Shown here piece after piece: positions 1-64,000 of a stretch of DNA of 64,000 nucleotides. Positions within the stretch are counted from its first letter, which is position 1, and every line of letters starts with the position of its first letter. The DNA is from Gemmatimonadota bacterium (GTDB lineage Bacteria > JBHIER01 > G020348925): contig CP070758.1 in assembly GCA_020348925.1 (NCBI GenBank), positions 3,851,601-3,915,600 of the forward strand. The letters are read 5' to 3'. The position numbers were made by a program, and so were the translations under genes. Under the pieces are notes generated by a model. The model was given only the letters and a program-made list of their open reading frames with translations, had not been told where the DNA came from and made no database searches.

Positions 1-95
1 CAGATCCGGTCTATTTTCGATTGGAGGCAACATCCAGGAAGGGGAAAAATGCGTATACCGTTTATACAAATCCGATTTGGTACACACCGGCCTAA
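1..95 (+). CDS. C-terminal end of an unidentified protein (partial)
   Basis: One forward frame is open from the window edge (reading from base 3) to a TAA at 93-95 and gives 30 residues ending in YTNPIWYTPA. Endings of the NPIW type are common at the C-terminus of PHP-domain and similar metal-dependent hydrolases, so that is a possible identity, but 30 residues are too few to decide. A second frame is also open here and could encode a hydrophobic tail, so the choice of frame is an inference from residue composition. Confidence 0.35.
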   Translation, partial: DPVYFRLEATSRKGKNAYTVYTNPIWYTPA

Positions 96-188
96 GATTC
101 TTTTGTTTCTATCTTTTTCTCATCCCAGCCGTGGCGGTGACACTGATGACGATGTGCGAGCGGTCGGAGACATGTCAGGAGAGCGCGA

Positions 189-1997
189 ATGAAATTCGGG
201 GACTTTTTCGCGGACCAGAATTGTATCGTTTTTGACGGTGCTCTGGGCACACAACTCTATGCACGGGGCATTCCGAAAGGACACTGTTACGATGAGCTGA
301 ACATCTCCATGCCGGAAGTCGTGATGGGAATTCACCAAGAGTATATCGATGCGGGAGCTCAGGTTATCACCACAAACACGTTCGGTGCCAATGCCTCTAT
401 CCTGGAGGAATATTATGATCTGGGCGGAAAAGTAAAAGAGATAAACTATTTCGGAGCACGACTGGCAAAACGTATTGCCAAGAAAAGATCCTTTGTCGCC
501 GGCTCCATCGGTCCTGTAACGAGACCTCTTGACCGGGAGAAGAAACTGAAAGACGAGGACATCTCGATGATACTCAAGGAACAGATTGAGGCGCTCCTCG
601 AAGGCGGAGTGGACCTCTTGCTCCTCGAAACCTTTGCCAGTCTTGATGAGCTTCAAGCGGGTATACGCATAGCACGGGAAATAGACAAAGAGATCGTCAT
701 CATCGCTGAGGCTTCCTTTCCCAACAACGGTCTCACTCTTTTTGGAAAAAATCCGTACGAAGCGGCCCTCAGGCTCGACGTTCAAGAGGTCGATGTCAGC
801 GGGTCCAACTGCGGCACAGGCCCTCAGAGCGTTTACGAAGCGATCAGAAAAATGGGATCAGTAACCGACAAGGAGCTGTGTGCCATGCCCAACGCCGGTT
901 TGGCTCAATTCACTCAAGGAAAATTCTCCTATCCGTACAATCCGGAATACTTCGCACGGTACGGGAAAAAACTGTTGGCATCCGGAGTGAGAGTTATCGG
1001 CGGATGCTGCGGTACAACCCCCCAGCATATCAAGCTCCTCACTAAAAACCTTGAAGGACTGACACCCGGTAGAAGGAAAACCAAAAAAATCGAGATCACC
1101 CAACAGAGACAGGTCAGAAAAAGAGAAGAAATCACTTCGCATTTGCCGTCGCTTTTTGACAGAGGGGACGCCATCGCCCTTGAAATCGATCCACCCAGGG
1201 ACACCGATTTTGAGGGTTTCATCAAAAAAATAGAGCCATATGCAGAATATATCGATGTCATACATGTCTCGGATAGTCCCATGGCAAAACCGAGAATGTC
1301 TCCCATTTCTGCAGGAAAGCTTCTGAAGGATGCTCTTGAGAAAGAGATCGTCATTCACTACACGTGCAGGGACAGAAACATTCTTGGTATCCAATCCGAT
1401 CTCATCGGCGCTTCTGCCCTCGGACTCGAAAACGTGCTGGCCCTCGGTGGAGACCCTCCTTCCATAGGCGATTATCCCTTCGCCACAGGCGTCTACGATC
1501 TCACCGCGGACGGGCTCGTCGAAATGATGTCGGCCCTGAACCAGGGCGTTGATCTTCTTGGAAACCCGGTTGGACAGCAAACCCATTTCTTCATCGGCAT
1601 TGGCGCGGGAATGGGGCAAAAAGATACAAGCGAAATCGAGATCGTAAAGAGAAAGATACAACATGGGGCACATTTTATAGTGACCCAACCGATCTTTGAT
1701 CTCGAAGGAAAAAGAGATCATTTTGAGGCTTTGAAAAAGCTGAGATCTCCTATAGTGGTCAGTATCTTTCCTCTCGTCTCCTCTCAAAATGCTGAATATG
1801 TTCACTTCGAGGTGCCTGGTATCACAATTCCGCACAGATATTTGAAAAGAATGGAGGGGAAGAAAGGGAAAGAGGGGGAAAAAGAATGGATAAGTATTGC
1901 CAGAGAACTTCTAAAAGAACTGCGCGGTTTCGCCAACGGAATTCTGCTCATTCCACCTTTCAATCGATTTCACCTTGTCGAAGAAATTCTTTCGTAG
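189..1997 (+). CDS. Bifunctional homocysteine S-methyltransferase / 5,10-methylenetetrahydrofolate reductase
   Basis: The protein (602 aa) joins two folate-linked activities in one chain, as in Bacillus YitJ. Residues 1-300 form the homocysteine S-methyltransferase barrel, opening with the typical DGALGTQL stretch and carrying the zinc cysteines at C208 and in GGCCGTTP (C273, C274). Residues about 320-600 match methylenetetrahydrofolate reductase (MetF), with the ALGGDPP segment typical of the flavin-binding barrel. By family, MetF makes 5-methyl-THF and the barrel moves a methyl group to homocysteine to give methionine, in the cytoplasm. The ATG follows an AGGAG at proper spacing. The next gene starts 15 bases after the stop, so the two are probably co-transcribed. 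Confidence 0.9.
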   Translation: MKFGDFFADQNCIVFDGALGTQLYARGIPKGHCYDELNISMPEVVMGIHQEYIDAGAQVITTNTFGANASILEEYYDLGGKVKEINYFGARLAKRIAKKRSFVAGSIGPVTRPLDREKKLKDEDISMILKEQIEALLEGGVDLLLLETFASLDELQAGIRIAREIDKEIVIIAEASFPNNGLTLFGKNPYEAALRLDVQEVDVSGSNCGTGPQSVYEAIRKMGSVTDKELCAMPNAGLAQFTQGKFSYPYNPEYFARYGKKLLASGVRVIGGCCGTTPQHIKLLTKNLEGLTPGRRKTKKIEITQQRQVRKREEITSHLPSLFDRGDAIALEIDPPRDTDFEGFIKKIEPYAEYIDVIHVSDSPMAKPRMSPISAGKLLKDALEKEIVIHYTCRDRNILGIQSDLIGASALGLENVLALGGDPPSIGDYPFATGVYDLTADGLVEMMSALNQGVDLLGNPVGQQTHFFIGIGAGMGQKDTSEIEIVKRKIQHGAHFIVTQPIFDLEGKRDHFEALKKLRSPIVVSIFPLVSSQNAEYVHFEVPGITIPHRYLKRMEGKKGKEGEKEWISIARELLKELRGFANGILLIPPFNRFHLVEEILS

Positions 1998-2012
1998 GAC
2001 ACAGGAAAAAAG

Positions 2013-2705
2013 ATGAATGTAGGCATTCAAAAACTGTTTTCTGAGGTGCCGCGCACCTACGAGCTCGTCAACCATGTGCTGACTTTTGGGTTCGATATCC
2101 TGTGGCGCAGGACAGCCGCGAAGGTTGCGGTTTCCGGAGGCGGAACACAATGGCTGGACCTGTGCAGCGGGACAGGCGAAATGGCTCTCTCTCTCCGGCA
2201 AATCGGAGGAGATGAGGTGACCGTCGTTGCTGCCGACTTTTCCCTGCCCATGTTGCGTCATCTCAAAGAAAAACCGGAAGCCGAAAATATCGTCTTGACG
2301 CTGGCGGAAGCGAGCCAGCTCCCTTTTCCCAACAACACCTTCGATCTGGGGACCCTCTCCTTTGCCACACGGAATATCAAAGTCAGCCGAGACGATTTGA
2401 TTCAATGTTTCCGAGAATTCCACCGCATCATCAAGCCGGGCGGGCGCTTCGTCATTCTGGAAACGAGCCAGCCGCCCTCAAGATGCATCAGGTGGCTCAT
2501 CCACACCTACGTTCGGCTCTTCGTGCGTCCTGTCGGATTCATCATTTCAGGATCGCGCACGCCCTACGCCTATCTCTCGCGTACGATACGACGGTTCTAT
2601 GAGGCCGAAGAACTATCGGACATTATCAAACAAGCCGGTTTCTCAGAGGTGACCTTCAAACGCTTACTCTTCGGGATAACCGCAATACATAAAGCGTTAA
2701 AATAA
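2013..2705 (+). CDS. ubiE: Demethylmenaquinone / ubiquinone-type methyltransferase
   Basis: This is a class I SAM-dependent methyltransferase of 230 aa and the UbiE/MenG family. The N-terminus has the family pattern of a short helix followed by YELVNHVLTFGFDILWRR. The SAM-binding glycine motif is LDLCSGTGEMA near residue 50. The later blocks GTLSFATRNI and GGRFVILETSQP are also diagnostic. In an anaerobe the likely role is the last C-methylation of menaquinone at the membrane. The gene begins 15 bases after the methionine-synthesis gene. Substrate choice between menaquinone and ubiquinone cannot be read from sequence; menaquinone is inferred from the overall genome character. Confidence 0.88.
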   Translation: MNVGIQKLFSEVPRTYELVNHVLTFGFDILWRRTAAKVAVSGGGTQWLDLCSGTGEMALSLRQIGGDEVTVVAADFSLPMLRHLKEKPEAENIVLTLAEASQLPFPNNTFDLGTLSFATRNIKVSRDDLIQCFREFHRIIKPGGRFVILETSQPPSRCIRWLIHTYVRLFVRPVGFIISGSRTPYAYLSRTIRRFYEAEELSDIIKQAGFSEVTFKRLLFGITAIHKALK

Positions 2706-2802
2706 TATGAGTTACATCGTATAAGATGAAGAGGAACATCGATTCCCTCTCGAAGAATGAATATATGCCAGGAGCGTTTAGTTAAAAGAAAGGAGACCTA
2801 TA

Positions 2803-3285
2803 ATGCAAGTCTTAGTCATGTACTACTCGCGATCGGGGAACACGAAAAAGCTGGCCGAAGAAATAGCCAAGGGAGTGAAAGAAGTCGAAGACATCGAATG
2901 TGTCGTGAAATCCGTGTCCGAGATTACACAAGATGACTTTTTAGAAGCGGACGGCATCATTGCCGGAAGCCCCGTCTATTTTGGAGCCATGGCGGCGGAG
3001 ATGAAGGAGATCTTCGACAAGTTTGTCGGCATCCGAAAACACATGGAAGGAAAAATCGGCGCGGCTTTCTCCACAGCCGGTGACCCATCTGGCGGAAAAG
3101 AGACGACGATGCTGTCCATCATCCAGGCCATGCTCATTTACGGCATGATCATCGTCGGCGACCCCCTGGACGCCAGCGGTCACTACGGCGTCGCTTGTCT
3201 TGGCGCCCCGGACAAACTGGCGGCTGAGAATGGTGCGAAGTTGGGGAGGCGGGTGGCTCTGTTGGTTAAAAAACTACAGGTCTAA
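2803..3285 (+). CDS. Flavodoxin / WrbA-like FMN protein
   Basis: The 160-aa product starts MQVLVMYYSRSGNTKKLAE, the phosphate-binding loop (SRSGNT) of FMN-binding flavodoxins. GSPVYFGAMAAEMKEIFDK and the later GGKETT and GHYGV segments resemble the WrbA/flavodoxin-like NAD(P)H:quinone oxidoreductase branch. It probably acts in the cytoplasm as an electron carrier or quinone reductase. A strong ribosome site (AAAGGAGA) precedes the ATG. It is separated from ubiE by about 100 bases that contain a weak GAGG...CCTC hairpin, so it may have its own promoter. The exact redox partner is unknown. Confidence 0.85.
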   Translation: MQVLVMYYSRSGNTKKLAEEIAKGVKEVEDIECVVKSVSEITQDDFLEADGIIAGSPVYFGAMAAEMKEIFDKFVGIRKHMEGKIGAAFSTAGDPSGGKETTMLSIIQAMLIYGMIIVGDPLDASGHYGVACLGAPDKLAAENGAKLGRRVALLVKKLQV

Positions 3286-3358
3286 TGTATAGATTGTATT
3301 GGAATCGAAGGAAAGAATATTACAATTCACTTTTTCGTTATTCTTCGCCGCTATACCT

Positions 3359-3913
3359 TCAATTTCCTCCATGTTCCTCCAATGTTTTTCGAAGAATGTG
3401 GAGAAGAGCCCTGTCTCGATCACACTCAAGGTGTTCCCTCATATTGATGAGGGTCGGCAGGTCAAAAAATTTTGTGAGTTCCGTCTCCGAGATTCACTTT
3501 CTCCGTTTTTTTCGACAACGCACCATACCCCTGACCACCCAACGTACTTCCCCCCAAATTCAAAGGCCCGTATTTCGTCATCAAAAGGCTATATCCTGTA
3601 TTGCCAGGAAGGGAGTTTGTCGGCGAGATATCTGGTTTATCGCGGGACACCATCACCAGCTCCTGGAGTACCTTTCCTAATCCTACCAGATTGTGGCCTC
3701 TCTCGAATAGACCAGATCAAGATCGAAAATGGATCGGACATCACGCAATCTCAGAATGGACCGGACAGTTCGCTGCAAAACCAAGAGTCGCTGCCTGGGG
3801 CTCTGAGAAAGTATCCACCGGATCGGGGTGACATCAACACCATCGTCAGCGGACGATTTCTCATGCTCCCCTGTTGAACCGATCTTCGATCCTGTTTTAT
3901 GGAGCTCACTCAT
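3359..3913 (-). pseudogene. Decayed AbiEii-like nucleotidyltransferase gene
   Basis: Three minus-strand fragments in different frames line up in the order expected for the nucleotidyltransferase family often annotated as AbiEii toxin-like. The first (3683-3913) has TPIRWILSQSPRQRLLVLQR. The second (3462-3656) has KYGPLNL and QGYGALSKKTEKVNLGDG. The third, ending with TGA at 3359, has FFDLPTLINMREHLECDRDR followed by a leucine-rich helix. The central part with the catalytic GxS and acidic residues is missing and the fragments need frame changes to join. I infer a remnant with an internal deletion and at least one frameshift, not a working gene. Family assignment rests on remembered motif patterns. 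Confidence 0.55.
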
Positions 3914-4136
3914 GTCGATTCCTTTATTGCCCCATCTCTCCCAGACCAGCTAAAGGTTTGGGTTTCACATGCCTGAATTTTGCGGTATCACCTCACTGTA
4001 TTAGGGGTCTCGATTGTGTGATGCGACACAAAAGAGAGAAACACCGACAGTCTTTCGGTTGATGCACAAACCATAGTTATTATTCGTTCAAAATCTTCAG
4101 TTGGTTTCGGGGTCCCTGAGATACAGGGAATACTTT

Positions 4137-4301
4137 TTACAACTGAGAGATGTTCAGACCCTTCTGAATGAAAAGGCTCCGCTCACAGTGCGCACACGAC
4201 AGGGCTCCCCTATTCACGGCATCATCACCGTCCTTGTCGCGCAGAATAAGTTCACCATGACACTGAGGACAACACGGCAATGGCACTGTTGAGCATTTCA
4301 T
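4137..4301 (-). CDS. Small Trm112-like zinc-ribbon protein or fragment
   Basis: A 54-codon frame begins MKCSTVPLPCCPQCHGEL and contains a second CAHC pair in RGALSCAHCERSLFI, giving two CxxC knuckles about 25 residues apart. This is the layout of Trm112-like zinc ribbons, which occur alone or as the N-terminal piece of SAM methyltransferases. The frame stops soon after the ribbon, so it is either a stand-alone mini-protein or the stump of a methyltransferase. The ribosome site is weak. It lies in an accessory region next to a pseudogene, which favours a stump. Confidence 0.45.
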   Translation of the reverse strand: MKCSTVPLPCCPQCHGELILRDKDGDDAVNRGALSCAHCERSLFIQKGLNISQL

Positions 4302-4384
4302 CTCAATCACATACTCAGTTACAAGTCAAAAGGGGAAATATCCAAATTGCGGGTTTCTCTCTGTCCACGTGCAGTTCTTTGCTG

Positions 4385-4993
4385 TTACTCCATTGAGCAA
4401 AACTCACACCTTCGTTCTTGTCGATACATATCCAAACCACTACTCTTTCCCCTTACCCGCAATACGAAAAAAAGAACGAGAGCAGATGCAAAGAGAAAAA
4501 AGGCGATGATGGCAGCAATGGCAAGGTAGTATCGGTTTCTAACAGAAGTGTCCGTTAGTTTCCAGCGCCTGATTGTATAGCGAAAAAGCATGATGGAAAG
4601 AAAAAGAAAAATGCTTTGGATAAAGAAGAAGGTGTATTGAGAAAAAAGAATACCGGCCGCAGCCCATGCATCGGGGAACTGTTTTGTAGAAGCACGATAG
4701 ATATTCAGAACAAGAAAACCGGGGACTAAAATGAGGGCTATGGTTGAATTGGCTATGAGGAGCTTGAATTCGTTGCGATCGCCAAAGATGAAAAAAAACG
4801 TCAACATAAAACCCAGAACAACAAGTGGGAACAAAGGCTCGCTGTGATGTGATTTGGGATAAGACGGAGAATATCCGGCCCAGAGGCTGTACAAACCCCA
4901 AAAGAAAAGCCACAGGAGCAGCTCGTATGCAACCGACTTGGTAGCATATCTGTCAATTAATGATCCACGACTTTTCGAAGGAATGGAATTCAC
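4385..4993 (-). CDS. Multi-pass membrane protein of unknown function
   Basis: I do not recognise this 202-aa protein. It has about four hydrophobic segments: near residues 24-42 (LLLWLFFWGLYSLW), 55-70, 80-97 and 115-138 (FFFIQSIFLFLSIMLF), and a last one at 152-172. A basic tail with CEFC follows. The start is a GTG that overlaps the stop of a short upstream frame and follows an AAGGAAGAG ribosome site at good spacing. It lies downstream of the HAD-like gene on the same strand and may be co-transcribed with it. No catalytic motif is visible. Confidence 0.6.
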   Translation of the reverse strand: MNSIPSKSRGSLIDRYATKSVAYELLLWLFFWGLYSLWAGYSPSYPKSHHSEPLFPLVVLGFMLTFFFIFGDRNEFKLLIANSTIALILVPGFLVLNIYRASTKQFPDAWAAAGILFSQYTFFFIQSIFLFLSIMLFRYTIRRWKLTDTSVRNRYYLAIAAIIAFFLFASALVLFFVLRVRGKSSGLDMYRQERRCEFCSME

Positions 4994-5167
4994 TATCTCT
5001 CTTCCTTAAGAATGAAAGGTTCTATCATTCCTTCAGTTTGTACATAAGTTGCTTGCCAACGATTAGCAAACCACAAAGCCTGCACAGTCCGTTGGATCCG
5101 CCGATCTTCTTCACTCGAGTTGATCCATCCATGCTGATTGTATCGTTGTGAGGAAACCACAACGATA

Positions 5168-5971
5168 TTATTCCAGCGGTTCGACAAACGCGCTTTCCGG
5201 TTGGCGTGTCACAGGAAAATCGACGGGAAACACTTCGAGTTTTACCTTCTCTCCCATGTGTGTGTTAATCACGAAGAAACGTTTGTCGATGTAATCTTTC
5301 TTGCATTCACACATAGCCCTTAAAATAAGGCTCACGTTCTGCGGATCGTCGTCGGACATGCCAAAGCGGTGTTCTGGATCGGATCCGAATTTTTCCAGCG
5401 CCTTGTCGACGGATTTCTTGATCGCGACTCTCTTCAATGCCGGTGTGGTCTTTATCAGGCCGGGATCGTCGAGTTGTTCGCGGCGCACCTCATCGTTTCC
5501 TACGGGTAAAAGGGTGAGGTAATTCGGCTCTCGCGGGATCAGGCCTTTTTCGACGAGTACGCGCAAACCGACCTTCAGGGTCCCGGGACTGTGGCCCCGG
5601 GCAGTAATAATCGAGACGGGCCGCTGTTTTTTGCAGGCGTAAACGAACAGATCCCAGGAGGGCGCTTGCCAGTTCCGCTCATTCGATTCAATCGCCTTTT
5701 CAATGTCCTCCACAAAGTATTGTTTCTGACCGGGTTGTAGTTCGTCTGCCGGAATATCACCGAAGTTACGGTAACTCCCGTCGAACATGGCATAGTTCTC
5801 CCACTTGCCCGGCTGTCCCAGGAGAGGATGAATAGTGGCAAATTCACCGGTGCTGAACGGCTCGGGTTTCTCCGTTTCCGTGTTCAGGATGAATATGGGT
5901 GTGGTCAAGAACATGATGTTGTCATCAAAATCAAAGAAATAGAAGCTAACATCGTCAAATTGAATGGCCAT
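5168..5971 (-). CDS. HAD-superfamily-like protein
   Basis: The 267-aa product has a HAD-type first motif, FYFFDFDDNIMFL, in which two aspartates sit in the nucleophile loop (DFDDN). It also has ITARGHSPGTLK in the place of motif II and GMSDDDPQNV as a possible acidic motif IV. Family members are Mg-dependent phosphatases or related phosphotransferases. Substrate is unknown. The start is set at the second methionine (MAIQFDD) because CAGGAG stands 9 bases before it, while the longer version has no good ribosome site. It lies about 120 bases after the phospholipase D-like gene on the same strand. Confidence 0.65.
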   Translation of the reverse strand: MAIQFDDVSFYFFDFDDNIMFLTTPIFILNTETEKPEPFSTGEFATIHPLLGQPGKWENYAMFDGSYRNFGDIPADELQPGQKQYFVEDIEKAIESNERNWQAPSWDLFVYACKKQRPVSIITARGHSPGTLKVGLRVLVEKGLIPREPNYLTLLPVGNDEVRREQLDDPGLIKTTPALKRVAIKKSVDKALEKFGSDPEHRFGMSDDDPQNVSLILRAMCECKKDYIDKRFFVINTHMGEKVKLEVFPVDFPVTRQPESAFVEPLE

Positions 5972-6089
5972 TTCTTCGTACTCCTGTTTTGTCGGGTTCA
6001 ACAGTGCGAGCGCAAGCCTCTTCCCCGCACCGACTCCGTTCAGCGGAACAGCCAGGAACAGTGAGTGTCAGAGAGAAATCTTCCGTCGC

Positions 6090-7955
6090 CTAACTGAACA
6101 ACAGCCTTTCAGAGAGCTCCTGTGTCCCATCGGTGTAGTAGGGTTTCGTCCATGAATCATCAGGGTATAAATATGCTGCCTTTTCCGCTTCCTCGTCGGA
6201 CAGCTTGTTCAACTCATTTCGCGACTTGAAGTGGTTAAACAGCCGCATGAATTCCCCGAGAAATATGTCGGCGACGCGTTTGTTGCCCCGAATGATGAGC
6301 ATGTTCTCGTCGTTGTTGACTGTGGAGGCCTCACTGAAGTTCGCAGAACCGGTAATCACCACAGGATCGTCCGAGAGCGGATCTATCAGCATGTACTTGG
6401 TGTGCAGATAATTGACATGGTCGTTCAATCCCGTCAGCGTTTCGATGAATTGTTTGTGCTTATCTTTACCGCCTGCCCGTTTCTTCAAGGTATCGCCCCA
6501 CGCTATCCGGTTTTGCGTGCACTTGGCCATGAGGGGGTACTTCGGCCGCATGAGGCCCGTGATACCTTCCAGCAAAAGATAGCGCAGGTATGGTCCTCCG
6601 CCGCTGACCGGCTTCTTCCTTTTCACCTTTTTGAAGATTTCATCAGCGACGGAAAAGGCTGCGGTGAAGAAGACGGAATTCTCCGCAGCATCCAGTCGGT
6701 CGGCGTACCAGTCGAGCATGGCCTTGGTCAGCCGCGGGCTGAATACCGGAGTCATGGAATTTGGCGGCGGAGGTCCCTGGAGATCCGACTGCTGCAGGAT
6801 CGTCCAGTTCCGAAGACCCTTATCGGGAGGATCGGATTTCGCCGACTTCTTCTTGGGATCGGTGGAAAGTTTAGCCCAATACTCGAAGTACTTTTGCGCC
6901 ACGGCTTCGTCCCGTACGACATGTCCCACGTTGGACTGGCCGAAGATTCCGCCGGCCGTGAAATTCGTGGAGCCGGTCCAGACCTGTATGGGCTTGCCGT
7001 TCTTCAGCAGCACAATGAACTTGTTGTGCGAGATCTGTGTGATTGTCCGTGGTATCATCATTTCCTTGAATGCGGACAGATATTTGGCATTGGAAATCCC
7101 GATCTGGCTCACGGCCTGTTTGGCCGCCTCACAGACACTATCTCCGGACACCTCTTTGATCACTTCTCTGCTCGTGTACGTTGCCGGTTCCTGTCCACCC
7201 TTCGTATAGTTCACAGTGGTGTCAGCATCGTAGTTCCGCTTAAGCCGATACGTACTCTGTCGTTTGGCGTGGTGCACAATTTTGACGTCAGCTCCCCTCT
7301 CCAGGGCATTGACGAAAGCCTGAATGACTGGGGGATAGGTGAACTCATACACCGCGGCGCGTATCGAATATTCAGGACCTTTGGCCTGGGCAATGAAACG
7401 CAGCATGGCTTCTTCAAGCCCTCGCGACAGCCACTTGTAAGCCTCGCGCTGTGGCACATCTTCCGGCTTGAGGAATTCGGTAAATCTCATCTCATCCGGA
7501 TCTTCCACCTGAGCCTCATCCTTGTACCATCTGCGGTACTTGCCGAACCGGCGGCTGTAGGCCTGACTGCCGGCGACGCCGCGGTTGAAGTAGACGGCGT
7601 GCGTCTTATCCTCCGGGTCTTCAGTAGTAATCGTTACGTCAACCGGTTTTCCCTTTTCAGGTGCTGCGGGACTACCGTACACAGGGACCACGCGGTAGGT
7701 ATAGGTTTTCTTCGGATCCACGACATAATCACTCCACTGAAAAGCTTGAATAACCGGCACTTTGCTTGTGATTCCTTCAAAATCGCGATCGCCACGCAAC
7801 GGTTGAAACTTACCTGTTTTTCCTTTGCGCTTGGAAATGGTAAATCCCAGCAGACCCTTGGCCGCTTGCTTCTCTGCGTTCAGTCCAAGCAGTACGACCT
7901 CCGTACCGGCAATCGCATGGACTGAAATGCCTGTTTTCTTGTTGCGTTTGCGCAT
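6090..7955 (-). CDS. Phospholipase D-like protein with N-terminal Fn3-like domain
   Basis: The product (621 aa) carries two PLD-type half-sites. The first is HNK at residues 310-312 followed by GSTNFT. The second is a full HxK(x)4D at H518, K520, D525 followed by GSANFSEAS. The first half-site has leucine where the aspartate is expected, so it is incomplete. Residues about 15-110 look like a fibronectin type III-like beta domain ending YTYRVVPVYG. No signal peptide is visible, so the protein is probably cytoplasmic. The family includes phospholipases, nucleases and phosphotransferases acting through a phospho-histidine intermediate. The ATG follows AAAGGAGAA. Its substrate is not evident. Confidence 0.75.
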   Translation of the reverse strand: MRKRNKKTGISVHAIAGTEVVLLGLNAEKQAAKGLLGFTISKRKGKTGKFQPLRGDRDFEGITSKVPVIQAFQWSDYVVDPKKTYTYRVVPVYGSPAAPEKGKPVDVTITTEDPEDKTHAVYFNRGVAGSQAYSRRFGKYRRWYKDEAQVEDPDEMRFTEFLKPEDVPQREAYKWLSRGLEEAMLRFIAQAKGPEYSIRAAVYEFTYPPVIQAFVNALERGADVKIVHHAKRQSTYRLKRNYDADTTVNYTKGGQEPATYTSREVIKEVSGDSVCEAAKQAVSQIGISNAKYLSAFKEMMIPRTITQISHNKFIVLLKNGKPIQVWTGSTNFTAGGIFGQSNVGHVVRDEAVAQKYFEYWAKLSTDPKKKSAKSDPPDKGLRNWTILQQSDLQGPPPPNSMTPVFSPRLTKAMLDWYADRLDAAENSVFFTAAFSVADEIFKKVKRKKPVSGGGPYLRYLLLEGITGLMRPKYPLMAKCTQNRIAWGDTLKKRAGGKDKHKQFIETLTGLNDHVNYLHTKYMLIDPLSDDPVVITGSANFSEASTVNNDENMLIIRGNKRVADIFLGEFMRLFNHFKSRNELNKLSDEEAEKAAYLYPDDSWTKPYYTDGTQELSERLLFS

Positions 7956-8056
7956 GACCTGATTCTCCTTTCTTTCTCTTGACAGAAGTAAACGATGTGT
8001 GTGCTCAGTGCCACTATTTCCTACTCCGCCAAAATCGTTTCCCTCTTACGACGGCG

Positions 8057-11000
8057 TCAGCAGTCCAATTTCTTTTGGCGACCGCTCTCGTCATCGACTC
8101 CCCGGCGGACCAATCCTCGCCATGCCGTCTGCACCTCAGCGGTGACGTGCTCTGGGTCTCCGGCCGCCTCGAAGACAGGACGGCGCTTGTGCTGCTCCTG
8201 GTGATGCGGAAACATGGCGACGAAAAACTCGCTCCAGCCTCCCATGCGCATCCGCACCAGATCGTAGCGCTCCGGAAAGCGCTGCGCCTCCTCCAACGTG
8301 CTGGGGTCCGCGCAACTAATCGACATCATGTTCGGGCCGATCTTCCCCTCCGCGAACTGCCGGATCAGTTCCTTGAGTTGTTCAAGGGGAAAGTTCTCCC
8401 GGATGTTGATATCGACCGGAGAACCGCACGACAGGCCCACGCCTATGGGATCAGTATGCGCGGGATCGTCGTATGCTGTTTTACCCTCTGCCCAGGAGTG
8501 CAGGGATTTTATCGCCACTCGGCCGCGCGCGGGCACGGGGAGATCGAGCGGCGTCGAGGAGGGGCTGAAATCCGACGCCACCGTCTGGCCGTTCCGCCGC
8601 CCGTCCGCGGACGCTCCCAGGAAGGAGCCCACACCGGCGTAATCCTCGAAGGTTGCAATGCCCGGGGTGATCACGAACTCAAAAGGGCACTCGTCCGTGC
8701 CATAGCGGCCGCGCAGGATCTCCAGCTTTTCGGAAATCGGGTTCTTCGGATTGCGGATCAAGTCGTACGCCATGTCTACCAAATCTCTCACCACCTTACG
8801 CGCGAAGCGGTCCACCTCCTCATGTCCCTGACCGAACTTGGACAGTCCCAGGGCATAATTGCGCAAATGTTTGAAGCGCTCGGCCTGCACGGCAATCCGA
8901 CCCTCACCGATCGTGCTGCTATAGAACGGTTCTTTCATGTCATAGCCCCAGTTGCAAATGAGGCAATTTACCAGCTCTGGCAAGGTGAATACCGCCTCGT
9001 TGCTGAAGACCATGTGCCGGATGGCCCACAGCGAGTCGATCGCGGTTGCGATACCACTCATCAACGGCGAAAGCAGTTTATAACGAGCGCCGCCGGCTGT
9101 CAAGTCCCGGCTCCGTTCCAAGCAATCGTCGATCAGCGCTGAGAGTAACGGACTCGGACATACCTTGCTTAGATTGCCATAGCGCGAAAGCATGCCGTTG
9201 TAAAAATCGATCAGCTTGTAACGATAATGCTCGAGGAAAAGCTCGTAGAACGCTTCCCAACTATCGATTTCTTCCGCCGGTTTCGAGTGGAAAGACGCCT
9301 TGAGACCCGTGATGTGGATGGGTCCCGCTGCGGCGTACGTGCGACCTCGGTTGAGGGCCATCTCGATGGCATCTGGAACCGGCACAAAGGAGAAAGCAAA
9401 CTCGTTCTTGCCGGCCATGATGGTCTCGAAACATCCATCGCAAACCATGTCGCGGGCATCCGCGAGATCTACAACGGTTCCGGTCTCGATGATCCCCTCA
9501 CCACTTCGCAACAGCCCCGCAATGATCTTGTCGTCGTTAATGAGGAAGGGGTGTCCTCCACCGGAAAGGACGCAACGAGCAGCTTCCTCCAAGACGTCGT
9601 CCGGCGTATCGGGGTGAACTCTGAGCGACAGACAAGGCGCGTTCAATGGCAGACGCCGAGCTGCACGGAGGCACATGCGGGTGACCGCGTTGCACCCGTC
9701 CTCCGGGGTCTCGGCGTCGTTTGCCTTGCAGCCCCCTACGGTGATCTGCTGCACCCATTGGTTGAGGGCAGCACCCTGGGGGAAGTCACCACCCTCATAC
9801 GTAATGGCTACGGAGCCGCGGGATAGCCTGTCGTTGAAATGCCGGTGATTCAACAGAACCTGTTCGTCCATCTTGATCCAGAAACAGTCGATGATTTCCT
9901 GGGCCTCGTCCGGTGTGATCCTATCGGCCTCGTAGAAGGGCGCGAGAAGCTGATCCAGTCGACCAATCGACACGGACTCTCCTGCGATGTGCATGCAGCA
10001 ATGCATACTGAATACGAGCTGAGCAGCTTCCACAAAGGTCGTCGGGGATTCGTTCGCGAGCTTCTCCATCCGCTGGGCAATCGACTTCAGGTTTTCCCTG
10101 TCATGCTGGGAGCCGTACCGCATACCAGAGAGTATTCCTCGCACCAGAGCTGCGTAGTTGCGCATATAGGTCTGCACTCCCTCGAGCGAATAGATGACGG
10201 ACTGAAAGAACTGCTCCACCTCAGTATCCGACGCGTTGGCGCGGAGGCGCTCTGCTTCGTCGAGGAGACCTCCGATTCCCTTCTCCAGTAGTCGATGGTA
10301 GTTGGGTACGTTGTGGCCTGCCGCACCCCCCTCGCTCAGCTTCATTACGAACGCCTCGGTTCGCTCGTCCTCCTGCAGGTAATGCATCACCTCATACCCC
10401 GATCCGAGGGTGTAATCCGGCACTACGCCGACGATGATCTCTTTGGGATGGATACGGTATGTGCCGAATCTGCGACCGGGCTCTTCACTACTCAACAGTT
10501 CCAACGTCTTCTTGACCGCGAGCCCCTTGCGCTCCGCCACGGAAACCTTCAGCAAGTGCTGGTCCTTTTCATCCAGGTAGTCCTTCAGGTGGCCGAGTTC
10601 GGGTGCCGCTCGGCGCCGGTACCAGGTATCGTGCCATCGGCTAAACGTGTATCCCAGAAGCTCGATAACCCGGTCGGTGGGATGCGGCTTGAGGTCGATG
10701 GCGCGGTTGCCCACACGATAGAGATAGTCCTTGGTGTTGTAAAACATCAATCCATTCTCGCTGCGGATATTGAAGAATTCGTTCATCAGTACGGTCAGAG
10801 TGCGATGCGGCGCAGGCAGCTCGAGCTCCAGAGCACTGGGCACGTACCAGTGGTTCCCCAAATCGGCATGCGATACATTGAGGTGGCGACACTTGATGTA
10901 ATGTTTCTCGTCTCCAATCATGTTCTGCAATACCTCGACGAAGGTCATAATGCTTTTGGCATAAGAGATTTGATAGATACCGAGTTCTTTTCCTGGGCCG

Positions 11001-11932
11001 ATTTTCGCCGAACGATCGGGGGGACTTTCTTCCTCAACGCGGTACTTGACTCCGTCCTCGCCATTGTGTCGAACGAGCTTCATGTAGCGATGAAAGGGCT
11101 GACTCTGCCCCACCAGGCGATAGTTGACCCCGTCCGGGTCATTGACGCGAACCAGCTTGACGTGCGCTCGCTCGTCGTCGTTAACGATTATGTTGCCGCC
11201 GTGATCGCGGCCAATCAAGTTCTCGAGCTCGCTGTCCGCCATGCCTAATAACTGTTGCCAGTCATGAATAAATCGCTGCGTGAGACAGAAGCATCCTCCT
11301 TTGTGTTGGGGGAACTCGTCCCCGACGATCGCGCGGGCCGAGAAACCCACCGGGTCTACCGACGAAATCAAACCATGGAGCATCCGACCACCGTAGATGC
11401 GTCCGCTGTGAAGGCTATCTCCAATGGTGCAGTTTGTCTTCTCCTCATCGATGGCGTCGCCAAGTTCGGCCATAACCCTGTCTGCTATTTCTTTCGTCTT
11501 ATCCTCCTGAAGTGACTTGATTTGGAAGAACAGTTCACCGCCGTCGAGGGCGTAGGGCGGCTGATGGTCTGCCAGAACCTGGTGCAACACTTCGCGCCCC
11601 TCGAACAGTGCATCGTCCAGGGGAATGGCGTTCTCTTCGCTCCACCGACGCCACTGATCGAAGCTGACGCCGGTCACAGCGACCCACATGAAGTCGCTTT
11701 CCTCGGCGGAAGCATGGAGATCCGCCGCGAGGTGTTTCATTCTTGAAAAGCTTAGTGCTTCGGGAGATTTGAAATGTACGGTCAGGTAAGCGGAGTGCTC
11801 CGAGACGAAGGGTATTCCTACCTGGGCGTAACGCAGCGCAATATCTTCAAGATCCCCATCCCGGAAGCGGCGGGAAAGAGCGACGGCCTTTCTCGACCCT
11901 GACAATTTGAAAGCCTGATCTGGTGTAAGCAT
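8057..11932 (-). CDS. DyP-peroxidase-like domain fused to a PFL-type glycyl radical enzyme
   Basis: One uninterrupted frame encodes about 1291 aa, where normal glycyl radical enzymes have about 770-850. The start is placed at the ATG preceded by AAGGAGG nine bases upstream; a longer version would add 27 residues without a ribosome site. Residues 1 to about 420 resemble dye-decolorizing peroxidases: GGRMLHGLISSVDP, a GGCFCLTQRFIHDW block, LIGRDHGG, a retained AH near residue 257, and late blocks LGIYQISYAKSI and HWYVPSALEL. The GxxDG aspartate reads serine and the distal arginine seems lost, so peroxidase activity is doubtful. Residues about 450-1291 are a PFL/diol-dehydratase-type enzyme with the thiyl site GCFE (C834, E836) and the radical loop RMRMGGW (G1232) near the C-terminus. 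The GCxE form suggests a lyase or dehydratase rather than true PFL. No radical SAM activase is adjacent. Confidence 0.85.
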   Translation of the reverse strand: MLTPDQAFKLSGSRKAVALSRRFRDGDLEDIALRYAQVGIPFVSEHSAYLTVHFKSPEALSFSRMKHLAADLHASAEESDFMWVAVTGVSFDQWRRWSEENAIPLDDALFEGREVLHQVLADHQPPYALDGGELFFQIKSLQEDKTKEIADRVMAELGDAIDEEKTNCTIGDSLHSGRIYGGRMLHGLISSVDPVGFSARAIVGDEFPQHKGGCFCLTQRFIHDWQQLLGMADSELENLIGRDHGGNIIVNDDERAHVKLVRVNDPDGVNYRLVGQSQPFHRYMKLVRHNGEDGVKYRVEEESPPDRSAKIGPGKELGIYQISYAKSIMTFVEVLQNMIGDEKHYIKCRHLNVSHADLGNHWYVPSALELELPAPHRTLTVLMNEFFNIRSENGLMFYNTKDYLYRVGNRAIDLKPHPTDRVIELLGYTFSRWHDTWYRRRAAPELGHLKDYLDEKDQHLLKVSVAERKGLAVKKTLELLSSEEPGRRFGTYRIHPKEIIVGVVPDYTLGSGYEVMHYLQEDERTEAFVMKLSEGGAAGHNVPNYHRLLEKGIGGLLDEAERLRANASDTEVEQFFQSVIYSLEGVQTYMRNYAALVRGILSGMRYGSQHDRENLKSIAQRMEKLANESPTTFVEAAQLVFSMHCCMHIAGESVSIGRLDQLLAPFYEADRITPDEAQEIIDCFWIKMDEQVLLNHRHFNDRLSRGSVAITYEGGDFPQGAALNQWVQQITVGGCKANDAETPEDGCNAVTRMCLRAARRLPLNAPCLSLRVHPDTPDDVLEEAARCVLSGGGHPFLINDDKIIAGLLRSGEGIIETGTVVDLADARDMVCDGCFETIMAGKNEFAFSFVPVPDAIEMALNRGRTYAAAGPIHITGLKASFHSKPAEEIDSWEAFYELFLEHYRYKLIDFYNGMLSRYGNLSKVCPSPLLSALIDDCLERSRDLTAGGARYKLLSPLMSGIATAIDSLWAIRHMVFSNEAVFTLPELVNCLICNWGYDMKEPFYSSTIGEGRIAVQAERFKHLRNYALGLSKFGQGHEEVDRFARKVVRDLVDMAYDLIRNPKNPISEKLEILRGRYGTDECPFEFVITPGIATFEDYAGVGSFLGASADGRRNGQTVASDFSPSSTPLDLPVPARGRVAIKSLHSWAEGKTAYDDPAHTDPIGVGLSCGSPVDINIRENFPLEQLKELIRQFAEGKIGPNMMSISCADPSTLEEAQRFPERYDLVRMRMGGWSEFFVAMFPHHQEQHKRRPVFEAAGDPEHVTAEVQTAWRGLVRRGVDDESGRQKKLDC

Positions 11933-12042
11933 CGAAAGATACCTCCTTGCATATTCGTTCAAAATGGGGGGCGATTTTGAGTTTCCACAAACGCTTGCAG
12001 AAGAACCTGTCATTCTCGACAGGTTTCGAAACTATCAGTAAC

Positions 12043-12393
12043 CTAAGCAGCCGCATTTGAGTCTGGTATCATAAGAAAGAATTGTGCACCGTGCTGGAGA
12101 GGCCCTCCTAAAACGACGTGTTCCGCGGAGCTGTGTGGGCGAAGGAGATAATAATAACCGGATCCGTCGTGACACAGAGTCCGCATGTCGTCAGCGGACA
12201 GCCGGTGCAAGTAATTGATTGGGAAATCAGGATTGAGAGTATGACAAATCGAGTTCTGAGCACGAGGCTCCCTTTCCCGTTCAAAGACGAACCTCTCTGA
12301 CTCATACACTCTGCGGCGTAATCCAAACCACGCTGTGAACGGCTGGAAATCAAGTGCTTCGAATGGTCCCTGAGAGTTTTTTTCTACGTTCAT
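12043..12393 (-). CDS. Hypothetical protein upstream of the glycyl radical enzyme
   Basis: I do not recognise this 116-aa frame. It is rich in aromatic and charged residues (FTAWFGLRRRVYESERFVFE, then GSGYYYLLRP) and has no membrane segment or known motif. It ends about 110 bases before the glycyl radical enzyme start on the same strand. No strong ribosome site precedes the ATG. A shorter frame on the same strand overlaps it, so chance opening is possible. It is listed because its composition is protein-like and it fills an otherwise empty stretch. Confidence 0.3.
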   Translation of the reverse strand: MNVEKNSQGPFEALDFQPFTAWFGLRRRVYESERFVFEREREPRAQNSICHTLNPDFPINYLHRLSADDMRTLCHDGSGYYYLLRPHSSAEHVVLGGPLQHGAQFFLMIPDSNAAA

Positions 12394-12527
12394 CTGTCCA
12401 TCCGTGTCGTAAGCGGTGCAAGGATTCGCTCACCGCCGCGAGTTTGCGAGGGTCTGGTGCACAACAAGGTCGGGCCACGCATCACCAGATGTACAAGTTT
12501 CCACGATGTTTCGCGCGGAAGGATATG

Positions 12528-13166
12528 CTACAATCCCAATTCCTCGCCAACTATTATCACGGTGATGACCGGCTTATAGGTGTCGTTATCAAACTGCCTT
12601 TCAATGATAACTGTTTTATTACAAATCCTCCATGGAGATGAACAATCAATGCATTCGCCTGTTTCACCACATGGTGGCATCGGATCAAAATGTGTATGAC
12701 GTTTCACATTCAAAGGAGCAGCCGTCGTCCTGATCCTTTCCAGCGCCTCTTCGAGGCTCTTCACAATCTTATTTATTCCTACTATTATTAGGACCTGGTC
12801 CGGCCCGAAGAGCATGGCGGCGACACGGTTCCCAAGGGCATCCACGTTGACAATTTTGCCGTCCAACGTCAGAGCATTCGTACCCGTCACAAACACGTCG
12901 GAAGTCAATGCTCGCTTCTTAAGCCGCATATTGTCTTCAGCGCTGACTCCACTTTGCCATGGGTTCAGGAAAGTATAGTTGCCCTTCTCCAGAGCATCGA
13001 CAAGGCCTATTTGCCTTAATGTAACAGAATCGCCAAATCCAACGATACTGCCCTCAGGAATCATTGAAAGAACCTTCTTTAAAGCTTGTTTCCCATTCTC
13101 CACATAGAGGGCCGAAATATTGTTCTGGTTCAATGTTTCAATCAAACTTGGGATTTCTTGTTTCAT
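12528..13166 (-). CDS. LUD-domain protein (LutC/DUF162-like)
   Basis: The 212-aa product belongs to the LUD (lactate utilization) domain family. It shows SIVGFGDSVTLRQIGL, then DVFVTGTNALTLDGKIVNVDALGNRVAAMLFGP, and a cysteine-rich tail GETGECIDCSSPWRIC typical of stand-alone family members. Family proteins are linked to lactate or related organic-acid oxidation together with iron-sulfur partners; no LutA/LutB partner is present here, so the substrate is open. AGGAAC precedes the ATG. It is transcribed toward the glycyl radical enzyme gene, with more than 1 kb between them, so any metabolic link is only a guess. Confidence 0.82.
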   Translation of the reverse strand: MKQEIPSLIETLNQNNISALYVENGKQALKKVLSMIPEGSIVGFGDSVTLRQIGLVDALEKGNYTFLNPWQSGVSAEDNMRLKKRALTSDVFVTGTNALTLDGKIVNVDALGNRVAAMLFGPDQVLIIVGINKIVKSLEEALERIRTTAAPLNVKRHTHFDPMPPCGETGECIDCSSPWRICNKTVIIERQFDNDTYKPVITVIIVGEELGL

Positions 13167-13959
13167 TGGTTCCTGTCTTTTATCTTAGACTCATGGGAAG
13201 GAAATTCTCATGAACACATGATGTCATTATCACGGTCCAGCGTCACAAAACACCTGCGCGTTCATGCGTCGGGTGAATTTGTTATTGGGGTCCTCTCCAT
13301 GTTTTCTTCCGTGTATGTATGTTGCCTCGATAGCTTTCACTTGCGTGTCGCCAATATGATAGTAAGATGCTTGTCCTTCGATACTGCTGCATCTCCTGAG
13401 CCTTCGCCGAGAAATGCTTGATACCCGAGATGTCGAAGAGTACTCGGAGTACAAGAGATCATGACAAACCTGCCTCGAATCGATCCTTCAACGGCGGTGT
13501 TCGAGTAGTACCATCTTCTTCCTCATTAGGAACAAGAATCAGACGGCCTGTGAGCCGAGCGGCCTTTTGCAACCAGTTCGAGAGTTCCTTGTTGTGAGGA
13601 GATCGAATTCCCCAGGTCATCAGTCTTGTCAATGAGGTTCCACGTGCCGTCAATACGAATTCATCGGTAGAGTCTGTCTCCAATCCAGGGAATGGGCCTA
13701 TCGTACCAAAGCACCACCGCCTCAATTTGCTCCACCATCCAAAATGTTATTCATTCGTTGAATTTAATCTAAGTATATGAAACATTTTGATAAATGTCAA
13801 GGAAATTTCTTTCAATGTCGTGAATATTGATGAGGGTTATGACTTCTGTCCTGCATGACTCGCTACTGAGACTCAGAGTCACGGAGACACGTAGCAAACA
13901 GTCTTTAGCTTTCCATGTCTGGAATCAATGAGGATAAGTGGTGGAAACTCAAACCTATT
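13167..13959 (-). other. Gene-poor stretch with fragmented reading frames
   Basis: No convincing gene was found in these roughly 790 bases. Minus-strand frames of 74 and 88 codons (13230-13454 and 13459-13725) are short, are broken by stops and match nothing I know. A near-perfect promoter lies at 13772-13800 reading into them, which suggests that a gene once stood here and has decayed. Confidence 0.4.
13772..13800 (-). promoter_or_regulatory. Sigma-70-like promoter
   Basis: On the minus strand TTGACA (13795-13800) is followed after exactly 17 bases by TATACT (13772-13777), in AT-rich DNA. It points toward the fragmented frames at 13.2-13.7 kb and, beyond them, the LUD gene. Confidence 0.6.
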
Positions 13960-14010
13960 TTAAAACTCCGCCCTTGCCGACATCAAAGAAGTGAAGGCAG
14001 GAACTAGGCC

Positions 14011-14046
14011 AAAAGGGCGGCTGCAGAGAAAGCCGCCCTTTCTTTT
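14011..14046. terminator. Rho-independent terminator, usable in both directions
   Basis: A 10-bp perfect stem (AAGGGCGGCT at 14013-14022 with AGCCGCCCTT at 14031-14040) closes an 8-base loop. It is followed by TCTTTT on the plus strand and TTTT on the minus strand. It lies 30 bases beyond the RDD gene stop and most likely ends that minus-strand transcript. Confidence 0.85.
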
Positions 14047-14074
14047 GAACGCTGTAAAGAAGAAACAGAATACT

Positions 14075-14650
14075 TTATGATGTAATCTCGATGACACGCG
14101 TCCCGGCGATCTTGTCCCCGATCCGCTCGCCGTTTTCGTCAGTGATGACGAGAATAACCTCGATGATGATGGCAACGAGATACAAAACGGCCCCGATGAT
14201 CCAGCCGACAACAGGAATCACCATGAAAATCATGGGGATTATGAAAGGGAGATTGCGCTTGATCGACAAGACGTAATCACACCGCTGGCCTGTCTCAACC
14301 ATGACAGCTCTGAGGTTCAATAACTTTTTACCCAAACTCTGACCGTCAACCGGTTCGAAGGTGAACCCATCGCGCAAAGCCATGTAGGCAGCCCCAATGA
14401 GCCACCCAATGACAGGGATCAGACCGACGATGTAGCTGATGACAATGTCGATAATCGCCGCAACCGCCCTCTTCCCGATGTCGGCTTTGGCCAGCTCCTG
14501 TGGTGGTGTCGGCTCACGATCCCCCTTCTTCTCCGCCGGTTTCATTTCCGCCGGTGCTTCCTCTTTTTTCTGAGACTCTGCAGGACCCTCTTTCTTTTGA
14601 GCGGACTCTGCTGTTTGGGAAGATTCTTCTTTCCGTTCCTCTTCAGCCAT
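14075..14650 (-). CDS. RDD-family membrane protein with charged N-terminal region
   Basis: About 191 aa. Residues 1-60 are a low-complexity stretch rich in E, K, P, A and S. The RDD core follows: IGKRAVAAIIDIVISYIVG, two further hydrophobic segments around PVIGWLIGAAYMAL and PFIIPMIFMVIPVVGWIIGAVLYL, and the family block GQSLGKKLLNLRAV. The end shows the usual GERIGDKIAGTRVI. RDD proteins are inner-membrane proteins, some linked to ion exchange, most of unknown role. The ATG after AGGAGG with an 8-base spacer is preferred over the GTG three codons upstream. A strong terminator follows the gene, so it is probably the end of its transcript. Confidence 0.8.
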   Translation of the reverse strand: MAEEERKEESSQTAESAQKKEGPAESQKKEEAPAEMKPAEKKGDREPTPPQELAKADIGKRAVAAIIDIVISYIVGLIPVIGWLIGAAYMALRDGFTFEPVDGQSLGKKLLNLRAVMVETGQRCDYVLSIKRNLPFIIPMIFMVIPVVGWIIGAVLYLVAIIIEVILVITDENGERIGDKIAGTRVIEITS

Positions 14651-14697
14651 AACTGTCACCTCCTTAAGAAACTCTGAATAGTGTTATTCCTTCCACT

Positions 14698-16458
14698 CTA
14701 CTCAAACAAATCCACAATTTGAAATGTATTCACATCCACCAGCCCTTGATCCGTCACTTTCAACTCAGGTATGACCGGAAGGGCCAGAAATGAGAGTGTT
14801 GTAAAAGGACTGTCCAATCGAACGCCCAAATCCCTTGCAGCCTGATGCACACGATCGAGCCCCTCGCAGACTGTTTCCAAAGGCTGATCGGACATGAGAC
14901 CGGCCACAGGCAACGGAAGTGACGCTCCAACGTCTCTGTCCGAGACCACCACAAATCCACCACCCATCCTCCCAATCTCTTGGACCGCTCTGACCATATC
15001 ACCGTCGTCCACACCGACGACAATAACGTTGTGCGCGTCGTGGGCCACCGACGATGCCAATGCTCCCTTCTTGAGACCGAATCCGTTTACGAGAGCAAGT
15101 CCTATATTGCCCGTTCCACTGTGTCGTTCAATAACAGCTACTTTTAAAACATCCTCCTCCGGATCAGAAACGATTGTTCCAAGTTCCGTTTTGACATCCT
15201 GAACAAGATGTCTCGTAACGATCTGATTCTCGATAAGCCCGATTACTCTTGCCTTTGACCCATTGGCTTCAATTCTGAAGCTGTCCTCAGAGAGGGGCGG
15301 CAGGTGCACGGACTCGAAAACAGTATCGCTGGAATAAAAGGGAATATCACTTTTTATCAGACCTTCTTGAGCGACTATCTGGCCGGACTTGAGAACAGTC
15401 TCAACATGAAATTCCTTCAGGTCGTCAACGACAACAAGATCGGCAATATAACCGGGTGCCACAGCCCCACGTCTCTTCAAACCGAAATATTCCGCCGGAT
15501 GTAACGTCACGAGTTGGACCGCCATCACAGGATCAAGTCCTAAAGAGACTGCCTTTTGTAGAATGTGGTCCATATGGCCTTCGACCCGCAGATCTTCCGG
15601 ATGCCGGTCATCCGTGACGAATAGACAACGCCTCGAAGTGGATGCATTGATAACCGGGAGCAGCTCAGCCAGGTTCTTGGCGGCCGATCCCTCTCGAATC
15701 ATCAGCCGCATCCCCAACCTCAGTTTCGCCTCGGCCTCCTCCCGTGTTGTGCATTCATGATCGGATCCAATTCCCGCTGTGACATAGGCATTGAGCTCCG
15801 GACCCGCAACCCGGGGGGCATGACCATCGATGACGACCCCTGACTTGGAAGAGATCACGAGCTTCCCCAGGACTTCGGGTGTTCCGAAGATGACGCCGGG
15901 AAAATTCATCATCTCCCCCAATCCAAGAACCCGATCGTACTTGAGAGCCTGCGCGATCTCATCCTCCCCCAGGGAAGCGCCGGCCGTCTCCAGGAGTGTG
16001 GCCGGAACGCAGGAGGGAACCATGACGAAAACGTCCAAGGGAATTCCCTCGCTGGCCTTGAGCATATACTCGATTCCGTTTAATCCCAAGACGTTGGCGA
16101 TCTCATGAGGATCGATGACGACCGCTGTCGTTCCACGAGGAACAACGGCCCGGGCAAACTCCGACAGCGTCACGTGAGAACTTTCCACGTGGACGTGCCC
16201 GTCTATGAAGCCTGGTAGTAAATACTTCCCCTGGAGATCGAGAACCTGCTTCCCCTCCGTGTAGGACTCCCCAATGCCGGCTATGAAAGCACCACTGACG
16301 ACCACATGGGATTCGCGCACTTCACCGCAAAACACATCAACCAGACGAGCGTTCTTCAACAGAAGATCGCCGGGCTCATCACCGCGTGCCACGGTGATGC
16401 GGCGTTTCAAATCCTCCACAGAAATGTCTGTGCCTGTTCGTTTTCCAGCGGTACTCAT
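14698..16458 (-). CDS. ade: Adenine deaminase
   Basis: The 586-aa protein has the length and blocks of the metal-dependent adenine deaminase family (amidohydrolase fold). The metal-binding HVH is in GFIDGHVHVESSHV, then GTTAVVIDPHEIANVLG, IDGHAPRVAGPELNAYV, SDHECTTREEAEAKLRLGM and a C-terminal SSVAHDAHNVIVVGVDDGDM. It converts adenine to hypoxanthine plus ammonia in the cytoplasm. The next genes downstream are purA and, just upstream in the same transcript, hpt, so the cluster forms a purine salvage and interconversion unit. The stop lies 7 bases from the purA stop side, with tight packing that implies one operon. Confidence 0.93.
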   Translation of the reverse strand: MSTAGKRTGTDISVEDLKRRITVARGDEPGDLLLKNARLVDVFCGEVRESHVVVSGAFIAGIGESYTEGKQVLDLQGKYLLPGFIDGHVHVESSHVTLSEFARAVVPRGTTAVVIDPHEIANVLGLNGIEYMLKASEGIPLDVFVMVPSCVPATLLETAGASLGEDEIAQALKYDRVLGLGEMMNFPGVIFGTPEVLGKLVISSKSGVVIDGHAPRVAGPELNAYVTAGIGSDHECTTREEAEAKLRLGMRLMIREGSAAKNLAELLPVINASTSRRCLFVTDDRHPEDLRVEGHMDHILQKAVSLGLDPVMAVQLVTLHPAEYFGLKRRGAVAPGYIADLVVVDDLKEFHVETVLKSGQIVAQEGLIKSDIPFYSSDTVFESVHLPPLSEDSFRIEANGSKARVIGLIENQIVTRHLVQDVKTELGTIVSDPEEDVLKVAVIERHSGTGNIGLALVNGFGLKKGALASSVAHDAHNVIVVGVDDGDMVRAVQEIGRMGGGFVVVSDRDVGASLPLPVAGLMSDQPLETVCEGLDRVHQAARDLGVRLDSPFTTLSFLALPVIPELKVTDQGLVDVNTFQIVDLFE

Positions 16459-16465
16459 CGCTCCC

Positions 16466-17764
<1,299 letters not shown>

Positions 17765-18301
17765 TCAATCAATATGATTTTTTAATTCTATATACCCAAT
17801 GTACGGTAAATTCCTAAATTGCTCATCGTAATCCAGGCCATATCCGACGAGAAATCGATCCGGGACTGTCATTCCAAGGTAGTCTATGTTGACCTCTGCG
17901 GCATGCCGATCGGGTTTGTCCAGAAGGACGCACGTTTTTAAGCTCTGCGGCTTTCGCTCCCATAACGTCTCCAGAAGAAATTGCAGAGACAAACCCGTGT
18001 CAACGATATCCTCGACAAGAAGAACCTCTTTGCCCTCTATCGAGTCTCTCAGATCTGAGACAAGGGTTATTGTTCCCGAACTCTCCGTCCCGGATCCGTA
18101 ACTGGCCACGGCGATGAAATCGGTCTTCACCGGAATGGTCAGGCGACGGACAAGGTCGGCCATAAATATCCAGGCGCCTTTAAGCACGCCGACAACATGG
18201 AGAACCTTGCCGTCATACTCTGACGAGATCTGTCGCCCAAGCTCCCTCACCGTGCCGTGTATCTCGTCCTCAGAGATCAGAGGAATAACGTTACCGTTCA
18301 C
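17765..18301 (-). CDS. hpt: Hypoxanthine phosphoribosyltransferase
   Basis: The 178-aa product carries the PRPP loop LLVEDIVDTGLSL, VLKGAWIFMADLVRRL near the N-terminus, and the C-terminal VGYGLDYDEQFRNLPYIG of hypoxanthine/guanine phosphoribosyltransferases. It joins hypoxanthine or guanine to PRPP to give IMP or GMP. The start is a GTG (MNGNVIPLI...) with AAGAGG seven bases upstream; it overlaps the stop of the TonB-like gene, which implies translational coupling. A longer frame runs back into that gene but is not needed. It works with Ade and PurA in purine salvage. Confidence 0.94.
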   Translation of the reverse strand: MNGNVIPLISEDEIHGTVRELGRQISSEYDGKVLHVVGVLKGAWIFMADLVRRLTIPVKTDFIAVASYGSGTESSGTITLVSDLRDSIEGKEVLLVEDIVDTGLSLQFLLETLWERKPQSLKTCVLLDKPDRHAAEVNIDYLGMTVPDRFLVGYGLDYDEQFRNLPYIGYIELKNHID

Positions 18302-18734
18302 TGGGATGCCTCTTCTCCACATTATCCGGGTCAAAGACGAAGGGTTTATAAAGTCGCATGCGGACCGGCTTTCCATCAAGGATGGCGGGCGTGAATTTCA
18401 ACTGCCGGGCTGCATTCAAAGCAGCCTGATCAAGACTTGTCACACCGCAGCTGACCGACACCTCTGCCTCCTCAACAAGACCCTCCTTGCTCAGAATCAT
18501 CTTGATATGAACGGTTCCCCCGATTCCCGCATCCAACGCCTCCTTGGGATACTGAACTTCCAGCGGATTAATCTGCCGCGGCATCTCGTCCACAATATGG
18601 TAGAGACTATCGGAATCACCCGCAGGAGGCGTGTGAGACTCCGAAACGTCATCTGTTTTCGACCGTCTGCCGAAGTACAACCCCGCTGTGGCCAGCACGA
18701 CCAACGCCAACATGCTCCAAAGAATTCTTTTCAC
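18291..18734 (-). CDS. Short TonB-family C-terminal domain protein
   Basis: About 147 aa. One N-terminal membrane anchor (KRILWSMLALVVLATAGLYFG) is followed by a 35-residue linker and a TonB C-terminal-like domain (NPLEVQYPKEALDAGIGGTVHIKMILSKEG then LDQAALNAARQLKFTPAILDGKPVRM). Such proteins sit in the inner membrane and reach the periplasm. The linker lacks the long proline-rich spacer of true energy-coupling TonB, so it may not reach an outer-membrane receptor. The GTG before KRIL follows GGGGGGAGAG. It overlaps hpt and is first in the purine cluster; a functional link with purines is not evident. Confidence 0.75.
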   Translation of the reverse strand: MKRILWSMLALVVLATAGLYFGRRSKTDDVSESHTPPAGDSDSLYHIVDEMPRQINPLEVQYPKEALDAGIGGTVHIKMILSKEGLVEEAEVSVSCGVTSLDQAALNAARQLKFTPAILDGKPVRMRLYKPFVFDPDNVEKRHPSER

Positions 18735-18821
18735 GTATCTCTCCCCCCCTATGGACTGCATTCAGACATAATGGATCCCGACCAAACATTTCATGTTAAC
18801 ATAAAAAATGTGAATTGTCAA

Positions 18822-18848
18822 GAAAAAAGTGTCGATCGACACATTTTT
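18822..18848. terminator. Palindromic terminator between ligA and the TonB-like gene
   Basis: A perfect 14-bp palindrome, GTGTCGATCGACAC (18829-18842), is flanked by a run of A on one side and ATTTTT on the other. It lies 75 bases past the ligA stop and could work in either direction. A protein-binding site is the alternative reading. Confidence 0.6.
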
Positions 18849-18923
18849 CCCTTCGAAAAATTCGCTCATACTTCACATGCTTCCCTGCAACCAATTTGAT
18901 AGAGGTCGGCTTGCGTTGCTCTC

Positions 18924-22047
<3,124 letters not shown>

Positions 22048-22051
<4 letters not shown>

Positions 22052-22635
22052 TTCGTCTGCACCTCACGAGAAGTTCTCACAATTCGCATGTAGCCCACAA
22101 AGTAATCCAGGCCTGACAGAAGAACAAGGATAACGGCAATATACGTGGCTATGGTAGCATGGGGTTGGAGATCAACAACATAGAATAAAATCATGGCAGC
22201 CAACGCTGTCACCGTCGTCTTTCCAAGAAAATTGGACGAAGTGATTAAATCGTTCCTTGTGATCAGACGAAGGGCCAGGAGAAGAATAAGAATATCCCTG
22301 CTGAAGATGACGAGTGCGGCCCACAGGGGAAAATCCCTCAGCATCAACAAGAAGAGGACACCGCAGCCCACCGAGATTTTGTCGACGAGGGGATCCAATA
22401 TGCGGCCGACATTGGTAACTTGGTTCCGCTTGTGTGCAATGTATCCATCCAAAGCATCAAACAGAATCGCCACAAGAATAAGAACAATTGCGACGAGGTT
22501 CGAACCCAGTGTCTCCTGCCGGAGACAAAAAAAAATGAACGGCAAAAGAATAAGACGGCTCAGAGTGACTAAATTTGGGAGGTAGAAAACTTCTTTTATG
22601 TTCAGTTTTTGCATGGACGCAATGGGTAGTGACAT
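22048..22635 (-). CDS. pgsA: CDP-alcohol phosphatidyltransferase (PgsA-like)
   Basis: The 195-aa membrane protein shows the CDP-alcohol phosphotransferase motif in the form DALDGYIAHKRNQVTNVGRILDPLVD, with the key aspartates present, and about four to five hydrophobic segments. The usual AR of the motif reads AH, a mild deviation. The probable reaction is glycerol-3-phosphate plus CDP-diacylglycerol to phosphatidylglycerol phosphate in the inner membrane. The start is uncertain: two methionines lie seven codons apart and the AGGAGG upstream is rather far. It follows recN closely and overlaps the DUF362 gene. Confidence 0.8.
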
Positions 22636-22653
22636 GGCTCTGGAAATACTTTC

Positions 22654-24363
22654 TTACCTCCTTCCCGCTCTTGCAACCAACTCTTCGGCATGTTTCCGTA
22701 CAATCGGAGTGACGTCTTTCCCTCCCAACAATCGAGCGATCTCTCCGACTTTCTCCCTTTCGCCCAATTGGGAAATGGCACTGACAGTTCTCCCCTTATG
22801 CACTCTCTTGGCGACGACATAATGCTCCTCTGAGAGACTGGCAATCTGTGGCAGATGCGTAATACAAATAATCTGATGGGTTCCGGCCAGCTTTTTCAAT
22901 TTTTTCCCGACCGCCTCCGCTATCTTTCCCCCGATTCCAATATCGATCTCGTCAAAAACCATGGTGGGGACGCCTTCCAGTTTGGCCAGAGTGGATTTTA
23001 TCGCGAGCATGATTCTGGAAATCTCACCCCCAGAGGCAATTTTTGCCAATGGTTTCAACTCTTCCCCGACATTGGGAGCGATGAAAAACTCCACGTGATC
23101 CATACCACGATGATCCGCACTGTATCGATCCCTGTCCAGCTCGACAATACCATGCTCGTCCTCCAGCCATGAAATCCCGATTTCAAACCGTATGGCTCTC
23201 ATCCCCAGATCTTTTAACTCACTCTCCACCAGTTTTTTCAGTCTTTGCGCAGCCAATTTTCGCTTCTGGGAAAGAGTGACACATCTCCTCCCCAACTCCT
23301 CTTTCTTTCGCGCAAGTTCCGATTCGTGCGCGGCAAGCCGATCACCATATCCATCCACCTGAGCCAAACTCTGTTCAAGGAACCGACGGTGCTGGACCAC
23401 CTGTTCCAGTGATCCACCGTATTTCCGCTTGAGACGGCTGAAGGCGCCCAGTCGATCCCGGACCTCTTCCAATCGATCAGGATCATATTCGGTTTTTTGC
23501 CTATAGGTGAGCAGGAAATCCGACAGCTCCTGTAATTCCTGAAGGGCATCGTCGAAAGATTTCATGTGGTCGGTCAGACGCGTATCAATGCGGCTCATGG
23601 TTTCGAATGTATTCCGCAGGAGATGTAAACGATCGACAATGGAGTCCTCCGCTTGATGCAACCGATCGAAAATCTCATCCGCAGAGTGACACAGCTTCTC
23701 ACTGTTCTCAAGGAGATTTCGTTCGCGCTCCAGGTCCTCCTCTTCCCCCTCCAGGGGATTCACTTCTCGTATCTCCTTCAGCTGAAAACGGTAGAGCTCC
23801 TCCTGCTGTCTCAATAAAGCCTCTTGTGCCTTAAATTCTTTCACCTGTCGCAATGTGTCTTGGTATGAATCGTACAACTCCGCGATGTGATTCCGAAGGG
23901 AATGCAGGGCACCGAAGGTATCCAGAAAATCGACGTGCGAATCAACATTCAGCAGCGATTGATGTTGGTGTTGCCCGTGAAGGTCAACGAGCAGATCGCC
24001 CATCTTTTTCAACAGAGACAGTGTGATCGGTCGACCGTTGACAAAAGCTTTGCTTCGGCCATCCACTCCCATCTCCCGGCGCAACGTAAAACATTCACCG
24101 TCCGTTTCGATTCCGGCGGCACGGCACAAGCCTAGCGGTGGAGATTCAGAACCGCAGGTGAAGATACCCTCAACAATCGTCATGTCGCTCCCCGTCCGGA
24201 CGGCCTCAATCCTGGCTCGTTCGCCTAAAATCATGCTGAGAGCACCTAGAATGATCGACTTCCCCGCCCCCGTCTCCCCGGTGATGACATTGAGACCCCG
24301 GCCGAACGTCACCGTCACATCATCGATCAGAGCGAAGTTCTGAACGTGCAGTCTCTGTATCAC
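22654..24363 (-). CDS. recN: DNA repair protein RecN
   Basis: The 569-aa SMC-like ATPase begins MIQRLHVQNFALIDDVTVTF and has Walker A GETGAGKSI at about residue 31, long coiled-coil arms between residues 150 and 360, the signature IASGGEISRIMLAIKS, and Walker B PTMVFDEIDIGIGG. RecN gathers broken DNA ends during recombinational repair in the cytoplasm. It overlaps nadK by four bases (ATGA) and heads the downstream pgsA pair, so it sits inside a long dense operon with nadK and dxs. Confidence 0.95.
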   Translation of the reverse strand: MIQRLHVQNFALIDDVTVTFGRGLNVITGETGAGKSIILGALSMILGERARIEAVRTGSDMTIVEGIFTCGSESPPLGLCRAAGIETDGECFTLRREMGVDGRSKAFVNGRPITLSLLKKMGDLLVDLHGQHQHQSLLNVDSHVDFLDTFGALHSLRNHIAELYDSYQDTLRQVKEFKAQEALLRQQEELYRFQLKEIREVNPLEGEEEDLERERNLLENSEKLCHSADEIFDRLHQAEDSIVDRLHLLRNTFETMSRIDTRLTDHMKSFDDALQELQELSDFLLTYRQKTEYDPDRLEEVRDRLGAFSRLKRKYGGSLEQVVQHRRFLEQSLAQVDGYGDRLAAHESELARKKEELGRRCVTLSQKRKLAAQRLKKLVESELKDLGMRAIRFEIGISWLEDEHGIVELDRDRYSADHRGMDHVEFFIAPNVGEELKPLAKIASGGEISRIMLAIKSTLAKLEGVPTMVFDEIDIGIGGKIAEAVGKKLKKLAGTHQIICITHLPQIASLSEEHYVVAKRVHKGRTVSAISQLGEREKVGEIARLLGGKDVTPIVRKHAEELVARAGRR

Positions 24364-25226
24364 CCCTCACGTACCCCCCATTTTAATTTTGCCCGCAGAA
24401 CGTCGTAGTAGGTTCGGCTGCTGGCCCTGACAAGCTTTACTGAGCTGCTCCCCTTTCTGACGATAACGCTATCACCCTGCTGAAGTGCGTAATTGATCTG
24501 GCCGTCAACGGTGAGTTTCACATCGCCCCGGGCCGTTTCAATCGTCACCTCAATGGTCTCATCGCCTGCGACAATCATGGGGCGATTGGCCAGGACGTGG
24601 GGACATATGGGACTGAGAATAATAGCCTCCATCCGAGGATGAACAATCGGCCCACCGACCGAAAGTGAATAGGCCGTGGACCCCGTGGGAGTTGCAATGA
24701 TCAAACCATCGGCCGTTGACGTATTCACAAATTTTCCGCCGATGCGGATCGAGAGGTCGAGAATCCGCGGCGACGCCCCTTTATCGATGACAATATCATT
24801 CAAAGCAACGTAAGCCTTTGCATTAAAGATCGTCTCAAGAGTCATCCGTTCGCTTAAACCGTATCTGCCCGCTTTCACCTTATCAAGTGTTTGGGGCAGT
24901 TCGTCAGGGGTAATGTCCGCCAGAAATCCCAACCCTCCCACCTTGACACCTAAGATAGGCACATTATCGACACCGATGGCCCGGGCTGCCGCCAATATGG
25001 TCCCATCCCCTCCCAGAGCAATCAATGCTTCGATCTTATCATGCAAATCCGGAACGGGGTAACTCTTCTCTTTGTAACCGACGAGGGGCACAAGTTCTTC
25101 CGACAGAGCAAAGGAGAGGTCTCTCTCCTCAATCCACCGAATGAGTTCGGGAACGATCCTCTTCGTCTCATCCTTGTGAGGGTTGGCCACAATACCAAAG
25201 GACGTGATCGGATATCCCTCTTTCAT
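24360..25226 (-). CDS. nadK: NAD kinase
   Basis: The 288-aa protein carries the NAD kinase signature IALGGDGTILAAAR and the family blocks VKVGGLGFLADI, LNDIVIDKG, and TADGLIIATPTGSTAYSLSVGGPIVHP. It phosphorylates NAD to NADP in the cytoplasm. Its start overlaps the dxs stop by four bases and its stop overlaps the recN start, giving tight coupling in the order dxs, nadK, recN. NADPH supply links it loosely to the isoprenoid genes beside it. Confidence 0.96.
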   Translation of the reverse strand: MKEGYPITSFGIVANPHKDETKRIVPELIRWIEERDLSFALSEELVPLVGYKEKSYPVPDLHDKIEALIALGGDGTILAAARAIGVDNVPILGVKVGGLGFLADITPDELPQTLDKVKAGRYGLSERMTLETIFNAKAYVALNDIVIDKGASPRILDLSIRIGGKFVNTSTADGLIIATPTGSTAYSLSVGGPIVHPRMEAIILSPICPHVLANRPMIVAGDETIEVTIETARGDVKLTVDGQINYALQQGDSVIVRKGSSSVKLVRASSRTYYDVLRAKLKWGVREG

Positions 25227-27100
25227 CGCTGTAATTCCTGTTTGACGGCCTGCGCAATTCCTTCAGGATCCAACTTCAGCATGTGTAAGAGCTCTGACCG
25301 ACCGCCATGATCGATAAACGCATCGGGTAACCCCAGCCGTTTCAGCGAGACCTTGGAATATCCCGCCTCCAGAACGTACTCCAGTACGGCGGTTCCAAAT
25401 CCACCGGTCAGCACGTTCTCCTCAAGTGTAAAAACTGTGTCCGTCTTCCGGCACACATGATCCACACAAGCTCTGTCCAGAGGCTTCACGAAGCGCATAT
25501 TGACAACACCAACGGAATAGCCCTCCTTCTTGAGTTCCTGAGCTGCCTCAAGGGCAGGAGCAACCATGGACCCAATGGCTAAAAAAACTGCATCCCGACC
25601 CTCTTCGACCACCTCCGACTCTCCAATCGGCAGGGTGCGGAAGGACAAATCCAGGACCACACCGACACCACGACCACGGGGATACCGAAGAACAATCGGA
25701 CCATCCTCATAAGCCAAGGCAGTCTTCATCATGTGTTGGAGTTCGTTCTCATCCTTGGGGGCCATAATAATGAGATTGGGGACATGGCGTAAGTAACTCA
25801 AATCGAAAGTCCCGTGATGGGTCGGTCCGTCCTCACCGACAATTCCTGCCCTGTCGAGAGCAAACACAACCGGTAATTTCTGTAAGGCCACATCATGCAC
25901 CACCTGATCGTAGGCGCGCTGTAAAAATGTCGAGTAGATGGCGGTTACGGGGCGATACCCACGAGCTGCCAGGCCGGCGGCAAAGGTAACTGCATGTTGT
26001 TCGGCAATTCCCACGTCGAAAAAACGTCTCGGAAATCTCTTCGCAAAACGGTTCATTCCCGTGCCTTCAGACATTGCTGCTGTGATCCCTACAATACGAG
26101 GATCCTCCTCACCGAGCCTGACCAAGGTTCGACCAAAAATCTCGGTATACGTCGGAACAGTCCCCTTGGTCTGAACAGTTCCAGTCATCCGCTCAAAAGG
26201 ACTCACGCCATGAAAGCGAGGCGCATCCTCTTCGGCATACTTATACCCCTTCCCCTTTTTCGTCAGCACGTGAACGAATATGGGACCGGACAGAGTCCGT
26301 ATCTGCTTGAGCGTTCTGATGAGCTGGGTGAGATTGTGGCCATCGATAGGGCCGAAATACCGAAACCCCAACTCCTCGAAAAGCATACCTGGAACGATGA
26401 TCCCTTTCAAACCCTCATCAATCCGATGAACAAGTGTCTGGATTCGTTTTCCGACCTTCGACAATTTTCCCGTCAGCTGCCAAATGTCAGACTTGAGCCG
26501 ATTATACAGGGGAGCAGAAATGAGATCAGTCATGTATTTCGACAGGGCCCCAACATTTTTCGAGATGGACATTTCGTTGTCATTGAGAATGACGATGATG
26601 TTTTTACCCAGTTCTCCGGCATTGTTCAAGCCTTCAAAGGCCAGTCCGCCACTGAGAGCACCGTCTCCCACGACGGCAATAACAGAATAGATCTCACCAC
26701 CGATGTCACGGGCACACACCATGCCTAAGGCGGACGATATAGAGGTGCTGGCATGGCCTGTGCCATATGGATCGTAGGGGCTTTCATTTTTTTTCGGGAA
26801 TTTGGCCAATCCCTGATATTGCCCCAGCGTCTCAAACTCCTTCCGCCGCCCGGTGATGATTTTATGAGTATACGTCTGATGTCCTACATCCCAGATGATT
26901 TTGTCCTGGGGAGCATTAAAGACATAGTGGAGAGCCAGCGTCAGTTCCACGGTGCCCAAGCTCGGGGCCAAATGACCCCCGTTTTTCGAGACAACCGAGA
27001 TAATCACATTCCGGATTTCGCCGGCAAGTTTCACCAGTTCTGGTATGCTCAACCTTTTTATATCTTTTGGGGAATTGACGGTTTTCAGAATATTGCTCAC
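25223..27100 (-). CDS. dxs: 1-deoxy-D-xylulose-5-phosphate synthase
   Basis: The 625-aa thiamine diphosphate enzyme has the usual length and signatures: WDVGHQTYTHKIITGR, the ThDP motif VVGDGALSGGLAFEGLNNAG...NDNEMSI, GPIDGHNLTQLI, then the transketolase-like DVGIAEQHAVTFAAGLA and DRAGIVGEDGPTHHGTFD. It condenses pyruvate and glyceraldehyde-3-phosphate, the first step of the MEP isoprenoid pathway. The start is a GTG with GAGAGG eight bases upstream. The prenyl synthase gene directly upstream in the same transcript uses the pathway products. Confidence 0.97.
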   Translation of the reverse strand: MSNILKTVNSPKDIKRLSIPELVKLAGEIRNVIISVVSKNGGHLAPSLGTVELTLALHYVFNAPQDKIIWDVGHQTYTHKIITGRRKEFETLGQYQGLAKFPKKNESPYDPYGTGHASTSISSALGMVCARDIGGEIYSVIAVVGDGALSGGLAFEGLNNAGELGKNIIVILNDNEMSISKNVGALSKYMTDLISAPLYNRLKSDIWQLTGKLSKVGKRIQTLVHRIDEGLKGIIVPGMLFEELGFRYFGPIDGHNLTQLIRTLKQIRTLSGPIFVHVLTKKGKGYKYAEEDAPRFHGVSPFERMTGTVQTKGTVPTYTEIFGRTLVRLGEEDPRIVGITAAMSEGTGMNRFAKRFPRRFFDVGIAEQHAVTFAAGLAARGYRPVTAIYSTFLQRAYDQVVHDVALQKLPVVFALDRAGIVGEDGPTHHGTFDLSYLRHVPNLIIMAPKDENELQHMMKTALAYEDGPIVLRYPRGRGVGVVLDLSFRTLPIGESEVVEEGRDAVFLAIGSMVAPALEAAQELKKEGYSVGVVNMRFVKPLDRACVDHVCRKTDTVFTLEENVLTGGFGTAVLEYVLEAGYSKVSLKRLGLPDAFIDHGGRSELLHMLKLDPEGIAQAVKQELQR

Positions 27101-27145
27101 CGAGATTACCTCTCCATTCGATACCTTCTCTATGAGCTCGAGAAT

Positions 27146-28015
27146 CTATCGAGTACGCTGAATTACAAAATCGGCTAACGCTTTGAGAATATATGCGGAT
27201 GTACCCAACATATCAAGCTCTTTTTTAGCCTTCTCTATGAACCGTTGTGCTTCGAGCCTCGAATGTTCGAGGCCAAAAAGAGCCGGATAGGTGGCCTTCT
27301 TCTTTTTCTCATCAGTGCCGGTACTTTTACCCAAGGTGTCCGTTTCGCCCTCGAGATTGAGAATATCGTCGACAATTTGAAAAGCCAATCCCAAATCCTT
27401 GCCAAATCGAGTAACCGATGTGAGTTCTTGTATACCGGCCCCGGCGAGGATGGCTCCAATACGAGCAGCAACAGTGATGAGTGCTCCCGTCTTTTGGGAA
27501 TGTATATATTCCACATCTTTGGATGAAAAAGGTTTTCCCTCAGTCTCAATATCGACGACCTGACCTCCGACCATGCCCTGCGCACCAATGGCCTTCGCCA
27601 CTTCGTGAATGATATCCGAACGACCTGTTGACGCCAAAAGTTCAAAAGCGAGGGCGCTGAGCGCATCCCCGGCCAAAACGGCGATGGATTCATCGAAGGC
27701 TTTATGCAGGGTCGGCTTTCCACGCCTCCAGGCATCATCATCCATGCACGGCAAATCGTCGTGGATGAGGGAATAGGTGTGAATCAGCTCGAGAGCACAC
27801 GCGGCGCGCAAAATATCCCCATCACCCTCACCGCCCAATAGTTCGAATGTTGCAACGGTCAGAATTGGGCGAAATCGCTTGCCAGTGCCCATCACACTGT
27901 ACCTCATCGCCTGGTGGATCGAACAGGGATAGACATCGGGCTGAGGTAAAAAGCAATCCAGGGCTTCATCAATAACTTTCTTTTTTTTCAACAGATATTG
28001 TTTGACATCCATCAT
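27146..28015 (-). CDS. ispA: Short-chain polyprenyl diphosphate synthase (IspA type)
   Basis: About 289 aa from the start MMDVKQYLLKKK. The first aspartate-rich motif reads DDLPCMDDD and the second DDILN inside FQIVDDILNLEGETD, with GKRFRP and KTGALI blocks between. It makes farnesyl or geranylgeranyl diphosphate from isopentenyl diphosphate for quinone and undecaprenol synthesis. A longer frame reaches back through xseB and was not used, because the methionine pair lies just after the xseB stop and fits family length. The neighbours are xseB upstream and dxs downstream, a common bacterial order. Confidence 0.93.
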   Translation of the reverse strand: MMDVKQYLLKKKKVIDEALDCFLPQPDVYPCSIHQAMRYSVMGTGKRFRPILTVATFELLGGEGDGDILRAACALELIHTYSLIHDDLPCMDDDAWRRGKPTLHKAFDESIAVLAGDALSALAFELLASTGRSDIIHEVAKAIGAQGMVGGQVVDIETEGKPFSSKDVEYIHSQKTGALITVAARIGAILAGAGIQELTSVTRFGKDLGLAFQIVDDILNLEGETDTLGKSTGTDEKKKKATYPALFGLEHSRLEAQRFIEKAKKELDMLGTSAYILKALADFVIQRTR

Positions 28016-28029
28016 CTCTGCTCGACGAA

Positions 28030-28254
28030 TCACGTCTTGTCCAGCGGCTCTGTTTGAAACGTTCCATCTTTCCCGCGATGGAACAACTGCAGCTTCTCCT
28101 TGGCCGCCGTCAGTTTTTGGGCACACGTTCGGGACATCTCCATCCCCTCTTCAAAGAGTTTGAGCGAATCCTCCAGGGACAGATCCCCCTTTTCCAACTC
28201 TCGAACAATCTCCTCCAATCGTTTCAACGCCATTTCAAATTCGCTTGTCGCCAT
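28030..28254 (-). CDS. xseB: Exodeoxyribonuclease VII small subunit
   Basis: The 74-aa protein reads MATSEFEMALKRLEEIVREL and LSLEDSLKLFEEGMEM, the typical small-subunit pattern of a helical hairpin. It pairs with XseA to form exonuclease VII, which cuts single-stranded DNA in the cytoplasm. The ATG with GGAG eight bases upstream is preferred to a GTG three codons earlier. It begins next to the xseA stop and is followed by ispA. Confidence 0.94.
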   Translation of the reverse strand: MATSEFEMALKRLEEIVRELEKGDLSLEDSLKLFEEGMEMSRTCAQKLTAAKEKLQLFHRGKDGTFQTEPLDKT

Positions 28255-28259
28255 GTCGA

Positions 28260-29465
28260 TCACTCCGCCCCCACAGCTTCCACTCGAGCCTGGACTGTAC
28301 CTCGATGGAACATCACTTCAACTTGATCATCGATGTTTAAGGTGCCGGCCTCCCTGATGATGACGCTCCCCGGTATTGTTCTGCAGATACTGTACCCGCG
28401 CCGCAACACACTCAGAGGATTCAACCCCTCAAGCTTATCCCTCTGAAGAACAAGAGCATGTTCCTTCTCTTTCATAAAATAATCCACATGCACCGAGAGA
28501 TCTTTGACCAATTCATCACACCTCTGTTCATAGTGTTCAATCATGTCGAACGGTCGCCTCAAACCGTAGCTGAGTCTGAACGATTCGATCCGATCTTCCC
28601 ACGATGCAATTTTTCTCTCCATAAGTTCCTTCAGATGTGCGGCACGAACCCGCACATTTTCAACAAGCTGGTTTCGATCTGGAACCACCATCTCTGCAGC
28701 GGCGGATGGTGTCGGAGCTCTCACATCCGCAACGAAGTCCGCGATGGTGACATCGACTTCATGACCCACTGCAGACACAACGGGTATCTCCGAATCGAAG
28801 ATTGCTCTTGCTACGCTTTCTTCGTTGAAGGCCCACAGATCCTCCAGGGAACCACCCCCTCTGGTTACGATAATCACATCGACTTTCCCATAACTGTTGA
28901 AAGCATTGATGGCCTGTGCAATCTCTTCAGCAGCTCCCTCACCCTGAACCTTCACAGGATTCAGAACAAGTTGTGTTCCCGGGAGGCGCCTGTGAATGAT
29001 CTCAACGACATCCCGGAGAGCAGCCCCGGTGTGTGAGGAGACTATACCGTCACGTGTGGGATACTGGGGAAGAGGCTTCTTTCGTTCCTCGGCGAACAAT
29101 CCCTCCTGAAGCAACTTCGCCTTTAACCGTTCGAAGGCCATTTGAAGCTCGCCGATTCCCATGGGTTGCATCTGTCGTACCCTCAATTGATAGTGACCAG
29201 CCCGTTCGTAAACGGAAACATCCCCCTGCGCCAGCAACTTCATCCCATTCTGAGGAGTAAAAAAGAGGCGCACAGCATCCTCCCTCCACATGACACCCTT
29301 GATCTGGCACTCCTCATCTTTCAGGGTAAAATACATATGACCGGACGTATGATGGGTGAAGTTTGAAAGTTCTCCCCGGATCCAGACGGTAGGAATACTC
29401 GTCTCCAACAGATATCTGATCTTTCTCGTAATTTCAGTAACACTGTAAATATCAGCGGAACACAT
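28260..29465 (-). CDS. xseA: Exodeoxyribonuclease VII large subunit
   Basis: The 401-aa subunit starts with an OB-fold domain (IPTVWIRGELSNFTHHTSGHMYFTLKDEECQIKGVMW) followed by the catalytic domain with GIVSSHTGAALRDVV, VDVIIVTRGGGSLEDLWAFNEE and PVVSAVGHEVDVTIADFVADVRAPTPSAAAE. A shorter coiled-coil region and a C-terminal beta segment complete it. It acts with XseB on single-stranded DNA. It lies 4 bases from the folD fusion gene upstream and overlaps the xseB ribosome-site region, so it is part of the same operon. Confidence 0.96.
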   Translation of the reverse strand: MCSADIYSVTEITRKIRYLLETSIPTVWIRGELSNFTHHTSGHMYFTLKDEECQIKGVMWREDAVRLFFTPQNGMKLLAQGDVSVYERAGHYQLRVRQMQPMGIGELQMAFERLKAKLLQEGLFAEERKKPLPQYPTRDGIVSSHTGAALRDVVEIIHRRLPGTQLVLNPVKVQGEGAAEEIAQAINAFNSYGKVDVIIVTRGGGSLEDLWAFNEESVARAIFDSEIPVVSAVGHEVDVTIADFVADVRAPTPSAAAEMVVPDRNQLVENVRVRAAHLKELMERKIASWEDRIESFRLSYGLRRPFDMIEHYEQRCDELVKDLSVHVDYFMKEKEHALVLQRDKLEGLNPLSVLRRGYSICRTIPGSVIIREAGTLNIDDQVEVMFHRGTVQARVEAVGAE

Positions 29466-29468
29466 CTT

Positions 29469-30980
29469 TTACGATCGTATGTTTCGTGTTGTCTTAAAAT
29501 GCACTTTGGCAACTTTGGATAAGACGTTCGGTCCATGTTTCTTTACGCATTTTTTCCCATCCTCGACCACCTTCGTTGCTCCTTTCGGAAAAGCAATACC
29601 CCACTTGCTGGATAATTTTTCCAAACGACTTAGGAATTCGGCCCGAGCCAAGAGAGATGCGGCGGCCACGGCGATATCATCCTCTGCCTTCGTCTTCTGT
29701 TCCAGTTTGATCTCCTTTCCCCTCTTCAGCAAGGCATCCAAGATGAATCGCTCATCGCCAAATTGATCGGATAACGCCCTTGCACAGGATACTTTTCCAA
29801 GAAGATTCTCGATGGCTCGCGCGTGTCCCCAGGCTAAAATTCTGTTCAGATTTTTCATCTTCTCGTACAGGGTATTATATTTTTCAGGGCCGATGGCAAC
29901 AACATTCCAAGGACATATTTTCTTGATTTCGGTGGCCAAGCTTTTCACTCGAGTATCCGACACTCGCTTCGAGTCCCGGATGTTCAAGAGACGGAGTTTC
30001 GCTTCCGTTTCACGATTGACATACACACCAGCCACGACAAGCGGTCCAAAGTAGTCTCCTTTGCCGGCCTCATCAGTTCCAATCCATCCCTGTTCCTCTT
30101 CTTTTCGAAAGAACCGGGCGGCTTGAACGGTGTTACTCAACAGCATCGTAATCGTCATCGGTCCCACCCCACCGGGAACAGGCGTAATGGCTGCAGCCAC
30201 TTCTCGGGCCGATGCAAAATGAACATCCCCTGCAAGTCGATACCCTTTGTCCGAGGAAGCATCTTCGACCCGATTGACCCCGACATCGATGACAACAGCT
30301 CCTGGTCTGATCATATCCCCCGTTACAAATTCAGGCCGACCGGCAGCCACGATAAGGATATCCGCCTGCCTCGTGAATGCACGAATATCTGATGTTCCTG
30401 TGTGGCAAATTGTTACGGTTGCATTGGCCCCTTCTTTTTTTTGAATTAAGATATTGGCCATGGGCTTCCCGACAATATTGCTGCGCCCCACAATGACGAT
30501 ATGCTTCCCCTCAGGTGTGTATCCGCTTCGGATCAGGAGCTGCTGAATCCCGGCGGGCGTGGCTGGGAGCAAAAACGGATTCCCCGCGACGAGTCTGCCG
30601 ATGTTCACCGGGTGAAAGCCATCGACATCCTTCTCCGGTGAGAGAGCCATAAGTACCTGCTCTTCATCCAAATGATCGGGAAGAGGCAGTTGGACGAGAA
30701 TACCGTGGATGTTCGGATCATTATTAAATTGTTCGATGCGTTGCAACAGTTCGGACTGACTGGTTTCCCTGCCCAGCCTTTCTGTCACAGAATAGAATCC
30801 CATTTCGACACAGGCCTTCTCCTTCATCCGGACATAAATGCGAGAAGCGGGATCATCGCCGACGAGAATCACCGCCAGACCGGGGACAATGCCCTGTTTC
30901 TTCAAGTCCGCCACCTGTTTTCGCAATTCCTCTCGGATCTCTGAACCAATACGCCGTCCATCGATAAGGTTTGCCGCCAT
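29469..30980 (-). CDS. folD: FolD dehydrogenase/cyclohydrolase fused to RNase HIII
   Basis: A single frame of 503 aa joins two enzymes normally encoded apart. Residues 1 to about 288 are FolD: GDDPASRIYVRMKEKAC, GILVQLPLPDHLD, the NADP site IVIVGRSNIVGKPMA and PVPGGVGPMTITMLLSNT. Residues about 296-503 are an RNase HII/HIII domain, opening GWIGTDEAGKGDYFGPLVVAGVYV with the DEAGKGD metal-binding motif typical of RNase HIII, and later DDIAVAAASLLARAEFL. FolD interconverts methylene- and formyl-THF; RNase HIII cuts RNA in RNA/DNA hybrids. The RNase part lacks the separate N-terminal TBP-like domain of classic RNase HIII. Both active sites look intact. Confidence 0.92.
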   Translation of the reverse strand: MAANLIDGRRIGSEIREELRKQVADLKKQGIVPGLAVILVGDDPASRIYVRMKEKACVEMGFYSVTERLGRETSQSELLQRIEQFNNDPNIHGILVQLPLPDHLDEEQVLMALSPEKDVDGFHPVNIGRLVAGNPFLLPATPAGIQQLLIRSGYTPEGKHIVIVGRSNIVGKPMANILIQKKEGANATVTICHTGTSDIRAFTRQADILIVAAGRPEFVTGDMIRPGAVVIDVGVNRVEDASSDKGYRLAGDVHFASAREVAAAITPVPGGVGPMTITMLLSNTVQAARFFRKEEEQGWIGTDEAGKGDYFGPLVVAGVYVNRETEAKLRLLNIRDSKRVSDTRVKSLATEIKKICPWNVVAIGPEKYNTLYEKMKNLNRILAWGHARAIENLLGKVSCARALSDQFGDERFILDALLKRGKEIKLEQKTKAEDDIAVAAASLLARAEFLSRLEKLSSKWGIAFPKGATKVVEDGKKCVKKHGPNVLSKVAKVHFKTTRNIRS

Positions 30981-30982
30981 GA

Positions 30983-31780
30983 TTACTCTTCCTCCTTATT
31001 CTGAAGATCCAACATGAGCCGCTGAATGTGAAGCGCCTTTCCCGTCTGGGCCTCCACCGTAATCACGACTCCGCAGAATTTCAAATTTCCATCGGCTGGG
31101 CTGAATCGCGCCGGCATCTGGGTGAGAAATCGATTCAATACAACGTCTGTCTGAATGCCGATAATAGAATCGTGCGGTCCCGTCATGCCGACATCCGTGA
31201 TGTACGCCGTTCCCCCGGGGAGAATACGCTCGTCAGCGGTCTGCACGTGCGTGTGTGTGCCGATCACGGCGCTGACCTTTCCATCGAGGTACCAGCCCAT
31301 GGCCATCTTTTCCGATGTGGCCTCCGCGTGAAAATCAACGAAGACGATCCGCGTCACTTGATGCAGTTCTTCGACATGCTTCACGGCGACACGAAAAGGA
31401 CAGTCGAGTTCCCGCATAAAAACCCTTCCCTGCAAATTGAGCACGCCGACCGGGAATCCATTGCCAAGATGAAAAATGAGCGATCCGGAGCCTATGGTCC
31501 CAGGGGGATAATTGGCTGGGCGGAGTATCGCAGAACTGTTTTGCATGAAGGGCAGTATCTCCTTGCGATCCCACACATGATTCCCCGAGGTAAGAATATC
31601 GATACCATAAGTGAAGAGTGCCTGGGCGACTTTGACCGTAATCCCCTTTCCCGCCGACGCATTTTCGCAATTTGCCACACACACATCGACAGCAAACTCC
31701 CTGCGGAGGGCGGGAACCATCTCGGCGACAACGCGACGCCCAGGTTTTCCGACGATATCAGCAATGAAAAGACAGTTCAC
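30983..31780 (-). CDS. ymdB: YmdB-family metallophosphoesterase
   Basis: About 265 aa from a GTG (MNCLFIADIVGKPGRR), the length typical of the family. Motifs are NCENASAGKGIT, LTSGNHVWDRKEIL, VDFHAEATSEKMAMGWYLDGKVSAVIGTHTHVQTADERI, and TDVGMTGPHDSIIG, with the metal-binding His and Asp residues of the calcineurin-like fold. In Bacillus, YmdB is a cyclic-nucleotide phosphodiesterase that affects RNase Y activity. Here, too, it follows rny directly. A longer TTG start overlapping rny is possible but gives an atypical N-terminus. Confidence 0.9.
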   Translation of the reverse strand: MNCLFIADIVGKPGRRVVAEMVPALRREFAVDVCVANCENASAGKGITVKVAQALFTYGIDILTSGNHVWDRKEILPFMQNSSAILRPANYPPGTIGSGSLIFHLGNGFPVGVLNLQGRVFMRELDCPFRVAVKHVEELHQVTRIVFVDFHAEATSEKMAMGWYLDGKVSAVIGTHTHVQTADERILPGGTAYITDVGMTGPHDSIIGIQTDVVLNRFLTQMPARFSPADGNLKFCGVVITVEAQTGKALHIQRLMLDLQNKEEE

Positions 31781-31790
31781 GGTACCCGTG

Positions 31791-33356
31791 TTACTTGGCG
31801 TATTCAACGGCGCGGGTCTCCCGTATTACTGTGACCTTGATTTGTCCCGGGTATTCCATTTCCGATTGGATTTTCCCAGCGATATCCTCCGCCAATTGAG
31901 CTGCTTGGGCGTCATCAAGCTTGTCATGCTGAACCATGACACGGATCTCCCGCCCAGCTTGAATGGCGTAAGCTTTTTCAACACCGCTGAAGGAATCAGC
32001 AAGTTCCTCCAACTGCTCCAGACGTTTAATATAGGCTTCCAATGTCTCGCGCCTGGCTCCGGGCCGGGACCCTGAAATGGCATCCGCCGCACCGACCAAC
32101 ACGGCGATAAGCGATTCCGGTTCAGCGTCTTCATGGTGTGCCATAATTGCGTTGAGAATGATGGAATTCTCATTATATTTCTTTGCAATTTGAAAACCTA
32201 TACTGGTGTGTGTCCCCTCAACATTATGATCCAAGGCTTTTCCGATATCGTGGAGGAGCCCGGCTCGCTTCGCGACATTCACATCCAACTCAAGTTCCGC
32301 CGCCATGAGGCCTGCAAGGTAGGCAACTTCTTTGCTGTGTTGTAAAACATTTTGCCCGTAGCTCGTTCGGTACTTCAACCTTCCTAAGAGTCTCACAAGG
32401 TCGGTGTGGAGTCCGTGGATGCCGACATCGTAGCAGGTCTGCTCTCCGGCCTCAAAAATATCTTCTTCGACCTCCTGTTTCGCCTTCGTTACAATTTCCT
32501 CAATGCGTCCAGGATGGATACGCCCATCGATGATCAATTTTTCCAAGGCGATCCGTGCGGCCTCGCGTCGAATCGGATCAAACCCGGAAAGAATGACAGC
32601 CTCAGGGGTATCATCAACGATCACATCGATCCCCGTTGCTATTTCGAAAGAACGGATATTTCGCCCTTCACGGCCGATGATACGACCTTTCATCTCATCG
32701 TTCGGCAATGAGACGACCGACACAGTCGTCTCGACCGTATGCTCGGCGGCACATCGTTGAATCGCAGAACTGATAACTTCCTTCGCCTCTTTCATCGCCG
32801 TCTGTTGCGCTCGATCTTTAATCTCTTTAATCATCTGGGCCGCTTCTTGCTTGGCTTTCGACTCCAGATTCGCCATAAGAAGTTTTTTGGCTTCCTGGGT
32901 CGTAAGTCCGGCAATGCGTTCCAATTTCACGTTCTGTTCCCGAATAAGTCGTGACAGTTGTTCATCCTTGGCTCGCAGCGCTTTCTCCTTCTGATGCAAC
33001 GAGTGCTCTTTGTCCTTTGTCTCGCGCTCCTTTTTACTTAAAATGTCGACCTTGCGATCAAGATTCATCTCCCGTTCTGCCGTCTTCTTCTCCATCCGCT
33101 GTATTTCTAACTGTCGAGCCTGTGTCTCCTTTTCAAATCGTACCTTGGCCTTGTACCATTCATCCTTGGCTTCCAACATGGCGGCCTTTTTCTGGGTCTC
33201 CGCCTCTTTCTGCGCATCGGCAATGATCTTCTCAGCAAATTTTTCGGCATTCACAATCTTGCTTTGACCGATCTTGTAACTGGCAATCCAGCCGGCGAAA
33301 AAGAAAAGAAGAGCCCCAAGACCTGCAAAGATAATCAAAAAGTAATTTATATCCAT
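31791..33356 (-). CDS. rny: Ribonuclease Y
   Basis: The 521-aa protein shows the RNase Y layout: an N-terminal membrane anchor ([21 protein letters not shown]), a long charged coiled coil to about residue 200, a KH domain ([36 protein letters not shown]), and an HD domain with [14 protein letters not shown] and [12 protein letters not shown]. It starts mRNA decay by endonucleolytic cuts at the inner membrane. GAGGAGG precedes the ATG at good spacing. Its neighbour ymdB is a known functional partner in Firmicutes. Confidence 0.96.
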
Positions 33357-33392
33357 TTCAGATTCCTCCTCAACATCCTAAAAGTAAGTTAT

Positions 33393-34739
33393 CTATTCTC
33401 TAAGATTGGCCTCGCTTAGATTCCGCAATTTCTCCAAATGTCTCTTTATAATCCTTTCATACCCACGATCCGAGGGTGTATAGTACTTCCGCTGCTTGGG
33501 GAGATACTCCTGTTTGATGTATCCGTGTTCGTAAGAGTGGGGATACAGATATCCCTGGCCGCGGTCCAGTTGCTTCGCCCCCGGATATTGGGCATCTTTC
33601 AGATGCACCGGGACGTCCATCATCTGGCCCTCACGGATGTCCTCTAACGCCAATGAAATTGCACTGGAACACGCATTGCTCTTGGGCGCTGTTGCTACAT
33701 AGACGGCGGCTTGGGCCAGAGGAATTTGCGCTTCAGGCATCCCCAGGTATTGAGCTGCCGTAAAGGCAGCTGAGGCCACTCCAAGGGCTTGCGGATCAGC
33801 ATTGCCGACATCTTCGGAGGCACAGATAATGATACGCCGCGCAATGTAACGGGGATCTTCACCAGCAGTGATCATTCGCGCCATCCAATATAAGGCGGCA
33901 TCCGGATCCGAGCCGCGCATGCTCTTAATGAAAGCAGAAACAATATCGTAGTGACTGTCCCCATTCCGATCATGCCGAAATACCCTCCCCGGCACGGATT
34001 CCTCCGCTCGAGTACGCGTGATCACAATTTTATCCTCACAGGCGGTCGTGCTGAACACTGCAACCTCAAGAGTATTGAGAAATCGCCTCGCATCACCTTC
34101 AGCATGATCGATCCAACATTGCACAGCCTCTTCCTCAATCTCGATATGGAGAGCCCCCAAGCCATTCTTTGTATCGGTGAGGGCTCTTTGAAGCAACTTT
34201 TTCAAAGCCTCCTTCGACAGAACCCTCAATTCGAAAACATGCGACCGCGAAATCAGGGGCGATACGATGTAGAAAAATGGATTTTCAACTGTCGTACCGA
34301 TCAAAATAATGTGACCGTCTTCAACATCGGGCAGAAGAACTTCCTGTTGCGCTTTATTAAAGCGGTGGATTTCATCGATGAAAAGCATCGTTTTTTGTCC
34401 GGTTTGATGGAGCCTCATCTTGGCTCGGCCAACGACTTGGCGAATCTCGGACACACCAGATGAGACAGCATTCACCCTTTCAAAGCATGACTTCGTTGTC
34501 TCAGCGATAATATGGGCCAGTGATGTTTTTCCCGTACCGGGGGGACCATACAGGATGATGGACGTGAAACGGTCTGATTCGATCATCCTGCGCAGGAGAG
34601 ATCCTTCCTGCAGAAGATGATCCTGTCCAACGAACTCATCGATGGAGGTCGGCCTCATACGTCTCGCCAATGGAGCGGTCTTCAATGCGCCTCCGTTTTT
34701 TTCCTCTCCAAAAAGATCTGTATCATTATCCGATTTCAT
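33393..34739 (-). CDS. rarA: Replication-associated recombination protein RarA (MgsA)
   Basis: The 448-aa AAA+ ATPase has Walker A ILYGPPGTGKTSLAHIIAE, Walker B MLFIDEIHRFNKAQQ, sensor 1 IGTTVENPFF and the C-terminal tetramerisation/lid region (IICASEDVGNADPQALGVASAAFTAAQYLGMPEA, LSLALEDIREG and YLPKQRKYYTPSDRGYE). It acts on stalled replication forks. It is the last gene of the block before the candidate small RNA and zapA, and lies 36 bases from rny. Confidence 0.94.
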   Translation of the reverse strand: MKSDNDTDLFGEEKNGGALKTAPLARRMRPTSIDEFVGQDHLLQEGSLLRRMIESDRFTSIILYGPPGTGKTSLAHIIAETTKSCFERVNAVSSGVSEIRQVVGRAKMRLHQTGQKTMLFIDEIHRFNKAQQEVLLPDVEDGHIILIGTTVENPFFYIVSPLISRSHVFELRVLSKEALKKLLQRALTDTKNGLGALHIEIEEEAVQCWIDHAEGDARRFLNTLEVAVFSTTACEDKIVITRTRAEESVPGRVFRHDRNGDSHYDIVSAFIKSMRGSDPDAALYWMARMITAGEDPRYIARRIIICASEDVGNADPQALGVASAAFTAAQYLGMPEAQIPLAQAAVYVATAPKSNACSSAISLALEDIREGQMMDVPVHLKDAQYPGAKQLDRGQGYLYPHSYEHGYIKQEYLPKQRKYYTPSDRGYERIIKRHLEKLRNLSEANLRE

Positions 34740-34744
34740 TTTTC

Positions 34745-34879
34745 AAAAAAAACCCCACCTGACGCTGCGACAATCGGGGGAAAAGCGTGCACTCAAACTG
34801 ACGAGGCTCTTCCCTCGCGTCGACACCACGAACGAGTAGGGATAAAAAGAAACGGAATAAAGATGTTCAGATGTTACCA
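34745..34879 (-). ncRNA. ssrS: Candidate structured RNA, possibly 6S RNA
   Basis: No frame is open in the zapA-rarA gap, yet the minus strand holds a TATAAT (34886-34891), a stem-loop CGAGG-GAAGAG-CCTCG near its middle, and a terminator: CCCC...GGGG at 34753-34780 followed by eight T. In many bacteria the 6S RNA gene lies directly downstream of zapA, as here. The length from the -10 box to the T run is about 135 bases, shorter than the usual 180. The identification therefore rests on synteny and the transcription-unit signals, and a leader of rarA remains possible. Confidence 0.45.
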
Positions 34880-34925
34880 GAATACATTATATATGATCGT
34901 CCAAATTTTCCCTCCTGCCAACACA

Positions 34926-35228
34926 TCACGGTGCATCTTCCATCAGCTCTCTTCCCAACCATCCCGAAATTTCTGCTGCTTTCTCTTCCATCTCCGCGAG
35001 CGTCTTTTCTCGCTCGGCTCTCTCTTTGAAAAGCTCATCGGTGATATTCATAGCAGCCAAAATGGCCACCTTCGTCGTCGAAGGGAGAGATAAATGTCTC
35101 GAGACCTCCCTCATTTTTTCGTCAACGTATCGCGCTACATTTTCAACATATTCTGGATCCGCTTCGCCTTTAATAGGGTAATCGGTTCCAAAAATACTCA
35201 CTTTTACGGGTCGGTCCTTCTCCGCCAT
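34926..35228 (-). CDS. zapA: Cell division protein ZapA
   Basis: The protein of about 100 aa shows the ZapA pattern: VKVSIFGTDYPIKGEADPEYVENVARYVDEKMREV followed by VAILAAMNITDELFKERAEREKTLAEMEEKA, an N-terminal beta-rich head and a C-terminal coiled coil. ZapA cross-links FtsZ filaments at midcell. The ATG at MAEKDRP is preferred over one five codons earlier. It lies between a ZapB-like coiled-coil gene and the candidate 6S RNA. Confidence 0.9.
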   Translation of the reverse strand: MAEKDRPVKVSIFGTDYPIKGEADPEYVENVARYVDEKMREVSRHLSLPSTTKVAILAAMNITDELFKERAEREKTLAEMEEKAAEISGWLGRELMEDAP

Positions 35229-35376
35229 AATTGCCTTCATCAAGTAAAAGAGCTGATTCGAAACATTGTGAAATTCACAGAATTATCTATGAAGTGGCAG
35301 TTCATTTCTCATATTCGTGGTGTCAGTAGTTTTCCCCCCAACCACGATACTGGAGATACTACTGGACACAAATCCA

Positions 35377-35646
35377 TTACACACTATCCAGCTTTGACAA
35401 CATCCCCTCTACCTTTTTCCGGATCTCCTCTTGATGTGCATTCGACAGTTCATTTTTTTTCTGAGTTTCCCGAAGCTCCTCATTTTCGATACGGAGCTTC
35501 TGGAGATTTCTCTCGTATTCCTCCAATTTCGCCAACAATTCCCTGTTTTGGTTCTGGAGTTCCTGGTTTTCCTCCCGAAATGTAGTCATGAGTTCGACTG
35601 CTTTGCTCACACGCTCCTCTAACTGCTCTAAACTCTGAAACTCCAT
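35377..35646 (-). CDS. zapB: ZapB-like coiled-coil protein
   Basis: The 89-aa product is almost wholly heptad-like helix, with runs such as LEERVSKAVELM, ENQELQNQNRELLAKLEEYE and LRIENEELRETQKK. Small coiled-coil proteins beside zapA are usually ZapB-like division factors. The sequence itself is too low in complexity to prove this, so the name depends on context. Confidence 0.7.
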   Translation of the reverse strand: MEFQSLEQLEERVSKAVELMTTFREENQELQNQNRELLAKLEEYERNLQKLRIENEELRETQKKNELSNAHQEEIRKKVEGMLSKLDSV

Positions 35647-35711
35647 TGTTCCACCTTTCTCACCTTAATAAAATGACCGAAATATACTCATCTGTTTCCA
35701 TTGCGTTCCAC

Positions 35712-36071
35712 TTACTGTGATAGACCCTGCTTTACCGAGACAGCAATTTCAGAAAATGCTGCCGGATCGTTTACGGCCAATTCAGCCAAAACTTTCCTGT
35801 TGATTTCGATACCGGCCTTTGTTAATCCGTGCATAAAGACGCTATACGACATTCCGTTCAATCTCGCCGCGGCATTTATCCGGCTGATCCACAAACGCCG
35901 AAATTCCCTTTTCCGTATTCTTCTGTCTCTATAGGAATAGGCAAGTGCCCTCTGTACACTATGTTCGGCTACGCTGTATAATTTGCTTCTGGCGCCTCGA
36001 AATCCCTTTGCCATTTTTAGGATTTTCTTTCTCCGGCGTCTCGAAGCGACACTCGTTTTCACTCTGGGCAT
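35712..36071 (-). CDS. rplT: 50S ribosomal protein L20
   Basis: The 119-aa product starts [32 protein letters not shown] and continues with [29 protein letters not shown], both standard for L20. It binds 23S rRNA early in 50S assembly and in many bacteria represses its own operon. It is the last gene of the infC-rpmI-rplT order seen across bacteria. Confidence 0.97.
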
Positions 36072-36103
36072 TTCAAAGTCACTCCTTGCTCACGAATCTC
36101 CGG

Positions 36104-36295
36104 CTACGTGATCATCCTCTTCACTCTTTTCACGTCAGCTGAATCTATGAGATCTGATTTTCTTAAAGTTCTTTTACGCTTTGAAGTCTTTTTTGATAAA
36201 ATATGACTCGCGTACGCTCTTTTTCTTTTCACCTTTCCGGTTCCAGTCTTTACAAAGCGTTTTTTTGCGCCACGATTGGACCTAATCTTCGGCAT
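36104..36295 (-). CDS. rpmI: 50S ribosomal protein L35
   Basis: The 63-aa basic protein reads MPKIRSNRGAKKRFVKTGTG with a C-terminal LRKSDLIDSADVKRVKRM, matching L35 in length and ends. It lies 23 bases after infC and 32 before rplT, in the classic operon. Confidence 0.96.
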   Translation of the reverse strand: MPKIRSNRGAKKRFVKTGTGKVKRKRAYASHILSKKTSKRKRTLRKSDLIDSADVKRVKRMIT

Positions 36296-36318
36296 AGTTC
36301 TCCTTTTGGGTCAAAGTT

Positions 36319-36825
36319 CTATTTCGGGCCAAGAATCATGACCATATTCCGTCCTTCAAATTTTGTTTCCCGTTCGATTGTGGCAATATCACTGAGTTCA
36401 TCGGCCATTCGTTCGAGGATTTTCTCTCCGAATTGAACATGGGTCATCTCTCGACCCCGAAATCGAACTGTCAGTTTCACTTTATTTCCACTGCTAAGAA
36501 ATTCTCGGGCATGTTTCAACTTGAATCGAAAATCGTGATCCTCTATCTTGGGTCTGACTTTCAATTCTTTAATATGAGTAACATGCTGTTTCTTCCGAGC
36601 TTCTTTTGCACGCTTACTCTGCTTGTAACGGTATTTCCCGTAGTCGATGATGCGACAAACGGGAGGTTTTGAATCAGGGGCAACTTCAACAAGATCGAGC
36701 TCCTCCTGCTGGGCCAGAAGCAATGCTTCTGCTTTACTCATGATGCCTATCTGTTTCCCTTCGGAGCTGATGACGCGAACTTGTGCTGCCTGGATTTGGT
36801 TGTTTATTCGAACTCCTTCTCTAAT
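36319..36825 (-). CDS. infC: Translation initiation factor IF-3 with AUU start
   Basis: Using only ATG starts the protein would lack its first 28 residues. Reading upstream from that ATG in frame gives REGVRINNQIQAAQVRVISSEGKQIGIM, the conserved IF-3 N-terminus, back to an ATT at 36823-36825. An AGGAGG stands nine bases before this ATT. IF-3 genes in many bacteria start with AUU so that IF-3 can limit its own translation. The 168-aa result has the full N-domain, linker (PPVCRIIDYGKYRYKQ) and C-domain (KVKLTVRFRGREMTHVQFGEKIL). It blocks subunit joining and checks the start codon. Confidence 0.93.
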   Translation of the reverse strand: MREGVRINNQIQAAQVRVISSEGKQIGIMSKAEALLLAQQEELDLVEVAPDSKPPVCRIIDYGKYRYKQSKRAKEARKKQHVTHIKELKVRPKIEDHDFRFKLKHAREFLSSGNKVKLTVRFRGREMTHVQFGEKILERMADELSDIATIERETKFEGRNMVMILGPK

Positions 36826-37021
36826 ATATACTCACCTCCTCACAACTTGAAAGTTTCAACTTCATGTCCTCTGTACGATACATGCACAAAACATATCGGT
36901 TACTCAGAACGATAGGAACGCAGCACTGAGAACGCGGAGAGGAAAACACCCCGCTTGAAGGTACAGAGCATCCTTGGAATCTTGGTCAAGCCGCACATCG
37001 TTTCAATCGAAAACATAGGCC

Positions 37022-37273
37022 TCACTCATGTTCTGAAGGGGGCGATTCGAGAATTTCCAACACAACGTTTTTCCCCTTTCGCTTTCCTACGGCAGATAAG
37101 AGCGTTCTCATCGATTTGGCATTTTTTCCGTTTTTGCCTATGACCCTCCCCATGTCCGATTTCGCCACGGAGAGCTCCAAAATCGTAACCCCCTCCCCTT
37201 CGACGATGCGCACATCAACATCTTCGGGATAATCAACAATTGCCTCGGTTATCCGTTCGATCAACTCCTTCAT
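37022..37273 (-). CDS. khpA: KH-domain RNA-binding protein KhpA
   Basis: The 83-aa product is a single KH domain with the GxxG loop in MGRVIGKNGKNAKSMRTLL. It matches the YlqC/KhpA family in length and in its start KELIERITEAIVDYPEDV. Family members bind RNA, often with KhpB, and influence cell division and shape. It ends about 200 bases before the infC operon and starts after the tRNA array. Confidence 0.93.
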   Translation of the reverse strand: MKELIERITEAIVDYPEDVDVRIVEGEGVTILELSVAKSDMGRVIGKNGKNAKSMRTLLSAVGKRKGKNVVLEILESPPSEHE

Positions 37274-37397
37274 AGCACACAGCCTGATGAGAGGGTATTG
37301 TCTCTATTCCCATAAGGGCTTTGAGCTACGTTTCGTCTCAGCGAAAAAATCTGTCCTTGAAACTCATGTCATATCGTCGAGAGCACGAAAGAAAGCA

Positions 37398-37474
37398 TGG
37401 TGGGCGATACTTGATTTGAACCAGTGACCTCTTGCATGTCAAGCAAGCACTCTAACCAACTGAGCTAATCGCCC
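37398..37474 (-). tRNA. tRNA-Val (GAC)
   Basis: The cloverleaf folds with acceptor GGGCGAT/ATCGCCC and anticodon stem-loop CTTGC-TTGACAT-GCAAG, giving GAC. CCA is encoded. The T stem (ACTGG/CAAGT) has one G-A mismatch. Confidence 0.92.
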
Positions 37475-37556
37475 CTATCACCCTGTTTCTCTTCCCGTCC
37501 AATTCGGAACAGCCAACCATCCCGTGCTCCACCTATGAAATACCGAATGCAAGCAT

Positions 37557-37645
37557 TGGTGCCGAGGGCCGGAATCGAACCGGCACGTTCACAACGGAAC
37601 GAGGGATTTTAAGTCCCTTGCGTCTACCAATTCCGCCACCCCGGC
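37557..37645 (-). tRNA. tRNA-Leu (TAA)
   Basis: Acceptor GCCGGGG pairs with CCTCGGC. The anticodon loop CTTAAAA gives TAA, and a long variable arm typical of leucine tRNAs follows. CCA is encoded. Confidence 0.95.
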
Positions 37646-37688
37646 ATATAAGAGCGCTTTTTCCCCAGAACCACTGGGAAAAAGCAAG

Positions 37689-37760
<72 letters not shown>

Positions 37761-37836
37761 TGGAGCGGGAAACGGGATTCGGACCCGCGACCCCCACCTT
37801 GGCAAGGTGGTGCTCTACCAGCTGAGCTATTCCCGC
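37761..37836 (-). tRNA. tRNA-Gly (GCC)
   Basis: Acceptor GCGGGAA/TTCCCGC, anticodon stem CCACC/GGTGG with loop TTGCCAA giving GCC. CCA is encoded. It is first in the four-tRNA transcript, just behind a consensus promoter. Confidence 0.95.
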
Positions 37837-37849
37837 CTTCAAAAAATCA

Positions 37850-37878
37850 AATATACACTGCCCCCCTAAAGTTGTCAA
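37850..37878 (-). promoter_or_regulatory. Consensus promoter of the tRNA array
   Basis: On the minus strand TTGACA (37873-37878) and TATATT (37850-37855) are 17 bases apart, and the tRNA-Gly 5' end lies 14 bases downstream of the -10 box. It most likely drives the Gly-Cys-Leu-Val transcript. Confidence 0.85.
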
Positions 37879-37900
37879 GTGTTTTTGGTAAAATTTCAGT

Positions 37901-38704
37901 TTAGTAAGCGAATATGCGAATTAAAGATACCAAGAGAACACCCAATCCAACGGTCCAACAGTAATATGAAAAAAGAGACAACTTTCTCCGTACAACCATC
38001 TTCAGGAGTATTCGAATTGCCCCATAACCGGTTACGGCGGATGTGAGCGTCCCCATCACGAACGGTAAGAGGAGGCTGCCACTCAGTTCCTTGAGTTCGA
38101 ATATCTGAAGCATCCCCGCTCCCGCGATCGCCGGAACGGAGAGCAAGAATGAAAAACGAGCGGCACATTCTCGCTCCAATCCCAGGAAAATTCCCGTGGA
38201 GATGGTGGAACCGGATCGAGACAGACCGGGGAAGATGGATAGGCCTTGGACGATACCAATACAGCATCCGTCTCTCTTTCGTATCTCACTTTGAGACTTC
38301 GAATTCGAGGTAATCCGATCCGACAGGAATAGAAGGCCCCCTGTCACCAGAAGCATGGAACCTGTTGGCAGCAGCGCCGCAAACTGCTTCTCAAAGAAGT
38401 CCCGGAAGATATATCCTATAAGGGCTGTCGGAAGAGTCCCCAGGCTGACGAGAACCAGTAAGCGAAAGTCCGGGCTGTCTCTCTCCCGTCGTACAAGCGA
38501 CCGACCCATACGGTACAGATCGCTTTTGAAAACGATGCACACGGACAGCAATGTTCCTATGTGGAGAAAGGTGTCAAACAGCACATCCGGGCCCTTGAAT
38601 CCGATGAGGTGTTGGAGGATAACAAGATGTCCCGAACTGCTGATCGGAAGAAATTCCGTCAGCCCTTGGACGATCCCCAACAAAACGGCGTGAACGAGTG
38701 ACAC
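37901..38704 (-). CDS. uppP: Undecaprenyl-diphosphatase
   Basis: The 267-aa membrane protein carries both family signatures: IVQGLTEFLPISSSGHLVI near the N-terminus and VQGLSIFPGLSRSGSTISTG in the middle, with about eight hydrophobic segments. It recycles undecaprenyl diphosphate to the monophosphate carrier for peptidoglycan and other envelope polymers. It stands apart from the next gene, manC, by about 40 bases and may be co-transcribed with it. Confidence 0.95.
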   Translation of the reverse strand: MSLVHAVLLGIVQGLTEFLPISSSGHLVILQHLIGFKGPDVLFDTFLHIGTLLSVCIVFKSDLYRMGRSLVRRERDSPDFRLLVLVSLGTLPTALIGYIFRDFFEKQFAALLPTGSMLLVTGGLLFLSDRITSNSKSQSEIRKRDGCCIGIVQGLSIFPGLSRSGSTISTGIFLGLERECAARFSFLLSVPAIAGAGMLQIFELKELSGSLLLPFVMGTLTSAVTGYGAIRILLKMVVRRKLSLFSYYCWTVGLGVLLVSLIRIFAY

Positions 38705-38743
38705 GAATAAAAAAATAAAAGGAAAATGATCGGAACAGTTCTC

Positions 38744-39820
38744 TTACAGATACTCTCTTTGTCCCCTATCTTTGAGTTCTTCAACTATTGTCTTCACATC
38801 CTGGGCGCGATCCTTTGAGCACACCAAGAGAGCATCCCCTGTATCAACAACAACTATATTTTTGACACCGATCGCTGCGACCAGCTTCTCAGGTGCAACA
38901 AAAACTGAGTCGGCCGTTTCTATCCCTACAAAAAGTCCATGGACAACATTTCCTTCCGCATCCGTAGGATTCACTTCAGCCAGGGAAGCCCAACTTCCCA
39001 CATCACTCCACCCGAAATTGCCGGGAATGACAAGGACGTTCTCCGCTTTCTCCATAATACCATAATCGACGGATTCGGGTCGCAGGGATTCATACACGCC
39101 TTGGACTGTCTCACGTTCTTTCCCTTCACCAAGCGACTGCGAAATCCGTATCAATCCCTCATATAGTTGGGGCATATGTTGTTGCATCTTTTCAAGTATT
39201 GTTGAAACGCTCCACACGAACATGCCGCTGTTCCAAAAGTACTCACCGGATTCCGCGTACGACCTGGCCCGTTCGAGATCGGGTTTCTCGACGAACTGTT
39301 CGACGCTCCATATTGAAAGACCAGCCACCTCCTGCAACCGTTCTCCTCTCCGAATATATCCGTATCCGGTCTCAGGGCGCGTGGGGACGATACCCAGCGT
39401 GACAAGATTGGGACCCTCTGTGGCAACCCGAGCCGCCGCTTTCACAACGTTCAGAAAGCGTCTCTCATGTTCAACAGCATGATCGGCCGGCAGGACAACC
39501 ATAACACCCTGTGGATCCCGCTTCTGTATGGTCACTGCCGCCAATCCGATGCAGGGAGCAGTATTCCTGGCACACGGTTCAACAAGAACATTCTCCCCAG
39601 GTATGTTGGCCAGCTGCCGTCGCACTTCATCTTCAATCGCTTGCCCGATAACGACATAGACGTTCTCAGGAGGAATAAGCGGCTCGATCCGGGCCACCGT
39701 AGCTTGAATCATCGTATCAGTACCGATGATGTTTAACAATTGCTTCGGCATGTTCTCCCGGCTTTTCGGCCAGAACCGGGTCCCGCTCCCCCCGGCCATT
39801 AATACAGCGTACATCATCAC
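38744..39820 (-). CDS. manC: Mannose-1-phosphate guanylyltransferase
   Basis: The 358-aa nucleotidyltransferase starts MYAVLMAGGSGTRFWPKSRE, the GDP-mannose pyrophosphorylase motif. VEPCARNTAPCIGLAAV, VLPADHAVEH, TLGIVPTRPETGYGYI and FVEKPDLERA follow. It makes GDP-mannose from mannose-1-phosphate and GTP for envelope polysaccharides. It lacks the C-terminal isomerase domain of bifunctional enzymes. Its start nearly touches the phosphomannomutase stop upstream, so the two steps of GDP-mannose synthesis are one unit. Confidence 0.93.
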   Translation of the reverse strand: MMMYAVLMAGGSGTRFWPKSRENMPKQLLNIIGTDTMIQATVARIEPLIPPENVYVVIGQAIEDEVRRQLANIPGENVLVEPCARNTAPCIGLAAVTIQKRDPQGVMVVLPADHAVEHERRFLNVVKAAARVATEGPNLVTLGIVPTRPETGYGYIRRGERLQEVAGLSIWSVEQFVEKPDLERARSYAESGEYFWNSGMFVWSVSTILEKMQQHMPQLYEGLIRISQSLGEGKERETVQGVYESLRPESVDYGIMEKAENVLVIPGNFGWSDVGSWASLAEVNPTDAEGNVVHGLFVGIETADSVFVAPEKLVAAIGVKNIVVVDTGDALLVCSKDRAQDVKTIVEELKDRGQREYL

Positions 39821-39821
39821 C

Positions 39822-41174
39822 TCAGACTTTCACCGACGGATATTCCCGCAGTTTATCAATAATGATTTTTTCGATCTCCAGTAATCGCTCCTCAGTTCCC
39901 GCCTCGCACCGCATGACCAGAATCGGCTGGGTATTCGAAGCCCGCACAAGACCCCAACCATCTTTGAATAGTATTCTTACTCCATCGATGTCAATGGTTT
40001 CATATGTTTTTTTAAAGTAGTTTTTTACATCATCTACAATCTCAAACTTCTTATCCTCCGAACACTCCACTCGTATCTCAGGGGTCGAGTAATACCTGGG
40101 AATGTCCGCCGTCATGACCGAAAAGGGCCGGTTGCTCTCTGACAGGATCCGAACAAGTCGTGCCGAGGCATAGATGGCATCGTCATAGCCATAATTGTCT
40201 CCAAAAAACATATGTCCTGACATCTCTCCTCCGACCGGTGCACCCTCCTCTTTCATTTTCGCCTTCAAAAGAGAATGACCGGTCTTCCACATTACGGGAA
40301 CGCCCCCGTTCGCTGTGATGTCATCCACAAGACCTTGAGAGCATTTGACATCAAAGACGATCTTGGATCCTTTTTCGTTTCGGAGAATATCCCGGGCATA
40401 GAGGGCCAAAAGTTTGTCTCCCCACACAATTTCCCCTTTTTCATCAACCGCCCCCAGCCTATCGGCATCCCCATCGTATCCGATACCGATATCTGCCTCC
40501 TCCTGGTGCACCTTGGAAATAAGATCTTTTAAATACTCAGGAACAGTAGGGTCCGGCAGATGGTTGGGGAATCGACCATCAGGTTCACAGTACAATTTCA
40601 CGACGTGGCAACCGAGATCCTCAAAGATTCGCGGGGCAATCTCTCCTGCCGTTCCATTCCCTGCATCGATGACCATCTTTATTGGTCTCTCAATCTTGAT
40701 TTTTCCCTCGATATTTCGGATATACTCGGGAACAATGTCGTACACGTCTTGCTGGCCCTTACCAGACGTAAATCGGCCACTCTCGATAATTCCCCGCAAT
40801 TGTTGAATATCATCCCCATAGATTGACAGAACTCCTCGACACATTTTGAATCCATTATATTCAATAGGATTGTGACTTCCCGTAATCATCACCCCTCCAT
40901 CTTTCTCCAAGTGGACGATGGAAAAATAGAGGACTGGGGTGGGAACAACCCCGATATCGATCACAGTACACCCTGTGGACAGAATGCCCTCCATAAGATC
41001 GTCTCGCAATCGCGTCGAACTCAAACGCACATCGCGCCCTAAAACGACATTTTTGAGCCCTAATCGCTGAAGGAATGTCCCGTAAGCCCGCCCCAAATTC
41101 GTCACGACCTCCTCGGTCAGATCCTCATCGACCAAGCCCCGAACATCATACTGACGAAATATATGTGGATTCAT
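39822..41174 (-). CDS. manB: Phosphomannomutase/phosphoglucomutase
   Basis: The 450-aa protein has the four-domain phosphohexomutase layout: IFRQYDVRGLVDEDLT, the phosphoserine loop MITGSHNPIEYNG, the metal loop GIGYDGDADRLG, the sugar loop GGEMSGHMFF, and the phosphate loop VRASNTQPILVMRCEA. It interconverts mannose-6- and mannose-1-phosphate (and perhaps the glucose forms). Together with manC downstream it supplies GDP-mannose. The enzyme belongs to the AlgC/ManB group; which sugar it prefers cannot be told from sequence. Confidence 0.93.
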   Translation of the reverse strand: MNPHIFRQYDVRGLVDEDLTEEVVTNLGRAYGTFLQRLGLKNVVLGRDVRLSSTRLRDDLMEGILSTGCTVIDIGVVPTPVLYFSIVHLEKDGGVMITGSHNPIEYNGFKMCRGVLSIYGDDIQQLRGIIESGRFTSGKGQQDVYDIVPEYIRNIEGKIKIERPIKMVIDAGNGTAGEIAPRIFEDLGCHVVKLYCEPDGRFPNHLPDPTVPEYLKDLISKVHQEEADIGIGYDGDADRLGAVDEKGEIVWGDKLLALYARDILRNEKGSKIVFDVKCSQGLVDDITANGGVPVMWKTGHSLLKAKMKEEGAPVGGEMSGHMFFGDNYGYDDAIYASARLVRILSESNRPFSVMTADIPRYYSTPEIRVECSEDKKFEIVDDVKNYFKKTYETIDIDGVRILFKDGWGLVRASNTQPILVMRCEAGTEERLLEIEKIIIDKLREYPSVKV

Positions 41175-41302
41175 TCGTCCTCCCGCAATGGTGCGCAGTT
41201 TGTTCCTTCTTGAAACCAGAGAAGCCGATTAGTGATACAGATTCTCTTTCTGGGCCCTCTTTTGGATGTTGAATTATGGATTTGGGATTGTTCATTTACG
41301 AT

Positions 41303-41827
41303 CTACCACCCCGCCACCGTTTTATTGACGATGTCCGAAGCCAATTTCTCAATCGCTCGATCTATGCCGTCTTCCCACTCTTCATCCCCCGTGGAATAGA
41401 TCCCCCATCCCTCCATGGCGTTATCCTCCCAGATGACTTTTCTCTCCCTCACATCTTCAAACCGAACAGTGAGAAAAATCTGCATCTTGTATTCCTGAAC
41501 CTGCTCCTGCTGATCGTACGTGAACGGGACTTCCTTTATCGAAACGATTGAGGCCCTCAGAATCGAATCGGCATTTCGCTCACTCTCCACACGAAGCGTA
41601 TTATCTCCTGCAAAGGCATCGATGACAGCGTCCGTCAGTTTCTCCTTGATGCCGTACTCCCACGTCGTCTCGTTCCCGAAGAGAGGGACGGCAACCGATT
41701 TGATATGAGAAGGCAGAAGAGAGCCGGACGTCGAATAATACCAGCACCCGGCTGCGATCCCCACCACAAGCAATAGGAGAGCTGTCCCTCTAATTTTTAT
41801 TCCGTTTATCAACGACGACCTTCCCAT
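41303..41827 (-). CDS. lptE: LPS-assembly lipoprotein LptE-like
   Basis: The 174-aa product has a hydrophobic start ending in a lipobox (LLVVGIAAGC, lipidated Cys about residue 28), then YYSTSGSLLPSHIKSVAVPLFGNETTWEYGIKEKLTDAVIDAF, a typical LptE opening. It continues with a beta-rich core and a C-terminal helix. LptE plugs the LptD barrel that inserts LPS into the outer membrane, so this gene marks an outer membrane. Its start overlaps the hutI stop by 38 bases; a TTG start five codons in is possible. Confidence 0.82.
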   Translation of the reverse strand: MGRSSLINGIKIRGTALLLLVVGIAAGCWYYSTSGSLLPSHIKSVAVPLFGNETTWEYGIKEKLTDAVIDAFAGDNTLRVESERNADSILRASIVSIKEVPFTYDQQEQVQEYKMQIFLTVRFEDVRERKVIWEDNAMEGWGIYSTGDEEWEDGIDRAIEKLASDIVNKTVAGW

Positions 41828-43076
41828 CCTTGATCACCATCTCCACGAAATTGACACCAAAATGGTAGGGCAGATACGAGTATCGGGGCATGTCCCAGAT
41901 GACGATATCACCCTTTTTCCCAATGTCAAGACTGCCGATTGCGCCCTCCCTTGCGACGGCACAGGCGCCGTTGAGGGTCGCGGCAGCGATCGCCTCGGCT
42001 GGGGTCAGGCGCATCATGACGCAGGCCAACGTTATGATGATGGCCATCGATTCGGTCCGGCAGCTTCCCGGATTCATATCTGTCGCCAGGGCCACCGGAA
42101 CCTCTGTTGTGATCATCCTTCTGGCAGGCGCGTACTGGCGACATCCCAAACTGAAGGTTGTTCCTGGAAGCAGCACGGCGATAACACCTTGTGATTTCAA
42201 AGCCATAATACCCTGATCTGATACTGCGACGAGATGATCGGCCGACAGGGCCTCCAACTCCGCCGCCAATTCCGCCCCCCCAAAAGGGCTGAGCTCATCG
42301 GCGTGCAGCTTCACCTCCAATCCGGCCTCTCTGGCTGCCGTCAAAATTAGTTTCGACTCCTCGACGTCAAAGACTTCCTCCTCGCAAAAAACATCGCAAA
42401 ATTCGGCCAGTTCCCGCTCGGCCACGGCCGGGATCATCTCATGAAGAATCAGCTCAATATATTCAGGTTTCTTCCCCCGGTACTCGTCCGGGACTTCGTG
42501 AGCCCCGAGGAACGTCGGAACGAGATCTACTGGATGGCTCTCTTGGAGATCACGGACTACTTCCAGCATCTTGATTTCATCCTCAGTGCTCAGCCCGTAA
42601 CCACTCTTGGCCTCTATCGTTGTGGTTCCATGCTCCAACATTCGGTCCAGCCGAGGCAGAGCCGCTTCAAACAGCTCCTGCTTCGAAGCCTGCCGCACCT
42701 TTCGCACGGTCGCTCTGATCCCCCCACCCCGCCGAGCGATCTCCTGGTAGGTCGCCCCCTTGATCCTCAGTTCAAACTCGTCATCCCGCGATCCGACAAA
42801 GATCGGATGGGTATGCGCATCCACAAAGCCCGGCAGAACGATCTTTCCTGAGGCATCGATCTCGATACAACCTGGGGATAACGCAACTTCCGAGAGAACG
42901 TCATCCGTCACTCCAACCGCCACTATGCGTCCCGTTCGCACGGCAACGGCACCATCTTCAACGACACCCAGATCCTCCATCGCCCTCCCGCATCGTGGTC
43001 CGGGCTCGGATGAACGCAGCGTGATCAGTTGTCGAGCGTTTCGAACAAGGAGATCGCAGGTTCTTTCTTCCATCAT
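41790..43076 (-). CDS. hutI: Imidazolonepropionase
   Basis: The 428-aa amidohydrolase has the metal-binding LPGFVDAHTHPIFVGSRDDEFELRIKGATYQEIARRGGGI stretch, GTTTIEAKSGYGLSTEDEIKML, FLGAHEVPDEYRG, and VALATDMNPGSC. It opens the imidazolone ring in histidine degradation. It starts right at the stop of the IscU-like gene (four-base overlap), so hutU, the scaffold gene and hutI form one operon. hutH and the last step enzyme are not in the window. Confidence 0.95.
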   Translation of the reverse strand: MMEERTCDLLVRNARQLITLRSSEPGPRCGRAMEDLGVVEDGAVAVRTGRIVAVGVTDDVLSEVALSPGCIEIDASGKIVLPGFVDAHTHPIFVGSRDDEFELRIKGATYQEIARRGGGIRATVRKVRQASKQELFEAALPRLDRMLEHGTTTIEAKSGYGLSTEDEIKMLEVVRDLQESHPVDLVPTFLGAHEVPDEYRGKKPEYIELILHEMIPAVAERELAEFCDVFCEEEVFDVEESKLILTAAREAGLEVKLHADELSPFGGAELAAELEALSADHLVAVSDQGIMALKSQGVIAVLLPGTTFSLGCRQYAPARRMITTEVPVALATDMNPGSCRTESMAIIITLACVMMRLTPAEAIAAATLNGACAVAREGAIGSLDIGKKGDIVIWDMPRYSYLPYHFGVNFVEMVIKDGKVVVDKRNKN

Positions 43077-43483
43077 ACAAAGGTCGCTTCCCTGTCTTTC
43101 GAATCCTTCGACCTGTAATTGGTAATAGCCTGGTGAAGCGCGTCTGCCGCCAGTACGGAACAGTGGATCTTCTCTTTGGGTATGCCATTGTCCATGGCCT
43201 TCACAATGTCCATATCCGTGATCCGGAGCGCCTCATCCAACATCTTGCCCAGAGCCATGTCAGTCAGAATACTACTGGAGGCGATGGCCGCAGCACACCC
43301 AAACGTTTTGAACTTGATATCGACGATGCGGTCATCTTTCACGCTGATGTAAACGACCGTGAGGTCACCGCAGACGTCGCTCGTCAGCTCACCGATACCA
43401 TCGGCATTCTCTATCTCTCCCACATTGTGGGGATGTTGAAAGTGATCCAATAATTTTTGAGAATACGGAAGTTTCGCGACCAT
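43073..43483 (-). CDS. IscU/NifU-type iron-sulfur cluster scaffold
   Basis: The 136-aa protein aligns with the IscU/NifU N-terminal domain: YSQKLLDHFQHPHNVGEIENADGIGE, the first ligand in SDVCGDLTV, FKTFGCAAAIASSSILTDMALGK, and the third cysteine in KIHCSVLAADALHQAI. The aspartate after the first cysteine is kept. It would assemble [2Fe-2S] or [4Fe-4S] clusters in the cytoplasm. It sits between hutU and hutI with a start 13 bases after hutU and a four-base overlap with hutI. No cysteine desulfurase lies nearby. Confidence 0.88.
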   Translation of the reverse strand: MVAKLPYSQKLLDHFQHPHNVGEIENADGIGELTSDVCGDLTVVYISVKDDRIVDIKFKTFGCAAAIASSSILTDMALGKMLDEALRITDMDIVKAMDNGIPKEKIHCSVLAADALHQAITNYRSKDSKDREATFV

Positions 43484-43496
43484 GTTCCCTCGGTAT

Positions 43497-45161
43497 TTAG
43501 GAATCGAGCAGGGGTATGACGACGCCCTTTTCGCGGGCCGTCCTCATCGCCTCTTCGTAGCCGGCATCAACATGACGGGCGATACCACTGCCCGGATCAT
43601 TGTTCAACACCCGTTCCAGGCGGATATCCATGTCTGACGTCCCATCAGCTACAACGACCTGACCAGCGTGAATGGATTTGCCGTGCCCCACCCCTCCCCC
43701 GTCGTGCACCGAGACCCAGCTCGCCCCTGAAACGGCGTTCAATAATCCGTTGAGAATCGGCCAATCGGCCACGACATCGGAACCGTCTCTCATCCCCTCG
43801 GTTTCCCGCAAGGGAGAGGCCACCGAACCGCAATCCAGATGGTCACGCCCAATAACGATGGGAGCTTTGATCTCTCCCCTTCTGACCATCGCATTCATGA
43901 ACAATCCGAGCTTGGCCCGATCCCCGTAGCCCAACCAACAGACTCGGGCAGGAAGCCCGGGGAGTTTATCGAAATCGAGGTGCTTTCGAGCCAGTTTGAT
44001 CCAATTGATCAGAACCGAATCTTTCGGAAACTCTCTCAGTATGACCTCGTCAATCCTAAAAATATCCTCGGGATCACCTGACAGTGCCGCCCAGCGGAAA
44101 GGGCCACGCCCCTGGCAGAAGAGCGGTCGGACGTATTCGAGAACAAATCCTTTGATGTCGAAAGCGTTTGAAACCCCCTTCTCGCTTGCGTACTGGCGAA
44201 TGCCGTTCCCGTAATCGAACACCACTGCCCCCGAGTTTTTGAAGCCCAGCATGGCCCGAACATGGTCGGCCATCGACTCCTTGGCACGATCGACGTACAC
44301 CTCCGGATTCGTCTCCAGCAAACGCTCGGCTTCAGTCCGTCTCATACCTTTCGGCCAGTATCGCTTCGGTTCGTGGGCCGACGTCTGATCGGTCACAAGA
44401 TCCGGGATCACGCCTCGCCGTAATATTTCGGGATGTGTTTCAGCGGTGTTGCCAAGCAGCCCGACGGAGATCGCTGCACCACATTTCTTGGCCTTCAGGA
44501 CAATGTCGAGGGCTTCGTCCAGATCTTCGCACAGACGGTCGCACAGCCCCTCGCGTATGACCCGCTCAATAATTTCGCGGCGAAACTCCACTCCCAAAAA
44601 GGCGGCCCCGTTCATGGTCGCTGCCAAGGCCTGGGCTCCTCCCATATTTCCCAGTCCACCAGTTAACAAGAATTTCCCCTTGAGGTCTCCACCGAAATGT
44701 GTTCTGGCAGCGGCGGCGAAAGTCTCGTACGTCCCCTGCAGGATTCCCTGCTGGCCGATAAAGATCCAGCTGCCCGCCGTCATCTGGCCGTACATGATGA
44801 GGCCTTGCGCGTCCAACTCATCGAATGTCGTGTCGGTATCCCAGTGAGGCACGATGAGGGAGTTGGCGATGAGGACCCGTGGCGCATATGCATGGGTTCT
44901 AAAGATCCCCACTGGCTTGCCCGATTGTATAAGGAGCGTCTCATCATTTTCGAGATTTTTGAGACAACGGACTATGGCTTCATACGCTTCCCAGTTGCGG
45001 GCAGCTCGCCCTGTCCCGCCGTATATAATGAGATTGTCAGGATCGGCCCCCTGCTCCAGGTTGTTCATCAACATGCGTAACGCCGCTTCCTGATGCCACC
45101 CTTTGCACTGTAATTCAATCCCGCGCGGTGCCACAATTTTTTCGCGAACGTCACTCGCCAT
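43497..45161 (-). CDS. hutU: Urocanate hydratase
   Basis: The 554-aa product matches urocanase in length and sequence: [38 protein letters not shown], the NAD-binding [13 protein letters not shown] and the active-site region [18 protein letters not shown], and [15 protein letters not shown] near the C-terminus. It hydrates urocanate to imidazolonepropionate using tightly bound NAD as an electrophile. AGGAGG precedes the ATG and a near-consensus promoter lies about 60 bases upstream. It is the first gene of the hut unit. Confidence 0.97.
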
Positions 45162-45222
45162 AAGTATCGGTCCTCCTGTGAAACGTCATATCTTGATTAC
45201 TAAACGATGCATACCAAATCGT

Positions 45223-45251
45223 AATCTACATCTCTTGGCAATGTCTGTCAA
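45223..45251 (-). promoter_or_regulatory. hutU: Promoter of the hutU operon
   Basis: Minus-strand TTGACA (45246-45251) and TAGATT (45223-45228) have a 17-base spacer. The -10 box lies about 60 bases before the hutU start. Confidence 0.8.
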
Positions 45252-46015
45252 CTCGAAAATTGCCTAAAATTTAGGAATAACGGAAACTTTCGCCGTACGC
45301 ACGGCGGTTCTTGTACGATTCGGCTGCAAGAGAGACTGGAAAAGTTAAAGGGTTCTGTGGAAAGAAAAGTACCGGAGCTCCACGCTCCGGAGTGAGGGGC
45401 ATACCTCGATTCCGGGAATGGAAGCATGAAATAGAAATTGGATTCCACGCTTCCCCCTGAAAGTGCAGATTTTCAATGAAAACCGTTACGTTAGAAATTG
45501 AGCGTTGTTATTCGATTTCCTCAAGAATCACAGAAATCAAGGTTCACATTCACTAATTCCCAAGATTACGCTACTATAGATTGAAAAAAGTTGTCTCATT
45601 TTTCATTTCTTACTAAGGAAGCCTGGAAAGACATAGGACAGAATCGTAGAACATGCCATGGAACAATGTTCAAAACCGATATTTTTTTCTCCCCTCATAT
45701 GTCCATGTTACGTTACCTCCATGTTTATTTTAGGAAGAATCCAGGTTAAAGTTCTGAAAGCACCCTCTTTCGAGAAGGAGGTGTCTTGTGTAAAAGAGTA
45801 TGCCGAGGTGCGATCCGAGGCTCCTGTACGAGTAAGGAACTATGAAAGATTCACAGTATATCCCCGGGAGCTACGCATTCCTGGTTTGTAATGTTCCCTC
45901 GACGGCTTCCACAATGTCTCAGACGCATTAAGACTCTCTGTACCCGGTGGCGACGTTTCCGCGACCATAAAAGGGTGAGAAATGCGCCGTCCCGAAAAAA
46001 TGATTCAACCCAATT
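45252..46015. other. Long intergenic region without a recognised gene
   Basis: No convincing gene was found. A 77-codon plus-strand frame (45658-45891) has no good ribosome site and no recognisable motif. A small GC-rich hairpin, CCGGAG-CTCCACG-CTCCGG, lies near 45372-45390. The region separates the hut operon from the peptide cluster. Confidence 0.4.
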
Positions 46016-47761
46016 CTAAGAAGACAGCACACTCCGGTAGAGATTTTTATAAAATCCATCCTTCTCCACCAATTCCTCGTGATGCCCCGTCTCAACGATC
46101 TCCCCGTCCTTCATAACGAAGATCGTGTCAGCTTCTCTGACTGTCGAAAGCCGATGGGCAATAATCACAGTGGTCCTGTTTTTTGAAAGCTGAAACAGGC
46201 TCTTCTGCAACAGAGCCTCGGTCTCTAAATCCAAGAATGACGTAGCCTCATCAAGTATGACGATCTTCGGATTTTTCAGAAAAACCCTGGCGATGGCAAT
46301 GCGCTGAGCCTGTCCACTGGAAAGACGGAGCCCCCTCTCCCCGACCTGTGTTCTGTAACGATCCGGAAGGGAAAGGATAAAATCATGACATCCGGCATCC
46401 TTTGCCGCCTGAATAATCTTTCGATCATCGGAGATTCTGTTACCGTATGCTATATTTTCCCTGACGCTTCCACTTAAAACAAAAGTGTTTTGCAGAACAA
46501 TCCCCATTTGGCTGTGCAGAAATTTCAGATCAATTTCTCGAACATCCACATGATCCACCATGACGACTCCTTCATCGGGCTCGTAATAGCGAGAAAGGAG
46601 ACCGCACAGAGTCGTCTTTCCACTCCCGCTCGGTCCCACTATGGCAACCGTTGATCCTCCTGAAACATCAAACGTCACATTTTTCAACACTCGATTGTAA
46701 GGATAATATCCGAAGCTCACGTTCCGAAATGAAATATGGCCTTCCAAAGCACCCGGAACGACATTCCCCTCATCGCATTGAGAACGAACATCATATATTT
46801 CATAAAAGCGATCGAAGCTGACCAAAGCCGCCTGCAAACTCAAAATGATATTGGTCGCTGTGGTAATGGGATTGTAGAGTCTGTTGGCAAACATCATGAA
46901 CGCCATCAGACCCCCTAAACTCAAACTCTCATGAATCACCAAATGTCCACCGTAGTAAAGAATTATGAAAGCCCAGAGATTGTTGATACAATTGACAGTG
47001 CTCGCCGAGCATTTGGTGAGCATAAAGCTTCTTATTTTCTTAATGACGAAATCATGGAGATCCCGATGAAATCTCAGAAGTTCTGATCCTTCCGCAGCTG
47101 ATCCTTTAATCATTTTCAAATTCCCCAGACATTCGATCATTCTGCCAGTTATGTCTTCAGCCTTCTCCTTGACCAACCGTGAATACTTGATAATAGGTTT
47201 ATAGAACTTGAATATGGTTACAACATGACCGATAAAGATGGCAAACACAGCCAATGCCAGTTTCCAGTTGAGAATGAACATGCCGGCCGCAATAAAAAGT
47301 GCAATGATGATATTCATGAAAAAATTTATTGGGGTGGCGGCAATAAACTGATGTATTACGTCGGTGTCCCTCATAATCCTATAGTGGAGTTCACCGCTTT
47401 TTTTTGAATCCAGGAAGTGTACAGGGATCTTTTTTAAAATGCGGGCGTAAAAGTCAAACTTGATATCAAAATCAATTTTCTGATCGATCCGAACAAAAAC
47501 GTAATTCTGGAATATATCCAAGGCCGTTCCAAAAATTAAAACCCCCAGCATCACTCCCAACAAGATTCTCATTAATCCCAAGTTCTTGTTTATAATAACA
47601 TCGTCAATAATTATCTTCGTCAAAATGGGAGTGATGAGGGACAGGAACAAAAAGACGAAAAGAAGAATGACGCACAAAGCTATTGTATCTATATACTTCA
47701 AGCCATATGTTTTCAATGCTCTTGTGTATCTACTGTGAACAAAATCGTACAGAACGAACAC
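46016..47761 (-). CDS. ABC exporter (permease fused to ATPase)
   Basis: The 581-aa protein has six hydrophobic segments in residues 25-310 and an ATPase domain with Walker A GPSGSGKT (376-383), signature SSGQ (481-484), Walker B VILDEA (501-506) and switch histidine in IIAHRLST. It is a type I half-transporter of the MsbA/peptide-export kind and would work as a homodimer in the inner membrane. There is no N-terminal C39 peptidase, so it cannot cut a double-glycine leader itself. It is the last gene of the peptide cluster. The start is uncertain: the GTG at 47761 is only two bases from AAAGGAGG, and a CTG three codons on would be better spaced. Confidence 0.9.
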   Translation of the reverse strand: MFVLYDFVHSRYTRALKTYGLKYIDTIALCVILLFVFLFLSLITPILTKIIIDDVIINKNLGLMRILLGVMLGVLIFGTALDIFQNYVFVRIDQKIDFDIKFDFYARILKKIPVHFLDSKKSGELHYRIMRDTDVIHQFIAATPINFFMNIIIALFIAAGMFILNWKLALAVFAIFIGHVVTIFKFYKPIIKYSRLVKEKAEDITGRMIECLGNLKMIKGSAAEGSELLRFHRDLHDFVIKKIRSFMLTKCSASTVNCINNLWAFIILYYGGHLVIHESLSLGGLMAFMMFANRLYNPITTATNIILSLQAALVSFDRFYEIYDVRSQCDEGNVVPGALEGHISFRNVSFGYYPYNRVLKNVTFDVSGGSTVAIVGPSGSGKTTLCGLLSRYYEPDEGVVMVDHVDVREIDLKFLHSQMGIVLQNTFVLSGSVRENIAYGNRISDDRKIIQAAKDAGCHDFILSLPDRYRTQVGERGLRLSSGQAQRIAIARVFLKNPKIVILDEATSFLDLETEALLQKSLFQLSKNRTTVIIAHRLSTVREADTIFVMKDGEIVETGHHEELVEKDGFYKNLYRSVLSS

Positions 47762-48181
47762 CCCTCCTTTCGACGAGAGGAGTATGAAATGTGAAGAAAC
47801 CCGGACCTCTTTGGTTCTATGGCGAATTCGCGGTTCGACGAAAATCTGAAGGAAGCCTATCCAATGATTCTCTCGCCGGCAACGCTCTCAAGCGATGCGT
47901 GCAAGAAGACGTCCACCGAAGCGATACATATCATGAAACAATCGTCTCTTCTATTTCACAATGTGACGAATGCACCAGGTGCCAAAATTTTGTGAATAGA
48001 GAGACGTTCAAAAAAAAACTTGCACCTCAGTATCTGATTTGAAAAACATCACAGACAAGAAGCTTCGAACATACTGTTATTTTTTCTGGAGTTGTGTCTT
48101 TGCGCCCCTGCGCGAACAATTTTCGGAGAAGACTTTTCTCGAGCCGACCGTAATCATGTCAGAGCTTCGAATATCTTCAGT
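47762..48181 (-). other. Gap between ABC exporter and DUF3108-like gene
   Basis: I checked both strands for a small peptide gene and found none with a ribosome site. Stops are frequent in all frames. The gap could hold a promoter for the exporter but no consensus pair was seen. Confidence 0.35.
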
Positions 48182-48928
48182 TCAACGTAACGGGTTGCCC
48201 ATCCTTTGGGATGAGACTGTTGGATGATACTGTTTCAACTCCAGTACCATATTGTGCGTCTCGCAGTGATACCGTACCATGGGGTGAGGGTGATTTTGAG
48301 CATACCACAAAAGTACCCTCTGTCCAGGAACACTGAGTTCAATGGCACTGCACAGAAATTCCCCGGCATCTCCCGTCACAGTATCGGACCCGATGGTCTT
48401 GAAAAAAGCGGTCTGGACGTGTTTTGCAAAGGGATAGAGATAGAAAAAAGATGCCGCACGTCTTCGCTCGAAGTCCACAGTCCTGAGAAGATGGACTATC
48501 TGTTCGTTATCATAGACAGCTCCTCGAAGAGGGACAGAGAAACGATCCTGTTTCGGCAAGAGAAGGTGCACTGTTGCCTGATGCGTGGTGTATGCAACCG
48601 ATGCCTCAACCGTTCCTCCGCCCAAATTCATAACTTTTTTCGAGGAAACCGGTGCATAGGTGCTTTCGTAAAATGTTACTTCGGAATCAAACACTTCTTC
48701 TTTCCCAAGGAAACCTGATACCGTGTAGAATTTTTGCCCTTGCCCCTCTCCTGTCATCGCAAGAACATATTTGAGCTCCGTTTGAATTTTTCCATCAACA
48801 AGAATATCGTAGGTGAACGCTTCATTATGGCCATAAGGGGCCTCTCCGAAAAGGACTTCCCCTCCACGCCTGTGTACTGACGAAGTATTGGAAACTTGAG
48901 AACTCTTTACTCTATCAAGAATGTTCAT
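48182..48928 (-). CDS. DUF3108-like protein, second copy of the peptide cluster
   Basis: About 248 aa, predicted mostly beta strand, with no signal peptide or membrane segment seen. The segment EAFTYDILVDGKIQTELKYVLAMTGEGQGQKFYTVSG and the following FDSEVTFYESTYAPVSSK resemble the DUF3108 pattern, in which a beta-rich protein recognises or traffics an envelope component. It is related to the 49426-50139 gene product: the C-terminal part of each contains a HPHPMV/RPHPMV motif before a last strand. Role in the cluster is unknown; self-protection or help in export are possible. The ATG at 48928 follows a GTG and the ribosome site AGAAGG is close. Confidence 0.55.
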   Translation of the reverse strand: MNILDRVKSSQVSNTSSVHRRGGEVLFGEAPYGHNEAFTYDILVDGKIQTELKYVLAMTGEGQGQKFYTVSGFLGKEEVFDSEVTFYESTYAPVSSKKVMNLGGGTVEASVAYTTHQATVHLLLPKQDRFSVPLRGAVYDNEQIVHLLRTVDFERRRAASFFYLYPFAKHVQTAFFKTIGSDTVTGDAGEFLCSAIELSVPGQRVLLWYAQNHPHPMVRYHCETHNMVLELKQYHPTVSSQRMGNPLR

Positions 48929-49058
48929 CACCTTCTTCGGGAGACAGGCTGGGAGACGTTAAGAAATTATTTATTTCTTCAAAAACGCAATGATCCAGGG
49001 GAGCCCAAGACGTATTCTTCATTCCGTCACGTTCACCGGTACACCATACCATCGTCAT

Positions 49059-49355
49059 TCATTTTTCAAATTTTCTGCACCCCAAAACAGTATTGAGCAC
49101 AATGGCCAAAAAGAGAAGGAGTAAAATCCACATGAACACGTTCCCCAATTGGTGGGCCGCGGGAAAGAAAGCGAAACATATCCCGATGAGACAGATCCGC
49201 AAGCCCGCAAACTTCGCCAATCCCTCTTTATCCTCTACTTTCGATGGATCGTATCCAGCCAACAGCCACAGTGTTTTCTTGGCCCAAATAAGCCATCCAG
49301 ATATGATACCGATCAATCCAATGACGCAGAATAGTACTATAGCGGCCATATTCAT
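49059..49355 (-). CDS. Small DUF3784-like membrane protein
   Basis: The 98-aa product has three hydrophobic segments: AAIVLFCVIGLIGIISGWLIW, a middle one starting LRICLIGICFAFF, and VFMWILLLLFLAIVLNTVLG. A KTLWLLAGYD segment after the first is typical of DUF3784 proteins. The ATG (MNMAAIV) follows GAGGAGGGGATGAG at ideal spacing; a longer frame without a ribosome site was rejected. Small membrane proteins beside peptide clusters often give immunity, but this is only inference from position. Confidence 0.7.
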   Translation of the reverse strand: MNMAAIVLFCVIGLIGIISGWLIWAKKTLWLLAGYDPSKVEDKEGLAKFAGLRICLIGICFAFFPAAHQLGNVFMWILLLLFLAIVLNTVLGCRKFEK

Positions 49356-49425
49356 CTCATCCCCTCCTCGAAACATTGAAATGCATAACGATACATTCTC
49401 CTCCTTGAACGGCGACAGACCTCCA

Positions 49426-50139
49426 TCACGGCATAACATAATTGGTCAGTTCAATAATTTGGGTTCCCTTGACGTTCTTCACCATCGGATGAGGCCTCTG
49501 CTCGGAAATCAATATATATTGCTGTACTTCATTTCTCAGCTCCTTTTTCGAAGAAATTCTCCAGCAAACAAATTTCCCCGCCGGAACCACCACAACCTCT
49601 TTGGCCTCGACTTTGAGCATCGGATGGGTCACAACTCCTTTTAAAATATGAACAGCAGAGATCGAAGCGGAGTATCCAGTATATGTGTTCAATAAGGAAC
49701 GTATGAGAAAATGAGCCTGATAGTTATCAAAAACGTTCAAAGGCACATTCATACTCGTTTTATGTTTTGCGCGAGCGGTTTCAACATAAATATCCACTTT
49801 CCTGCCCTTGTAATGTCCCTTCACCTTGATGGTCTCACCCTCGGGTGTCTGCAGACTGATGTGCGTCACAATGGGCTTGTAATCTCCTTTGTTCGCAAGA
49901 ACGGTTACCTCCTCAGTGTAGCTGGTATGATACATTTTGGTTTGAGTTATGATTGAAATATAATCATTTTCCATCTCTTTTGAAAGCCTATTTTCAATCA
50001 CGAGTTCGCCAATGCTTATTTTCTCCTTACTCTTCCGAACCCAGTCAATGGTGTATTCCGCCCTTTCCCCGTTCAACCAGGGTATTTCAGCAAACAACGA
50101 TTTCTTGGTGTTCTTTTCTGGCACGTTCTGAATTCTCAT
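49426..50139 (-). CDS. DUF3108-like protein, first copy of the peptide cluster
   Basis: About 237 aa from the ATG at MRIQNVPEKN; a TTG start 25 codons upstream inside the PH gene is the alternative and no clear ribosome site decides between them. Mostly beta strand. LNGERAEYTIDWVRKSKEKISIGELVIEN fits the DUF3108 opening, and EAKEVVVVPAGKFVCWRISSKKELRNEVQQYILISEQRPHPMV is the late part shared with the 48182-48928 product. Having two diverged copies in one cluster suggests two related jobs or partners. No enzyme motif is visible. Confidence 0.55.
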   Translation of the reverse strand: MRIQNVPEKNTKKSLFAEIPWLNGERAEYTIDWVRKSKEKISIGELVIENRLSKEMENDYISIITQTKMYHTSYTEEVTVLANKGDYKPIVTHISLQTPEGETIKVKGHYKGRKVDIYVETARAKHKTSMNVPLNVFDNYQAHFLIRSLLNTYTGYSASISAVHILKGVVTHPMLKVEAKEVVVVPAGKFVCWRISSKKELRNEVQQYILISEQRPHPMVKNVKGTQIIELTNYVMP

Positions 50140-50174
50140 GAAACGTTTTATTGTGGTTGTATCGAATGACCGCC

Positions 50175-50708
50175 CTACAACGCGCCGTCCAACTCTCCCT
50201 CTCGAATCTTCCAATACCTGTGAGAAGCATCTACGAATCTCCGGGGCGTCTCCACACTCATCACAATCACACGATCACGTGTTCGAACGCCGACAGCTTT
50301 CTCGAACGTGGTCACGAAAACGAGCCCTCGTTCATTATTTCTCAGTTGATGGTATCCTCCACTATACCCCGGAAGTGAAAACCCGCACGTTCTCAGCTTC
50401 GGTTTCAGGGTAGAATCGGGAATCGAAACCTCACATATCTCCTCGACACGAAAACGCATACTCTGAATTCCCAGCTTAATGGTCAAGCCATCGGACGTCA
50501 TCTCGAAGCGTGTGTGATACATTGCATAGAGATTGCAACAGACGGAACAGAGAACGAGAAAAATGAGAAACAGTGTTACACAGCACGACATCCTGTTTCG
50601 TGTGTGCAAAACATTATAGACGATCAAGCCTAAAAGAAAAACGATAACCATAAGGTGGCTGATTATGGCCTTGTTGAACAATGGCATGAAGAATATTTCA
50701 GATGTCAT
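50175..50708 (-). CDS. Membrane protein with bacterial PH domain (bPH_5-like)
   Basis: About 177 aa. Two N-terminal membrane segments (ISHLMVIVFLLGLIVYNVLH and CCVTLFLIFLVLCSVCCNLY) are followed by a cytoplasmic beta-rich domain with TSDGLTIKLGIQSMRFRVEEICEVSI, GFSLPGYSGGYHQL and GLVFVTTFEKAVGVRTRDRVIVMS. The glycine- and tyrosine-rich LPGY block is typical of the bacterial PH-like family bPH_5. Family members are membrane proteins of mostly unknown role, sometimes near bacteriocin systems. GGAGGGG lies before several in-frame starts; the ATG at 50708 has the best spacing. It is the first gene after the peptide gene and its hairpin. Confidence 0.7.
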   Translation of the reverse strand: MTSEIFFMPLFNKAIISHLMVIVFLLGLIVYNVLHTRNRMSCCVTLFLIFLVLCSVCCNLYAMYHTRFEMTSDGLTIKLGIQSMRFRVEEICEVSIPDSTLKPKLRTCGFSLPGYSGGYHQLRNNERGLVFVTTFEKAVGVRTRDRVIVMSVETPRRFVDASHRYWKIREGELDGAL

Positions 50709-50797
50709 CACAGACACCCCTCCCTCTACAGATGCGAGGTGTTGCTTTCAACGAATTTTTGTGAGCGAAAAAACAGCGAGATTCCATAAAACCTGGA

Positions 50798-50843
50798 GGG
50801 AAGCGTGGGCACTGCCAAGTGCGTTGCACGCGCCCACGCTCCC
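50798..50843 (-). terminator. Strong hairpin after the peptide gene (attenuator-like)
   Basis: A 12-bp GC-rich stem (GGGAGCGTGGGC with GCCCACGCTTCCC, one bulged A) starts 28 bases after the peptide stop codon. It is not followed by a long T run. Such hairpins after precursor genes often lower downstream transcription or protect the precursor mRNA 3' end, so that peptide is made in excess over the other proteins. Confidence 0.75.
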
Positions 50844-50871
50844 TACAAGGCAGTCACTTTGAGACAGAATC

Positions 50872-51048
50872 CTACGTGCTCCAAAACACTGCACCGGCAA
50901 CAACTGCGGCAGCAACAGCAATACCGGCAACGGTAGCAGCTGCAGCATACACTGCGACAAGAACCCAAGCGATCCAGGTGCACACAGCTGCCGGCCTATC
51001 ATCCTTACTTCCCAAAGGAAGGATAAGGGGCGTCTCATATTCATTCAC
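50872..51048 (-). CDS. Putative RiPP precursor peptide (58 aa, GTG start)
   Basis: A 58-codon frame starts with GTG at 51048, nine bases after a perfect AAAGGAGG, and ends with TAG at 50872-50874. The N-terminus, MNEYETPLILPLG, carries Y4-x-x-P7-x-I9-x-x-x-G13, which resembles the YxxPxLxxxG motif of lasso-peptide leaders that bind RRE domains. A polar SKDDRP stretch follows. Residues 20-58 are very hydrophobic, rich in Ala and Val, with one cysteine (C23), three tryptophans (W25, W28, W56) and Y34, ending FWST. I infer a leader of about 15-20 residues and a modified hydrophobic core. Cluster genes on both sides include two radical SAM enzymes and PqqD-like domains. No homologue is known to me. 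Confidence 0.75.
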   Translation of the reverse strand: MNEYETPLILPLGSKDDRPAAVCTWIAWVLVAVYAAAATVAGIAVAAAVVAGAVFWST

Positions 51049-51124
51049 CGGACATCACCTCCTTTCACACTTTCTCCTGATGGATGCAAATCCAATACAA
51101 TATTCCACCGGGAGAGACGAAGTA

Positions 51125-52024
51125 TTACGCGAGCATCCAACGGCTAAAGACCTGCAGATCTTTACCCCAACCAAGTTCATCCTTGAATTTCGCCTCCTCA
51201 CTGAAACCTTTCGCTGATAAAAAATCGAGTATGCGCTCGTTGGCCATGTTCTCACTATCTTGCAACTGCAAGCACTTCACCTTAGTACAACGGATTTGCG
51301 GGGGAAGAACGCTGGGCAAGAGTGCAACGGCGAAATCAAACAATTTTGAAAAAAAGACAACCGGTGTCTCTCCGTTTGCCTTGAGCATCAGTCCGATTAT
51401 TGTCGTCCTATCGGGCAGCCAGGCATTGGGAAACGTCAGACTTACGAGTCCCGTAAGCGTGTGATCCTCACATGACACAAAGAAACCTTCCGTATTGAAA
51501 AAAATTTTCTGTCGGATCACGGTTTCATCATAGCCATCACGGGGAAAAACAGGATTTTCGTAAAACGGCTTTTTATGCTCCAGATGTTCTTGCTCCTTTG
51601 GAATACCAAATTTTTGTAATAAAGCAACGATCTCCCCCACATCTTCTTCGGTGGCAACATAGGCTTCAGCCGTATTTCCCATTTTTTGGGCATACATCTT
51701 AGAGAAGGGATTCGAACCGATCCACTCTATCAGTCCAAGTTTCCAGAAGCTTCGAATGACATTATTGATATCCTGCCTCAGGGTGTGTGAAGAGACGTTC
51801 GAATATCGCGCCCTGAGCTGTGCGTGGATTTCCTCCAAGGTGCGTGCTCCGGTACACAACTCCTTGATTTCCACACCTGTGCGGTTAAGCAGCAACTGTT
51901 GCGTCTCAGGATGTTGCTTGGAGAGAAATGTAAAACATCCCTCCTTTTCCTCCCTGAAATAGTCGAGATTCTCCTCAACGAATTTTGGCTGAGGTCCTTT
52001 GGTATTCTTTGGAGGCACCATCAT
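51125..52024 (-). CDS. PqqD-like RRE domain fused to a GNAT-like domain
   Basis: The 299-aa product has two parts. Residues about 25-105 look like a PqqD-type winged-helix recognition element (LLLNRTGVEIKELCTGARTLEEIHAQLRARY, then DINNVIRSFWKLGLIEWI). Residues about 118-299 resemble a GNAT acyltransferase fold, with the late segment ILDFLSAKGFSEEAKFKDELGWGKDLQVFSRWM. The second part is a clear paralogue of the 53455-54156 product. I infer that the RRE brings the precursor to the GNAT domain. TAGGAG stands seven bases before the ATG pair. The cysteine-poor protein has no membrane segment. Catalytic residues of GNATs are not conserved enough to confirm activity. Confidence 0.75.
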   Translation of the reverse strand: MMVPPKNTKGPQPKFVEENLDYFREEKEGCFTFLSKQHPETQQLLLNRTGVEIKELCTGARTLEEIHAQLRARYSNVSSHTLRQDINNVIRSFWKLGLIEWIGSNPFSKMYAQKMGNTAEAYVATEEDVGEIVALLQKFGIPKEQEHLEHKKPFYENPVFPRDGYDETVIRQKIFFNTEGFFVSCEDHTLTGLVSLTFPNAWLPDRTTIIGLMLKANGETPVVFFSKLFDFAVALLPSVLPPQIRCTKVKCLQLQDSENMANERILDFLSAKGFSEEAKFKDELGWGKDLQVFSRWMLA

Positions 52025-52033
52025 CGTAAGCTC

Positions 52034-53458
52034 CTACCCAATTCTCTTTACCTCTACAAAACCTTCAAACCGCAGTCTGTTCACAAATTGTACAACGTCG
52101 TGTAAAATATCGTTTCGCGGTATCGCGATATTGGGCTTTTTGGGCTCAACTGCCGACGCGAGATCCGCAAAAGAAGGCGTGCCTGTATGGATCATTTCCC
52201 ATATCCTTTTTCCTACAGGGTTCAATTGAAACGTTCGCTTCAGGGTATAGTCGGAGGTGACGCTCCACACCTCTAACACATCATCGGTCACGTTCCACAT
52301 GAGATCTCTTTTCAAGGCTGGAAAGAGCTCCTCCGGGGGACCCATATTCTCGCAGTGCAACGACAGTTTTCCCATTGCCTCGGCTGCGACCCGACAGTTT
52401 TCCAGGGCCTCCTCCCCGAGGAGTAACACACTCAGTGGACATAACTTACAAACTTCCGAATAGTCACAGTCCGGGCATATATCGGCACGTTTGTTCGTAT
52501 TCGTATCCCTGACAAACTGCTGCACCCGTGCATAGTACGGGGATTTCGTTATATCTTGGAGTGAATGGGTCCGAACATTCCATCCCCGAACTTTGAAGAT
52601 ATCGAGGGCCGTCACTTTTTGGGCGGATAACCAAGAACTGCACGGATACAAATCTCCGTTCGGCTTCATAAAATAGCTCCCCTCCAGAAGAGCGCAGCTC
52701 GGATAAATAACAGGAAAATCAGTACCATGTTTCACGTTATAAAAGGTAATTTCTCTAGGGGAACTTCCCTTGAGAAACAGACGTGTTCCGCCTTTGAACT
52801 CAAGGGAACGTGCAATCATGCGATCCACCGCCCAGAAAATCTCTCTTCTTGAAGTGATGAGTTCCCCCTTGTGGACGCGTCCGCGTCCCAACGGAGCGGC
52901 GACACCGATATAGAGTCGATCCACCCCCAGATCGTTGCACACTTCAACCATATCGATACAATGAGCCTTGTTCGCGTTTGACAGCGTGAAACTGACGAAG
53001 ACATCGACCTGCTTGAACTCGGCTTCATTGCGCTCAACACACATACGGATCGCATCGATCACTTCAGCAAACACTCCCTCACCTCTCATGCGATCATTGT
53101 CCTCGGCCCTTGCCCCATCGAGACTGAAATACAGAGCGGATACTCCGGAATTCAACAGTTCATGCACCTGTTTTTCATTGCGAAGGAGCGTGCCGTTCGT
53201 ACACAAGGTACAGATAAGGCCTTTGCGTGCGGCATACTGTAGTATGGAAACGAGATCCCTGCGAATAAGCGGCTCCCTCCCCTGTATCGCGATACTTCTG
53301 ACACCTTCCTCGACAAAGACATCGATCGCTCTTTGAGCTTGCTCCGTGTCCAAATCCCTCATGTTGTTGTACACGTCGGCCGTAAAACAATGTCGACAAC
53401 TCAAATTACACTTTCCTGTGATATCCCAATTCATGTGGGTAATACGATTCATTTTCAT
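52034..53458 (-). CDS. Radical SAM/SPASM enzyme with C-terminal PqqD-like RRE
   Basis: The protein of about 474 aa has the radical SAM cluster motif CNLSCRHC (C17, C21, C24 from this start), a GREP variant of GGEP, and a SPASM domain with C255, C273 (CX13GX4C form), then C328-X2-C-X5-C-X2-C340 and C355. That is enough ligands for auxiliary iron-sulfur clusters. The last 90 residues (LMWNVTDDVLEVWSV, then LNPVGKRIWEMIHTGTPSFADLASAV and VVQFVNRLRFEGFVEV) form a PqqD-like recognition domain. Enzymes of this layout modify ribosomal peptides, often by thioether or C-C bond formation. The start is either the ATG overlapping the GNAT stop (ATGA) or the ATG two codons later with AGAGG eight bases upstream. 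Confidence 0.9.
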   Translation of the reverse strand: MKMNRITHMNWDITGKCNLSCRHCFTADVYNNMRDLDTEQAQRAIDVFVEEGVRSIAIQGREPLIRRDLVSILQYAARKGLICTLCTNGTLLRNEKQVHELLNSGVSALYFSLDGARAEDNDRMRGEGVFAEVIDAIRMCVERNEAEFKQVDVFVSFTLSNANKAHCIDMVEVCNDLGVDRLYIGVAAPLGRGRVHKGELITSRREIFWAVDRMIARSLEFKGGTRLFLKGSSPREITFYNVKHGTDFPVIYPSCALLEGSYFMKPNGDLYPCSSWLSAQKVTALDIFKVRGWNVRTHSLQDITKSPYYARVQQFVRDTNTNKRADICPDCDYSEVCKLCPLSVLLLGEEALENCRVAAEAMGKLSLHCENMGPPEELFPALKRDLMWNVTDDVLEVWSVTSDYTLKRTFQLNPVGKRIWEMIHTGTPSFADLASAVEPKKPNIAIPRNDILHDVVQFVNRLRFEGFVEVKRIG

Positions 53459-54156
53459 ATCCTCTGCTGTCCCCGCTGCGTGAACCACCGACTAAAAATG
53501 ATCACATCCTTTTTCGGTCCAAATTCATCTCGGAGCGTCGACTCTTTTGAAAAACCGTTGTGGATAAAGAAATCGCAGATTCTTCTAATACCTTTTGAAC
53601 GTTTCACCACAAGCCCTTTCACCTTGGTACATTCCACAAGGGCAACACCGGGAAGACAGTCGAAAGCAAAATTGAGAAGTGCTGACAAAATAGGGTGAGG
53701 GACGGTCTTCGGGTACAAACTGAGAATCAGCTCAAGGACCGCTGCTCGGTAAGAATACTGAGGAAGAGGGAATCTGAAACTCAGAAGCGCTGAGGGCGTA
53801 TCGCACTTTCGCAACAGGAAAAAAGCGGCGGTGTACTTAAACAAATGCGATCTGATATCAGTTTCTGAGTATGCTCCCAGCGGTAATGAGGGGCTTACGT
53901 AAAAGGGAAGGTTGGGAGCACCTCTCGAATTCGAACGAAAAAACCCGAACAAGCTCATAAAGTATGCAATGTCATCGATATCCTCTTCACGGGCCAGGGC
54001 AACTGTGACGTCGTTCCCCAAACTCCGCTCAAACAATTCCTCGCGGTCTACTCCGTGAGGACCGTACGTCTTGATATGATGATCCTGACTGAATTGAGGC
54101 ATAATGTTTCCCCTTTCTGCATCACATGTACGACAATCGGCTTGGGACAACTTCAT
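53455..54156 (-). CDS. GNAT-like protein, stand-alone paralogue
   Basis: A 233-aa GNAT-like protein. NDVTVALAREEDIDDIAYFMSLFGF begins the fold, ALVECTKVKGLVVKRSKGIRRICDFFIHNGFSKESTLRDEFGPKKDVIIFSRWF is the late half, close to the GNAT part of the 51125-52024 product. It has no RRE. The start overlaps the first radical SAM gene by four bases (ATGA); an ATG 18 codons later with AAAGGGG upstream is also plausible. It may acylate the peptide or only share the fold. Confidence 0.7.
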   Translation of the reverse strand: MKLSQADCRTCDAERGNIMPQFSQDHHIKTYGPHGVDREELFERSLGNDVTVALAREEDIDDIAYFMSLFGFFRSNSRGAPNLPFYVSPSLPLGAYSETDIRSHLFKYTAAFFLLRKCDTPSALLSFRFPLPQYSYRAAVLELILSLYPKTVPHPILSALLNFAFDCLPGVALVECTKVKGLVVKRSKGIRRICDFFIHNGFSKESTLRDEFGPKKDVIIFSRWFTQRGQQRI

Positions 54157-55202
54157 TCGTGCCCAGCCTCAAACGGATTCTCATCAATCAGATCAATGAA
54201 CAGACAATCATCATAGAACACCGTCGGTGTGTCGGGATCAATTTTTCCAAAATCCGGAACACTTCGTATGCGACGAGCGAGTTTCCTGACGATCGAGAGG
54301 CTCCAGGCGCGACCGAGCCCTGCATCCCAATACGACTTCAATGAATGCTTGCGGATATTTCCGAGAGAGAGCGGCAAATAGGGCGAAACCGTAATGTTAC
54401 CGTCCGCACATATTGTCACGAAGGGGCAAAAACCGTCCGCCTTGTTTCGAAAGTGTATGAGATGTTCAACAGGATCACCCCACTCGACCCTCATATCTTG
54501 GCAACCATTCAGGATCTGTATCTTCTGTATCAATGTGCGATATTCGTAAGGTGTCGGCACAATCTTCTCCTGGTTCGGCAGAGCCCGTCCCAAAATCATC
54601 AGTGGCTGTATCCGAACCAGACCCACACCGCGTTTTTTAACCAGATCGACCACGTCTTCGATCTCGCCGATGTTGAATTTTGTCGGTGTAAAGGCGACGC
54701 CCACTCTAATGTTTTCACGGCGAAGATTGTCAATCGAATGAAGTGCTTTTTGAAATGATCCGGGGGCCAGTCTCAGCTGCTCATGGGTGGATGCTCGCGA
54801 ACCGTCCAGGCTGACCTGAACCTGGTACACGCCAACGTCCCTCAATCGTCTCGCCCTTTGACGGGTCAAAAGCAGACCGTTGGTCACCAGAGAGGCTTTT
54901 ATCCCCGCAGTTCTCAGTATTTCAAAGCCTTCGTACAAAAGTGATTCTCGTAAGAACGGTTCGCCCCCGCAGAAACAGAATGAATATGGTTTTAAGTATC
55001 GTATATCCTCATCTAAAAATCGAATCACCTCTTCATCGGAGAGCTCTTTTCTCCTGTCCCCTCTCTCCCCGCTCAAATTGAAGCAATGCAAACACCGCAT
55101 GTTACACCGATACGTGATATCATACGCGATGTGAAGAGGTCCTCTTTGAACCCTGGCATCTTTCGAGAGCGGTACATCCTTGATCGTCAACGTATCGTTC
55201 AT
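54153..55202 (-). CDS. Radical SAM enzyme with SPASM/twitch-like C-terminus
   Basis: The 349-aa enzyme has CNMRCLHC at residues 33-40 and FCFCGGEPFLRES for SAM binding, then VSLDGSRASTHEQLR. The C-terminal part has few cysteines (FCPFVTICADGNITVSPYLPLSLGNI and a last DDCLF), which suggests a shortened SPASM or twitch domain. The LHIAYDITYRCN opening is typical of peptide-modifying and PqqE-like enzymes. It has no RRE and may rely on the RRE in its neighbours. It is the first structural gene of the cluster, and its stop overlaps the first GNAT gene. Confidence 0.88.
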   Translation of the reverse strand: MNDTLTIKDVPLSKDARVQRGPLHIAYDITYRCNMRCLHCFNLSGERGDRRKELSDEEVIRFLDEDIRYLKPYSFCFCGGEPFLRESLLYEGFEILRTAGIKASLVTNGLLLTRQRARRLRDVGVYQVQVSLDGSRASTHEQLRLAPGSFQKALHSIDNLRRENIRVGVAFTPTKFNIGEIEDVVDLVKKRGVGLVRIQPLMILGRALPNQEKIVPTPYEYRTLIQKIQILNGCQDMRVEWGDPVEHLIHFRNKADGFCPFVTICADGNITVSPYLPLSLGNIRKHSLKSYWDAGLGRAWSLSIVRKLARRIRSVPDFGKIDPDTPTVFYDDCLFIDLIDENPFEAGHE

Positions 55203-55488
55203 AACGTCCCACCCTCACGACTGTTTCTCTTCAACATGACGCATCCTGTTTCTCAGTATTTTGAGGAAAAGGATCTTCATGGGATCCTGAAGGGATCTCG
55301 TTCCAGATCGGTCTCTCCGCCTGACTGCGAGTTCTAGCTCAACAGATCTGTACCTTCGATCAGTTTTTCTTCAGAAGCATGAATGCAGTTTTCTTTTCCT
55401 CCCCAGGTAAAAAACGTATCTCAAAGATGAAGAAATAAGATCTCTCTGTCAACAGGAAAGCAATGGACATTTTGAGAAAATTCATGGG

Positions 55489-55890
55489 CTAATTGAGATG
55501 CTCATGCTGTGAGTCGTCTTTGTTTGTTTTATACTCCAGGGGAGGGACACCGACATACTTTTTAAACATCTTTGAGAAATGAGAAGGATCTCGAAAGCCA
55601 ACCTCAAAGGATACTTCCTTGACGCTCAAATTCGTTTTCTGAAAAAGCTCCTTGGCCCCTTCTAATTTTGTCTGGATTAAAAAATGTCCGATGGATTGAC
55701 CTGTTTTATTCTTGAATTTTTTTCGCAGACAGTGATACCCAAGGCCCAGGGCATCCGCCACATCGTGGGCCGAAACCATTTTCCCGTAATAGCACCGGAT
55801 ATAGATTCTCGCGGACTCAGCTTCCAATTTCTGCGAGAGCAACTGTTCGATGACTTCGTCGGTGCTTTCGGACATCTTTTCGTCGGACAT
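55489..55890 (-). CDS. AraC-type transcription regulator (DNA-binding domain only)
   Basis: The 133-aa product has the two helix-turn-helix units of AraC/XylS proteins: VSAHDVADALGLGYHCLRKKFKNKTGQSI, then LSVKEVSFEVGFRDPSHFSKMFKKYVGVPPLEY. There is no sensor domain; the first 30 residues are a short helix. It lies directly upstream of the peptide cluster on the same strand, about 290 bases before the first gene, and is the best candidate for its regulator. A partner protein or modified start may provide signal sensing. Confidence 0.85.
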   Translation of the reverse strand: MSDEKMSESTDEVIEQLLSQKLEAESARIYIRCYYGKMVSAHDVADALGLGYHCLRKKFKNKTGQSIGHFLIQTKLEGAKELFQKTNLSVKEVSFEVGFRDPSHFSKMFKKYVGVPPLEYKTNKDDSQHEHLN

Positions 55891-56610
55891 CCTTCACAGA
55901 TCCTCCAACCGTTTCTGTCGGCCCAGGGTCATTGTCGAGATCGATTGTGCAGACATAATGAAGCCCGTTAGGACCCAAAGGTATCTCACAATTACGTCCA
56001 TTATGAGGTCCGGTTTTGGTTGATACCGACACACATCGATCTCCCACAGAAACCAATATCCTGTACCGGCGAGATCCGACACTCTATTCATCGAAAAGTT
56101 CACTTTTCCTCTCTTCGCCAAAAGTAATATGAAGACTATTTCTTGTCAAGGATTTTTTATTCGTCCGATATCGAGGAAAATATAAAAAGCCTTCTTTGAC
56201 TCGACCTCAAACTCAACGGGGACTATTCTTGCCAATGTCGAAGACACATTCATCAGATTAAAGAGAACCTGTCTCCTTTTCCGGTGTCACTCCGAAAGTA
56301 CCATGCTGAGATACAATATTTTTTCGTCAAGGACACCGTGACCCCCGGGGCCCGTCCAAATGGTGTGCAACAAGAATTCAAAGAAGACATCTTCAAATAC
56401 AAGATCATTGTACGGTCTGTGGTGTAACTAAAGAAAATTCAAGTCACGTTTCAACATCTGGATCCATTTCCACACACTGCATGTGCATGGCCTCATGGGA
56501 ACCCGCCCACCTTTTTTGCATTCCCTGCTAAAAAAATTATTTTTTGAAACTATTCTAATATAAAATAGTCTAAAGAGAAATATTTAATTTTGGAACTTTG
56601 AAAGGAAAAA
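55891..56610. other. Divergent intergenic region between AraC and PadR genes
   Basis: No clear gene. Short minus-strand frames directly upstream of the AraC gene (55894-56121, 55817-56056) include a hydrophobic run (MDVIVRYLWVLTGFIM) but no reliable ribosome site. The region is AT-rich near 56520-56610 and holds the PadR-side inverted repeat. Confidence 0.35.
56549..56569 (+). promoter_or_regulatory. Inverted repeat, possible PadR operator
   Basis: ACTATT and AATAGT are separated by nine AT-rich bases and lie about 40 bases before the PadR start codon. PadR repressors bind such short inverted repeats in their own promoters, so autorepression is likely. No footprint data can be inferred. Confidence 0.45.
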
Positions 56611-57174
56611 ATGATGTCGAAGAACGAACTGGCTATTCTCGGGCTGTTGAACGAGAGGCCGATGTACGGGTATCAGATCAATCAGGAGATTAAAGAACGC
56701 CAGATGGACCACTGGGCCAAGATTACCCTGCCTTCAATTTATCACTCGTTGACAAAGCTGGCGGAGTCGGGCATGGTCAGGATGGAGACGGCAAAAGTGG
56801 GGAAGATGCCAGAGCGTCGTGTTTATTCCATCACATCAAAAGGCAAAGCCATGCTGGCCGATTTGGTCGAAAAATTCCTGACGTGCAAAGAAGAGCCGAA
56901 CAGGCCTTTCTATTTAGGTGTGGCCTTCGTCTGCGGTCTCTCGAAAGAGCGTACGCTTGCCGCCCTAAAAAAGCGGATGGAACTTCTTATCCAGCACCTC
57001 TCCGATCTGAAAGGGATACATGACGAATATAAAGGGAAAATCCCCTTCAACTGGTTTATGATTATTGAACATGGTCTCAAGCATTTGACTTTTGAACAAA
57101 AACTGATACAACGTCTTATTCAGAAAATAGAGTCAATTTCCGAGTGGAGTGAAGCAACTGGTCACAAAGGATGA
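56611..57174 (+). CDS. PadR-family transcription regulator
   Basis: The 187-aa product has an N-terminal winged helix (ELAILGLLNERPMYGYQINQEI, then LPSIYHSLTKLAESGMVR and RRVYSITSKGKAMLADLV) and a C-terminal helical dimer domain. Regulators of this kind often repress drug efflux operons and respond to small molecules. It overlaps or directly precedes the TolC-like gene, so it very likely controls the efflux operon that follows. The ATG has AAAGGAA upstream. Confidence 0.92.
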   Translation: MMSKNELAILGLLNERPMYGYQINQEIKERQMDHWAKITLPSIYHSLTKLAESGMVRMETAKVGKMPERRVYSITSKGKAMLADLVEKFLTCKEEPNRPFYLGVAFVCGLSKERTLAALKKRMELLIQHLSDLKGIHDEYKGKIPFNWFMIIEHGLKHLTFEQKLIQRLIQKIESISEWSEATGHKG

Positions 57175-57193
57175 TAGAAAAAGGAAGAGGAAC

Positions 57194-58585
57194 ATGAGGA
57201 GTATGCATAACTCTATACGAGACGCATCGCTTATATTTTTGCTCTTTTGTCTTCTTTTATCTCTTACTGTTCAACCTTGTGCAGCCCAAAAAAACAAGAT
57301 CGCATTGGAAAAGGCCATCGATATTGCGCTGCGTCAAAATCCCGCCCTTCAGAGTGCGGCATATAATCTCAAAGCAGCCGGTTGGGAGGTGAAGAGATCG
57401 TATTTCAACCTTTTACCAAACGTGGATGTTGAGTTCGGGTATAACCGTCTCGATAATGCCACCGTGCGCCGGGCCAATGTCTTTTACGATGTGGGGAGAG
57501 AATATTTTGCTGATTTCCCCGGAGTCGATCCCGATGACATTCGGCCGAGTGCCTGGCTGAACTCGTATGGAACCCGAATCAATGTCATCCAACCGATTTA
57601 CAATGGTGGTGCCAACTGGGCAGGGGTGAGCATGTCAATAGCTTCCAAGACCCAACAGAAGCATTCCCTTGATGAAACGAAGCAGGATATTATCTTCAGG
57701 GTGCAGGAGTCGTATTTCAACGTGTTGAAGGCCCAGGAGATGGTTGCTCTCATGAAAGAGACCCTGCAGTCTACACAAGAGCATTTGAACACAACCAGAA
57801 GAATGATGGAGGTGGGGCTGCGCAGCCGTGCCGACGAGCTGCGCTGGGAAGTTCAACTGGCTGACGATGAGGGAAACCTCATTACTGTCGAAAACCAACT
57901 GGCCATTGCTGAGACCGCCCTAAAAAACGTGATGGGAGTCGAGTATGAGGAACACTTCGAACTGGAACCGATTCAGGGAATGCCCCGGGATGATATCGAG
58001 CCAATTCAAACTTTGATTGACACAGCCATGGATTATCACCCAGGTATCCAAGCCATGGAATCCGCCGTCGATATCCAGAGAGCTGATGTTCGATTGGCCT
58101 GGGCAGGATTTCAGCCCAAAGTCAATTTTATTTACAGTTACGGCTGGGAACGAAACAACACCCTGGCCCTGGACAGCTTCGAAGACTGGAGCGCATCCGT
58201 CTCCGTGGACATCCCCATCTTTCACAGCTTTTCAGAATACGCCTCGTTGAAAAGGGCAAAAGCCCACCTCAAAAGTGTCCAACAGGCCGAGGAGGAGTAC
58301 CGCCGAGCCGTTGCCATGCAGTTGACGAATGCCTCCCTCAACGTGAAATCGGCCTTTAAGAAGGTCACTATTGCCCAAAAGGCCGTCGAGGGGGCGGCAG
58401 AAAACCTGCGCATTATTGAAAATAAGTACGAAGTCGGTATGGCCTCGAACGTAGAAGTGATCGATGTCCAGGTGGCTTACACCGGAGCGAAGGTAAATGC
58501 CATCAATGCACTCTACGACTATCACATTGCGAAGGCGGACCTGGAAAAATCGATGGGGACGATCGGAACATCCGACATCAGATGA
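57194..58585 (+). CDS. TolC-like outer membrane efflux protein
   Basis: About 463 aa from the ATG at MRSMHNSIRD, chosen because GGAAGAGGAAC precedes it; the longer frame overlaps PadR. A signal peptide (LIFLLFCLLLSLTVQPCAAQ) is followed by IALEKAIDIALRQNPALQSAAYNLKAAGWEV and a repeat half with LIDTAMDYHPGIQAMESAVDIQRADVRLAWAGFQPKVNF. The two structural repeats and long coiled coils build a trimeric channel across the outer membrane. It is the exit duct for the RND pump encoded downstream. Confidence 0.9.
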   Translation: MRSMHNSIRDASLIFLLFCLLLSLTVQPCAAQKNKIALEKAIDIALRQNPALQSAAYNLKAAGWEVKRSYFNLLPNVDVEFGYNRLDNATVRRANVFYDVGREYFADFPGVDPDDIRPSAWLNSYGTRINVIQPIYNGGANWAGVSMSIASKTQQKHSLDETKQDIIFRVQESYFNVLKAQEMVALMKETLQSTQEHLNTTRRMMEVGLRSRADELRWEVQLADDEGNLITVENQLAIAETALKNVMGVEYEEHFELEPIQGMPRDDIEPIQTLIDTAMDYHPGIQAMESAVDIQRADVRLAWAGFQPKVNFIYSYGWERNNTLALDSFEDWSASVSVDIPIFHSFSEYASLKRAKAHLKSVQQAEEEYRRAVAMQLTNASLNVKSAFKKVTIAQKAVEGAAENLRIIENKYEVGMASNVEVIDVQVAYTGAKVNAINALYDYHIAKADLEKSMGTIGTSDIR

Positions 58586-58659
58586 GAATACCAGATAGTA
58601 GATTGTTGCGAATGGCATTTTGTCGATTGGATTTTGGATTATACATCACGGAGGACGTA

Positions 58660-59772
58660 ATGAAAATGAGAGATATTGTACTGCTGTTATGTGCACTTTT
58701 GATCGTCACTTTGATAAACTCCTGCACCCGCTCAGAAAATGCATCTCACGAGCAGACGAACATGGCTCAAGAGAACGTGAAGGTCGTTCCTGTGGAGATC
58801 TTTCACGTGCGTCCCGGGAACATGACACAGTCCATTACAGCGACCGGAACGATCAGACCCTTCCGACAAGCGTACGTCGCCTCCGAGGCTTCGGGAAGAA
58901 TCACCCGCGTGAATTTTGAAGTTGGCCAACACGTTGAGATCGGCGAACTCCTCGTGCAGCTGGACGAGGAACTCTTAAGCTTGGGTGCAGATCAGGCGGA
59001 GGCTCAGAAAATGCAAGCCAAAGCCACATACGAAAAGGCGGTAAAAGACCTTGAACGCAACGAGAAACTCTACTCTGAGGGCAGTATTACAGAATTTGAA
59101 TTGGAAACAGCCCGCGTAAACGAACAGGTGAGTAAGTCCAACTATCTTTTAGCCGAAGCCAGCTTAAAGATGGCCAAACGCCAGCTCTCAGACACGCGCA
59201 TTGCGAGCCCGATCAGCGGGGAGGTCGCGGAACGCTCGGTCGATGTCGGCGAGACGGTTGCTCCCGGTACACCTGTGGTAAAAATCGTAGAGACTGACCG
59301 TCTGAGAGTGAACATCGGTCTCTCGGCAGAGCAGATTGTGAAAGTGCGTAAAGGACAAGGTGTGGAGCTGACCGTCGAGGCCTATCCCGGTATACCCTTT
59401 GAAGGGAAGGTGTTCACGGTTGGACCGGAGGCAAGCCCTGATACGAGAACATTCCCTGTGGAAATTCTAATCCAGAACTCCAGAGATCATCCGCTCAAAG
59501 CAGGCATGGTGGCTCGTGTGAGGGTGGCTGTCGAGGTGATTAAAGATGTCCCCCTCATTCCCCGTGATGCGATCCTCGAGCGCTCGGGGGAATATATTGC
59601 CTATGTCGTAAACGGTGATGAAGCAACAAAGCGAACCCTCGACATTGGAGCCCAAGCTCCAGACATGATCGAGATACGCGAGGGTATCGCCATAGGTGAG
59701 GATGTCGTCGTCGTGGGTCAGGAGAACCTCAGTGACGGTACCAAAGTAACCGTCCAGAATAATATAAAATAA
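58660..59772 (+). CDS. Membrane fusion protein of an RND efflux pump (lipoprotein)
   Basis: About 370 aa from the ATG with GGAGG five bases upstream. The N-terminus has a lipobox-like LLIVTLINSC, so it is probably a lipid-anchored periplasmic adaptor. The biotinyl-lipoyl half-motifs appear as SEASGRITRVNFEVGQHVEIGELLVQLD and SPISGEVAERSVDVGETVAPGTPVVKIVE, with a hairpin helix between. It links the inner membrane pump to the TolC channel. It starts 74 bases after the TolC stop and is followed by the pump gene. Confidence 0.92.
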   Translation: MKMRDIVLLLCALLIVTLINSCTRSENASHEQTNMAQENVKVVPVEIFHVRPGNMTQSITATGTIRPFRQAYVASEASGRITRVNFEVGQHVEIGELLVQLDEELLSLGADQAEAQKMQAKATYEKAVKDLERNEKLYSEGSITEFELETARVNEQVSKSNYLLAEASLKMAKRQLSDTRIASPISGEVAERSVDVGETVAPGTPVVKIVETDRLRVNIGLSAEQIVKVRKGQGVELTVEAYPGIPFEGKVFTVGPEASPDTRTFPVEILIQNSRDHPLKAGMVARVRVAVEVIKDVPLIPRDAILERSGEYIAYVVNGDEATKRTLDIGAQAPDMIEIREGIAIGEDVVVVGQENLSDGTKVTVQNNIK

Positions 59773-59815
59773 TGTTTCTTCTCTTCTTTGTGACAGCCTT
59801 TCACTGGAGCCAACT

Positions 59816-62800
59816 ATGTGGGTAGCAAAATTCTCGGTAAGAAATCCGGTTCTTGTCAATATACTCATGATTTTCGTCATCGTCATCGGAGCATATTCGC
59901 TTCTGACTATTCCCCATGAGATCATGCCGAACGTTGATTTTAACTGGGTTTTCATCATTACCAACTATTTTGGCGCTGGCCCCGAAGAGATTGAAAAATT
60001 GATCACCATACCCATCGAAGATGAAATTGCCGATGTGGATGATATCGAATCCATCACCTCGGAATCGAGTGAGGATGCATCATTCATCAGTGTGAAATTT
60101 AAAAATATCAGCGCGGAAAAATTCTTTCGCCGCCTCCAGGATCTGAAGTCTGAAGTGGACCAGGTCGATTTACCGGAAGATGCCGAGACTCCCTTCGTGT
60201 GGGATTTTGACTCGTCGGATTTTATGCCCATGATCAGTGTTGTGCTTCACGGAGAACGCCCTGAACGGGAAATGAAGAAGATAGCCGATGCCTTGCGCGA
60301 TGATATTTTGGATATTAAGAATGTGGCCAAAGTTGAATTGGGAGGCGTTCGTGACAGGGAGATCTGGGTCGAAATTGATCCGAATCGACTCAACGGATAT
60401 CACATAGCCCTGTCCCAGGTCATCGATGCCCTCAACGCAAAAAATCTGAACCTCACTGGCGGTAAGGTCAAAATAGGACGCTCGGAGTATGTCATCCGAA
60501 CAAAAGGTGAATTCGATGCTGCGGCAGAGGTTGAAAATGTTATCATTCGATCCAACAGCCAAGGCGGTCAGATCAAGATCAAGGATATCGCCAAGGTGTC
60601 GGACACCTTTGAGGAAGCTGACGTTATATCTCGCCTCAATGGGGAGCCGGCCGTGACACTCTCAGTATCCAAAAGAAGTCAGGGAAGCTCCATACGTATC
60701 ATAGACAAGATTAAAGAGATCGTCGAGGAATACCGGACCACGCTTCCGGACGATGTGGAAATCACCTTAACCGGCGACACGTCAAACGACATTCGAGACA
60801 TTCTTCATAAGCTCGAAATGAACGCATGGATGGGAATGATATTGGTTGTCGCTATTCTCTATCTCTTCCTGGGCTGGCGCAATGCCCTCATTGTGGCCAT
60901 CGGAATTCCCGTGACCTTCATGTTCACCTTTGCCTTTATGAGATTCACCGGGCGATCGTTAAACGGGAATTCGCTCTTCGGTCTTGTTATGGTCTTGGGA
61001 ATCATTGTCGACGACGCAATCATTATCATCGAAAACTGTTACCGGTACATGCAGCGAGGGCTCCCTCCGATCAAAGCGGCCGTCGTCGGCACGAAAGAGG
61101 TCACCTTTCCCGTGTTGGCCACGATCTTGACGACCATTGCCGCCTTTCTGCCACTCATGCTTCTCCCAGGTATCGTCGGTAAGTTCATGCGTATCGTTCC
61201 CATCATTGTCTCTCTGGCCCTGGTCGCCTCGCTCTTCGAGGCCCTCATTGTGCTCCCCTCCCACTTTGCCGACTGGAGCCGCATGCCCAAGAACACAAGA
61301 AATAATCACAGCCACATTCGGTTTACACGAATACGGCAAATCTACAGTCGTCTTCTGACGAAGATGCTCAGACGCCGCTACTGGGCAGTGGGTGGTATTG
61401 TCCTTGTCTTTCTGCTCAGTGTAGGGCTCATTCCCTTTGTCGGCGTCGAGATGTTTGCCGGTGAGGAAATACCCCATTTTTTCATATGGATTACGGCCCC
61501 TGAAGGGACGAGCCTGGAAGCAATGGACAAACTTGTCCTCCAAGTTGAAAACCAAGCTCGGGCTCTGCCCCCCAGTGAGGTGAAAAACGTGATCTCCAAC
61601 ACAGGCCTCATGCAGACAGAGACCGACTGGCATTTCAGACCATCCGTGGGCCAACTCATTATCGTGCTTGAGGACGAAAAGAAAAGGGATCGAAGCCTCG
61701 ACGAAATCATCGCGGACCTGCGTGAAAGGACCGGGAACATCAGCGGTCTCACGAGCATCGAATTTTGGAAAATAAACACCGGTCCGCCTGTAGGGAAACC
61801 GGTGGAGGTGAAAGTGAAGGGCAAATATCTGGATGAGCTTGTGGAGGTTTCCGAAATCGTCAAAGAGGAGCTGAGACGCATGGAGGGTGTGTACGATATA
61901 CGGGACGACTTTGTTGAAGGGAAAAAGGAGCTGCACATAGAGGTGGACGAACACAAAGCCGCTCTCTACAATCTCTCGACTTCACAGATCGCTGTGGCTG
62001 TACGGTATGCCTTCGAAGGCGAAACGGCCACGATCCTGCGGGACGGAGACGAAGAGGTGGAGGTGGTCGTGAAATTCCAGGAGTCCTCGCAGAAACAGAT
62101 CGATGACATTGAGAACATGATGATCCTGAGCCCCGCGGGACCCCTCGTTCCCTTCAGAGATGTGGCCAGCATCCGCGTTGAGACCGGGTTCGCCTCTGTG
62201 AGGCGGTTCGATCGGGATCGCGCCATCACCATCTCGGCTGATATCGATAATAAGGTAACAAGCTCCGTGGAGGCGAACCGTGCCCTCATTGAGACATTTA
62301 AAGATATCAGTGACCGGTATCCGGGATACAGACTCGATTTCGGCGGAGAGTTTCAGGAATTTAAGGAAGCGTTTACAAACATTGGTATCCTCTTTCTCAT
62401 CGGTATCATTCTCATTTACATGATACTGGGAGGTCAGTTCAGATCCTTCGGACAACCTCTCATCATTCTCGTTGCCGTTCCCTTTGCCTTTATCGGCGCC
62501 ATGATCTCCCTCATTGCAGGGGGGTATCCCATCAGTATTACAGTCTTATATGGGGTCGTGGCCTTGGCCGGCGTGGCTGTCAATGATGCCCTCGTCCTTA
62601 TCACATTCATCAACAACGCCCGCGAGCAGGGGCTCAGTCGCTGGAAATCGATCAAACTGGCCGGTGTGACGAGAATGCGACCCGTCCTGCTGACTTCCAT
62701 AACGACTGTCTGTGGACTTTTACCTATGGCTATTGGCCTGGGAGGAAAATCGGCCGACTGGGCACCATTGGCCAATACGATCGTCTGGGGTTTGGCTTTT

Positions 62801-62938
62801 GCAACGATTCTTACACTCTTCTTTATTCCGGCGTTCTACGCAATCGTGGATGACATTCTGGCCTGGAGAAAGAAGGACAAGGACAAGGTCTACCGTGCCC
62901 GCTACTACCGCGCGCAGGAGTTGAAGGATAAAGAGTAA
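59816..62938 (+). CDS. RND efflux pump permease (AcrB/HAE1 type)
   Basis: The 1040-aa protein starts MWVAKFSVRNPVLVNILMIFVIVIGAYSL, typical of the RND family, and has 12 predicted membrane segments and two large periplasmic loops. LFGLVMVLGIIVDDAIIIIENCYRYM carries the paired acidic residues of TM4 used for proton movement. The second half repeats the pattern (VLYGVVALAGVAVNDALVLI). It should be a proton-driven exporter of hydrophobic compounds acting with the TolC-like and fusion proteins. Substrates are unknown; exporting the product of the neighbouring peptide cluster is one guess. Confidence 0.94.
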   Translation: MWVAKFSVRNPVLVNILMIFVIVIGAYSLLTIPHEIMPNVDFNWVFIITNYFGAGPEEIEKLITIPIEDEIADVDDIESITSESSEDASFISVKFKNISAEKFFRRLQDLKSEVDQVDLPEDAETPFVWDFDSSDFMPMISVVLHGERPEREMKKIADALRDDILDIKNVAKVELGGVRDREIWVEIDPNRLNGYHIALSQVIDALNAKNLNLTGGKVKIGRSEYVIRTKGEFDAAAEVENVIIRSNSQGGQIKIKDIAKVSDTFEEADVISRLNGEPAVTLSVSKRSQGSSIRIIDKIKEIVEEYRTTLPDDVEITLTGDTSNDIRDILHKLEMNAWMGMILVVAILYLFLGWRNALIVAIGIPVTFMFTFAFMRFTGRSLNGNSLFGLVMVLGIIVDDAIIIIENCYRYMQRGLPPIKAAVVGTKEVTFPVLATILTTIAAFLPLMLLPGIVGKFMRIVPIIVSLALVASLFEALIVLPSHFADWSRMPKNTRNNHSHIRFTRIRQIYSRLLTKMLRRRYWAVGGIVLVFLLSVGLIPFVGVEMFAGEEIPHFFIWITAPEGTSLEAMDKLVLQVENQARALPPSEVKNVISNTGLMQTETDWHFRPSVGQLIIVLEDEKKRDRSLDEIIADLRERTGNISGLTSIEFWKINTGPPVGKPVEVKVKGKYLDELVEVSEIVKEELRRMEGVYDIRDDFVEGKKELHIEVDEHKAALYNLSTSQIAVAVRYAFEGETATILRDGDEEVEVVVKFQESSQKQIDDIENMMILSPAGPLVPFRDVASIRVETGFASVRRFDRDRAITISADIDNKVTSSVEANRALIETFKDISDRYPGYRLDFGGEFQEFKEAFTNIGILFLIGIILIYMILGGQFRSFGQPLIILVAVPFAFIGAMISLIAGGYPISITVLYGVVALAGVAVNDALVLITFINNAREQGLSRWKSIKLAGVTRMRPVLLTSITTVCGLLPMAIGLGGKSADWAPLANTIVWGLAFATILTLFFIPAFYAIVDDILAWRKKDKDKVYRARYYRAQELKDKE

Positions 62939-62956
62939 GACTTCATGCCATGAATA

Positions 62957-62989
62957 AAAAATCCCGAAGCTCAAACCTCCGGGATTTTT
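62957..62989 (+). terminator. Rho-independent terminator of the efflux operon
   Basis: Stem AAAAATCCCG (62957-62966) pairs with CGGGATTTTT (62980-62989), 18 bases after the pump stop codon. It can also work in the reverse direction. Confidence 0.9.
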
Positions 62990-63289
62990 CCGTTCGAATG
63001 ACAATAAATACTCCCCTCTGTCAATCCCACTTTCACCGAAGGGAATATACACCGTCAGGGTACATGTTCACTTTTCGAACAAGGCAAGTTGCGTTTATTC
63101 AATAAAATGCTGAGTATCAATGGAAGTCATTACTTTCACTTTACGCAAAGGACCGTATGTTGTAACCAAGATTGACAGAATTCACGAAAAGACCTTTATC
63201 CGATACCCAACGGACTACTCCGTTACGAGCTCTAGCGAGGCAACTGCTGCAGCGTGGTTGGATGTTCTTGTGCTGCGCCGCATTCAGAC

Positions 63290-63676
63290 TCATTCGAGCT
63301 TAGCCCCTCTTTCCGCCAATAACTCGCGCAGTATGGACCTGTGACAGCCCGCCTCGTTCTCGCAATAACAGCCCACAGAGAAGTCTGCGGAGTGAGACAG
63401 CGCGGCAAGCAGATCAAGAATCTTGCTCTTTTCAGGATCGGCCATCTCGGCGCGATATTTCCTAACAAATGCAGCCCAGTCTTTCTCGGATTCAGCAACC
63501 CGCCCCAGTTTCATGAGTTCAGAGGTTGGTGCTACGTTTGGGAGCCACACGTCATACCAATTTTGCGATGCGTATTCGTGCTTGGGTACGGCACGTGGTG
63601 GACGCCTCACCGTTCCGATGCGCAGTCCTTCTCCCTTAGACCTATCAGTGCCGAGACGCACAATTCGGATTGCCAT
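63290..63676 (-). CDS. DUF488-family protein
   Basis: The 128-aa product has the family features: GTVRRPPRAVPKHEYASQNWYDVWLPNVAPT, KDWAAFVRKYRAEM and the cysteine block VGCYCENEAGCHRSILRELL. These small proteins have no established function. The ATG of MAIRIVRLG follows GGGGAGG at ideal spacing; the 49-codon extension upstream was rejected for lack of any site. It is in convergent orientation to the efflux operon. Confidence 0.88.
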   Translation of the reverse strand: MAIRIVRLGTDRSKGEGLRIGTVRRPPRAVPKHEYASQNWYDVWLPNVAPTSELMKLGRVAESEKDWAAFVRKYRAEMADPEKSKILDLLAALSHSADFSVGCYCENEAGCHRSILRELLAERGAKLE

Positions 63677-64000
63677 GATATGCCTCCCCTCTGGCTGGAG
63701 ATTTGACGTGCAACGCCCAACAGTAAGGATTTTATCCTTAGTTGAGCCGGAATACTGTATGAGAAGCTGACTGGAAGCAAGAGTCTTAAGATTGCATCCA
63801 ATCTCTTTTACAATCACACTCAATTACAGTTAAAATCATGTCGAACGAAGGTGCGGACTCTACAATGCTCTGGGCATTGAATCCGTCGGCTTCGCTTCAT
63901 AATATAGACTATTTCCCTAAAAAATGACACTCCTTTTATTCATCCTGAACCGGACACTGATTGGAGACCGTGTCCAATACGTTCTTATCAGCTCCTTTCG
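63677..64000. other. Window end, no gene recognised
   Basis: No frame longer than chance was supported in the last 320 bases. The sequence is AT-rich in part and has no clear promoter or repeat. Confidence 0.35.

Follow-up and report, generated by a model that had tools for sequence, protein, structure and literature searches.

Several described systems combine radical SAM enzymes, peptide-recognising domains or membrane-active peptides in ways that resemble the locus studied here. Proteusin epimerases (polytheonamide PoyD, OspD) carry only the SAM cluster and a critical Cys (PMC8326336); they have a C-terminal RRE and act on hydrophobic Val/Ala/Ile-rich cores that follow a long (nitrile-hydratase/Nif11-like) leader. 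Epipeptides (YydF/EpeE) are short peptides that likely act on membranes, with an ABC exporter and a radical SAM enzyme, EpeE, that has two [4Fe-4S] clusters (PMC8326336). The sporulation killing factor and subtilosin-type sactipeptides (SkfB, AlbA) follow a bacteriocin logic with a radical SAM enzyme, an ABC exporter and immunity. In lasso peptides, YxxP is a validated RRE recognition sequence (PMC12710340), and maturation involves a transglutaminase-like B2 protease and an asparagine-synthetase-like cyclase. The SDP cannibalism toxin (SdpC/SdpI) is a short hydrophobic toxin paired with a small membrane immunity protein and is not made by radical SAM or GNAT enzymes, while in selidamides, goadsporin and nostolysamides a GNAT-fold maturase works on a ribosomal peptide. 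Here, we describe a gene cluster that is best read as an undescribed RiPP family producing a very hydrophobic, membrane-active peptide. The RiPP identity is well supported and the bacteriocin function moderately so, whereas the chemistry is inferred.

The cluster lies on the minus strand, from 55890 to 46016, of a 64,000-nucleotide stretch of a Gemmatimonadota genome (contig CP070758.1; hereafter the window). It starts with a probable cluster regulator, a 133-aa AraC-type protein with an HTH_18 domain only (55489..55890; 3.9e-20), followed after a 286-nt gap by a radical SAM enzyme, rSAM1 (54153..55202; Radical_SAM 5.9e-22), without a SPASM match. GNAT1 (53455..54156), a GNAT-like protein without an RRE, overlaps both of its neighbours by 4 bases. 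The second radical SAM enzyme, rSAM2 (52034..53458), combines Radical_SAM (PF04055, 2.8e-23), SPASM (PF13186, 24.0 bits, cut-off 21.5) and a C-terminal PqqD-like RRE (PF05402, 32.6 bits, cut-off 23.4). It most likely starts at ATG 53458, which gives the 4-base ATGA overlap with GNAT1, rather than at GTG 53488. Next is a PqqD-GNAT fusion (51125..52024; PqqD 1.2e-10), in which the RRE is joined to a GNAT-like domain. No Pfam model recognises either GNAT, but GNAT1 is a paralog of the C-terminal domain of the fusion, and a six-sequence profile of the family matches spermidine acetyltransferase SpeG at 3.4e-6 over positions 137-280 and the lasso RRE TbiB1 at 0.0084. The GNAT domain is therefore real, although the canonical Q/R-x-x-G-x-G/A acetyl-CoA loop is absent in all six sequences. 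The 58-aa precursor peptide (50872..51048; MNEYETPLILPLGSKDDRPAAVCTWIAWVLVAVYAAAATVAGIAVAAAVVAGAVFWST) starts with GTG and is preceded by a near-perfect Shine-Dalgarno sequence (AAAGGAGGTGATG). It is the only one of 598 small ORFs in the window with an N-terminal YxxPx[ILVM] motif and a core of mean hydropathy above 2. Downstream of a strong hairpin are a membrane protein with a bPH_5 domain (50175..50717; 3.6e-7), a candidate immunity or resistance protein by analogy, and a DUF3108 protein of unknown role without evident signal peptide (49426..50214; PF11306, 8e-7), in which an ATG lies a few codons downstream of the TTG. These are followed by a small DUF3784 membrane protein (49059..49439; PF12650, 2.6e-9; a later start near 49355 is plausible), which is a candidate immunity protein, and by a second DUF3108-like protein (48182..48931; PF11306, 9.7e-5, 22.7 bits, below the cut-off of 26). 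The last gene encodes an ABC exporter (46016..47761; NCBIfam exporter matches) with membrane and ATPase domains but no C39 peptidase domain.

These findings confirm the preliminary description of the locus, which had listed this gene order, the four-base overlaps between the early enzymes, the hydrophobic peptide and the hairpin from the sequence alone, without being able to test conservation. Two outcomes had been named in advance as fatal to its reading, namely homologues of the enzymes lying next to unrelated substrates, and a peptide frame not conserved in relatives. We observed neither of them. In all four relatives with full context, L061 (Paenibacillus sp. S150), L066 (a Clostridia MAG), L083 (Collinsella aerofaciens) and L091 (a genome of L066's family), the rSAM1 ortholog (33-41% identity) sits beside a PqqD-GNAT fusion, a small hydrophobic peptide and an ABC exporter. 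The fusion is broken in L061, and only five complete loci are known, including the window. A further rSAM1 ortholog was found at the edge of a fifth contig. The ortholog matches were far above those of other radical SAM proteins (282 and 201 bits against 98 for the next). Each of the five loci has exactly one small ORF, next to the enzymes, with both an N-terminal YxxPx[ILVM] and a core of hydropathy above 1.7. All five peptides share the leader Y-x-x-P-x-[ILV], whereas the cores share hydrophobicity only and four of five lack Cys. Small membrane proteins of the SdpI/YfhL (1.1e-12), DUF1648 (5e-13, 8e-13) or DUF3784 (2.6e-9, 6.3e-7) types are encoded in or near every locus. In L061 and L083, however, the DUF1648 genes lie one or more genes away from the core, and the DUF3784 match of L083 is below its cut-off. 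The inference that the pairing of GNAT and radical SAM with this type of peptide matches no known RiPP class is also supported, as no NCBIfam, Pfam or literature hit describes the combination. GeoRSP_rSAM scored 103.6 and 73.3 bits against a cut-off of 400, and all other radical SAM models listed were far below cut-off. One correction concerns the two radical SAM/GNAT modules: the conserved unit is one radical SAM enzyme plus one PqqD-GNAT, and the second module (rSAM2 and GNAT1) and the bPH and DUF3108 genes are additions seen only in the window.

Comparison with the described systems shows both shared and missing elements. Like proteusin epimerases, rSAM1 appears to carry the SAM cluster only: its orthologs lack SPASM cysteines, and the only invariant cysteines are those of CxxxCxxC plus C76 and C78 (CxCGGE), together with an invariant WGDP[VI][DE]H. 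C76 and C78 are conserved in five orthologs and are candidates for the critical hydrogen-donating Cys, but their role was not examined and conservation alone does not settle it. In contrast to proteusins, there is no long leader, and rSAM1 has no recognisable RRE, this domain being on the separate PqqD-GNAT protein; orthology to PoyD was not shown. The absence of conserved auxiliary cysteines also separates rSAM1 from EpeE, which it matches only weakly (6.9e-7), and epipeptide loci are, to our knowledge, not reported to carry a PqqD-GNAT. SkfB is the closest solved structure to rSAM1 (2.2e-31), yet there is no conserved core Cys, no auxiliary cluster in rSAM1, and the RRE is on another protein. 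The leader motif and the TbiB1-like, PqqD-type RRE are shared with lasso peptides, although binding of one to the other was not assayed. Neither the B2 protease nor the cyclase is among the Pfam-assigned genes of the window cluster or in the gene list of L083. SdpC homology is lacking (9.8 bits against a cut-off of 99.2). As for its immunity protein, a true SdpI was found only in L091 and the window has DUF3784 instead, an observation that leaves kinship with the SDP system undecided on this point; YfhL is a paralog of the SdpI immunity protein (PMC8144471). Finally, the GNAT differs from those of the acylated RiPPs in being fused to a PqqD RRE, paired with a radical SAM enzyme and missing the canonical CoA loop, and there is no Lys in the window core.

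We consider it fairly likely that the cluster represents a RiPP family making a membrane-active, bacteriocin-like peptide. In this view, the Y-x-x-P-x-[ILV] motif of the precursor would be bound by the RRE fused to the GNAT domain and, in the window, perhaps also by the RRE of rSAM2. The hydrophobic Ala/Val/Ile/Leu core would then be modified by the single-cluster radical SAM enzyme and the GNAT-like enzyme. The most likely radical SAM reaction is at C-alpha of aliphatic residues (epimerisation), because four of five cores have no Cys for a thioether and the enzyme keeps two invariant extra cysteines. The GNAT step would be acylation of the peptide, which is doubtful because the canonical acetyl-CoA loop is missing; the domain might be non-catalytic or use another donor. 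The ABC exporter would secrete the product after leader removal by a protease that is not encoded in any of the loci, and the SdpI/DUF1648/DUF3784-type proteins would protect the producer, even though these families are not exclusive to bacteriocin loci. Our analysis directly demonstrates the gene set, its synteny, the leader motif and the domain homologies, while the chemistry, export, killing activity and immunity are deduced from them; no modified mature peptide was measured. More tentatively, this could be a new RiPP class in which a single-cluster radical SAM enzyme and a fused RRE-GNAT jointly convert a hydrophobic peptide into a D-residue-containing, N-acylated membrane channel. The GNAT would then use a donor other than acetyl-CoA bound in the usual way, and the pathway would have been doubled in the window by a second rSAM-SPASM-RRE and a second GNAT.

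Alternatively, the radical SAM enzymes might form thioether or C-C cross-links of the sactipeptide, ranthipeptide or cyclophane type rather than D-residues. This is possible but less likely. SkfB, the closest structure to rSAM1, is a thioether former and not an epimerase, rSAM2 has a SPASM domain, and the window core contains one Cys plus Trp/Tyr residues. The predicted structure of rSAM1 (pLDDT 62, pTM 0.67) shows a radical SAM barrel with SkfB (Z 17.8, rmsd 2.8 over 224 residues), viperin and PqqE tied as best matches, and thus does not discriminate between chemistries. However, four of five cores contain no Cys, so a thioether cannot be the shared reaction. In addition, rSAM1 orthologs have no conserved auxiliary-cluster cysteines, and no aromatic tripeptide motif is conserved. 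It is rather unlikely, but not excluded, that the product is a signal (pheromone) or an envelope-associated peptide. L066 carries an agr-like module (response regulator, kinase, AgrB and two AgrD-like peptides) directly upstream, the window has an AraC regulator, and small hydrophobic exported peptides can signal. Yet the agr module is in one locus only, SdpI/DUF1648/DUF3784 proteins recur in the loci, and Ala/Val-rich cores of 30-55 residues fit membrane insertion better than receptor binding. A small-molecule or cofactor-like product, such as the PQQ and mycofactocin that PqqD-rSAM pairs can make and which are also small, is very unlikely, given that the same kind of peptide with a shared leader motif sits next to the enzymes in all five loci, that exporter and immunity-like proteins are conserved, and that PQQ and mycofactocin models score far below cut-off.

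Proteins with a PqqD RRE plus a stretch that no Pfam model recognises were recently singled out as unexplored RiPP enzymes (PMC12710340). The present locus gives such a protein a domain identity (GNAT-like), a substrate (the Y-x-x-P hydrophobic peptide), a partner (a SPASM-less radical SAM enzyme) and a probable function (a bacteriocin with SdpI-like immunity). The five loci are spread over Bacillota, Actinomycetota and an isolated phylum, of which the window's genome was the only one in the set searched, and they offer natural variants for co-expression tests. Moreover, Collinsella is a gut commensal genus, in which such a peptide could shape communities.

The cluster is rare. A first scan of genome contigs with the GNAT pair found nothing, nor did searches of viral and plasmid sequences with the GNATs. 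The PqqD-GNAT query in 145 genomes and a profile search in 386 genomes gave only the window itself and unrelated PqqD proteins, one of which (locus L010) belongs to a PQQ operon, and rSAM1 against 386 genomes gave only generic radical SAM proteins of up to 123 bits. The relatives were recovered by a scan for which one alignment held an artificial third row, used only to choose search patterns; hits were judged by comparison with the real window proteins. The predicted structure of PqqD-GNAT was of low confidence (pLDDT 37) and was not used. An alternative overlapping 98-aa frame at 50748-51044 has no family match and lacks the leader motif. The hairpin that follows the peptide gene (50792..50845, approximate bounds) is significant (-48.1 kcal/mol, z -3.91), single-copy and without an Rfam match, and is a probable attenuator or terminator. 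The corresponding region of L083 has no significant hairpin (z -0.4), whereas hairpins also follow the peptide in L061 (z -2.1) and L091 (z -7.2).

On the minus strand, from 55890 to 46016, the window carries the gene order given in the preliminary description, and that observation therefore held. The overlaps reported there between the early enzymes were likewise recovered: rSAM1 and GNAT1, and GNAT1 and rSAM2, share ATGA overlaps, the latter if rSAM2 starts at ATG 53458, while nine bases separate rSAM2 from the PqqD-GNAT fusion. In the Pfam search, rSAM2 carries a SPASM and a C-terminal PqqD domain, both above the Pfam cut-offs, whereas rSAM1 has no SPASM match. The peptide begins at GTG 51048 behind AAAGGAGGTGATG, and a hairpin of -48.1 kcal/mol (z -3.9) separates it from the downstream genes. 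The compact operon is interrupted between the second DUF3108 gene and the ABC exporter, where an unusual gap of 420 nt (window 47762-48181) has no convincing minus-strand gene. The GC content of the cluster (0.43-0.49) is below that of most of the window, which fits horizontal acquisition.

Neither of the two GNATs is found by Pfam or NCBIfam alone. Nonetheless, GNAT1 and the C-terminal part of PqqD-GNAT are paralogs (31%, 8e-26), and once relatives were added the resulting profile matched the spermidine acetyltransferase SpeG at 3.4e-6 and the lasso-peptide RRE TbiB1 at 0.0084. The assignment as GNAT in the preliminary description was thus right, but the canonical acetyl-CoA loop Q/RxxGxG/A is missing in all six sequences.

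The genome that contains the window is the only member of its phylum in the genome set examined, and searches of 386 diverse genomes found no ortholog. A scan of about 85,000 species with a radical SAM alignment found two, one in Paenibacillus sp. S150 (locus L061, 41% to rSAM1) and one in a Clostridia MAG (locus L066, 33%). These led to Collinsella aerofaciens (L083), to a second genome of the L066 family (L091) and to a copy at the end of a contig (L082, 4890-9044), where the rSAM1 ortholog sits just after two large serine recombinases of a prophage, suggesting an insertion hot spot or mobility. The family is rare, being present in 1 of 394 Paenibacillaceae-family genomes and in 2 of 46 genomes of the L066 family. 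A different RiPP-like locus was seen in a Clostridia MAG (L055, 7400-10644), in which a PqqD-like protein, an S26-like peptidase and two adjacent radical SAM proteins accompany a 63-aa peptide containing KYTSPMVKALDIS, again with a Y-x-x-P motif.

Two outcomes had been named beforehand as counting against a RiPP cluster, namely enzyme homologs lying beside unrelated substrates without a peptide, and a peptide frame that is not conserved. In the four complete relatives (L061, L066, L083 and L091) the rSAM1 ortholog instead adjoins a PqqD-GNAT fusion, a small peptide and an ABC exporter of 534-552 aa, which is too short for a C39 peptidase domain. The Paenibacillus PqqD-GNAT gene (L061, 7050-7922) has one in-frame stop near codon 244, so this copy may be decaying or mis-sequenced. 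A small membrane protein follows in or near the cluster: DUF3784 twice in L066 (one below cut-off), SdpI in L091, a DUF3784-like protein (below cut-off) and DUF1648 in L083, and DUF1648 in L061. The peptides are MKMMEYTRPSVTPLGGDMETQGTWLWTETVVAGVAYAIIAVVLTAIDITP in L061, MEKEKYEEPNLVVLSGDEYGIQPLGIALPPLLIVAAFVIAAANLLVAVAAAGVVALAGATQVHGVVNVDTYTTVS in L066, MYETPEVEKMDSKTGPVPVVVNFAAVVDNVVAAVYDAVVAAYAFWYSADNDGTGTSAAQN in L083, where the annotated start is too late, and MEEFETYEKPKISSLNGNPYQPAPLALAALVLPVAGLVALVLTTVVAYTQGIIIAVAAGVGVVHAVVGANVTPTAK in L091. Each locus has exactly one small ORF that combines YxxPx[ILVM] near the N-terminus with a hydrophobic core (25-residue mean above 1.7), and it is this one; in the window 598 small ORF ends were tested and one was returned. 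Hairpins also follow the peptide in L061 (z -2.1) and in L091 (z -7.2). In L066 an agr-like quorum-sensing module (4094-7521), consisting of a response regulator, a histidine kinase, AgrB and two near-identical AgrD-like peptides, lies directly upstream of the RiPP cluster. Next to the Collinsella cluster (L083, 12639-15575) are a DUF5969 protein with an Asn/Ala-rich repeat region, a protein that looks radical SAM-like but is annotated as hypothetical, and a methyltransferase, possibly a second RiPP locus.

YxxP is an established RRE recognition sequence (PMC12710340), so the PqqD domain of the fusion most likely holds the leader and presents the core to its own GNAT domain and to rSAM1. The rSAM1 orthologs keep only the SAM-cluster cysteines plus C76 and C78, which lie in a CxCGGE motif and, in the predicted model, on the strand leading into the SAM-binding GGE turn. 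Given that four of the five peptides have no core Cys to accept a thioether, and that the cores are aliphatic throughout, C-alpha epimerisation with an enzyme Cys as hydrogen donor is the simplest reading, in the manner of proteusin epimerases (PMC8326336). Whereas the conserved gene set and leader motif were observed directly, this chemistry is inferred, and the solved structure nearest to rSAM1 is that of SkfB. The GNAT step would be acylation of a freed N-terminus or of a side chain; alternatively, the domain may be a non-catalytic partner. No leader protease has been identified. Secretion by the ABC exporter and protection by SdpI/DUF3784-type proteins make a membrane-active bacteriocin the best functional reading; YfhL, a paralog of SdpI, protects against SdpC (PMC8144471). 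The bPH_5 protein is a further immunity candidate, by analogy with YdbST of B. subtilis, which protects against amylocyclicin. YdbST has PH-like domains, which were not tested here.

The preliminary description had proposed an apparently undescribed RiPP cluster, and this interpretation was supported. No curated model and no paper in the literature searched, which was limited to open-access articles and so does not exclude a description in a subscription journal, names this combination. The Collinsella proteins are annotated as 'PqqD family protein', 'radical SAM protein' and 'hypothetical protein'. We regard the cluster as belonging to the RiPPs, a kind of system already known. Within the window, rSAM2-SPASM-PqqD, GNAT1, bPH_5 and the two DUF3108 genes have no counterpart in the relatives. 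The window therefore carries the minimal unit plus a second radical SAM/GNAT module, possibly for a second modification of the same peptide. Additionally, the same genome (L001, genome position about 949361-951495) has a separate radical SAM - PqqD - radical SAM triad, which is GeoRSP-like but well below the GeoRSP cut-off.
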